A stretch of DNA of 34,550 nucleotides from a virus, in the IMG/VR virus record IMGVR_UViG_3300001533_001001, positions 1 to 34,550 of that record. One strand, 5' to 3'. Each line of letters opens with the position of its first letter. Position 1 is the first letter of the stretch. A program made the position numbers and the translations under genes. Shown one piece after another: positions 1-34,550 of the stretch. The notes under the pieces were generated by a model, which was given only the letters and a program-made list of their open reading frames with translations, was not told the DNA's origin and made no database searches.

Positions 1-585
1 TTTGACAACGCCCGCATATCACAGTCGAGTGTGACACAACATCAATCGGCATTGACCATCGGGTGGTCACAAATTACGGGGGAACCAGATTTTGTAACTA
101 ATGGTGCAAACATTAGTTCACTATTCAATGATGTTGGTTATGTTACTTCTGGAACTTTGGGACCAACCGGAGCAACTGGTGCGCAAGGTTTCCAAGGCGT
201 TCAAGGTGCAACTGGCGCACAGGGTTTCCAAGGTGAGGCGGGTTCCGGTGGAACTGCAACCAGTTCCCTGTCTGTAAGTGTTGACGGGGGTGGTTCAGCA
301 ATTACTGCCTCATCCATTACACGATACCTATATCAAGACTATACATTCACCCAAGCCGCTATCGTAGCGGATCAATCGGGTCAGATTGAATTTGGGGTGA
401 ACAAATATACGGGAGCCACTTTTGGTGGCTTAGGTGCTTCAACCGGAATGGGAACCGTGGGAATTTCCGGTGGGCTATTTATAACATCGGCAGTTTCTTT
501 TGGGATATCTTCGGGAGAAGTTCTTGAGATCACCGTAACTGCCGCGACAAATGTTACCAAAGCAAACTTTACACTTTCACCATAA
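1..585 (+). CDS. Tail fibre protein with collagen-like repeats, 5' end outside window
   Basis: The frame is open from base 1, so the gene starts upstream; the first in-window GTG (base 31) is probably internal. The visible 194 residues begin with a typical phage tail-fibre segment (SSVTQHQSALTIGWSQITG), followed by about ten Gly-X-Y triplets (GPTGATGAQGFQGVQG and on, bases about 160-245). A beta-rich globular C-terminal domain follows, of the kind that caps trimeric fibres. By family analogy it forms a trimeric fibre or its tip and helps recognise the host surface. The next gene starts 9 bp after its stop with a Shine-Dalgarno close to the stop, so they are likely co-transcribed. It could be a short tail fibre or a fibre-associated adhesin. 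Confidence 0.75.
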   Translation, partial: FDNARISQSSVTQHQSALTIGWSQITGEPDFVTNGANISSLFNDVGYVTSGTLGPTGATGAQGFQGVQGATGAQGFQGEAGSGGTATSSLSVSVDGGGSAITASSITRYLYQDYTFTQAAIVADQSGQIEFGVNKYTGATFGGLGASTGMGTVGISGGLFITSAVSFGISSGEVLEITVTAATNVTKANFTLSP

Positions 586-594
586 GGAATAACC

Positions 595-972
595 ATGCCA
601 ATCACAGCAGATGCCACAACCCAAAAGTTCCTCAACGAACGAATCCGACCACTTGCCGAAGCAGCCCGTGTCTTCTATGCCTTCGGTGTAGATACTGGCG
701 TTGCCGTTCCAAGTTCTCTTGCCCAATTGTTCTCGTCGGGGGAAATCACCGTTGATTCCGAGACCGGAGCATTGGTCGCGACCAATCCGGATACTGTCAT
801 TGAAGATGGTCGAGCAAATCAAGGTATTACGCCAATCACAACTGGAGATCTGGTCATCATTCTCAACACCCTCTCTGGTGTGGTGTCGTCGATTGGTATG
901 AGTGCAGAGACCCAGACAACACTTGTCAAGGCTTCTGTGCGTCCTATCAATTCACCGGGTGGTTTGGGGTAA
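595..972 (+). CDS. Conserved phage virion-type protein, function unknown
   Basis: A 125-residue soluble protein starting at an ATG with a Shine-Dalgarno (AAGGAA) just after the fibre stop codon. Its N-terminus (TTQKFLNERIRPLAEAARVF) resembles small proteins often encoded beside tail and baseplate genes in tailed phages; I cannot name a domain. The middle is Ser/Thr/Val-rich, and the tail ends in PINSPGGLG. It has no signal peptide or membrane segment. Lying between a fibre and a beta-helix spike gene, it is probably a minor virion component or a fibre-associated protein. Confidence 0.65.
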   Translation: MPITADATTQKFLNERIRPLAEAARVFYAFGVDTGVAVPSSLAQLFSSGEITVDSETGALVATNPDTVIEDGRANQGITPITTGDLVIILNTLSGVVSSIGMSAETQTTLVKASVRPINSPGGLG

Positions 973-985
973 GAGGGTAAACTGA

Positions 986-2020
986 ATGACGACTTATTAT
1001 GTCGATGGTATCAACGGAAGTAATAGTAACGACGGGCTGTCTAGTGGTTCCGCCTTTCTTACTATTGACTATGCGTTGACCATTGCATCATTGAGTTCTC
1101 AAATTTTGGTTCGGGGTAATACTTCATATACGGTAGATAACCCAACAATTCCCGAGGGTGTTGTCATCACCGGTGTATCAACTGATTGGTCAAATGATGG
1201 TACCCGTGTCTTGATCTCAAATGCTACATCGAGTACGGCATTTTTCACCGTGAGTGGAAACAGGTGCGGGGCTGCCAACTTTCAGACCGATGTAGTAGCA
1301 AGTGGTACTTCTTATTGGGTAGATCAGTCTGATGCGGTGTATATAACCTATTGGTCGAATATTGACTTTGACGGACAGTCGATTCTATCATCTATCTTCC
1401 GGTCAAATGTTAACGGTGCTACGGTGCGATTTTTTGGATGTAATTTCCAAGGATCTGCGGATGTCATCTCGGGGGCTGCCTCCAACCGAGCGGGACCAAA
1501 TTATTACAATTGTTTTTTTGACAATATACCTCCCATGCATAGAAGTACGCGAACCGCCCATTTTATAAACTGTATATTCTATGGTTCGGGTTCGTCTATA
1601 AGCGGAACCTATTATCATAATGGTCCTATCGTCTCAAATTGTGTATTTTACGAAGCATATTTGATTGTAGCCGACCGACCAACCGGTGCCCTTAGGGCAA
1701 CTGTAGTAAACTGCGTGTTTATGAATAACTCTGGTTTTGCGATTAGAAGTCCGCAGACATCACAAGAACCTATGATTATACTTCAAAACACACTATTTTT
1801 CAACAACACTAGCGGTAGTTTGGATGGAAACTTTAGTTTTGAGGGGACCAATATCCTCGACGCAGATCCAAAGTTTGTTGATCCTGAGAATAAAGACTTT
1901 AGACTACAACCAGACTCCCCACTAATCGGTCTAGGGTTTTCTTTCCTTAACCAAAACGCCGGACCATCGCAGCAAGTCCCTTCATCCGGGTCCGGTGGCA
2001 CCCGAATGTCCTTCTCATAA
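986..2020 (+). CDS. Right-handed beta-helix tail spike or adhesin (DUF1565-like start)
   Basis: A 344-residue protein. Its N-terminus has the pattern YYVDGINGSNSNDGLSSGSA followed by FLTIDYAL, the signature of DUF1565/pectate-lyase-like parallel beta-helix proteins. The rest is rich in Asn, Ser, Gly and short beta strands, with recurring N-C-x-F segments (FFGCNFQG, YYNCFFDN, FINCIFYG, VSNCVFYE, VVNCVFMN). These look like successive coils with a stacked Asn/Cys ladder. Near the end, DADPKFVDPENKDFRLQPDS is the usual closing motif of such helices. It sits in the tail fibre cluster, so receptor binding or polysaccharide cleavage is likely. No catalytic residues can be assigned by eye. Confidence 0.75.
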   Translation: MTTYYVDGINGSNSNDGLSSGSAFLTIDYALTIASLSSQILVRGNTSYTVDNPTIPEGVVITGVSTDWSNDGTRVLISNATSSTAFFTVSGNRCGAANFQTDVVASGTSYWVDQSDAVYITYWSNIDFDGQSILSSIFRSNVNGATVRFFGCNFQGSADVISGAASNRAGPNYYNCFFDNIPPMHRSTRTAHFINCIFYGSGSSISGTYYHNGPIVSNCVFYEAYLIVADRPTGALRATVVNCVFMNNSGFAIRSPQTSQEPMIILQNTLFFNNTSGSLDGNFSFEGTNILDADPKFVDPENKDFRLQPDSPLIGLGFSFLNQNAGPSQQVPSSGSGGTRMSFS

Positions 2021-2029
2021 GGAACGATC

Positions 2030-2080
2030 ATGGCAACACTCACTTTCAGATTTGATGATGGCGGACCCATGCCATTCTAA
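2030..2080 (+). CDS. Possible 16-residue microprotein
   Basis: A tiny frame (MATLTFRFDDGGPMPF) begins at an ATG preceded by AAGGAA at good spacing. The arrangement (stop-adjacent TAAGGAA, then ATG) closely copies the start of the gene at 595. It could be a genuine microprotein, or the leftover start of a gene whose body was deleted. No function can be proposed. Confidence 0.3.
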   Translation: MATLTFRFDDGGPMPF

Positions 2081-2104
2081 TAGTTTTCCTCGCCTTATCG
2101 TTTC

Positions 2105-2111
2105 CTAAATA
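2105..2111 (+). promoter_or_regulatory. Possible T4-type late promoter (CTAAATA)
   Basis: CTAAATA lies 43 bp upstream of the next gene, in a non-coding gap of 73 bp, and resembles the TATAAATA late promoter of T4-like phages. Transcription would start about 40 nt before the Shine-Dalgarno-preceded ATG. A gp33-like late coactivator is encoded at 24730. No other convincing copy was found, so this is tentative. Confidence 0.35.
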
Positions 2112-2153
2112 CCCCACACTCAACGAACATACCCTACTCTAGGAGACCGCCCA

Positions 2154-4190
2154 ATGGCAGTCACACCAATTACCGTGCACTCATGGTCTTATCCCGAATC
2201 CGGAGCCACTGGCGCGGATGCCATTTGGTCTCGCCCATCATTTACGCCGCAAGCCAATCGCATGCTCACAAGTGATGCAAACTATGCCACCAGTGCAGCA
2301 GCGGGCATCGGTACAGAACTTGCAACCACAGTCAACACGATCAAGACAATCAAAGAGGGGTATGGTTACGAATACGAGAACTATAACATCTTCATTCAAA
2401 ACTTTGATTCTAGCAACCCAAATCTCTCATACCTGCGTAATACTCTTGATGGTATCACAGCCGGAGGACAGTGGGTGACCGCGACACCGTTTATTGCAAA
2501 CGGTCTTATCAGAGCCAAAGAGTGGGGAACACTGTTCCTTGCTTCTTTCGCTCTCAATCTTATCTCAAACGGGCTTCCGACTCCCGGTCGAATTCACTTC
2601 GACGAGGAACGAACTTCGATGGACCTTACAGGTGGAACGAATATTCCTCTGATCTTCGATGATTTGTATAGTAGCCCCAAGGCTCAAACTGAAACCATGG
2701 ACGGGACTCAGACTTACCGTCAAGCGGTTGACAACTATAGAGACCGAAACTTCCAACCACTGGACACAGAGAATTTTGATGAAATTGGTCTCTACCGATT
2801 CAAAAACAAAGAACTTATCGAATTCGTTGCATACGCTGCAAAGAGACAAAAAGACTATCTTCTAGAGGAGTCTCTTTTCAAAAGAGCAAAGCAACTGTTC
2901 CCCGGAATCCTATCTTCTAACTGGCAGCATGCAGAGTTTGATCGAGACTTCCCGGCAAACGGCGGCGGTAAACTCTACACCAAAGAATACACGGACAGTG
3001 CGCCGTATTCAGACTTCTCTCAGATCGTTCTGTATACTATTTCGAATACCTCCTACCAAGATGCAAATTCGACCGTTCAAGATTGGAATGATGAGTTCGC
3101 GGGATTCACTAGTCTGATCCCACCGCGTGATGCTGAACATCGGTTTGTCTATCAGGCTTCTCGTAAAAATGATCTCGACGCGGCGGTGTCACAAAGAGAC
3201 CCAAACCGAATTATGGTTTGGCATATGTACCCCGGATTCGCTCCTACCCTCAACAACTGGCAGATTACCAATATGTTTGAGTTTGAGGGTCTTGACAGCG
3301 TAACAAATGCTGTCTCTGGGGAAAACATCATTTTCTTCAATGGTGGTCAACAAGTTGGATCCGGAAAACTTGCATTCCTTGAAGGTATCACTAACGGGTT
3401 CCGTGGTTTCGTTCGAGACTACTCAGGTGGAACTACTGCCGACGCGGTTGCTCTACCGGGTGGTCTTTACGCTGTTACATCGTTCTTTGAATCCAAGGCA
3501 TTTGGGGAGCGTTGGATAGACGGAGGAACTAATGTCTACGAAGTTCCGCTATCGGACATCATGTCATTTGTCACGCATGCTATGTCTCTTGGTGTCTATG
3601 AACACTTCCTCTGGCAAAATCCTGCTAATATGACCGACGACCGTTGGGGTCAACTGGCACAAGTTGTTCAGAAGATTGAGGAAGCAGCGGGTGTCCTTGA
3701 GGGTGAAATTGTTTCGGCACAGATCTCTCCAATTTCCGGTGGATCTCGTCTTGATATTGTGTTCGCCGATCCCGCGCAGGTTGCATGGAATGCGAACACC
3801 CTCGCGGAGATAACCGGAAAGAGACCGGAACTTATGATCAACGGGCAAGTTCAATCCCTGAGTAACTATGAATCTATGGTTTCGAAAAACACCCTCATCG
3901 TGAGTGCAACAACTTCCTATGTTGTTCAAAACCTTGATGAGTGTAGACTAACCGTTCTCCGTGGGTGGTTTACAGACACAAACGCCCCAATTGTTTCAAG
4001 TGCTACTTTGAATGTCCGTCGTGGTGAAAACGCAAACCCAGATGGTGCAGTCATTGCACTTGCGAACACTGCTGCACCCACACCACAGACAACCAAAAGC
4101 ATTCACCCAAGGCGTAATCAACCCCAATATCCGGGAACGCATATTGGGGCTGATGCCAACCTGAATGTCTATGAAAATCCGTTCAGTTAA
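2154..4190 (+). CDS. Large protein of unknown function, likely virion-associated
   Basis: A 678-residue protein with a strong Shine-Dalgarno (AGGAGA). I do not recognise the family. It has no signal peptide or membrane helix. The N-terminal half is rich in aromatic residues and contains acidic segments such as GRIHFDEERTSMD and NWQHAEFDRDF. These would suit a TIM-barrel or hydrolase-like fold, but no catalytic signature is certain. The C-terminal 150 residues look beta-sandwich-like, and the last 45 are a Pro/Thr/Gln-rich tail. Its place directly after the tail fibre and spike genes, and its probable late promoter, suggest a virion or adsorption protein. It ends tail to tail with another large unknown gene, and the two coding regions overlap by 4 bp. 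Confidence 0.7.
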   Translation: MAVTPITVHSWSYPESGATGADAIWSRPSFTPQANRMLTSDANYATSAAAGIGTELATTVNTIKTIKEGYGYEYENYNIFIQNFDSSNPNLSYLRNTLDGITAGGQWVTATPFIANGLIRAKEWGTLFLASFALNLISNGLPTPGRIHFDEERTSMDLTGGTNIPLIFDDLYSSPKAQTETMDGTQTYRQAVDNYRDRNFQPLDTENFDEIGLYRFKNKELIEFVAYAAKRQKDYLLEESLFKRAKQLFPGILSSNWQHAEFDRDFPANGGGKLYTKEYTDSAPYSDFSQIVLYTISNTSYQDANSTVQDWNDEFAGFTSLIPPRDAEHRFVYQASRKNDLDAAVSQRDPNRIMVWHMYPGFAPTLNNWQITNMFEFEGLDSVTNAVSGENIIFFNGGQQVGSGKLAFLEGITNGFRGFVRDYSGGTTADAVALPGGLYAVTSFFESKAFGERWIDGGTNVYEVPLSDIMSFVTHAMSLGVYEHFLWQNPANMTDDRWGQLAQVVQKIEEAAGVLEGEIVSAQISPISGGSRLDIVFADPAQVAWNANTLAEITGKRPELMINGQVQSLSNYESMVSKNTLIVSATTSYVVQNLDECRLTVLRGWFTDTNAPIVSSATLNVRRGENANPDGAVIALANTAAPTPQTTKSIHPRRNQPQYPGTHIGADANLNVYENPFS

Positions 4191-5800
4191 GAAATAGCAA
4201 GGACTCTCTGGCTTTCAGCAATCTTGATTGAAACTCTTGCACCAGCGCGGTGACTCGAATCATAGAGAATACCCATAATGTTACTTACCTCGAACATTTC
4301 TCGGCAAATCGCAGTCCAGCGATGGGTGTCCATAAACAACGAGTCTTTTGGTAGGATTTGATACATCAAAGGTAGCCAAGAAAGATGCTGTGGTCTAAAG
4401 TGGCATCTTACCGATGGAAAGACCGGCTGGGATGGAGATGCTTTTTGCATTTTGTTCAACCCATTCTGGACTCTCGTCGTCCAATCTATCAGTCTTGTGA
4501 AGTCTAGACGGGTTTCAATTCCAACCGAAAGTGAAATATAGTCTGCCAGACCGTCAAGATCGGGTCGAACAAGATCAGTGAGTAGAACAATGCGAACCCC
4601 CGGCATCTGAGATCGAATAGTCTGAACTGCTGTTGAGATCGTTTCGGGTGTGCCGAAATCTCCAACCGGAAGAACCACGCTGTAAACACTCAGTGCCATT
4701 GCGTTTTCAATGCTACCTTGTAGTTCCTTTTCAGACATCGCCCAGTTTTCCGAAATGTATGCGGCTTGCTGCAAAACTTCGGTATTGGTGTTACCGTATT
4801 TCTGGGGTTGCTCCACCGACTGTTCAATATCGAACAATGGAATTCCGGGGAAGTCTGGGCTTGCCGATTCTTCCTTGCCAGTCATGAACGCTACCCATTT
4901 ATCAAGGGTTCCAAAGTCTTCCTTCGGTCCGTCTCTCCATTCTGAGTAGTTGATCCCCGGAATGGTTCCGGTCTGGTAGCAGTTCTTGGACCATGCTTTG
5001 TAGTCACCATCGAAGTTTCCGGCTCTCTCAGCATGACCGGTCCACCAACGGACATAGAGATTTCCGTTGTCAAGGTGGGACGGCTTCTTTTCTAATCCAT
5101 GCTTGGACACGATGAAATCATGCCAATATGGTTCAAGACAAATGCCATCCCAACCGATATGTTCTGGGTGGTCTAGATCGCTGGATGAGATCCCTTCGAT
5201 GAAAGAATGACGACCACTGATTTCTAGCGCGGCTCTCATTGCATCCAGAATTTTGTATTCTGGGGTCGATGGATGATAGGTGTTCAGGTAGTCAAAGCCG
5301 AAGTGAACAAATGGTCGGTCCAGACAGGCGCGAACAACACTAAGAAGTCGATCTGCCCATTCTCCAACTTTGGAGTCTCGCAAGAACCCTTGCAGACGCT
5401 TGGTAGAGAGTGCGCCGACATAAATCACTAGTTCAGCATCGGGGAACTCTTGGGCGAAGACATCAAGAAATTCTTCTTCAAAAGAATCAAGCAAAGCAAT
5501 TGCTTCACTATAATTCCCTGTGGTATCTGATCCTGCACGGAGTCTAAGTTCTACAGGTGAATCGTACTGCATGAGGGTGTCTTCCGAAGTCACTTCACCG
5601 AAAGGGCGGTGGAGCGCAAATACTCGGAATCCTGCGGCATAGGTCTCTCGGACATAATCCATCAACCACTTCCAACGGTTTCGAAGAAGCGGAACAGCAA
5701 ATCCAGATGGGTTGTCTTCGGTTCTCGTTGCCGAAGCAAGTTCAAAGGTCATCCAAGGTCGGTTGAGGCGACTTGGTTTTAGGTCTGCGATGAAAGGCAT
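4187..5800 (-). CDS. Large protein of unknown function, possible TIM-barrel-like
   Basis: A 537-residue protein with a clear Shine-Dalgarno (AGGAGA, 5 bp before ATG). I do not recognise its family. Alternating hydrophobic strands followed by acidic or aromatic residues (FRVFALHRPFGE, AELVIYVGAL, FVHFGFDYLN, WDGICLEPYWHDF, YSVVLPVGDFG, VRIVLLTDLVRPD) suggest a repeated beta/alpha fold such as a TIM barrel. That would fit a glycosidase-like or carbohydrate-binding role. It has no signal peptide or membrane segment. It is opposite in strand to the tail fibre cluster and precedes the nucleotide metabolism genes on the same strand, separated from RNR by about 50 bp with no visible terminator. A role in tail adsorption is an inference from position. 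Confidence 0.7.
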   Translation of the reverse strand: MPFIADLKPSRLNRPWMTFELASATRTEDNPSGFAVPLLRNRWKWLMDYVRETYAAGFRVFALHRPFGEVTSEDTLMQYDSPVELRLRAGSDTTGNYSEAIALLDSFEEEFLDVFAQEFPDAELVIYVGALSTKRLQGFLRDSKVGEWADRLLSVVRACLDRPFVHFGFDYLNTYHPSTPEYKILDAMRAALEISGRHSFIEGISSSDLDHPEHIGWDGICLEPYWHDFIVSKHGLEKKPSHLDNGNLYVRWWTGHAERAGNFDGDYKAWSKNCYQTGTIPGINYSEWRDGPKEDFGTLDKWVAFMTGKEESASPDFPGIPLFDIEQSVEQPQKYGNTNTEVLQQAAYISENWAMSEKELQGSIENAMALSVYSVVLPVGDFGTPETISTAVQTIRSQMPGVRIVLLTDLVRPDLDGLADYISLSVGIETRLDFTRLIDWTTRVQNGLNKMQKASPSQPVFPSVRCHFRPQHLSWLPLMYQILPKDSLFMDTHRWTAICREMFEVSNIMGILYDSSHRAGARVSIKIAESQRVLAIS

Positions 5801-5852
5801 GGTGTCTCCTGTGTGGAGTCTAGGGGGTTCCAGTTATGTAGATTACCCAGTT

Positions 5853-8800
5853 TTACTTGAAGTCAACGGGGCATGCGCCACCGGCACAGTCAACATGTTC
5901 GAACGAAACATCTTCTTCTGCAAGTTCATTGTTGATCTTCTTCATATATTCCTGATAGTCTGCCTTGGTCATGCTCTGTTCAGGGAGATATTCGTAAGAA
6001 CTTGTACCCTTGGTTTGCGGCATAACTGAACAGCAACGAATTCGAGATTGATACTCGGTTAGCATATCCTTGAAGTGCTTGTGGTCGATAACATCTGGGT
6101 CATACTTGAGAGTGTATGAAATCTGGTTGCCCAAATCTGTTGGGTGTGGGTTACCCTCGGCATCCGTTCCATGAATCCAATACTTCTCACCCAACATGAG
6201 CCACTTGTATTGATCCTCGGGACTTGCTTGACCAGCGGTCACGATACGATCTGCGGGCATAACCTGTGAGAGGGTTGGCGCGGTTGGGAATCCAACAATG
6301 CTTGTTCCCTCGTATGACTTCAATTCGCGAACAGGATACCCCATACTCTTGTATTCCTCAACCAACGGATCATCGGTTCGGAATTGAACATTTCGCATGT
6401 AGAACTTCATAGACGGCAAATGCCAACCCTCGGACAGCCCGAAAAGTTTTGAAATTGTGCCCGAAGGTTTCACAGTGGTTACCGTGTGAGGAACTTCGAC
6501 ACCCAGAATCTTCGCATAACGCTCGGCTTCGTCTCTCACAGCGCGGTTGAATCGCGCCAGAGTGAGCCAGAAATCCTTGCTTTTTTCTTCGTCGATGAGG
6601 TCGTTGAAATCGTAACCAAAAAACTTCCATGCAAACTCATGGACACCGGTCATTCCTACACCGATACGGTTTGTTCGGTCTACCTCAGTCTTGTAGATCG
6701 AATCCATGGTATTGACCCGCATGAGAGCGCGCGTTGCTGCGCGGAAAGCATCCTCGGCTTCTTCGATACTGTCGGCATAGAATGGTACAACATCGGCGAT
6801 GACACAAAACCCACCCAGAAGCAACAGAACAATTTCTGCACATGGGTTGACGATCATGTTATACTTCTTACGCTTGGCTCGGCGAGCGAGTCGGCTAAGG
6901 TAAGACTGGGTTTCCTCTCGGATCTGATACTTCTTGGATCCGACATAATTGCCGTGGAGAAGATTCTGCATCTTGGAGTCATTACGCTTCAACTTGTCAA
7001 CATTGATAAGACCCGGTTCACCCGTCCCGTCTCCATAGGAACATGCCGTAAGCATACGGTGAACCTTGCGAGCATGGATAGCATCATCGGTCATATACTC
7101 TGGTGTTCCCTTTTTCGTAGCAAGCAAACGCCAGTATTCTGCGTCAACGCAAACCGAATTGTTTGCCGACCACAGGAAAGACATGAACGGGAATAGTCCC
7201 TTTTCCTCGCGGTCTTTTCGCATCTCCATGACTTCATCAACACTCTTGCCATGGTATTCAATTGGTCGCTTGATCTGGACGAATTCAAAGATGCTTTCAT
7301 CTTTCCAGAACTTGGTTGACATTCGGGCGGCTCGTCTCGCACCACCTACCAGAACACACTCAGCAAAGTAGTGGTCCATATAGAGGGCTTGCTTCCAAGG
7401 TGCGATACCCGCCCCCTTGAGGGTTGCTGCCTTGTTGAATGCGTTCATGAGCGGGACTGGACCGGATGCTGGTCGGTCTTGCATACCACCAATGGGTGAA
7501 CCTGAACAGCGGACATCTGAAAAGTCAAGAATCAACATCTTGTGAGAATGAACCTTTTCGTGTGCCGCTGTTTCCCAGATTTCAAGTGCCTGCGCCCAAC
7601 CCTCTCGCGAGTCAGGAACCTTGAACCACATGATATGCTTGCCATCCCCGTATTTGTGTTTGGCATCACGGACGCTAGTGTGAGCGGAGTAGTCAAAGTC
7701 TTTGTGGGAGTCATCGAGAACACAAATCAGGTTTGGAGCATGATCCCAGTCAACCAGAATCATATCGTCGTCATAACACCGCCCAACACCCGATCCGTTC
7801 AAGAGAAGATAGAACAGCGTGAATGTTGAAGCCGCCGTAGAACAGTTTCCGGTCACAAGACCGTTTGCAAGGGTAAACGATTGTGTTACCGGCTCCGAAA
7901 CACAATATACCGGGACCGCTGTAGAATGAAGTTGCTTACTGACTACCTTTCGCTCGGCATTTTCGCGTAGTCGAACAGTGTAAAGTGGTTTGCCATTGGC
8001 AAAAGACCCGTCTCCATCCGTTCTCTCTTGACAACGAACAGCGGCAACGATGTATCCCGCGTAACTCGCATAAGACTTTAGCCACTCAACGGCTCCGGGA
8101 TTGCTGGTGGAGATGATCTTCACTCCGGGGAGATCAGATTTATAACCATCCGCCAACCACCACCCCTGAATAAATCCAGCAATGTATTCCGGATCAGTAG
8201 TAAAAGGCAATTCTTTCGCGTGTCCGAGTTTTCCAAGATAGTAAACCCGATCACCGTCAGCGTGTGGGGGGGTGGTGTAGTGATAACCGGCTTTGTCGAA
8301 AATATCCCAGACTTGATCTTTTACGCTGTCTTTGTTGGACACCCGGATGCTTGCATATGTTCTTCCTTGAGATACCCGGCGCGTTGTGTCGATTCGAGAC
8401 TTATGGGCAGTTCCATCGCCAAAAATGAGACCGTGAACAACCCCATCAGGATCCTGAGTGGTTTCTAAAACTGGTGATACGATTCGATCACCAACCTTTA
8501 GGTTAGTTGTAATCTTACCATCGGACAGAAACCATCGGTGGTTTTCGGTGGCAATTGCTGTATTTGTGTAGTGGTCTGTGGTCCCGGTTCGGCTTGCAAA
8601 CTTGTATTCGTAGACATCTTTGTTGCCATGAGAAGAAACGAGCGCGGGTCTCCAAACACCATCTTTACATCGAACGGTTACTGTTTCACCAACGATATTA
8701 CGAAATTTGACCGAACCATATTCAAGGGTGGCAATCTCGGTATCTCCGTCGAAACAATTCGTAAAAATTTCTTGTACGCGACTCGGCTGGTTTTCATCTC

Positions 8801-9098
8801 CATGCTGCAAGTGGCGACCTGACATGAGCAAGGTTGCTTTAGCAATATGGTGACGGAGTTTTCTCTGTTCGGCTTCCTGTGTGAATTCATCAAACACACC
8901 GCTTTCCGAAATCGGTAGAGGTGGGACAAGTAGGCTATTTCCAAGGGCGACTCTATCGGCTACATCTCCCCAAGTCTCGTATCCGTTTTCTCTATCCTTT
9001 CGTTTTCGTAGGATAGTTCTTTTAGCAACTGCAAATCCCATGCCGGGATCCAATGGTCTGTAGTCAGGGGATACGATATCGCCAGTAGTGTTAGACAT
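5853..9098 (-). CDS. rtpR: Adenosylcobalamin-dependent ribonucleoside-triphosphate reductase (class II, monomeric), intein-containing
   Basis: The 1081-residue precursor reduces ribonucleotides to deoxyribonucleotides using B12. Removing a 304-residue intein leaves 777 residues, close to the Lactobacillus-type monomeric enzyme (about 740). Visible signatures are the first active-site cysteine in NCSTAAST (C419, interrupted by the intein), FYLLLNGSGVGRCYDDDM, the thiyl-radical loop NPCAEI (C753), GGFCVI with the partner cysteine, and the C-terminal redox pair CAGGACPVDFK. A Shine-Dalgarno AGGAG precedes the ATG. The thymidylate synthase gene ends 23 bp upstream on the same strand, so the two form a dNTP-supply operon together with primase. 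Activity requires intein splicing and cobalamin from the host. No B12 riboswitch is visible upstream. Confidence 0.95.
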   Translation of the reverse strand: MSNTTGDIVSPDYRPLDPGMGFAVAKRTILRKRKDRENGYETWGDVADRVALGNSLLVPPLPISESGVFDEFTQEAEQRKLRHHIAKATLLMSGRHLQHGDENQPSRVQEIFTNCFDGDTEIATLEYGSVKFRNIVGETVTVRCKDGVWRPALVSSHGNKDVYEYKFASRTGTTDHYTNTAIATENHRWFLSDGKITTNLKVGDRIVSPVLETTQDPDGVVHGLIFGDGTAHKSRIDTTRRVSQGRTYASIRVSNKDSVKDQVWDIFDKAGYHYTTPPHADGDRVYYLGKLGHAKELPFTTDPEYIAGFIQGWWLADGYKSDLPGVKIISTSNPGAVEWLKSYASYAGYIVAAVRCQERTDGDGSFANGKPLYTVRLRENAERKVVSKQLHSTAVPVYCVSEPVTQSFTLANGLVTGNCSTAASTFTLFYLLLNGSGVGRCYDDDMILVDWDHAPNLICVLDDSHKDFDYSAHTSVRDAKHKYGDGKHIMWFKVPDSREGWAQALEIWETAAHEKVHSHKMLILDFSDVRCSGSPIGGMQDRPASGPVPLMNAFNKAATLKGAGIAPWKQALYMDHYFAECVLVGGARRAARMSTKFWKDESIFEFVQIKRPIEYHGKSVDEVMEMRKDREEKGLFPFMSFLWSANNSVCVDAEYWRLLATKKGTPEYMTDDAIHARKVHRMLTACSYGDGTGEPGLINVDKLKRNDSKMQNLLHGNYVGSKKYQIREETQSYLSRLARRAKRKKYNMIVNPCAEIVLLLLGGFCVIADVVPFYADSIEEAEDAFRAATRALMRVNTMDSIYKTEVDRTNRIGVGMTGVHEFAWKFFGYDFNDLIDEEKSKDFWLTLARFNRAVRDEAERYAKILGVEVPHTVTTVKPSGTISKLFGLSEGWHLPSMKFYMRNVQFRTDDPLVEEYKSMGYPVRELKSYEGTSIVGFPTAPTLSQVMPADRIVTAGQASPEDQYKWLMLGEKYWIHGTDAEGNPHPTDLGNQISYTLKYDPDVIDHKHFKDMLTEYQSRIRCCSVMPQTKGTSSYEYLPEQSMTKADYQEYMKKINNELAEEDVSFEHVDCAGGACPVDFK
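7845..8756 (-). mobile_element. Intein with LAGLIDADG homing endonuclease inside RNR
   Basis: Residues 115-418 of the RNR precursor. It begins with Cys (CFDGDTEIAT, block A) and has a block B segment ATENHRWFLSDGK. It carries two LAGLIDADG-type helices, VVHGLIFGDGT (about 221-230) and IAGFIQGWWLADG (about 306-318), and ends VYCVSEPV...FTLANGLVTGN before extein Cys419. It is therefore a full intein with a probable homing endonuclease, which would copy the element into intein-free RNR alleles. The insertion point is directly before an essential active-site cysteine, so unspliced enzyme is inactive. The penultimate residue is Gly instead of the usual His, which may slow Asn cyclisation or signal a non-canonical class. 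Confidence 0.9.
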
Positions 9099-9121
9099 AC
9101 TTGATTGAACTCCTAGTTGTG

Positions 9122-10084
9122 TTAGACTGCCATCGGTGCTTTGATCGCAGGTTGTGGGTTATAATCTTTGAGAACGAAATTGTCAAAAGTAAGATCGTCA
9201 GGGACTTTGTTGGGGTCGAAATCGTAATCCACGAACTCAATTGTGGGGAAACCGGTTGGGTCTCGACGGATCTGCTCCGCAGCCGCATCAATATGATTCT
9301 CGTATAGGTGGACATCGCCGCCGAGCCAAGTAAAGGTTCCTGCTCGAAGCCCCAAAGTTTTCGCGAGAATATGAGTCAGCAAACTGTAACTGGCAATGTT
9401 GAATGGCACACCAAGGAACAAGTCACAACTGCGCTGATACATCACCGTGTTCAAAACGCCGTTTGCGACCTGACATTGAAACAAAACATGACACGGTGGA
9501 AGTGCCATTTCATGAATCTGTACGGGGTTCCATGCAATCATCATATGACGACGGCTTGTGGGGTTATCACGCATACTGTCAATCATCCCCTTGAACTGGT
9601 CCAGCCCAGTCCACACACCCTCGTTCATCCACAAATTGTAGTTACCATTCCAGTTTCGCCACTGAAAGCCGTAGCCGGGACCGATCTCACCTTCGGGGTA
9701 GAATCCAAGACCCCGACTTTCAAGAAACTCTTTGGAAGTGTTACCTTTCCAGATATTCACCCCTTTGGCTTCAAGTTGCTTGGAGTCCGTCGCCCCTCGC
9801 ATGAACCAAAGAAGTTCTTCCACGATAGCCTTCCAGTAAACTTTCTTGGTGGTCAAAAGCGGAATAATCATTTCGCCGCTGCGACCACTCAGGTTGAAAG
9901 AAAGACTCGCACCCATAACAGTACGAGTCCCCACACCAGTTCTATCTTCAACTTTTGCGCCACGCTGAATGACTCGGCACAGGAGATGTAAGTAATTATT
10001 TTCGTCCAGTGTAATAAAGTGATTCGCCATGATATTCGTCGCCGTTTCCTCACTGGTTATATTACCAAAACCAACCTTGCTCAT
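9122..10084 (-). CDS. thyA: Thymidylate synthase (ThyA type)
   Basis: It converts dUMP to dTMP using methylene-tetrahydrofolate. With the chosen start it has 320 residues, longer than the roughly 264 of bacterial ThyA. The extra length is an N-terminal extension of about 20-30 residues plus insertions. Signatures include RTGVGTRTVMGASLSFNL, the catalytic cysteine in ALPPCHVLFQ (Cys198), the arginine pair in TSRRHMMIAWNP, and YQRSCDLFLGVPFNIASY for dUMP binding. The frame is open to 10135, but ATG 10084 has a purine-rich Shine-Dalgarno (AAAGAGAGA) and leaves the primase gene intact; ATG 10033 is a later alternative. It lies between primase and RNR on the same strand, consistent with a dNTP and replication operon. 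Confidence 0.95.
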   Translation of the reverse strand: MSKVGFGNITSEETATNIMANHFITLDENNYLHLLCRVIQRGAKVEDRTGVGTRTVMGASLSFNLSGRSGEMIIPLLTTKKVYWKAIVEELLWFMRGATDSKQLEAKGVNIWKGNTSKEFLESRGLGFYPEGEIGPGYGFQWRNWNGNYNLWMNEGVWTGLDQFKGMIDSMRDNPTSRRHMMIAWNPVQIHEMALPPCHVLFQCQVANGVLNTVMYQRSCDLFLGVPFNIASYSLLTHILAKTLGLRAGTFTWLGGDVHLYENHIDAAAEQIRRDPTGFPTIEFVDYDFDPNKVPDDLTFDNFVLKDYNPQPAIKAPMAV

Positions 10085-10113
10085 TACAATCTCTCTTTCG
10101 TTTGACAGGGTAT

Positions 10114-11163
10114 CTAGCAGACACATGACTTCCAAGCGGTGAATTTTAGTGTTGCTTTGAGACCTTTTACAGAATTTTCATCAATAATTTTCTTCAAGTT
10201 TTCGGGGGAAACCCCATTTTCCACGGCTTTGTTTAGGTCTTTGTAGGGGAACTTAGAATCCCAGATACAGACCCGAAAACCGGCATTTATGGTCTGCTGA
10301 ATCAACTTGCAGATATCTTTGTTTCGCGGTTCGTTGTCGAATACTACCGTTACCTTGTCCGCATCAAATGGAACATGCCCCTGTTTGAGATGGTTTGCGC
10401 CAACAATTGCTAGACAGTTTGGTAGGAATTCAGAGTCAAATGGACCCTCGACAACATATCCCGGCTTGTCTCGATTGAACCGTTCCATGCCATAGTATCG
10501 GTGACCCCGAAAATCAGGTTCAACCAGAGTGATGTATCGCATATCATTGTCGTCAATTGCCCGTGAGTTGAACCCGAACAGATCCCCGTTTGCGTTTTTC
10601 AGGGGGAGAACGATTCTTGGACCCTTCGGCAGTTTCCTCTTGGCATACTCCGGGTTGATTTCAATGGCAATCGGAGCGATATCATCGGTGTAGAACATTC
10701 GAGGAAACGCCTCGGTTGGGATGAGGCGGCTTTCCAAATAAAGGCGAGCAACATGGTCCTTTGGAAGATCAGAAATCTTCTCACCCAGATTCACGCTGTC
10801 ATCAGGAATGAATTTCTGGAGCCGACTGTGTGACCCTTGGGCAAACTCTGAGATTGTCTTCTGTGGGGTCATTTTATTTTGACCCTTCGCCTGCATCTTC
10901 TCCATCTTGTATTCGGTGTGGAGTTGAGAGTTCTGGTCTTTCAGGAAGTTATCGAAAGAACATGCTTTGCCGCAGTTGTGACACTTGTATACTAATCCGG
11001 GGGCGTTGTTGTGCTCGTACAGATACCCCCGTGACTTGAACGGGTTCTTCTTGCTATCCCCGCAGTATGGGCAGCGAAAATTGAACTTCTTGCCGGTCTG
11101 CTTGAACTGCTCTAAGTTCATTCCAACAAACTTCGCAAATTTCATATCAATCCAGTCAACCAT
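10114..11163 (-). CDS. 61: DNA primase, T4 gp61-like
   Basis: It makes RNA primers for lagging-strand synthesis with the replicative helicase. The 349-residue protein has an N-terminal zinc finger, CPYC (31-34) and CHNC (61-64), with the T4-like context CGDSKKNPFKSRGYLYE. A TOPRIM domain follows: YVVEGPFDSEF holds the catalytic Glu239, VTVVFDNEP the Asp276, and FPYKDLN is the third element. Length and layout match T4 gp61 (about 340). It is the first gene of the leftward primase-thyA-RNR operon and is divergent from the RuvC-like gene across a 56-bp gap. The helicase itself (gp41) is not in the window. Confidence 0.92.
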   Translation of the reverse strand: MVDWIDMKFAKFVGMNLEQFKQTGKKFNFRCPYCGDSKKNPFKSRGYLYEHNNAPGLVYKCHNCGKACSFDNFLKDQNSQLHTEYKMEKMQAKGQNKMTPQKTISEFAQGSHSRLQKFIPDDSVNLGEKISDLPKDHVARLYLESRLIPTEAFPRMFYTDDIAPIAIEINPEYAKRKLPKGPRIVLPLKNANGDLFGFNSRAIDDNDMRYITLVEPDFRGHRYYGMERFNRDKPGYVVEGPFDSEFLPNCLAIVGANHLKQGHVPFDADKVTVVFDNEPRNKDICKLIQQTINAGFRVCIWDSKFPYKDLNKAVENGVSPENLKKIIDENSVKGLKATLKFTAWKSCVC

Positions 11164-11219
11164 TTTTCATCCCATACATAGTATTACGATTTCGATAATG
11201 ATACACCAAGGGATTCATT

Positions 11220-11822
11220 ATGTCAACCCCCAAACCCAAATTTGTCTGTGGAATCGACTATTCCATGACCTGCCCGGCAATTTGCTGTCACCCGCTTGAC
11301 TTAAAATTTGCATGGTCGAACTGTCAAGTATATTTCTTATCACCCGCTAAAAAGTATGAACAACAGTTTGCCAATATTCTCGGTACTCCATATCCGGATT
11401 ACTCTCATGCCAAGGGTGACATCAACAAAGAGATGACCCGGTTCGACAGAATTTGCAACTGGGCAACCAACTCGATCACGGATTTCTCAACTGAACCGGG
11501 GCATGTTGTCATTGAGGGATACGCCATGGGAGCCAAGGGGCGGGTGTTTCATATCGCAGAGAATACTGGGATCCTGAAATACAACCTATGGAATTCCAAT
11601 GGGTATGACATTCAAGTTGCGGCTCCAACAACGATCAAGAAGTTTGCCACCGGCAAAGGCAACGCAAACAAAGACAGAATGTATGAGTGCTTCCTAGAAG
11701 AAACGGGGTGCGATCTTCTCAAACTGCTTTCGTGTCAGTCTGAAAAGATCGGCAGCCCCGTTGGTGACATCGTAGACTCATACTATCTTTGTAAGTTCGG
11801 TCACCACTCCGAATCGCGGTAA
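11220..11822 (+). CDS. RuvC-like Holliday junction resolvase
   Basis: It probably cleaves Holliday junctions or branched replicative DNA. The 200 residues show the RuvC/RNase H fold signatures: CGIDYSMTCPA with Asp13, VVIEGYAMGAKGRVF with Glu99 after a hydrophobic strand, IAENTGILKY, APTTIKKFATGKGNANKDRM (the RuvC-style TPxxVKK helix), and GDIVDSYYLCKFG with Asp183/Asp186. A Shine-Dalgarno (AAGGGA) precedes the ATG. Such RuvC-like proteins take the place of T4 endonuclease VII (gp49) in many marine T4-like phages. It is divergent from primase, and its last 22 bp overlap the end of the converging small gene. Confidence 0.88.
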   Translation: MSTPKPKFVCGIDYSMTCPAICCHPLDLKFAWSNCQVYFLSPAKKYEQQFANILGTPYPDYSHAKGDINKEMTRFDRICNWATNSITDFSTEPGHVVIEGYAMGAKGRVFHIAENTGILKYNLWNSNGYDIQVAAPTTIKKFATGKGNANKDRMYECFLEETGCDLLKLLSCQSEKIGSPVGDIVDSYYLCKFGHHSESR

Positions 11823-11995
11823 TCATCGTAGATCAAGTCTTCGATTTCCTCACCGTGGATTTGACTTCGTTTGTCCGTGTACTTAAGTTCTTCAAGAGCG
11901 ATTTTTGAACGCTTGCGATCTACTCGTCTCTGAGTCTTTCTAACACTCTTGCCTAGTTCTCGGCGATCATCATCATATCGGCGTGATTGTTTCAT
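11801..11995 (-). CDS. Small highly charged protein, unknown
   Basis: 64 residues, rich in Arg, Lys, Asp and Glu, with no hydrophobic core. The N-terminal half is basic (SVRKTQRRVDRKRSK) and the C-terminal half acidic (EEIEDLIYDDYRDSEW). The pattern suggests a nucleic-acid or protein-binding helix rather than an enzyme. The ATG overlaps the previous gene's stop by 4 bp (ATGA), so it is translationally coupled and is the last gene of the rnh operon. Its end overlaps the converging resolvase gene. Confidence 0.7.
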   Translation of the reverse strand: MKQSRRYDDDRRELGKSVRKTQRRVDRKRSKIALEELKYTDKRSQIHGEEIEDLIYDDYRDSEW

Positions 11996-12291
11996 GACAC
12001 TTTCTTCATATCCTCAAAGGTGTTTCTGAATGCTTGGGCAGCATCGTCAGTCGAATAGAACCGTGGAATAAAATACCTGTCCGTGGTTTCGAGATTTGAA
12101 GCACCCCAGCGGTTGGCTATCTTGTTCCAAACCGGTGTAATATCTTTGACTCTGTATTCTGCCAGACCGAACGCCCCGTCAGCCCAAACCACTTCGCCAT
12201 AAACAACAAAGCAGGGATCTCGACCGGGGATAAACGGTTGTCCCGTGTCTTTATAGACAGGGAGTTTGTTTAGCATTTCGAATTCGTTCAC
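11992..12291 (-). CDS. Conserved phage-type protein, unknown function
   Basis: 99 residues, soluble and aromatic-rich, with a mixed alpha/beta pattern (DPCFVVYGEVVWADGAFGLA, YFIPRFYSTDDAAQAFRN). I do not recognise a family. It is coupled at both ends by 4-bp ATGA overlaps to its neighbours in the rnh operon. Its likely role is therefore in early DNA metabolism or host takeover, but this rests on position only. Confidence 0.75.
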   Translation of the reverse strand: MNEFEMLNKLPVYKDTGQPFIPGRDPCFVVYGEVVWADGAFGLAEYRVKDITPVWNKIANRWGASNLETTDRYFIPRFYSTDDAAQAFRNTFEDMKKVS

Positions 12292-12749
12292 TTAGAAACC
12301 GGCTCCTGATCTGGGAAAATGTTGTGATACACACTCTCAAGGAAATTGCGGGTCAGACCACGGCATGGAATCTTCTCCCCACACACCATCGCCTTGAAAA
12401 TCTCGGCTTCATATGGGTGAAGTGACTCACACAACTGAATGACTTTCTCCTGAATGCGAGGCATCTTTGCATGGTATCGGGGGTTCCCGTAGACATGCTG
12501 GATCTCTCGGAGCATCAAATGCAATCCGGTATCCGTGTGACCCCACGGGGCTTCATCGGGTCGATAGTTGGGGAAGTATGAGGCGTTCTCTCCTTGAAAG
12601 CACCACCACTGATTTGTGGCAAATACCATTTGAAGAAACATACCCAAAGGTCGGTTCATGTTCTCAAGCAAAATTTCTCGTTTACGCTTGACACTTTTCT
12701 CTTGGTCAATTGCTTGAAGAACTTCACCGATATAACGAAATTGTGCCAT
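12288..12749 (-). CDS. Conserved T4-like phage protein (DUF6433-like)
   Basis: 153 residues, mostly helical. The pattern resembles a family common in T4-like cyanophages, which I recall as DUF6433. It begins with an N-terminal helix (GEVLQAIDQEKSVKRKREIL), then a helix with PLGMFLQMVFATN, and a middle Y-x-P-x-E-A-P-x-G segment (NYRPDEAPWGHTD). It ends with LHPYEAEIFKAMVCGEKIPC and RGLTRNFLESVYHNIFP. The function of that family is unknown. It begins 1 bp after the rnh stop and overlaps the next gene by 4 bp, so it is an operon partner of rnh. Confidence 0.75.
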   Translation of the reverse strand: MAQFRYIGEVLQAIDQEKSVKRKREILLENMNRPLGMFLQMVFATNQWWCFQGENASYFPNYRPDEAPWGHTDTGLHLMLREIQHVYGNPRYHAKMPRIQEKVIQLCESLHPYEAEIFKAMVCGEKIPCRGLTRNFLESVYHNIFPDQEPVSK

Positions 12750-12750
12750 T

Positions 12751-13596
12751 TCAGAACTCCTGTATCTTTGGCAGTAGAGTGGTCAAACCATTGCGGTTGA
12801 AATATGTAGACAGACCGTTGTATTGCTGGTTGTATTCCTGCGAGAATGCGTCTTCAATTTTGGATACAATGTCATCGGGGATTCGATTGAGATCAATCAG
12901 AAGTTCATTCCGCTTGAAGTTACGGAACTCTTTCTCGGTCATGGCTTCACGAAGACTATCCTCGTCCATGCCAACCCAAGTATCAATCTTGGACTGCCTC
13001 AGTGGTTTCTGTCTCTTGGATTCCTCACAGAGACAGTCATCCTCGGACAGAACATTCGGAATACCGTCTCCGGTGTCCCCGCCGAGAATATGCCGACGAA
13101 GATATTCTTCGGGGTATCGACAAAGCATGAGATCTTTGTGGAGCGGGCTAACCTGAATAACATGCTCCATCGTTTGAAGTTGGAGAAAGTCTTTGTCACC
13201 AGAATAGATCAACACCGGATCACTTGTGCTGCGGCAGAGGACAGCGATAATATCGTCCGCCTCAACATGGTCGATATGTAACACCTGATAGGGGAAGTAT
13301 TCGGCAATCTCTTTGCGAACTTGAGACATCATATCAAACAGAAGTTCCCAATTGATTTTGGAATCTGCTCGACGACTCTTTCGGTTTGCCTTGTAGTAAG
13401 CAAACTTAGACTTTCGCCATGAGTCTTTGCCGTCACAACAAAGGACGATTCTCCCGAATCCACCTTTGTATTTGTGGTTGACCATTCGGATCGTGTTGAG
13501 GATGGTATGCCGCACCATGCCAATACCCGGCATTTCGCCTCGGGTCTGAGCCATGATTGCGGCAATAGAAATCTGAGAGTAGTCGATGAGGATCAT
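12751..13596 (-). CDS. rnh: RNase H / 5'-3' exonuclease, T4 Rnh-like (FEN1 family)
   Basis: It removes RNA primers and flaps from Okazaki fragments. The 281 residues keep the acidic metal-binding residues of the FEN1 family: Asp5 in ILIDYSQIS, Asp55 in VLCCDGKDSWRK, the HVEADDIIAVL cluster (Glu112, Asp114, Asp115), YSGDKDFLQL (Asp134, Asp136), and a later GGDTGDGIPN. The arch lysine/arginine region SKFAYYKANRKSRR is present. The frame is open to 13647, but ATG 13596 is preferred because it overlaps the stop of the upstream 32-residue gene as ATGA, and because family members start close to the first Asp strand. Confidence 0.92.
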   Translation of the reverse strand: MILIDYSQISIAAIMAQTRGEMPGIGMVRHTILNTIRMVNHKYKGGFGRIVLCCDGKDSWRKSKFAYYKANRKSRRADSKINWELLFDMMSQVRKEIAEYFPYQVLHIDHVEADDIIAVLCRSTSDPVLIYSGDKDFLQLQTMEHVIQVSPLHKDLMLCRYPEEYLRRHILGGDTGDGIPNVLSEDDCLCEESKRQKPLRQSKIDTWVGMDEDSLREAMTEKEFRNFKRNELLIDLNRIPDDIVSKIEDAFSQEYNQQYNGLSTYFNRNGLTTLLPKIQEF

Positions 13597-13691
13597 TTTG
13601 ACTTTCGCTGTCGGAGTTTGTGTGATATGGGTATTGTAAACGCCCAAACCAAAATTGTCACGAACAGAGCAATAGATTCAACTTGAAGCAT
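13593..13691 (-). CDS. 32-residue single-pass membrane microprotein
   Basis: Small frame with one hydrophobic helix (SIALFVTILVWAFTIPI, residues about 6-22) followed by a basic tail (HKLRQRKSK). This pattern predicts an N-out or short signal-anchor topology with the tail in the cytoplasm. Its stop overlaps the rnh start as ATGA, and its start overlaps the end of the upstream 52-residue gene by 14 bp, so the three genes are packed as a coupled unit. No family is recognised. It is absent from most gene calls because of its size. Confidence 0.55.
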   Translation of the reverse strand: MLQVESIALFVTILVWAFTIPISHKLRQRKSK

Positions 13692-13836
13692 GGTTTTTCA
13701 GTTCTTCGATTCTCTTTCGGACCACCTGTGTTGCGCTTGCCCGACATTCTTCCATATAGATTCTGACAAATTCATCAACCAATCTTCCATATCTCTTGGC
13801 TTGACGGAGAGTCTTTGCTTCACACAAAGTTTTCAT
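13678..13836 (-). CDS. Small 52-residue helical protein, unknown
   Basis: 52 residues, strongly charged, predicted to be one or two helices (CEAKTLRQAKRYGRLVDEFV, then RKRIEELKNHASS). The region upstream of the ATG reads GGTGAGTCGTA, a weak Shine-Dalgarno. It lies 18 bp after the 385-residue gene and overlaps the following membrane microprotein, so it belongs to the same leftward operon. Codon use looks ordinary for the region and no other frame explains this gap. Confidence 0.6.
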   Translation of the reverse strand: MKTLCEAKTLRQAKRYGRLVDEFVRIYMEECRASATQVVRKRIEELKNHASS

Positions 13837-13854
13837 TACGACTCACCTTTCAAA

Positions 13855-15012
13855 TTACAAAGAGTTCAGGATCACACAATCCTGATTGATTCGACCAGAG
13901 GGAACATCTTCCTTTGCGTTGATTCCCTTGTATTCACTCTTGATCGCGCGGATACCCTTGGTGGTGGTAGTCTTGACCAGACTATCTAGGTACTGCTCGC
14001 GGACTCGCTTCATCACTGATTTCTTGACATCGAAGTTCTGAATGGTAGTACCCTTGACAGTGAGACCGCTACCGTCCACGGATTCATAGATCATGAATTG
14101 ACGGGTCTTGGTGTTCAGGATCACAACCTTGGATGCCCCGACGATCTTGCTGGGGAGAACCGACTTGACACCGCCGTATTCCTTGGTCTCAGACAGATAC
14201 TTGACATTCTTTGTCAGGTCAATCGGGGACTTCTGCTTACGCTTGCGACGGACAACCCGCTTCTGCTTACCCTTCATCTTGAGCGCATCTTCAATGGTTC
14301 GAATGAATGCTTCGATGCGCTTCAAATGAGTCTCACGGAATAGGTCATATTCCTCTTGGAGTTCCTTTCGGTTCGCTAGTGCCGCAGAGAATTCTTTACG
14401 GTCCTCCTGAATGTGGGGAATCACTCGGTTAGCGATCAACGGCTTGATCTGATTCTTGGAAATCCAAGATTCGGGATCGAAGAAATCCTTGTCTTGACCC
14501 TTGGGGCGGTCATGCACCCCATCAATAAATTCGTCCACCACCTGTTGAAGTTCACACGCCAGTTCAGCGGCTTTCTCGTTCATCCGGTCTTGGACGCTCG
14601 GACCCGTTGACTTTTTCTTCGTCTTGGCTTTGGCTTTCTTCTGTGCCTTGAATGCTTCCTTGAGTTCGTCAACCGGATCCAGAACGCGAGATTCATCGAC
14701 CGGGTATCCCAGAGTCAGCATGTTCGCAAAGCGACCGACGCGAACAAAAGAATTCGTGTCGGCACCGCGAACGATCTTCAAAGTTTCCTTGTCGGCTCCC
14801 TCATTCCTGAGGTATTCAACAGTCCACTCCTTTTCCAACTTGGGAGTAGCCATTTGATTGTACCAGTTCAACGCTCGGACAATGGCACAGTCCTGTTCAA
14901 TTTTGTCTTCTACCCACTCGGGGTTGAATTGGTCAACAGTTCCAAGCATGGCTTCCGTTACCTTGGCAGCGACACCAGCGGAGACGGCTTTTCCTCGTTT
15001 TGTACGGGGCAT
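13855..15012 (-). CDS. Conserved T4-like phage protein, lysine-rich, unknown function
   Basis: 385 residues from ATG 15012, which has a good Shine-Dalgarno (GAAAGGAACCC). The frame opens at 15078, but that part holds the promoter. The N-terminal region (DCAIVRALNWYNQMATPKLE, then a helix with FVRVGRFANMLTLGYPVDES) resembles a conserved protein of marine T4-like phages whose role is unknown. A Lys/Ala-rich linker (FKAQKKAKAKTKKKSTG), a long coiled-coil-like middle with charged helices, and a basic segment KGKQKRVVRRKRKQKSP follow. The C-terminal domain looks beta-rich. The basic runs suggest nucleic acid binding. It is the first gene of the operon that includes rnh. Confidence 0.75.
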   Translation of the reverse strand: MPRTKRGKAVSAGVAAKVTEAMLGTVDQFNPEWVEDKIEQDCAIVRALNWYNQMATPKLEKEWTVEYLRNEGADKETLKIVRGADTNSFVRVGRFANMLTLGYPVDESRVLDPVDELKEAFKAQKKAKAKTKKKSTGPSVQDRMNEKAAELACELQQVVDEFIDGVHDRPKGQDKDFFDPESWISKNQIKPLIANRVIPHIQEDRKEFSAALANRKELQEEYDLFRETHLKRIEAFIRTIEDALKMKGKQKRVVRRKRKQKSPIDLTKNVKYLSETKEYGGVKSVLPSKIVGASKVVILNTKTRQFMIYESVDGSGLTVKGTTIQNFDVKKSVMKRVREQYLDSLVKTTTTKGIRAIKSEYKGINAKEDVPSGRINQDCVILNSL

Positions 15013-15042
15013 TCGGTTGGGTTCCTTTCGGTCTGAAAGACC

Positions 15043-15071
15043 ATTATACCAGAATTGAAAACCCCTGTCAA
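15043..15071 (-). promoter_or_regulatory. Sigma70-type promoter for the rnh operon
   Basis: On the minus strand, TTGACA (15071-15066), 17 bp, then TATAAT (15048-15043): a perfect match to both consensus boxes. It points at the 385-residue gene 31 bp downstream. Unlike four other early promoters here it has no DnaA box upstream. Its -35 overlaps one arm of a hairpin. Confidence 0.85.
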
Positions 15072-15091
15072 GTGTCATCTCGGCAGGGGTT
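15056..15091 (-). terminator. Hairpin with short U run, possible terminator overlapping a promoter
   Basis: AACCCCTG and CAGGGGTT form an 8-bp stem with a 16-nt loop, and on the minus strand the second arm runs into TTTTC. It lies just after the 76-residue gene, so it may end the upstream transcript. The second arm contains part of the -35 box of the next promoter. The U run is short and the loop large. Confidence 0.35.
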
Positions 15092-15102
15092 GGGGTGTGG
15101 AG

Positions 15103-15333
15103 TCAGATTTTTTTGAGCAGGGATTCAAATTCTCGCTGGAAGTAGGGTTTCGGGTGCAACTTGAATGTCCCAGCGGGAGATTCCTTGACACCCATCGACC
15201 AATTGTCGGCAGCGTCCCGTCCCAAGTTTTTCTTGAGATCTTGAAACGCTGCTGTATATTCGGAGTCACCAATAGTCTTACCACTCTTAATGGTATCGAT
15301 TGCCTTGCGAGTTTCGGGTTTCAACTTTGCCAT
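15103..15333 (-). CDS. Small basic protein, unknown
   Basis: 76 residues, Lys-rich, mainly helical (MAKLKPETRKAIDTIKSGK..., ending QREFESLLKKI). A Shine-Dalgarno (GAAAGAGA) precedes the ATG. It is probably co-transcribed with the two upstream genes from the DnaA-box promoter near 16221. No domain is recognised and there is no membrane segment. Confidence 0.7.
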   Translation of the reverse strand: MAKLKPETRKAIDTIKSGKTIGDSEYTAAFQDLKKNLGRDAADNWSMGVKESPAGTFKLHPKPYFQREFESLLKKI

Positions 15334-15390
15334 AGATTTTCTCTTTCGGTTAGAAGTTTCACCCGTATGTAGAAATCAGTCGAAGTCACC

Positions 15391-15747
15391 TTACGCAGCG
15401 ACCTTTCGACCAAAATCATAGGGAGACAGAACCCAGCGATCCTCACAAGTTGCCCAGAGAGCAAAGTAACTGGAAACCTGCGCCGTGTCAAGTTCCGTCC
15501 AACCGTAGGAGTTGCAGTAGAAATGACGGACAGGACCGGAATCTTCGAAACGAAGTGAGACTAGATCACCCGCCGAGAGGGAGGGAAACATGTTGAAGAT
15601 CAGTTCATCATCCGGTTCAACCCGGTTCTGCAAACGGAACACCGCATCCAGAATGCTTTCCGGATCCGAAGTCTGAAATTCCAGTTCCCGCCAAGGGGTC
15701 AACTGACCACGCTTCCACTGAAATCGAATTTGAATGCCAACTTTCAT
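15391..15747 (-). CDS. Hypothetical protein, unknown
   Basis: 118 residues, soluble, with a beta-rich start (KVGIQIRFQWKRGQLTPWRE) and many Asp/Glu and aromatic residues. A strong Shine-Dalgarno (AAGGAAAGGAA) lies 5-6 bp before the ATG. No family is recognised. It is second in the short leftward operon starting at 16193. Confidence 0.75.
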   Translation of the reverse strand: MKVGIQIRFQWKRGQLTPWRELEFQTSDPESILDAVFRLQNRVEPDDELIFNMFPSLSAGDLVSLRFEDSGPVRHFYCNSYGWTELDTAQVSSYFALWATCEDRWVLSPYDFGRKVAA

Positions 15748-15773
15748 GTGAATTCCTTTCCTTGAATCCTGAT

Positions 15774-16193
15774 TCAGATGATACCCAGAGCGCGACCAAA
15801 TCGCGCCGCACCCGACGACCCCGAAATTCGGAACACGGTCAGGAGTTCGTCAACGATGGTATCGAGTTCCTTGACCCGAGCGCGCCGCCAAGCGTAGCAC
15901 TCGGAACGAAGTTCCTTGGTGGTATCATGGAGCCACCCAAGGGTCTGACTTGCGGTCTCGACCGCTTCCCAACCGGGAGCCTCGATGCCGAAGTCAGCCG
16001 TGCAGGGCATGCACTTGTGAGCGGATCGGGGGGAGACATAGAAGCACAGCATCCGCCAGACATACGCCGCTTCACCGTCAGCGGGCTTCGACGCGCGGAG
16101 AGTTCCGCCACGACCCTCGATCAAGCGAGCGAATCGCTGCGCTTCGGTGGAGAGAGCGGAGACATTGGGCATTGCAGGCATGGGTCTTGTCAT
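15774..16193 (-). CDS. Hypothetical protein, unknown, GC-rich gene
   Basis: 139 residues from ATG 16193, chosen because GGAAAGGA lies at correct spacing and a consensus promoter is 28 bp upstream. An earlier in-frame start at 16208 would overlap the Shine-Dalgarno. The protein is helical with RWRRARVKELD-like charged stretches, and it has a possible metal site CMPCTADFGIE. Its base composition is visibly more GC-rich than its neighbours, and a 144-codon open frame exists on the other strand over the same bases. Promoter and Shine-Dalgarno decide for the minus strand. Function unknown. Confidence 0.7.
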   Translation of the reverse strand: MTRPMPAMPNVSALSTEAQRFARLIEGRGGTLRASKPADGEAAYVWRMLCFYVSPRSAHKCMPCTADFGIEAPGWEAVETASQTLGWLHDTTKELRSECYAWRRARVKELDTIVDELLTVFRISGSSGAARFGRALGII

Positions 16194-16220
16194 TGAGTTC
16201 CTTTCCAAGGGTGAGTCTCA

Positions 16221-16270
16221 ATTATAGCAGATACGCGAACCCGCGTCAACGGCTAAGGGAGTTATCCACA
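16221..16270 (-). promoter_or_regulatory. Early promoter with perfect DnaA box (copy 1)
   Basis: Reading the minus strand: TGTGGATAA (16270-16262, the perfect DnaA box TTATCCACA on plus), 12 bp, TTGACG (16249-16244), 17 bp, TATAAT (16226-16221), then a leader ending CTTGGAAAGGAA before the ATG. The same layout recurs at three other promoters in this window. Confidence 0.85.
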
Positions 16271-16307
16271 AAGAATTCACAAAAATATTGTCTGGTCTCC
16301 GTTAGGG

Positions 16308-16700
16308 TCACTTCCAGTCTCGCTTGATCTTCCGATTGGAAAACCCCTCGGTGATCCCGTCCAGATAACCCGTAAGATGCTCGATATCCTTATTGGGCAA
16401 CCGATGCCCATGACGGGGCAAATGGGCTTTGAGCGTGTCCAGAGCCGCTTCTAGGTCCGCTACGAGCCGCCTACGCTTCGCCGCCTCGGGAGACCCGGTA
16501 AAGGTCCAGAGTTCGTCGTGAGAGCAATACAGACGGTCTCCGGGAACCCCTTCTTTATTGCAGGAGAATACCCACCCGTTTTCGGTGGTCACTTCGTTAT
16601 CGGTCACCTTGACCACCTTGAGCCGTTTCGGGGCTTCACGACCAAATACGGGCTTCACCCACGCAATTGTACCCACCTTGACGGGAGTCTTCCTTGCCAT
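16308..16700 (-). CDS. Hypothetical protein, unknown
   Basis: 130 residues. The N-terminal half is beta-rich (VKVGTIAWVKPVFGREAPKR, then VVKVTDNEVTTENGWVFSC), like a small SH3- or KOW-type barrel, and the C-terminal half is a pair of charged helices. AAAGGAAG precedes the ATG. It stands alone under its own DnaA-box promoter. No family can be named; an early regulatory or host-takeover role would fit but is inference. Confidence 0.75.
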   Translation of the reverse strand: MARKTPVKVGTIAWVKPVFGREAPKRLKVVKVTDNEVTTENGWVFSCNKEGVPGDRLYCSHDELWTFTGSPEAAKRRRLVADLEAALDTLKAHLPRHGHRLPNKDIEHLTGYLDGITEGFSNRKIKRDWK

Positions 16701-16722
16701 GTGTCACTTCCTTTCACCCCCC

Positions 16723-16772
16723 ATTATACACTATCGGCAAGATCCCTGCAAGCCTTTAGTGAGTTATCCACA
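16723..16772 (-). promoter_or_regulatory. Early promoter with perfect DnaA box (copy 2)
   Basis: Minus strand: TGTGGATAA (16772-16764), 12 bp, TTGCAG (16751-16746), 17 bp, TATAAT (16728-16723). The segment ACTCACTAAAGGCTTGC and the GCCGATAGTG before the -10 are nearly identical to copy 3 at 16915. It drives the 130-residue gene. Confidence 0.85.
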
Positions 16773-16808
16773 ATTTTTCGATTTTTTTCGATTTCTGCCA
16801 GATTCCCC

Positions 16809-16836
16809 TTGACAGGTTCGGGAACCATCGTATAAT
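16809..16836 (+). promoter_or_regulatory. Consensus sigma70 promoter in the divergent hub
   Basis: TTGACA, 16 bp, TATAAT. It lies about 120 bp upstream of copy 3 and reads the same way. The first transcribed bases contain a small hairpin (GGCG-TGT-CGCC) and no Shine-Dalgarno or frame before copy 3. It may make a long leader or a small RNA. Confidence 0.75.
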
Positions 16837-16914
16837 TGGCGTGTCGCCATTTGAGGGATAGATCTATTGAGAACCAATTATCACTCAATCCAAACAGATC
16901 CCGGACAAAAAAAT

Positions 16915-16964
16915 TGTGGATAACTCATTAAAGGCTTGCGGTCGATCAACCGATAGTGTATAAT
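16915..16964 (+). promoter_or_regulatory. Early promoter with perfect DnaA box (copy 3)
   Basis: TGTGGATAA (16915-16923), 12 bp, TTGCGG (16936-16941), 17 bp, TATAAT (16959-16964), then a leader CACCTTTGGAAAAGAACCC before ATG 16992. It shares AAAAAAATTGTGGATAACT with copy 4 and the spacer with copy 2. It starts the rightward early operon. Confidence 0.87.
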
Positions 16965-16991
16965 GGAGTCTCACCTTTGGAAAAGAACCCG

Positions 16992-17306
16992 ATGCCCACC
17001 CGTGAACAGATTGAATCGTATGTCTCAGAATGGAACGAGATTTATCAGGACTTCTACCAGAAGACTTGCCCCTCAATGAACCCGTCTCTGGTTATCAACT
17101 GGGGTCGGAAGTATGCTAAGATTGTCGTGACCCGACCGAACACCCCCGGTGGATCGGTCCATGCGTTTATCGAGATCGCAACTGGTGATATCTTCAAGCC
17201 CGCAACTTGGGCATCACCTGCTAAGCATGCCCGTGGTAACATTTCTCAGCCGATCAAGACCACGATGACCGGTTACGCTTACTCACCCCCTTACCTGCGG
17301 AGTTGA
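16992..17306 (+). CDS. Hypothetical early protein, unknown
   Basis: 104 residues from ATG 16992, which follows the conserved GGAAAAGAACCC leader; the frame is open upstream to 16956, but that part is promoter. The protein has helical N-terminal (REQIESYVSEWNEIYQDF) and beta-rich C-terminal parts (VHAFIEIATGDIFKP, ending YAYSPPYLRS). The central INWGRKYAKIVV and the ending resemble small phage proteins that I cannot name. First gene of the rightward early region. Confidence 0.75.
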   Translation: MPTREQIESYVSEWNEIYQDFYQKTCPSMNPSLVINWGRKYAKIVVTRPNTPGGSVHAFIEIATGDIFKPATWASPAKHARGNISQPIKTTMTGYAYSPPYLRS

Positions 17307-17417
17307 ATCATGCGATTCCCCTGATCACACAATCAGATTTGAGTAGCCCCGCTGCAATTCATGCTGCACGGGCGAATCTTGAAACTGCGATACTGGGGGT
17401 CTTGCAAGACCCAGTAG
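17307..17417 (+). other. Non-coding gap with several potential hairpins
   Basis: There is no convincing gene in this gap. It can fold into CTGAT/ATCAG (17321-17336), an arm AGATT/AATCT enclosing GCCC/GGGC and TGCA/TGCA (17335-17379), and TACTGGG/CCCAGTA (17391-17416) with a perfect 16-bp palindrome GGGTCTTGCAAGACCC inside. The first two share bases and exclude each other. It may be a structured leader of the next gene, or an operator. Confidence 0.35.
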
Positions 17418-17507
17418 ATCGCTCTGGACTGGAACAAGAATCTTTTTGCTCTGGTCTACACAATCAAGCAATCAATTACTGATTATGTTCCAAATGCAGT
17501 TGATGTT

Positions 17508-17816
17508 TTGTGCCGGGCATACTTCCCAGAGTTCCCGAATAAGACAATCTGCCAGTGGGGAGAAAAGCATCTTTACAAGATGACATATGCTGGAAAACAT
17601 GATATCATGGGATACCGTGCGGGGAAAGAGGGAGTCAGATATTTGCGGAAGTCTGACGAAAAGGTGTTTCAAAATATTCTGAAACTTCAAGAGAAAAATG
17701 AAGAACTTCTGGCAATGCGGGCGGATGACATTGACAGGGGGGTGGTTACCGCGTATAATGGAATTTGTTCACAGACGCTTGCATACCACGAAGGGGAAGA
17801 CGATGCAGAAACTTGA
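17508..17816 (+). CDS. Hypothetical protein with uncertain start
   Basis: 102 residues if started at TTG 17508, but the frame is open back to 17418 and reads protein-like there (LDWNKNLFALVYTIKQSITD). No ATG or GTG exists, and no Shine-Dalgarno fits TTG 17508. The true gene may start at a rare codon near 17424, or may have lost its start through a frameshift. The visible protein is helical with VDVLCRAYFPEFPNKT, WGEKHLYKMTYAGKHD and a charged helix. Its last 14 bp overlap the next gene. Function unknown. Confidence 0.5.
   Translation: MCRAYFPEFPNKTICQWGEKHLYKMTYAGKHDIMGYRAGKEGVRYLRKSDEKVFQNILKLQEKNEELLAMRADDIDRGVVTAYNGICSQTLAYHEGEDDAET
17731..17759 (+). promoter_or_regulatory. Consensus sigma70 promoter inside the preceding gene
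   Basis: TTGACA, 17 bp, TATAAT, a full match to both boxes, located near the 3' end of the preceding gene and 44 bp before ATG 17803. No DnaA box precedes it. It would independently drive the coupled membrane-protein operon. Confidence 0.8.
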
Positions 17817-18087
17817 TCGAAGCGAACTGAGCAAGAGTGGAGTTGAAGGGATTCTCGCCGGGGACAAACCGGTTTCGGTGGTGTTTACCAAAGCCGATGG
17901 TTCCCGCCGAGAGATGGACGCAACCCGAAATGTCCGGTTCATCCCGGAGAGCAAAATGCCGAACGGAGGGGGTCAAACCCGAGTTGAAAACGACAATCAG
18001 GTTCGGGTCTTTGACACGGGATTGCAAGAGTGGCGTTCATTCAACCTTGATCGGCTTCTGAGTTTGGATGGGGTTGAGATCTCATGA
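17803..18087 (+). CDS. Hypothetical protein, possible nucleic-acid-binding fold
   Basis: 94 residues from ATG 17803 (Shine-Dalgarno AAGGGGAAG). The frame continues upstream to 17698 but crosses the promoter. The pattern VSVVFTKADGSRREMDATRN, then NVRFIPES and a C-terminal FDTGLQEWRSFNLDRLLSLDGVEIS, resembles small phage proteins with an SH3-like or WYL-type beta fold. I recall similar short proteins annotated as SH3-fold proteins in T4-like phages, but cannot confirm. Its stop overlaps the next start as ATGA. Confidence 0.7.
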   Translation: MQKLDRSELSKSGVEGILAGDKPVSVVFTKADGSRREMDATRNVRFIPESKMPNGGGQTRVENDNQVRVFDTGLQEWRSFNLDRLLSLDGVEIS

Positions 18088-18350
18088 CCGGTCTCCCCGC
18101 GATGATTATCTCACTTAGTGCATATGCCCTTGCTTGGGTTGTTTTCATCATTGCTCTACGGATTGCCACCGAGTGGGATCTGAGGGTTTTGAAAAACAAG
18201 CAACTTGGTCTTGAGGGTAAAGAGAAAAGGTGGACCCATCATGCTGAGATGATTTACAAAACCCGACGCGAACCGTTACATCGGAAAATCAATGTTTTGA
18301 TGATATCTGTCGCCGGATATCCGGAATATTTGGTATGGATTTTACTGTGA
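18084..18350 (+). CDS. Small membrane protein, unknown
   Basis: 88 residues. One clear N-terminal membrane helix (MIISLSAYALAWVVFIIALR, about 7-26), a charged middle (KNKQLGLEGKEKRWTHHAEM), and a hydrophobic C-terminus (INVLMISVAGYPEYLVWILL) that may be a second helix. The ATG overlaps the previous stop by 4 bp, so it is translationally coupled. Its last 16 bp overlap the following membrane gene. Role unknown; inner-membrane action is inferred. Confidence 0.7.
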   Translation: MTGLPAMIISLSAYALAWVVFIIALRIATEWDLRVLKNKQLGLEGKEKRWTHHAEMIYKTRREPLHRKINVLMISVAGYPEYLVWILL

Positions 18351-18673
18351 AAGAAAATTACAAAACCGATTCATGGTTTCTCGGAAACATACTCGCCATC
18401 ATGCATGGCGATGGTGGTCACTATCAAGCGGACCACGGTACCGAAAAAGCAGTTGAAGATGCCCTGAAAAAGTGGTATGATAGGGCTGACCGAATCGAAA
18501 AGTTGGAATTTCGACTTGAACTCGAACGCGAGTATCGGAAGAATCCACCGAAGCCGACCATCGGACTCCAAGTAAAACGATTCTTAGGTTTCCTCTTTCG
18601 GTGGGGATCAATCTTTGTGATTTTCTGGATTTTTCTGTATCTCGTTATTACTCTACTTTATCTGGCAGGATGA
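18335..18673 (+). CDS. Conserved phage protein with C-terminal membrane helix
   Basis: 112 residues. The N-terminal segment (GNILAIMHGDGGHYQADHGT, then EKAVEDALKKWYD) is a pattern seen in many phage proteins of unknown role, usually MHGDGGHY followed by a helix. Here it is joined to a charged coiled-coil-like helix and a C-terminal membrane segment (GSIFVIFWIFLYLVITLLYL). The added membrane anchor is unusual for this motif. It overlaps both neighbours and ends as ATGA with the propeller/dockerin gene. Confidence 0.72.
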   Translation: MDFTVKENYKTDSWFLGNILAIMHGDGGHYQADHGTEKAVEDALKKWYDRADRIEKLEFRLELEREYRKNPPKPTIGLQVKRFLGFLFRWGSIFVIFWIFLYLVITLLYLAG

Positions 18674-20196
18674 CTATTATGCATGGGAAAACCCTTGTCG
18701 GTATTACGGTCGCTATCAGTTTGGTTGTAGTTGCTGTTGTGATCTTTGGATCTTTCAAACAATCTCATCCCGGTCAACAGGCAACCGGTCAGGGTTCGAA
18801 AGACCCCCCAACCGCTCCGGGTGGGGAACCGGAAAACTATTACAGCATTCAATCTTTGGATCCATGGATCTATGAACTTTCATATCCACCGATTGAGGGG
18901 TATGAAGATGTCGGTTATTTCTTCAACCGATTGAGTGACGACGGGAAGTATGTCAGCGGATATGTTCGATACCGCCCGACCACCGAAGACTCAAATGAGT
19001 ATGCCGCAATCTATTGGGATCCACCAACGGTCTTCCGGGACAAAGCGCAGGTGATGTATCTTGAGCCACCTGTTGCAGCGAGTGGTCTTCAATATGCGAA
19101 GACTTGGGAATCCAATTTTGACTTTTCGTATGTTGTGGGATCTGCTCTGAACCCGAATGCACAGTGGATCCCCAATCGTGCAGCATACTGGACTGCTGGT
19201 GGGTTGCAGTTTCTAAATCCACCTGCTGGATACGAACTTATTGGTGTGATTGGTGTCTCCAATGACGGATCCGTAATGGTCGGTCATGCCCGAGACGAAA
19301 GCGGAAAAGAGTATGCTTTCCGGGATGACTCTGGTGAAGTGACAATTCTATCCCATTTAATTGAAGGCGGTGAGTCGGCAGCCACCCGCGTCTCTGGCGA
19401 TGGAACTACTGTAATCGGGCATTCACTGAACAGCAATGGAAAATTCGTGGCGGTTCGATGGATCGGAACAGACTTCATCGAAGACCTTGGAATTGACCAA
19501 GAGGGTGACTTGGCAATCTACGCCAATGATTGTTCATATGATGGGTCAACTATTGTCGGTCGCATTCTTCGCAATCGTGAAGTAGAAATGCCCGATGGTC
19601 CCGAGACAAGACCTATTGCCACACACTTCTGGTGGCATGAATCAGATGGGTTCTATGAAGTCCCTGAGATCGTCAACTGGCGGGGTGGATCGGACTTTGG
19701 ATATGACTATGGCGGATGGAATGTTACGATCAGCAAAGATGGTCGAGAAGTCTTTGGGGGAGCAAACGGTCTAGCGTATTACTGGTCTCCCGATGACCCC
19801 GAACTTTATCCCCACCCCGATCCGGATATTGTATGGTATGAACCCGGATTGAAGCCGATCCGTACATACTTCCGTATGCGAAACCGTGAATCGAACTACC
19901 CGTGTTGCTCGTTTCAGACCGTCTATGATGTCAGCGACAACAATCGCATCTTTCTGGTCAAAGTGAAACCCGGTTGGGGGACGACAAGTATCGTAGTTAA
20001 TGTAGGTGTTGAATATCTACAGGCAGACCTAAACAAGGACCGACAGATTGACATGCAAGACTTGAACTTGGTACTTGCCAACTTCGGAACAGGTTTGATT
20101 TACGGTGACGCAAACGGAGACGGTTGGACCGATCTTGAAGACTTGAGCATTGTGCTTGCCAACTTTGGATATGAACAGCCACTACCAGAGGATTGA
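18670..20196 (+). CDS. Membrane-anchored HAF-repeat propeller protein with paired dockerin-like repeats
   Basis: 508 residues from ATG 18670, which overlaps the previous stop as ATGA; the frame is open to 18601 but that lies within the previous gene. An N-terminal signal anchor (GITVAISLVVVAVVIFGSF, about 10-28) is followed by a Gly/Pro/Gln linker. The body has repeats of the HAF type (VSNDGSVMVGHARDESGKEYAF, ISKDGREVFGGA and similar, at least four), suggesting a beta-propeller. At the end come two EF-hand-like dockerin repeats, DLNKDRQIDMQDLNLVLANF (453-472) and DANGDGWTDLEDLSIVLANF (480-499). Such pairs typify secreted Planctomycetota proteins. The dockerin loops would bind Ca2+, and the protein probably faces the periplasm or outer surface. 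It looks acquired from a host, possibly to alter the surface or block superinfection. Confidence 0.8.
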   Translation: MTIMHGKTLVGITVAISLVVVAVVIFGSFKQSHPGQQATGQGSKDPPTAPGGEPENYYSIQSLDPWIYELSYPPIEGYEDVGYFFNRLSDDGKYVSGYVRYRPTTEDSNEYAAIYWDPPTVFRDKAQVMYLEPPVAASGLQYAKTWESNFDFSYVVGSALNPNAQWIPNRAAYWTAGGLQFLNPPAGYELIGVIGVSNDGSVMVGHARDESGKEYAFRDDSGEVTILSHLIEGGESAATRVSGDGTTVIGHSLNSNGKFVAVRWIGTDFIEDLGIDQEGDLAIYANDCSYDGSTIVGRILRNREVEMPDGPETRPIATHFWWHESDGFYEVPEIVNWRGGSDFGYDYGGWNVTISKDGREVFGGANGLAYYWSPDDPELYPHPDPDIVWYEPGLKPIRTYFRMRNRESNYPCCSFQTVYDVSDNNRIFLVKVKPGWGTTSIVVNVGVEYLQADLNKDRQIDMQDLNLVLANFGTGLIYGDANGDGWTDLEDLSIVLANFGYEQPLPED

Positions 20197-20198
20197 TT

Positions 20199-20519
20199 AT
20201 GAAAGACATTCAAAGCCCGTTGGACCTCTATTACCAGTTGTTGATTTTGGGGGAGAAACACGACCTCAAGGTTACATGTAATGAAATTCTTGACCGAGCG
20301 AACCGTTTGAGTCGATTCACGATCAGTAGCACTAGGGAACCGGAAGTAGATAATCTAATGATTTGGGCTACCGCACTGCGATGCGCACAAGTTGCATATC
20401 TGGCAGTGAGAGCCATCAAGGATATTGACAAGGATACCAAAGAGATGTTTGGTCGATGGGTGGGACAGTGTGCAAAAATGCTTGACGGTGCCATGCAAGG
20501 ATTGGAAGCCTCTCCATGA
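20199..20519 (+). CDS. Hypothetical helical protein, unknown
   Basis: 106 residues, soluble and all-helical by pattern (SPLDLYYQLLILGEKHDLKV, WATALRCAQVAYLAVRAIKD, FGRWVGQCAKMLDGAMQGLE). A Shine-Dalgarno (AGAGGATTGATT) precedes ATG 20199, just after the propeller gene stop. It shares its first four residues and 12 bases (ATGAAAGACATT) with the next gene, perhaps a conserved start region. It is coupled by ATGA to the next gene. No family known. Confidence 0.7.
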   Translation: MKDIQSPLDLYYQLLILGEKHDLKVTCNEILDRANRLSRFTISSTREPEVDNLMIWATALRCAQVAYLAVRAIKDIDKDTKEMFGRWVGQCAKMLDGAMQGLEASP

Positions 20520-20788
20520 AAGACATTACTGAACTCATTCACAAGATAGTGGACGGTGTGGCAAGGATTCTTGAAGCGGCAATCGGAGAACTCTATAATA
20601 TTCTGTTCATAGGGTTCACTTTTTTACTCCCGATCTTCTGGTATGGCATGCACTACATGGTGGACACGCTTGCAGACAAGGCAGATCGCGAAATTGGAAG
20701 GGGAACCGATTTCATGATCTTTATCGCGTTTCTTCTGACTTGGTTTTGTCTACTCGGTCAGACATTCAATGAAAAGAGAGAAAAGTGA
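20516..20788 (+). CDS. Small protein with two membrane helices, unknown
   Basis: 90 residues. An amphipathic N-terminal helix (ITELIHKIVDGVARILEAAI) is followed by membrane helix 1 (NILFIGFTFLLPIFWYGMHY) and, after a short charged loop, helix 2 (FMIFIAFLLTWFCLLGQTF), ending in KREK. Both termini would be cytoplasmic. ATGA overlap upstream and GTGA overlap downstream place it in the coupled early operon. A holin-like role is possible by size and topology, but no lysis partner is nearby. Confidence 0.7.
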   Translation: MKDITELIHKIVDGVARILEAAIGELYNILFIGFTFLLPIFWYGMHYMVDTLADKADREIGRGTDFMIFIAFLLTWFCLLGQTFNEKREK

Positions 20789-21012
20789 ACCATCCGGGAA
20801 AACCCTCAGTATACCGTCCTGACGGATCCATCGACCCCTTTGAGTTTGGGCGGGCAAACTATATCGCTTGGATCGGGCAATACGAGCATCGGGGTGACGA
20901 GCCGTCGATTCCGCTCCCTTGGCAGGCATCCGATGCCGAATATCGGTCTTTCTGGGATGGTTGGCGACACGAAAGAGAAATTCACCGCCAAAACTCCCGA
21001 ACAGATACCTGA
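20785..21012 (+). CDS. Small hypothetical protein, GTG start
   Basis: 75 residues starting at GTG, whose bases overlap the previous stop (GTGA). The protein has an aromatic core (FEFGRANYIAWIGQYEHR, then DAEYRSFWDGWRHEREIH), similar in style to small phage proteins with a ...FWDGWR ending. No family is known. It is the last gene of this operon; its end lies 10 bp before the DnaA box of the next promoter. Confidence 0.6.
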   Translation: MNHPGKPSVYRPDGSIDPFEFGRANYIAWIGQYEHRGDEPSIPLPWQASDAEYRSFWDGWRHEREIHRQNSRTDT

Positions 21013-21021
21013 CAAAAAAAT

Positions 21022-21072
21022 TGTGGATAACTTCCCTAAAGGGTTGACCCCCGTTTGCCGATATGGTATAAT
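21022..21072 (+). promoter_or_regulatory. Early promoter with perfect DnaA box (copy 4)
   Basis: TGTGGATAA (21022-21030), 13 bp, TTGACC (21044-21049), 17 bp, TATAAT (21067-21072), then CCCCTTTGGAAAGGAACCC before TTG 21102. The leader and upstream A-run match copy 3 closely, although 4 kb away. Confidence 0.87.
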
Positions 21073-21101
21073 GGGGGTGTCCCCTTTGGAAAGGAACCCG
21101 A

Positions 21102-21326
21102 TTGACTTGGAATAAATTGCCGAAGAACTTTCGACCGAAGCGAGAACTCGACGATATTGATCTCGATGCTGAGCGTGAGGGTAACGCCCTACGAACTGCC
21201 CGAACCGAGCAGGTGATTCGTCGTCCGGTCGGAAAGTCTGTTCGCCGTCAGTGGGATGGTATGGATCGCGCGGCTCACCGTCTCGATGTCCGGATCAAAA
21301 ATCGGTATGTTGAGAAATCATCATGA
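21102..21326 (+). CDS. Small basic hypothetical protein, TTG start
   Basis: 74 residues. The TTG occupies exactly the place of the ATG in the copy-3 cassette (GGAAAGGAACCCGA then start), which decides the start. It is rich in Arg, Lys and Asp (NFRPKRELDDIDLDAEREGN, ending RLDVRIKNRYVEKSS) with no hydrophobic segment, so a nucleic acid or protein ligand is plausible. It is coupled by ATGA to the next gene. Confidence 0.65.
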   Translation: MTWNKLPKNFRPKRELDDIDLDAEREGNALRTARTEQVIRRPVGKSVRRQWDGMDRAAHRLDVRIKNRYVEKSS

Positions 21327-21505
21327 AGTGTAACTTTTTCCTGACAGATTGTGTATCCTCGGATGGTCCGTCTATCACCGACATGGTGGACCAAGCCGAA
21401 GAACTTGGTTCGGCATACAAGTGCATCGAATCGGTTATGCAAAATCAATCTGATCTTGTGGAGCCGGTTCACGAACTGACTCCCATGGCGGTCTTGAAGG
21501 GGTGA
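21323..21505 (+). CDS. Small hypothetical protein
   Basis: 60 residues, acidic, with a Cys-containing start (MKCNFFLTDCVSSDGPSITD) and a helical C-terminal half. Overlap ATGA with the preceding gene; the stop is 5 bp before a terminator hairpin. No family recognised. Last gene of a two-gene early unit. Confidence 0.6.
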   Translation: MKCNFFLTDCVSSDGPSITDMVDQAEELGSAYKCIESVMQNQSDLVEPVHELTPMAVLKG

Positions 21506-21509
21506 AAGA

Positions 21510-21535
21510 GGCGGGAGAGATCCCGCCCTTTCTTA
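21510..21535 (+). terminator. Rho-independent terminator
   Basis: A perfect GC-rich stem GGCGGGA / TCCCGCC with a GAGA tetraloop (21510-21527), followed by CTTTCTT and preceded by AAAGA. It ends the rightward early operons. Confidence 0.85.
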
Positions 21536-21575
21536 TACTTAGACCCAAGATAGATAACCGTTTGGGAGTAAAAAT

Positions 21576-22103
21576 ATGACAACAACTGCAACAAAATCCG
21601 AAGTGGTTGAAAACACGCCGGATGCCAAGGTTGTTCTGGATGACCTGAAACGAATACGCGAATTGCTACGCCATGTCAAATTGGTTCAAGAGGCAGCGCA
21701 GCGTATCGGGGAATCACTGATCGAACAGGGTGACTCTAAGTTGGGGCGTGAATTGATTGCCAATAGCATGAATCACGACCTTTCAAAGTTTCGTGGAATT
21801 GAATGGAACGCTATTGGTAACCGAAACACCGGCTGTAGCCAAGACGAAAAGCAACTGGCAATCCTCCAACATGTTCAATCGAACTTACACCACCCTGAGT
21901 ATTGGGGGGGTGTAAACGATATGCCAAAAGTGTATCTGTATGAAATGGTCTGTGACTGGTTCGCTCGGAGTGTTGAGTTTGGAACCGACTTGCGAGACTG
22001 GGTAAAGGAAACTGCGGTGAATAAGTATGATATTCGCCGCAACAGTAAACCGTGGAAAGAGATCAAACGCGCTTTGGATATTCTGCTTGATCAACCATTC
22101 TGA
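21576..22103 (+). CDS. DUF5662-like protein with HD-type motif
   Basis: 175 residues. The segments NHDLSKFRGIEW and then QSNLHHPEYWGG, with a helical region between, match the pattern of DUF5662 proteins (HDLSKF...NPHHPEYW), probably a metal-binding helical fold related to HD domains. Activity is unknown; a phosphohydrolase role is often guessed. A GGGAG Shine-Dalgarno precedes the ATG. It opens a new rightward gene block after the terminator. Confidence 0.75.
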   Translation: MTTTATKSEVVENTPDAKVVLDDLKRIRELLRHVKLVQEAAQRIGESLIEQGDSKLGRELIANSMNHDLSKFRGIEWNAIGNRNTGCSQDEKQLAILQHVQSNLHHPEYWGGVNDMPKVYLYEMVCDWFARSVEFGTDLRDWVKETAVNKYDIRRNSKPWKEIKRALDILLDQPF

Positions 22104-22121
22104 AAACCTAAATAAGGTGTC

Positions 22122-22238
22122 ATGGGTCGCCGTAAAACAATCACCCATTTCGTATCCGAGATCGGCGCAGAAGTTCATGCCACCCTCGCTGACTTGGACT
22201 TTTGGTTCATTGTTTTGGCGTATCTCGCTTTGTCATGA
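22122..22238 (+). CDS. 38-residue membrane microprotein
   Basis: A short frame (MGRRKTITHFVSEIGAEVHA, then a hydrophobic DFWFIVLAYLALS end) preceded by AAGGTG. Basic start and C-terminal hydrophobic helix fit a small tail-anchored membrane protein. It lies between two clear genes where no other frame is open. Function unknown. Confidence 0.45.
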   Translation: MGRRKTITHFVSEIGAEVHATLADLDFWFIVLAYLALS

Positions 22239-22262
22239 TGCTCAACAAAGGGAGAATTTGGA

Positions 22263-22340
22263 ATGCAGGACAAACCGACCACCGGAGAAGACCTAGATCA
22301 GTGGCTAGATGAACTTGAACAGGAACTTGAAAAGGATTGA
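22263..22340 (+). CDS. 25-residue acidic microprotein
   Basis: A very short frame (MQDKPTTGEDLDQWLDELEQ, then ELEKD) with a good Shine-Dalgarno (AAGGGAGAA) 7 bp upstream and the next ATG only 1 bp after its stop. It predicts one acidic amphipathic helix. It may be a true microprotein or a translational lead-in for the next gene. Confidence 0.4.
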   Translation: MQDKPTTGEDLDQWLDELEQELEKD

Positions 22341-22341
22341 C

Positions 22342-22791
22342 ATGAAAACTATGACGGCTCCTCTGAAAAACAAAATCTCAATCGCTCGCCACCGTGCGAT
22401 AGTCTCTCAAAGACAATCTCTACACAATGGCATACTTATTACTAAGACCGCCAAAGCCAAAGACAAGTTAGACAAAATCACCAATCGTCTTGATCGGGTT
22501 GAAAATTTGCTCTCCAAACTTGACGGTAGCGATAGACCGTGGTATACTAAACCAGTCGTGACTTTCTGGAAGCAAAAGGTTGTTCTTCGCCGTAACAAAA
22601 GACTCCGTGATGCCTATACCAAGTATGACAGCATCCATCGCAGTCTGTCACACGCAGAAAGTCAGTGGGGAGACCTTTACACCCAACTGCGAAAGCATCT
22701 TCAAGAGGAACAGTTCATTATCAATGAACATGAAATTTCTCGCGTCCGCGAGTCCGTCGAAGAACAGATGAAGTATACACTCGGTTGGTAA
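22342..22791 (+). CDS. Coiled-coil protein, unknown
   Basis: 149 residues from ATG 22342 (AAAAGGA upstream); the frame is open to 22309, but that region codes the microprotein. It is basic and rich in long helices (AKDKLDKITNRLDRVENLLS; YDSIHRSLSHAESQWGDLYT), a probable coiled coil, with no membrane segment. No family is recognised. It is followed by a conserved phage gene on the same strand. Confidence 0.7.
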   Translation: MKTMTAPLKNKISIARHRAIVSQRQSLHNGILITKTAKAKDKLDKITNRLDRVENLLSKLDGSDRPWYTKPVVTFWKQKVVLRRNKRLRDAYTKYDSIHRSLSHAESQWGDLYTQLRKHLQEEQFIINEHEISRVRESVEEQMKYTLGW

Positions 22792-22805
22792 TTTGAAAGG
22801 TTATT

Positions 22806-23444
22806 ATGAACATCTTCGCTCTGGATCCATGCCCAACTAAGTCTGCTCAAATGTTGGCAAACCGACATGTTGTCAAGATGATTCTTGAATCGGCGCAAAT
22901 GCTCTGCACTGCCCACCGAGTACTGGACGGAAAGCGGCAGTTTGATCTAACCAGCAATCGAAAGAAGACTCAGTATATTCTTCATGATGCAGAGAAAGAC
23001 AGTCTGTTCTACAAGGCGACTCATATCAACCACCCTTGCAACATTTGGGTTCGGTCTCACCAAAAAAACTACCAGTGGCTTTACACTCACTTCGCATCAC
23101 TTTGTGCGGAATACACCAAGCGTTATGGCAAGGTTCATGCAAGCGAAAGAAAACTGCTTGTGCCTCTGTACGCCGCACCGAAGAATATCAATAATACACT
23201 CGGGGACCACCAAAATCCACCCCGAGCAATGCCAGACCAATACAAGGTGTTCAACACCTACATCTCGTATCAGGGATACTACGCAATCGAAAAGGTTTTC
23301 AAGCGACGGATTCATGGGTGGAAAAACAGAAACATTCCGACATTCATTTCTTCATACCTACATAACCTTGGACCTGATGGGGTGAAATTGTTCAACGAAC
23401 TCAATGCTACTCAAAAAGAAATGAATCTCAATGCCAACTTATGA
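22806..23444 (+). CDS. Conserved T4-like phage protein, unknown function
   Basis: 212 residues. The pattern is familiar from T4-like phages of marine bacteria: MNIFALDPCPTKSAQMLANR, HVVKMILESAQMLCTAHRVL, NHPCNIWVRSHQKNYQWLYT, YTKRYGKVH, then PPRAMPDQYKV and YQGYYAIEK. These conserved His, Glu and Arg residues suggest an enzyme acting on nucleic acid or nucleotide, but I know no proven activity. The ATG has GAAAGG upstream. It overlaps the zinc-ribbon gene by 14 bp. Confidence 0.78.
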   Translation: MNIFALDPCPTKSAQMLANRHVVKMILESAQMLCTAHRVLDGKRQFDLTSNRKKTQYILHDAEKDSLFYKATHINHPCNIWVRSHQKNYQWLYTHFASLCAEYTKRYGKVHASERKLLVPLYAAPKNINNTLGDHQNPPRAMPDQYKVFNTYISYQGYYAIEKVFKRRIHGWKNRNIPTFISSYLHNLGPDGVKLFNELNATQKEMNLNANL

Positions 23445-23700
23445 CTACAAGTGTTCGAAGTGTGAGCATATCTTCGAACGCAGTTCAATGATATCTGAGC
23501 GGAATATCCCTGAAACCGAACCCTGTCCGAGTTGCGGTGAGGAAAATTGCGTTCATCAATATTTTGGCGGTGGGGCAGCAGCAATTGTTGATCCTGTTTC
23601 CATTGGTCGAAGAAAGCCTGATAGTGGATTCAAGGAAGTTCTGCATAAAATTCATGAGGGAATGCCCAAAAGTAACCTTGACAAAAGCCGATACTTCTGA
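23431..23700 (+). CDS. FmdB-like zinc-ribbon protein
   Basis: 89 residues. The N-terminus is the FmdB/CxxC_CxxC_SSSS type ribbon: MPTYDYKCSKCEHIFER with Cys8 and Cys11, then CPSCG with Cys32 and Cys35, binding one zinc. The C-terminal part (SGFKEVLHKIHEGMPKSNLD) resembles versions found in cyanophage-like viruses. The exact function is unknown; possibly regulation or complex assembly. It overlaps the previous gene, and a promoter for the next gene lies in its last codons. Confidence 0.85.
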   Translation: MPTYDYKCSKCEHIFERSSMISERNIPETEPCPSCGEENCVHQYFGGGAAAIVDPVSIGRRKPDSGFKEVLHKIHEGMPKSNLDKSRYF

Positions 23701-23706
23701 TATACT
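23678..23706 (+). promoter_or_regulatory. Sigma70-type promoter for the exonuclease gene
   Basis: TTGACA, 17 bp, TATACT, located across the end of the zinc-ribbon gene. The expected transcription start falls about 7 bp after the -10 box, at or next to ATG 23713, so the transcript may be leaderless. Confidence 0.75.
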
Positions 23707-23712
23707 TTCTTG

Positions 23713-24429
23713 ATGATTTGTTATGAACCCCAATCTGCCCACAACGATGAGATTTTCGCCGAACAGGTTGATGGATTTCGCTACTACTCTATTCCTTACG
23801 GGACGGGTAGAGTCTGGGTTCCGTCCGTCACCACCGTTACCGGATATACCAACAAAGAATTCTTCAAGGAATGGCGAAAGGATCCGGCAAATGAAAAGAA
23901 ACTTGATGCGGCGATAAACCGTGGTAATGCGGTTCACGATGCTTGTGAGTTGTACCTGAAAGGGGAATCTTACGAGCATCTTTTGCTGGATTGCCCAACA
24001 CACAAACAATGCTTCAAGGCTATTCAAAATGTTCTAAACCGCTCGGTCGGCAAAGTGATTGCCCTCGAAGAACCCCTCTACAGTGTCGAACACAAGTTCG
24101 CCGGTCGTGTAGACTGTGTTGCTGAGTTTGATGGGGTCTTGTCGATTATCGACTTCAAGAACACCGAGAAACCCAAGCGGTCTTACTGGATCCAAAACTA
24201 TTTCCAGCAGGCAACCGCCTATAGCATCGCATGGGAAGAATTGACCGGTCAACCGATCAAGCAATTTGTCATTCTAGTCGGTCATGCAGACGGGATGAAA
24301 TGCCAAGTGTTTCGAGAGCCAACGGTACACTATAAACAGGATCTATATACCTGTATCAAAGATTTCTGGAAGTCACATCTTCCAACATACAAGCAACACC
24401 TAGAACAACTGAAAGGTTATACACCATGA
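23713..24429 (+). CDS. RecB-like PD-(D/E)XK exonuclease
   Basis: 238 residues, a nuclease of the PD-(D/E)XK superfamily (RecB/Cas4/MGME1-like) found in many T4-like marine phages. Visible elements are RGNAVHDACELYL (His75), EEPLYS (Glu120), GRVDCVAEFDG (Asp134), LSIIDFKNTE with the D-x-K pair (Asp147, Lys149), and the QNYFQQATAYSIAW helix (conserved Gln/Tyr). It should degrade DNA ends, in host DNA breakdown or recombination. There is no iron-sulfur cysteine cluster of the Cas4 kind. The start is ATG 23713, immediately at the promoter's start site; TTG 23710 is less likely. It is coupled by ATGA to the next gene. Confidence 0.88.
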   Translation: MICYEPQSAHNDEIFAEQVDGFRYYSIPYGTGRVWVPSVTTVTGYTNKEFFKEWRKDPANEKKLDAAINRGNAVHDACELYLKGESYEHLLLDCPTHKQCFKAIQNVLNRSVGKVIALEEPLYSVEHKFAGRVDCVAEFDGVLSIIDFKNTEKPKRSYWIQNYFQQATAYSIAWEELTGQPIKQFVILVGHADGMKCQVFREPTVHYKQDLYTCIKDFWKSHLPTYKQHLEQLKGYTP

Positions 24430-24737
24430 GTTGCTGCAAGAATCCTAGTTTTTTCCGTCGTCTTTTGTGCTGGGCGTTCGCCCCCAGTACTTGTGCAAGT
24501 CATCCGTCCTGTGACGATATCGCCGAGTTTCATACCGGGACCGTGTTCAAGGTAAAAAACTCTGATCCACAACCCCGCTCGAACGCTGAGTATTTCATGA
24601 TTCGACTGCGAGACTCGGACTCGGACTCGGATGCCGTTGAGTATGCTCTATTCACAAAGCATGCTATCGAGCAAGCAATTGAACGGGCGAATAAGAATCC
24701 CGAACACATTCCCACCGAGATTCGCGGAAATGTCTGA
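24426..24737 (+). CDS. Hypothetical protein with Cys-rich start and Asp-Ser repeat
   Basis: 103 residues. The first 30 contain five cysteines (SCCKNPSFFRRLLCWAFAPS then CASHPSC), which could bind metal. A loop is encoded by three tandem GACTCG hexamers (RDSDSDSDAVEY). The C-terminal helix EYALFTKHAIEQAIERANKN followed by PEHIP resembles a small protein family of T4-like cyanophages. The ATG overlaps the exonuclease stop by 4 bp, and its end overlaps the gp33-like gene by 8 bp. Confidence 0.7.
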   Translation: MSCCKNPSFFRRLLCWAFAPSTCASHPSCDDIAEFHTGTVFKVKNSDPQPRSNAEYFMIRLRDSDSDSDAVEYALFTKHAIEQAIERANKNPEHIPTEIRGNV

Positions 24738-24981
24738 GTTCAAAGCAGGGATCATGGATCCCCATATCCAAGAAAAGTTCAATAATCAAGTTCGAGAGAT
24801 TGTCTTTCAAGATCCAAGCGTGAGTTACATTGAAGCGATTTTAGAATCCTGTGAACACCATGGGATTGAACCCGAAGCCGCCAGTAAACTCATTAGCCGC
24901 CCCATTCGTGAGCGGGTTGAAATAGAAGCCCGCCAACGGAATTTTCGAGTGGGAGAAAAAGTTTCTCGCCTCCCCATCTGA
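24730..24981 (+). CDS. 33: Late transcription coactivator, T4 gp33-like
   Basis: 83 residues from ATG 24730; the frame is open to 24631, but that is inside the previous gene. The pattern (FNNQVREIVFQDPSVSYIEA, ILESCEHHGIEPEAASKLIS, then RPIRERVEIEARQRNFRVGE) matches the gp33-like late-promoter accessory family: helical, with a YIEAI...CE..GIE core and a terminal IE.EA helix. In T4, gp33 joins RNA polymerase and the sliding clamp to activate late promoters. In T4 it also lies near genes 59 and 32, which are downstream here. The gp55 sigma partner is not in the window. Confidence 0.75.
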   Translation: MSEFKAGIMDPHIQEKFNNQVREIVFQDPSVSYIEAILESCEHHGIEPEAASKLISRPIRERVEIEARQRNFRVGEKVSRLPI

Positions 24982-25010
24982 TTTTGTCATTCCTTTGCTG
25001 AGATCATACC

Positions 25011-25745
25011 ATGAAAGCCCACACCTATTTTACACCAAGTCACCGTATTTTCTATGATGACTTCCTAAAACCGTCGTTTCCGAAAACCCATGAACTGATC
25101 GTACATGAATACGAGCAGATCTGTCAAGAGAAAGGTCGCTGGCGTTCACCGGGCTTCTACAAGACAGTATGCAAAAAGGTAGAACTACTGCGAGATTTGG
25201 CAGCGGATCCGAACGAGGATATGTTCTTATTCATGGATTCCGATGTCCAGTTCTTCAATGAAGATACGGTTACTGACTTCATCGAATACAGCAAGTTCTC
25301 TGTATTCGATGATGTCCACTTTTGGTGCATGGATGATATCATGCCCTGCACAGGTTTCATGTATGTGCGATGCAATTCAACAACCGTTAAAGTGTTTGAT
25401 GAAATGATAGAACTCATGAAGCGAAACGACTCAAAGTCTTTGGGTGGAGATCAGAATGCATTTCGGTTTGTAACAAACAATCATCAGGATTTTCAGGGTC
25501 GAATAATTACCAGTCTGCTTCCACGATTGATCTACTGCAATTATGCCCATCTTGAAACTTTGAATCAGGGTGGGAAGAAAGATCATTATGTCTGGGACGG
25601 TCAGACACCAGTTGAAGTTCCGAACGATGTCATTGATGCCATGCGAGTTCATCACGGAAACTACACCATCGGCGTAGACAACAAGTTTGCTTTGATGAGT
25701 ACGGTTCGAGAGCAAGTCAAGGCACGCAAGGAATCCAATCAATGA
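25011..25745 (+). CDS. Glycosyltransferase, GT-A type with DxD motif
   Basis: 244 residues of a nucleotide-diphospho-sugar transferase. The core is ELLRDLAADPNEDMFLFMDS then DVQFF, where D76-S-D78 is the metal-binding DxD. It is followed by the acceptor-like CTGFMYVRCN and GGDQNAFRF, which is typical of GT77/alpha-galactosyl-transferase-like families, and VHHGNYTIGVDNK near the end. The substrate cannot be told. It opens the glyco-gene island inserted between gene 33 and gene 59 and is coupled by a 4-bp overlap to the next glycosyltransferase. Confidence 0.82.
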   Translation: MKAHTYFTPSHRIFYDDFLKPSFPKTHELIVHEYEQICQEKGRWRSPGFYKTVCKKVELLRDLAADPNEDMFLFMDSDVQFFNEDTVTDFIEYSKFSVFDDVHFWCMDDIMPCTGFMYVRCNSTTVKVFDEMIELMKRNDSKSLGGDQNAFRFVTNNHQDFQGRIITSLLPRLIYCNYAHLETLNQGGKKDHYVWDGQTPVEVPNDVIDAMRVHHGNYTIGVDNKFALMSTVREQVKARKESNQ

Positions 25746-26584
25746 GCAAGCCGGTGATCTTCAAACCATCGCCGTCATTTGGTCATCCCGGAGATGGGTT
25801 CCGGAAATTGATCGACCTTTGGTCGGCATCGGGATTTGTCGAAGTCAAAGAATCGCCGAATCGCTACTGCTGGTGGGGTGAACCGGGGAAGATTCTTTTG
25901 CATGACCATCATCGTGTCTTTGATGTTGTGAGAGATCTACCCCCCTATGAGTTTGGTTTGTTCGGGAATATGGCTCCCAAGGATGAAAGACCCGACTGGA
26001 ATGATAGTAGAGACCATCGCTGGATTTTCTGGTGTCGATATACCGATCTAGTCCAACAAAACATTCAAGAGGGGATGGTCATTCCCCCGAAAGACCGGTA
26101 TCTCAACAGCATCTTTTTGGGTCGAGTTGAAAACGACCTACAGACCCAGAACCGGTTTCAATCCCGAATCGACTGGACCAAACATATCGACTTGATTCGA
26201 ATTGTAAGAGGTCTCCAAACTCCACACCCATACCCGCCGAAGCATTATCTCATCATGATGTCTCGATCCGTGTATGCTTTGCTTCTTCCGGGATATGGGA
26301 ACAAGTGTCACCGAGATCTAGAAGCGGTTGCTATGGGATGCGTTCCTGTTGTGACTCCCGGTGTTGATGTTGTCAACTACCACGAACCCATGCCAATTTT
26401 TGCCGAAGTCAAGACAGACCAAGAGGCAAGTGAATTGTTTGAGAACATTGATCGTTATGACCGTGAAAAATTTGAAATGTATGGAGAGCAGCAAAAGGAA
26501 TTAGTATCATGGTGGTTCAGAAACAGTTCGGTTCGCGGATCATTCTTGACGACACAAAAAATTGTCAAGAGTCTGATGGGATAA
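25742..26584 (+). CDS. Exostosin-like glycosyltransferase (GT47-like)
   Basis: 280 residues. The C-terminal half has a GT-B/exostosin nucleotide-sugar binding pattern: SRSVYALLLPGYGNKCHRDL then EAVAMGCVPVVTPGVDV (about 178-210), in which the conserved Glu contacts the donor. The N-terminal half is less conserved and aromatic-rich (YCWWGEPGKILLHDHHRVFD). It is coupled by ATGA to the preceding transferase. The product may be a glycan on a virion protein, on phage DNA or on the host surface. Confidence 0.8.
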   Translation: MSKPVIFKPSPSFGHPGDGFRKLIDLWSASGFVEVKESPNRYCWWGEPGKILLHDHHRVFDVVRDLPPYEFGLFGNMAPKDERPDWNDSRDHRWIFWCRYTDLVQQNIQEGMVIPPKDRYLNSIFLGRVENDLQTQNRFQSRIDWTKHIDLIRIVRGLQTPHPYPPKHYLIMMSRSVYALLLPGYGNKCHRDLEAVAMGCVPVVTPGVDVVNYHEPMPIFAEVKTDQEASELFENIDRYDREKFEMYGEQQKELVSWWFRNSSVRGSFLTTQKIVKSLMG

Positions 26585-26651
26585 AGAGAGACTACCTTTT
26601 CGTTCCTCTGGACAAAGGTGGGTTCGGTGCGATGGTTGCAGCGGAGTCTTT

Positions 26652-26993
26652 TTGACCTTCCACGAACCGGATCGAAACCCAAAATGGTCCTATGTCCAGA
26701 CCACCGATGGACTCCCGGATTCTCCCGTTGTGAGAATTGCAGAGAAAGATCCGATTAGTGATATTGCAACATGCGGAGTTTATGTTGCAAGAAAGAGTAA
26801 TGAACTTTTTGATGCTATTCGTTTGATGATCTTATGGAATGAGCGGGTCAATAATGAATTTTACATTGCTCCCGCTTTTAACCATCTTCTCCCACAGTCA
26901 AAAAACTTTAGTTTAGGGATTTTCCCATATTCGGTCAAAATGATCGGTCTTGGCACACCCGAAGATTACGAAAAATATTATTTTTCCTCCTAA
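26652..26993 (+). CDS. C-terminal fragment of a sugar nucleotidyltransferase, truncated or frameshifted
   Basis: 113 residues from TTG 26652, which has GCGGAG at 5-bp spacing. The sequence matches the C-terminal half of NTP-transferase family enzymes: KWSYVQ, VRIAEKDPISDIATCGVYVA, a central VNNEFYIAPAFNHLL, and KMIGLGTPEDYEKYYF. The N-terminal nucleotide-binding domain (GxGxRF...KP) is missing. Another frame, open from ATG 26509, ends at TGA 26651 right at this start, and a -1 slip on the TTTTT run would join the two as ...AAESFLTFHEPD. It is therefore a remnant, a separate domain, or a frameshifted gene. Confidence 0.6.
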   Translation: MTFHEPDRNPKWSYVQTTDGLPDSPVVRIAEKDPISDIATCGVYVARKSNELFDAIRLMILWNERVNNEFYIAPAFNHLLPQSKNFSLGIFPYSVKMIGLGTPEDYEKYYFSS

Positions 26994-27000
26994 TTTCTTG

Positions 27001-27028
27001 TTGACACATGTCAAAATTCGGGTATAAT
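27001..27028 (+). promoter_or_regulatory. Sigma70-type promoter with inverted repeat over the -35
   Basis: TTGACA, 16 bp, TATAAT, 31 bp before ATG 27059. The -35 lies in an inverted repeat TTGACA-CA-TGTCAA (27001-27014), a possible repressor site. Its position means the long open frame from 27008 cannot be translated from its first codons. Confidence 0.75.
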
Positions 27029-27058
27029 ACAGAAATATTATGGGAGGCAAAGACTATC

Positions 27059-28072
27059 ATGGTATCACCCGAGTTTCTAGAGCGGAAGACAAATTTGCCG
27101 CCAAGGGTAGGTAGTGCAGAATATGCCGAACAATTTCTCGGAAAAGGTAAGTCGCCATACTCATACATTTATGCCGATAACCATCCCAATACCACTCAAT
27201 ACCCCACCCCAACATACACAAATTCCGCATCGTCTCCCCCGATGACGAACGCACAGTTGTTGAGAGCCCATATCATGTCGCAACCATCTCAAGAGGAAAT
27301 TGATGTATGCTGGTTTGGTTTGACACTGGACCAAAAAGGTCATGTTGCTTTTCAACCAGAAACTTCGACAGATAACATTTTTTACCAGTTGGCGTGTGAT
27401 ATTCGATCTAGTCCCCGTCCGGATGGATACCGCAACATATCCGAAGCGAAGATCCAAGGAACCAGAATTCGTGTCGGTCCGCAATTCAAGATGCATATTT
27501 ACACCCCCGAGAACTATGAAGAACCCCGGTTTACATGGTATATCCCGACATTCGCAAATGTTGTTTTGGTCGGGGGAAAGAGCATGGGTGGATCCAATTG
27601 GTATAACATGGAGAATCCGATCCTGTCGGATACGATTCGCATTGGGGAGAAAGATGTCACTGCCCCTGAAAGCATTTTGAGTCCAGTCTGTCTCTATTCC
27701 AATTCGGTATCGCCCATCAACGCTTCCCGGCACTGGGTGGAGCATTCGCGATATCGGTCGGATACTTCGCTATCAAGAGTAGATTGTGGATCACAGACCT
27801 TTTCGGTTGCATTGAAAATCTGCGAACAGGAATATGCACTTTTCGAGAAACGACGGTTCCAAAAGACTACCGCCCCCCGAAGATTTGCTATTGAACTTGT
27901 CTTTTCGAAAGAAAAACTAGCCCGGCTTCCGAAGCATGTTTCTCTGGAAATCCAACAACAAAACAAACAACTTATCGCTCTGATGAAATCTTTTCCTGAT
28001 GGTGTAGTCAGGGCGAACGCAGGAGATCATCAGGATTATGTCCATATTCTGATACAGGGAGAATACGAATGA
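27059..28072 (+). CDS. Unknown protein in glyco-gene island
   Basis: 337 residues from ATG 27059, chosen because GGGAGG precedes it and a promoter lies upstream. No domain recognised. The first 60 residues are Pro/Tyr/Thr-rich and probably disordered. The centre is beta-rich (RIRVGPQFKMHIYTPENYEE; TFANVVLVGGKSMGGSNWYN) and the C-terminal third helical (EQEYALFEKRRFQKTTAPRR). It overlaps the GT-D-like gene by 4 bp (ATGA), so the two probably act together, perhaps in glycan synthesis. Confidence 0.7.
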   Translation: MVSPEFLERKTNLPPRVGSAEYAEQFLGKGKSPYSYIYADNHPNTTQYPTPTYTNSASSPPMTNAQLLRAHIMSQPSQEEIDVCWFGLTLDQKGHVAFQPETSTDNIFYQLACDIRSSPRPDGYRNISEAKIQGTRIRVGPQFKMHIYTPENYEEPRFTWYIPTFANVVLVGGKSMGGSNWYNMENPILSDTIRIGEKDVTAPESILSPVCLYSNSVSPINASRHWVEHSRYRSDTSLSRVDCGSQTFSVALKICEQEYALFEKRRFQKTTAPRRFAIELVFSKEKLARLPKHVSLEIQQQNKQLIALMKSFPDGVVRANAGDHQDYVHILIQGEYE

Positions 28073-28941
28073 CCGTGGTTGTAAAATATATGAATCCAAT
28101 GAATCTAAAATCAGGCAACGAATGGATTTCAAATCAAATTGGAAAGATCGACTCACGAACCCCGAATGTTTTTGCTGCCGGTAAAATTGGCGCAAACGAA
28201 TCCATTCTGTGTAGTAGCGAGCAAGTTACTTCTGATATCCAGCAAAGTTGTGCAAGTCTTGCTGGGATCTACCCTATTTCAGAACAAGATCGGTTCAAAG
28301 AAAGGTTTTGTGATGCTGTTTCGAAAATGGATCTGCTGTGTCCGTGGAATATCAACAATGGTCGGGGGGAAGAAAAGATCCTTGATCGGTATGCGAGTGA
28401 ATCATGTGAATACGCCGAACTCAAAACACTCGATCCTCTTGAAATTCCATCCAACGAATCCCGATGGTCTCACGCTCTAGAGGGGTTTCGGGTTTTGGTT
28501 ATTTCGCCCTTCAAGCAGACCATCCTACACCAATATCAAAACCGTGAGTGGGATCAAACCGGCATTCTTCCGGAACTCGCTTCTCTGACTGTTCAGAGAG
28601 CAGACTACTGCAAAGCGGTTTGTCACAACGGGTTTGACAGTTGGGAAGAACATTTGAATCGCCACCTTGACGAGATTGACCCCGAAGACTATGATATCGC
28701 TCTTATTGGATGCGGTGGTATCAGTCTCATCCTTGCTGCGGAACTCAAGGATCGCGGATTGTCCGCAATTCATACTGGTGGATCAACTCAACTTTTGTTC
28801 GGTGTGGTTGGTGGTCGATGGGAAAACCGCCAAAGCCACACTCCGCATATCAACAAACATTGGACTCGACCGTTTGTTGAAGATCAACCGGATTTTCCAG
28901 ATGTCATGGAAAAATATGATGGTGGGGCTTGCTACTTCTAA
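28069..28941 (+). CDS. Putative glycosyltransferase, GT-D-like
   Basis: 290 residues. The C-terminal motif DYDIALIGCGGISLILAAEL, then SAIHTGGSTQLLFGVVGGRW (about 208-251), is the signature of GT-D-type putative glycosyltransferases (usual form: G.G.YG..LA..IK..GK.AIH.GG..Q.LFGI.GKRW). The N-terminal half is variable, and a PFKQTILHQY segment follows the VLVISP strand. The usual Lys/Tyr positions vary, so the donor is unknown. It is coupled to the unknown gene upstream and to the gp59-like gene downstream (TAATG overlap). Confidence 0.75.
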   Translation: MTVVVKYMNPMNLKSGNEWISNQIGKIDSRTPNVFAAGKIGANESILCSSEQVTSDIQQSCASLAGIYPISEQDRFKERFCDAVSKMDLLCPWNINNGRGEEKILDRYASESCEYAELKTLDPLEIPSNESRWSHALEGFRVLVISPFKQTILHQYQNREWDQTGILPELASLTVQRADYCKAVCHNGFDSWEEHLNRHLDEIDPEDYDIALIGCGGISLILAAELKDRGLSAIHTGGSTQLLFGVVGGRWENRQSHTPHINKHWTRPFVEDQPDFPDVMEKYDGGACYF

Positions 28942-29597
28942 TGATTGAACCGGGTCTCAAGATCAAACCATATGATGCGTACTGTATTCACAATGCCGTG
29001 AGACTTCACTTCCAAAGCGAGAAGTATGATTACTTTCGATACAACGGTAAAACCCGAGTTGTGCAACCAAGTGAGTTCACGAAAAACAAGCAGCGGTTTG
29101 ACTATCTTCGACTCGTAAGAAAATGCCCCACTGCGATTGAAGTTCAAAACTTTTGCGCATGTAACTACGCCATGGATCGGGCATGGTTTATCACAAAAAA
29201 CGACACCACGGAATCACTCGAAAGGTTCTCAAAATGGAAGCGGTTTTATGAGATGCCGTTTCATTTCTTCGCGAAGGATCTGAGTAAAGCCCGAGACCGT
29301 GTAATCCAAAATCAATTTCCGGCTAATGCCTTGTGGAACCGGGTTGGTGAAAACAACCCAATTCTTTATGACCTTTGGTTGTCCGGTGAAATTCAAACCG
29401 AGACTGTTTGTGTTCTTGACCATATCATGGGTATCTTTCAACTATGGGACGATTCCCAACAGTATGATCCCTGTTGGGAAGATTTGTGTTTCAGTGTTCC
29501 ACAATACACGCCGTTTGTCATGGGGTTAGTGGTTGACCTCGATGAATATCGAGACAAGGTGAAAGAAATTGTTATGGAGATCCGAGAAATGACTTGA
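28941..29597 (+). CDS. 59: Helicase loader, T4 gp59-like
   Basis: 218 residues from ATG 28941, overlapping the previous stop (TAATG). In T4, gp59 loads the gp41 helicase on forks coated with gp32. The pattern follows gp59: LKIKPYDAYCIHNAVRLHFQ, YDYFRYNGKTRVV, FTKNKQRFDYLRLVRK, NFCACNYAMDRAWFI and a helical C-terminal half with AVCVLD-like strands. The gene directly precedes gene 32, as in T4-like genomes, which strongly supports the call. Length is close to T4 gp59 (217). Confidence 0.87.
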   Translation: MIEPGLKIKPYDAYCIHNAVRLHFQSEKYDYFRYNGKTRVVQPSEFTKNKQRFDYLRLVRKCPTAIEVQNFCACNYAMDRAWFITKNDTTESLERFSKWKRFYEMPFHFFAKDLSKARDRVIQNQFPANALWNRVGENNPILYDLWLSGEIQTETVCVLDHIMGIFQLWDDSQQYDPCWEDLCFSVPQYTPFVMGLVVDLDEYRDKVKEIVMEIREMT

Positions 29598-29622
29598 CTT
29601 CCGCCTACATATAGGGTATACT
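29594..29622 (+). promoter_or_regulatory. Sigma70-type promoter for gene 32
   Basis: TTGACT, 17 bp, TATACT, overlapping the stop of the gp59-like gene. It gives a leader of about 70 nt before the SSB start. Confidence 0.75.
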
Positions 29623-29638
29623 TCTCTGAATCGAAAGT

Positions 29639-29697
29639 ATACGAAAATCGTATCAGTTGTATTAGTCGAATAAGCCGTATCATAAGGAGAAATTACT
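29639..29697 (+). promoter_or_regulatory. Gene 32 leader with hairpin and repeats
   Basis: The AU-rich leader has a hairpin ATACGA-AAA-TCGTAT (29639-29653). The heptamer CGTATCA occurs both at its 3' arm and 6 bp before the AAGGAG Shine-Dalgarno. In T4, gp32 binds its own leader at a 5' structure to repress translation; this leader could work likewise. Confidence 0.4.
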
Positions 29698-30648
29698 ATG
29701 GCTAAAGACCCATTTGCATCGCTTAAGCGTTCCCGTGAAGAATCCGTCCGTCAACTCAACGAGAAAGCGGACAAACTTGCAGGGGGTAAAACCTCTTATG
29801 TTGATGAGCGAATTTGGAAGCCGACCAAAGACAAAGCCGGAAATGCCGATGCCGTCATTCGCTTCCTTGACACCCCACTAAATGCTGAGAAGACCGCACT
29901 GGAAAACAGCCCTGTTGTCCAGCGTTATAGCCACGGCTTCGAAGTAAACGGGAAGTGGCTCATCGAAGACTGCCCAACCACACTCGGTTTGCCGTGTCCA
30001 ATCTGCGATGCAAACTCTGAACTGTGGAACACCGGTTTGGATTCGAACAAGAAGATCGCAAGTAGCCGCAAGCGTAAACTGTCTTACTACGCAAACATCT
30101 ATGTCATTAGTGATCAGGGTAATCCGGAAAACGAGGGCAAGGTGTTCCTATACCGCTTCGGTCGCCAGATTTGGGATATCATCGAAGAAGCCCGTCAGCC
30201 CCAGTCGGCACTTGATGAGGCGATGAACCCGTTTGACATGTGGACCGGGGCTAACCTGCGTGTTCGCGTTCGAAAGAATGAGGGTGGGTATGACACCTAC
30301 ACTTCATCCGCTTTCGAATCGCCGAAGCCACTCTCAAACAGTGACGACAAGATCAAGGAAATTTGGTTGCAGGCATATCCGCTTGAACCCGAGATTTCCC
30401 CGACTCTGTTTAAGTCTTATGACGAACTCAAGACTCGTTTCGACGAGGTTGTGGGAAATAAGACTCGGATCGTCAACCCGTCTACGGAGTCTGCGGCAAA
30501 CACACTCCCCGAAGCGGAAATGGGTGATATCGAAGAAACCGCTCCATTCGACGGTGACGAAGATACACCCAAGGTCGCGTCAAAGACCAAGAGTCCAGAA
30601 GACTTCCTGTCTCAACTTAACGAATTGACCGGCATGCAAGTTGACTGA
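29698..30648 (+). CDS. 32: Single-stranded DNA-binding protein, T4 gp32-like
   Basis: 316 residues; coats ssDNA in replication, recombination and repair. The basic N-terminal domain (SLKRSREESVRQLNEKADKL) should give cooperative binding, as in T4. The zinc site is His79, Cys92, Cys100, Cys103, spaced like T4's His64/Cys77/Cys87/Cys90 (HGFEVNGKWLIEDC then CPICDANSELWN). The KKIASSRKRKLSYYANIYVI strand and FGRQIWDIIEE follow. The last 70 residues are acidic (EMGDIEETAPFDGDED), the tail that recruits partners. It has its own promoter and Shine-Dalgarno (AAGGAG). Its stop lies in a hairpin. Confidence 0.95.
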   Translation: MAKDPFASLKRSREESVRQLNEKADKLAGGKTSYVDERIWKPTKDKAGNADAVIRFLDTPLNAEKTALENSPVVQRYSHGFEVNGKWLIEDCPTTLGLPCPICDANSELWNTGLDSNKKIASSRKRKLSYYANIYVISDQGNPENEGKVFLYRFGRQIWDIIEEARQPQSALDEAMNPFDMWTGANLRVRVRKNEGGYDTYTSSAFESPKPLSNSDDKIKEIWLQAYPLEPEISPTLFKSYDELKTRFDEVVGNKTRIVNPSTESAANTLPEAEMGDIEETAPFDGDEDTPKVASKTKSPEDFLSQLNELTGMQVD

Positions 30649-30696
30649 TTGATAGAAAAAATTCTATCAATCATACCCCGCTACGGCGGGGTTTTT
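30646..30696 (+). terminator. Tandem hairpins ending gene 32 transcript
   Basis: First is a perfect 12-bp stem with AAAA loop (30646-30673) that includes the gene 32 stop codon. Directly after comes CCCCGC-TACG-GCGGGG (30676-30691) followed by TTTTT, a classic rho-independent terminator. The AT-rich first hairpin could protect the mRNA end. Confidence 0.85.
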
Positions 30697-30723
30697 CATG
30701 CACATGCCTACTACATACTTACA

Positions 30724-32064
30724 ATGGCAACACAAAATCAACCGACGCAATTCAATATGAAAATCCCTACCGATGTACGAGTCGATAGGGTCAGACTTAT
30801 ATCATCCAATGGTGAGAGGGTCGATCTTTCGGCGATGACTGAAAGCATCGACATTTACGAGGATATCTTCTCAAACACAATGAGTGGATCATTGGTCTTA
30901 GTAGATGGAATGGATCTCGCTGGGTCTATTCCCATTATCGGTCAAGAGACACTAGAGATTCAATTTAGATCCCCGGTTCATACAAACCCATTCAAACATA
31001 CATTTAGAATCTATAGACTGTCTGACAAGACTACCGATAACAAAGACAGTGGTCAATACTATACAATATTTTTTGCGTCTCCAGAAATTATTTCTAATCG
31101 TAAGAAGAAAGTTTCACTTTCCTTGACCAATCTTTCTCACGGCGAGATGGTTCAACGGTTATTCGAAGAAGTTGAGTCTTTGAACAGCAAGGGGATTGTC
31201 AACCTGACCCCAACCCCCGATATAGATTCGGTTGTCATTCCCAACTGGAATCCGTTTCGAGCAATCAATTGGGTATGCTCTCGGGCATATCTAAATGGGG
31301 CTTGTGACCTAGTTTTCTATGAAACGGTCGATGGGTTTCGCTTGGAATCCCTTTCTCAGTTGGCACAGAACCCCCCAAAGTATTCCTACAACCGCGCGCC
31401 AAGAAATCGTGCAAGCGATGCAAATGCCCCCCAAAGAGATATCCTGTCGGCGTATTTTTCGGCTGAGGAAATCACCCTCAAAGAGCATCATGACCGTCTA
31501 AAGGGGACAATGGATGGTATTTACGCTGGAAACCTAGCAGTCTATGACTCTTTCAACAAGGGTATCGACTACTCTGTTTACCAATACAATCAGAACTACG
31601 ATGAAGTCCCCCATATGGGATATCGCTCATTGCCTTATCAGAATGATTTGTTCTCTGAGGGCATTGAATCTTATGTTCAGTATCACCCATATCCCTCACG
31701 CGCATATGAGAATCATCGAGACCCAAGGGATACAGTTCTCAGACGAAACGCTCGAATTCAAGATTTTGACTCATACACTGTCTTTATGACTATTGCGGGT
31801 AACCCGGATATTCGCCCCGGAGATACAATCTCGATCACGGTCCCGGCTCCTAAAGCGGCTCGTAACCAGCGAAAAGAAATTCAAGAGTATCAATCTGGGG
31901 TATACATGGTCCGGGTTGTGCGGCATAACATCTACCGCAATCAGGAATATCGCTGTATGCTTACTTTGATGCGAGATGGATTGGGCGCACAATTGCCTGA
32001 TGAGAAAGACGGGACTCTTGAAAATCAAGACGGGTCGAACACTGTGGTTGACCCGAGAGGTTAG
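30724..32064 (+). CDS. 27: Baseplate hub protein, T4 gp27-like
   Basis: 446 residues from ATG 30724; the frame is open to 30649 but that covers the terminator. The N-terminal half has the hub pattern: VDRVRLISSNGERVDLSAMT, IDIYEDIFSNTMSGSLVLVD, then IPIIGQETLEIQFRSP, followed by YYTIFFASPE and IPNWNPFRAINWVCSRAY. The C-terminal half contains a second barrel (AGNPDIRPGDTISITVPAPK). In T4 the gp27 trimer connects the spike gp5 to the tail tube. No Shine-Dalgarno is obvious. It meets the gp48/54-like gene tail to tail. Confidence 0.75.
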   Translation: MATQNQPTQFNMKIPTDVRVDRVRLISSNGERVDLSAMTESIDIYEDIFSNTMSGSLVLVDGMDLAGSIPIIGQETLEIQFRSPVHTNPFKHTFRIYRLSDKTTDNKDSGQYYTIFFASPEIISNRKKKVSLSLTNLSHGEMVQRLFEEVESLNSKGIVNLTPTPDIDSVVIPNWNPFRAINWVCSRAYLNGACDLVFYETVDGFRLESLSQLAQNPPKYSYNRAPRNRASDANAPQRDILSAYFSAEEITLKEHHDRLKGTMDGIYAGNLAVYDSFNKGIDYSVYQYNQNYDEVPHMGYRSLPYQNDLFSEGIESYVQYHPYPSRAYENHRDPRDTVLRRNARIQDFDSYTVFMTIAGNPDIRPGDTISITVPAPKAARNQRKEIQEYQSGVYMVRVVRHNIYRNQEYRCMLTLMRDGLGAQLPDEKDGTLENQDGSNTVVDPRG

Positions 32065-33209
32065 AATCCGTTTTCGATATGACGACGGTCCAAGGTACTT
32101 ACTTCGGCGAAAGATAGAGTAAGACTAATCTGACTTGGGGATTGTCCTCTATCGTCACTGTCAGCAAAAAAGTCTGGGTTTTCATTCGGCATGTAGTTGA
32201 CTTTACACTCTGTCAAAACCGAAGGCATCACCCGGTTCATATACTGGTTTTCTTTCATGTTCGAATAGAACAGAATGTCAAACTCCGAAGGCATCGTAAG
32301 AAATGCGCTATCGGTATTGAACACCGGGTGCATGTGAAATTTGAAAACTCGGATGATCTCATGGACAACGAGCATTTCATCTCTGTTTCTTGGTGTAAAA
32401 ATAAACTCATATGAGAATGTTCGTTGACCCATAGTTTCGAAAAGAAACTCAAGGTGGGGGTTCTGAACATTTCGGGTGATAGACCCCATCACCTTCGAGT
32501 CGCCGCCCATGGGTCGAAAACGCTTCACTGCTCCCTGAATAACCGAATCCTTGATCAGTTTGCTGCTGTCAGCATCCAGACTCGCGTTTGCCCCGGTTTG
32601 ATTGAATGAGTTTAGGATTGCTCGACCGGCTGATCCAAGTAGGTTTTCAGCAAGATTGTAGTTGGCAGAATAGTTGACTTCAACACCCGGTGGCATGTAG
32701 AGGACAACAGTATCCTTGAGTGTTTTGTTTCGCCCTAGAATATCAGTCTTTTGGGTGATTGTTCGATTATCAATTCTGTTGTTCTCGCCGGTGCTGTCTA
32801 TTGCTTTACCCCGCGACTGCCCACCCTGTTGATTCAGTATATCATCAACGGTGTCAACCACTCCCCGCTCCTCCACGCTGCTTTGGAATTCTTGGAGTGC
32901 ATTTCCTGCGACTGCGGCAGCGACTTTACTTGCTCGAAACATGTCGCCCAAACTGAATCCCTCCACTTCAAATGCCTGAAACATAATGAAGTGTCCCGGA
33001 TTGGATTCTCTCAAAATATCCAAAGGATACCCATAAACACTCTCACCCGAACTGTTCCCCGAGAACAAGTCATTCAGGGTCGGGTCACCAGTTTGATTCT
33101 GCGATACACCACCGGCAGGGTTTACACCCAAGTCTCCGGAAATGTTTCCCAGACCATTGGTGTCGGCTAAGTAGGGGATATTACCAAATTGGTGGGGAAA
33201 ACTAGCCAC
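32061..33209 (-). CDS. Baseplate/tail-tube junction protein, T4 gp48/gp54-like
   Basis: 382 residues. The C-terminal half has the conserved pattern of this family: QNPHLEFLFETMGQRTFSYE, FIFTPRNRDEMLVVHEIIRV, FKFHMHPVFNTDSAFLTMPS, EFDILFYSN and, after a Leu-Thr, ECKVNYMPNENPDFF. DTVVLYMPPGVEVNYSANYN in the middle is also typical. It would cap the baseplate and start tube growth. I cannot separate gp48 from gp54 by eye. It begins 2 bp after the tape-measure stop, as in T4 (29-48-54). Length is close to T4 gp48 (364). Confidence 0.8.
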   Translation of the reverse strand: MASFPHQFGNIPYLADTNGLGNISGDLGVNPAGGVSQNQTGDPTLNDLFSGNSSGESVYGYPLDILRESNPGHFIMFQAFEVEGFSLGDMFRASKVAAAVAGNALQEFQSSVEERGVVDTVDDILNQQGGQSRGKAIDSTGENNRIDNRTITQKTDILGRNKTLKDTVVLYMPPGVEVNYSANYNLAENLLGSAGRAILNSFNQTGANASLDADSSKLIKDSVIQGAVKRFRPMGGDSKVMGSITRNVQNPHLEFLFETMGQRTFSYEFIFTPRNRDEMLVVHEIIRVFKFHMHPVFNTDSAFLTMPSEFDILFYSNMKENQYMNRVMPSVLTECKVNYMPNENPDFFADSDDRGQSPSQISLTLSFAEVSTLDRRHIENGF

Positions 33210-33211
33210 TC

Positions 33212-34550
33212 TTATCGACCTCCGCTAGACCTGTTGTTGGCAGCCAATGATGGTTCAAGATTGTTTTGGTTTGTGGCTGAGAGATAAGTTGTTTGTGCGC
33301 CCGCGTTGTTGACTTGAATGTTATTGTTGCTCTGTCCGGTCTCTGCCATTATCAATGCTGCCTTTGTCAGTCGATCAACCGCTGCATTGAACTCGGCATC
33401 TTTAGCAGGATCCTTCTCTCCGAACTCTCTCACCAATCTTAGATAGTTAACATCATCGCCGCCGTATATTAGATCCTGTGCCTGCTGAACGGAAATCCCG
33501 GTTCTATCTGCGACTTCGTTTGCGGCTCGGATCATACGGTACTGGACCGGTCTGGGTCGTTCTTTGTCAGTTCCATCTTCGTTGATTCCAAAAATCCTCG
33601 CAACCCTTCGACCAACCCATCCACCGACAGCGAGAATAGCGGCACGGATAGCCTTGTAGATATTCTCAAAAGCGCCGACAACGGTATCTCTGATCTTATG
33701 CATGAATCCGATGATCGACCCACCAATGGTTCCGGGTTCTGTGCTTACACCCAACAGGTTGAGGATCTTTTCAATAAGGAACAGATGTAATCCAGTCACC
33801 GCTTTGACGAACATGGGTGGGATTGATGTAATGAAAGTTACAACACCCTTAAATGCGGTCGGTAGCCAGCCAGCAACCCATTCAAGAATTTCCTTACCCT
33901 TTTTCATTATCCCCCCCCAGACCTTTTCGAAAAGCATTTTGACACCCGGAATAAAACCTTCGTTTTGGAAAGTGTTCCAGATCTCAATCAGTGGTTCGAA
34001 CAAATCCTCGAAATCAAACAGACCGAAAGTTAGGAACTCAACAAGCCCGGCAATTGCGCCAAGGATAGCACCCTGAAGTCCTGTGACATCCTCGCGTTCA
34101 CTTGCTATAGACATACCTTTGAACGCACCAAAAATAGCGGAGAAGAATCCAAAAACAACATTTACAAACGGGAGAAATTTGCCGACCGTGCCAAGGATTT
34201 TGGATAGGAAGGGGACCACCTTGATAACCTTTCCAACGGTTTCACCAATAAACTTTGTGACAACTTTGATCACAGGAGCAATTTTTTTGATCACAGATTT
34301 GATCACAGAAGCAAATTTAGTGACTATTTTTATAAAGGTGTTGGAAGTGAGACCACCGGTCAGAATATTGGTGACAATTCTTGCGATTCGACCGAATCCC
34401 GATAAAAAGGGTTTGATTCTTTTTTGTAGGTCCGTGAGTAGTTTCGTGATTGACTTGACAAGTTTCGTTTGACCGAGAGATTTTATCGCCCCACTAATCT
34501 TTTGAAAAATCTTTCTAACCAGAAATGGCAGTCTGCGAGCAAGCAATTGC
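33212..34550 (-). CDS. Tape-measure protein C-terminal part (T4 gp29-like), 5' end outside window
   Basis: The frame runs off the window edge, so the TTG at 34546 is probably internal. The visible 445 residues include a long series of basic/hydrophobic helices (IKSVIKKIAPVIKVVTKFIG; FLPFVNVVFGFFSAIFGAFK; AILGAIAGLVEFLTFGLFDF), as in tape-measure proteins that later insert into the host membrane. A globular region (GISVQQAQDLIYGGDD) and an Asn/Gln-rich tail (SNNNIQVNNAGAQTTYLSAT) follow. Position directly upstream of the gp48/54-like gene supports the call, by the T4 order 29-48. Confidence 0.75.
   Translation of the reverse strand, partial: QLLARRLPFLVRKIFQKISGAIKSLGQTKLVKSITKLLTDLQKRIKPFLSGFGRIARIVTNILTGGLTSNTFIKIVTKFASVIKSVIKKIAPVIKVVTKFIGETVGKVIKVVPFLSKILGTVGKFLPFVNVVFGFFSAIFGAFKGMSIASEREDVTGLQGAILGAIAGLVEFLTFGLFDFEDLFEPLIEIWNTFQNEGFIPGVKMLFEKVWGGIMKKGKEILEWVAGWLPTAFKGVVTFITSIPPMFVKAVTGLHLFLIEKILNLLGVSTEPGTIGGSIIGFMHKIRDTVVGAFENIYKAIRAAILAVGGWVGRRVARIFGINEDGTDKERPRPVQYRMIRAANEVADRTGISVQQAQDLIYGGDDVNYLRLVREFGEKDPAKDAEFNAAVDRLTKAALIMAETGQSNNNIQVNNAGAQTTYLSATNQNNLEPSLAANNRSSGGR

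Follow-up and report, generated by a model that had tools for sequence, protein, structure and literature searches.

Does a phage place its own genes under the control of host DnaA? The question is raised by a 34,550-nt stretch of viral DNA (hereafter, the window), where a repeated promoter carries a DnaA site at a fixed spot. This suggests a part for host DnaA in switching the phage genes on.

A recurrent promoter with a DnaA box

The exact 9-mer TGTGGATAA occurs four times in the window, versus 0.30 occurrences predicted by first-order Markov resampling (P(>=4) ~3e-4). An exact search recovered these four copies only, on the strands and at the coordinates given in a preliminary description of this DNA (Table 1). 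All four boxes are followed, in a single orientation, by TTGNNN-N17-TATAAT, the gaps between the box and the -35 element being 12, 12, 12 and 13 bp, in accord with the fixed distance, 17-bp spacer and common orientation claimed earlier. The reversed control pattern has 0 matches in the window, and the chance of all four random boxes falling at the promoter spot is ~7e-15, a crude figure inasmuch as the copies are homologous; the contention that an exact word at one fixed place goes beyond chance thus stands. One-mismatch versions of the 9-mer are at background in the window (8 found vs 8.5 expected); therefore the signal resides in the exact box and its position. The flanks and the leader, which had been described as shared, are so only in part: CTAAAGG and GCCGATA are common to three copies, of which the one at 16915 has the variants TTAAAGG and ACCGATA, and both are missing from the copy at 16262, whereas the full leader TTTGGAAAGGAACCC is found at 21022 only, with close variants at 16262 and 16915 and just GAAAGGAA at 16764.

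Table 1. Boxed cassettes (W1-W4) and unboxed promoters of the window
Feature	Position	Strand	Remarks
Cassette W1	16178..16292	-	drives leftward ORF 15774-16208
W1 DnaA box	16262-16270	-	
W1 second DnaA-like box	16273-16281		TGTGAATTC; 2-bp gap, 3 mismatches
W1 -35; -10	16244-16249; 16221-16226		TTGACG; TATAAT; leader CCCTTGGAAAGGAACTC
Cassette W2	16682..16795	-	drives leftward ORF 16308-16700 (130 aa)
W2 DnaA box	16764-16772	-	
W2 -35; -10	16746-16751; 16723-16728		TTGCAG; TATAAT; RBS GAAAGGAAG
Cassette W3	16890..16993	+	drives ORF ending 17306 (DUF7717)
W3 DnaA box	16915-16923	+	A-tract GACAAAAAAATT
W3 -35; -10	16936-16941; 16959-16964		TTGCGG; TATAAT; leader CCTTTGGAAAAGAACCC
Cassette W4	20997..21102	+	drives ORF 21102-21326 (74 aa)
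W4 DnaA box	21022-21030	+	A-tract present
W4 -35; -10	21044-21049; 21067-21072		TTGACC; TATAAT; leader CCCTTTGGAAAGGAACCC
Unboxed consensus promoter	16809..16836	+	TTGACA-N16-TATAAT; between two divergent boxed promoters
Unboxed consensus promoter	17731..17759	+	TTGACA-N17-TATAAT
Unboxed promoter	15043..15071	-	TTGACA-N17-TATAATGG; GAAAGGAACCC leader, no box
Unboxed consensus promoter	27001..27028	+	TTGACA-N16-TATAAT

Occurrence in a second phage

The preliminary description had proposed a scan for the composite of box and promoter and a comparison with related phages. In IMG/VR, such a scan retrieved the cassette from one further phage, G001 (49.9 kb). Both phages are T4-like and come from environmental DNA. 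The consensus 9-mer TTATCCACA stands at such a promoter in all four of its exact occurrences in the window and in six of seven in G001; two more copies of the cassette in G001 have decayed, the one at 8798 having lost its box and the one at 22726 carrying a degenerate box. Altogether, there are 12 copies, 4 in the window and 8 in G001. The cassettes of the two phages are 72-85% identical by blastn; almost no protein homology is detectable between the phages, and the genes downstream of the cassettes are unrelated.

Further scans of IMG/VR with the leader and with a looser cassette matched G001 alone, cassette matches among 50,697 phage records did not exceed chance, and the region has no near match among known phages. 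G001 starts with a polymerase gene that occurs identically in a second contig, L171, the 13 kb of which that were examined contain no box; none of the T4-like relatives reached via SSB and DNA polymerase has the cassette, and two other proteins of the window, used as queries, retrieved no relatives. The T4 late promoter TATAAATA occurs at background frequency. As to the host, one protein with planctomycete-like features provides only a hunch.

Conservation, promoter strength and pairing of the boxes

In 11 cassettes from the two phages, the mean pairwise identity is 92% for the box, 97% for the -10 element, 72% for the -35 element and about 40% (36-42%) for the spacers; that is, the box is conserved nearly as well as the -10 element, better than the -35 element and far better than the spacers. 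The boxed promoters have TATAAT in 10 cases of 11 and TTGACA in none, as compared to TTGACA in 6 of 8 unboxed non-coding promoters (P 0.001, or 0.012 when in-gene matches are counted), although these counts are not independent because the cassettes are homologous copies. The boxed promoters thus show the combination that marks the MotA class, namely, a weak -35 element with a perfect -10 element.

A second in-line DnaA-like box (<=3 mismatches) is located exactly 2 bp off in five of the 12 cassettes, with a clear second box absent from the other seven. Indeed, DnaA-like 9-mers are seen only at offsets -21/-22 and -32/-33, that is, as direct pairs with a 2-bp gap; four in-line 9-mers with <=2 mismatches have a probability of ~2.5e-8, with homology ignored. 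In two G001 cassettes (G2 and G4), the canonical 12-bp place is taken by a degenerate box, with the perfect box 2 bp further upstream. In vivo, E. coli DnaA prefers box pairs spaced 2-3 bp, and single consensus boxes of E. coli are frequently unbound (PMC11317965), which counts against DnaA at the seven cassettes that have no clear pair. The 2-bp pairing in the other five, along with the non-consensus -35 elements, points to DnaA.

The same box-to--35 geometry is found at the bacterial dnaA, dnaN, gyrB, rnpA, ftsA and mraZ promoters of several phyla, several of these examples being close to oriC, a region rich in DnaA boxes. A search of Verrucomicrobiota found it in 1 of 388 genomes; therefore this geometry is not common everywhere.

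A possible role of host DnaA

The reading that we favor, with moderate confidence, is that the cassettes constitute a promoter family controlled, and probably activated, by host DnaA near -52. Its observed basis consists of the sequence of the box, its position, its conservation in two phages, and no recognisable DnaA gene in either fragment. Specifically, the cassette can be envisaged as a promoter of the sigma70 type that combines a perfect -10 element with a non-consensus -35 element across a spacer of 16-17 bp and has a ribosome-binding leader common to the family. A consensus DnaA box stands before this promoter, at about -57 to -48; in some copies, the box is doubled 2 bp further upstream or has an A-tract before it. 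Host DnaA would bind the box and contact or stabilise RNA polymerase at the weak -35 element, so that, in replicating hosts, transcription of the boxed genes would set in upon entry and would answer to the level of DnaA or to its ATP/ADP state. Action upstream of the -35 element by DnaA, or by a protein of the same specificity, had been suggested in the preliminary description; the second phage, the conserved box, the 2-bp pairs, the weak -35 elements and the bacterial geometry all lend it support. A phage-encoded DnaA was found in neither of the two (incomplete) fragments.

The suggestion that the box serves as a UP-like element has, in contrast, weakened, and we reject the 9-mer as a UP element: it does not resemble an A/T tract, its conservation extends to the individual bases, and the A-tracts are separate, just upstream. 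These A-tracts may themselves be UP-like. DnaA represses promoters too, and the position of the box is compatible with repression as well.

Alternative interpretations

Instead of host DnaA, a phage-encoded activator with DnaA-like specificity might bind the box, in which case the boxed promoters would be a middle class, like that of T4 MotA at weak -35 elements, and the unboxed TTGACA promoters would be immediate-early. The division into boxed promoters with a weak -35 and a perfect -10 element and unboxed promoters with a consensus -35 element does resemble the early/middle split of T4, and the phage is T4-like. However, no DnaA C-terminal or ATPase domain (PF08299 and PF00308, with positive control genomes) and no MotA domain (PF09114) was found in the window or G001, both incomplete. 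Any protein other than DnaA would, moreover, need to have converged on the common DnaA consensus, which the 9-mer matches, and on the box spacing of DnaA; we consider such an activator unlikely.

Host DnaA could also act as a repressor or switch, with oligomers of DnaA-ATP extending from the box across the -35 element and the genes being off at high DnaA-ATP. There is precedent for this: DnaA represses dnaA and, whereas it activates nrdAB, represses nrdAB at high DnaA-ATP (PMC8203912); moreover, in several cases the bacterial gene behind a promoter of this geometry is dnaA itself. Still, weak -35 elements are expected of activated, not repressed, promoters, and the interval between the box and the -35 element contains no further box-like 9-mers, so repression appears improbable.

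A role in replication, with the boxes lying in phage origins and recruiting DnaA and DnaB, or titrating host DnaA against host initiation, and with the nearness of promoters reflecting origin transcription, seems quite improbable. Three boxes are indeed grouped in 662 bp about divergent promoters, at the cumulative GC-skew minimum of the window, and a similar divergent cluster is present in G001 at 8.1-8.8 kb; but GC skew also tracks gene direction and shows no clear flip at the G001 cluster, while four of the six exact boxed cassettes of G001 and one of the four in the window are outside the cluster. Furthermore, an origin or decoy needs no fixed spacing or orientation relative to the -35 element, and a T4-type polymerase, a helicase and UvsX are encoded by G001 itself. 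Finally, that the box is a functionless passenger of a cassette recently duplicated as a unit, as the clear homology of the cassettes might imply, is already disfavoured and highly improbable, since the box has stayed at 92% identity while the spacers diverged to 36-45%, and persists between phages with hardly any detectable proteins in common.

Implications and comparison with known systems

In PMC11317965, the mechanism of transcription activation by DnaA is called poorly understood. The twelve homologous promoters, in which a single box has a single place, make a ready-made test series for such activation, which includes natural double, degenerate and lost boxes, as well as unboxed promoters of the same genomes. 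If the favored reading of activation by host DnaA is true, the gene expression of a virus would be wired to a host protein that is essential, nearly universal and hard for the host to lose. A broader reading, about as likely as not, is that a T4-like lineage has made host DnaA the activator of a whole gene set via a standard cassette, with DnaA at ~-52. The phage takeover would in that case be tied to the replication state of the host, and recruitment of RNA polymerase by DnaA so placed would be a general arrangement, in use for the cell-cycle genes of bacteria too.

Single DnaA-regulated host promoters are already known; what appears to be new is the reuse of a DnaA-boxed cassette across phage genomes, and no report of a comparable phage promoter class was found in the open-access literature. 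The DnaA-regulated bacterial promoters, such as those of E. coli nrdAB and B. subtilis sda, resemble the cassettes in having consensus boxes beside the promoter, often paired 2-3 bp apart, with DnaA either activating or repressing (PMC8203912, PMC11317965). These targets are, however, single host genes, whereas the phage cassette is reused 4 + 8 times before unrelated small genes.

Phage lambda, at pR and ori-lambda, employs host DnaA as a transcription factor: a passage in PMC8203912, citing Szalewska-Palasz 1998, mentions stimulation of lambda transcription by DnaA, possibly via RpoB, the proposed contact being with the RNA polymerase beta subunit. In lambda this involves one promoter, tied to lambda replication, as opposed to the multi-copy class described here, with its box at -52. 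The DnaA sites of lambda are downstream of the start.

The early and middle promoters of T4 belong, likewise, to T4-like phages. T4 has many similar promoters with conservation reaching beyond the hexamers, as in the cassette family, and the combination of a weak -35 element with an upstream activator site in the cassettes recalls the MotA-dependent middle promoters. In the latter, the MotA box is at -30, whereas the DnaA box of the cassettes is at ~-52.

The promoter cassette and its box

The box, i.e. the 9-mer TGTGGATAA/TTATCCACA that exactly matches the DnaA-box consensus, was found by exact search of this linear IMG/VR virus fragment (34,550 bases) at the four places and on the strands reported in the preliminary description (see the table), with no further exact copy in the window. 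A first-order Markov model of the window predicts 0.30 copies (P(>=4) ~3e-4). As had been claimed, each box occupies a fixed place and orientation upstream of a TTGNNN-N17-TATAAT promoter; the composite pattern yields four matches in the window, its reversed control none. Because the 9-mer with one mismatch occurs only at background frequency, the signal resides in the exact word and its position. The flanks described as shared are found in most copies but not in every one.

Cassette copies and boxes in the window (W1-W4) and in the second phage, G001 (copies named by number)
Copy	Extent	Exact box	Strand	Gap, box to promoter (bp)	Remarks
W1	16178..16292	16262-16270	-	12	three mismatches at -32/-33
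W2	16682..16795	16764-16772	-	12	
W3	16890..16993	16915-16923	+	12	
W4	20997..21102	21022-21030	+	13	
G001 8117					-35 at 8117; match at -32/-33
G001 8685					-35 at 8685; match at -32/-33, perfect
G001 16734					-35 at 16734; match at -32/-33, perfect
G001 22072					-35 at 22072; match at -32/-33
G001 8798					decayed, box gone
G001 22726					decayed, box = TGAGGATAA
G001 28662		28662			no recognisable promoter

Recurrence in a second phage

A scan of 2.9 million IMG/VR viral contigs with the pattern TGTGGATAACT-N8-14-TTGNNN-N-TATAAT returned 40 stretches, mostly single sites with scattered spacing. One of them, IMGVR_UViG_3300001533_000775 (G001; 49,901 bases), carries the repeated cassette with the same parts as the window, CTAAAGGCTTGAC, CCGATAGTGTATAATGG and CTTTGGAAAGGAACCC. 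The comparison with other phages that had been suggested thus shows the cassette to recur: six of the seven exact boxes in G001 are located at TTGNNN-TATAAT-type promoters, and two further cassettes are decayed. The cassettes of the two phages are 72–85% identical (blastn) and protein similarity is almost nil: the start of the window and the end of G001 match weakly once (E 6e-5), and the remaining matches involve frames antisense across the cassettes themselves. The genes downstream of separate copies are unrelated to one another. Taken together with the recurrence in G001, this indicates that one control element is reused before different genes and has been kept in two phages.

Both genomes are of the T4 type. 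Specifically, the window encodes a T4-type single-strand-binding protein family member, a T4 RNase H-like 5'-3' exonuclease and a tail protein, along with thymidylate synthase and a B12-type ribonucleotide reductase, and G001 encodes a T4-type DNA polymerase, UvsX and a DnaB-like helicase. No deposited phage closely matches the searched window region. A 531-aa ORF (window 18601-20196), reminiscent of planctomycete secreted proteins, has a dockerin-like C-terminal repeat (DLNKDRQIDMQDLNLVLANFG), unusual among phage genes, and a weak HAF-repeat match below the cut-off. The 50-kb G001 fragment contains 30 tRNA genes, 29 of them within 8 kb (L099, 10958-18945). The 48-kb viral contig IMGVR_UViG_3300037264_002810 (L015, L037) carries two nearly identical copies of a DnaA-box promoter, one near its start and one near its end, possibly as a terminal repeat.

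In pairwise comparisons of the 11 cassettes whose box is recognisable, the box averages 0.92 identity (0.94 between the two phages), the -10 0.97 and the -35 0.72, as against 0.57 for the box-to-minus-35 stretch and 0.36–0.42 for the spacer halves. A passenger box would have diverged like the spacers, which suggests that the box is under selection.

Host DnaA as the probable regulator

When TGTGGATAA was scored in 12 cassettes at all offsets between -60 and -9, counted from the -35, matches with at most two mismatches appeared at two offsets only, -21/-22 (11 of 12 cassettes) and -32/-33. The two boxes repeat in the same direction with a gap of exactly 2 bp, and the second was no part of the search pattern. 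Where the upstream box is the perfect one, the box at the canonical place has one or two mismatches. In vivo, E. coli DnaA binds mainly box pairs 2 or 3 bp apart (PMC11317965); because the gap matches this preference, the protein that reads the box would be DnaA, although the absence of a clear second box from seven copies counts against this reading. The window and G001, both incomplete fragments, encode neither a DnaA nor a MotA domain.

The -35 elements of the boxed promoters are TTGACG, TTGCAG, TTGCGG, TTGACC, TTGACT or TTGCCT, and never TTGACA, whereas of the eight non-coding TTGNNN-TATAAT promoters without a box in the two phages, six have TTGACA (Fisher P 0.001, or 0.012 with three in-gene matches taken as unboxed; both values are indicative only because cassette copies share descent). 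In the window, the promoter at 15071 lacks a box although it shares the GAAAGGAACCC leader, and its -35 is the consensus one. Activated promoters typically combine an upstream protein site with a weak -35, and because the boxed promoters do so, they are probably activated via the box. Box-bound DnaA might possibly repress instead, or act as a two-way switch, for which nrdAB offers a precedent (PMC8203912). The sigma70-type promoters and the small unknown genes suggest that expression would be early.

A part in replication is possible for the boxes of the divergent cluster at 16.2–16.9 kb, because this cluster coincides with the cumulative GC-skew minimum of the window; however, the boxed copies elsewhere and the fixed promoter spacing favour transcription. 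The skew changes sign at the divergent boxed promoters (16000-17000), which fits gene direction or an origin alike.

Bacterial promoters of the same geometry

One scan with TGTGGATAAST-N10-12-TTGNNN-N15-17-TATAAT across 84,980 genomes of bacteria and archaea yielded 67 places, 50 of them with a 17-bp spacer, as in real promoters. The genes downstream of the bacterial matches include dnaA, dnaN, gyrB, rnpA, ftsA, mraZ and that of a Clp ATPase, the ftsA matches forming a conserved Chloroflexota family. The vicinity of oriC is dense in DnaA boxes and some of the matched genes are close to it; ftsA, mraZ and clp usually are not. In the Chloroflexota promoters (L229, L222, L242, L254, L259), the DnaA box precedes a weak -35 (TTGTCA/TTGTCG) by 10–13 bp, counted after ACT/AGT; the spacer is 17 bp and the arrangement is conserved between genomes. 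Here ftsA is a candidate DnaA-controlled cell-division gene. A wide-gap pattern gave 24 matches in 380 Patescibacteria genomes (from G014) versus none for the reversed control, and one match in 388 Verrucomicrobiota genomes; therefore, the arrangement is shared by some bacteria and does not arise everywhere by chance. The Patescibacteria gaps, mostly 2–8 bp, may represent a second DnaA-box/promoter geometry.

Comparison with known systems

As judged from the sequences, the cassette defines a genuine promoter class, repeated and conserved in two T4-like phages, for which control by host DnaA, probably by activation, is the best explanation. No earlier report of such a multi-copy phage promoter family was found in the literature searched. 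DnaA-regulated promoters are already known in bacteria, and the putative DnaA-controlled promoters described here would be a variant of them in phage; whereas phage lambda is known to have one DnaA-regulated promoter, here the putative ones form a multi-copy family.
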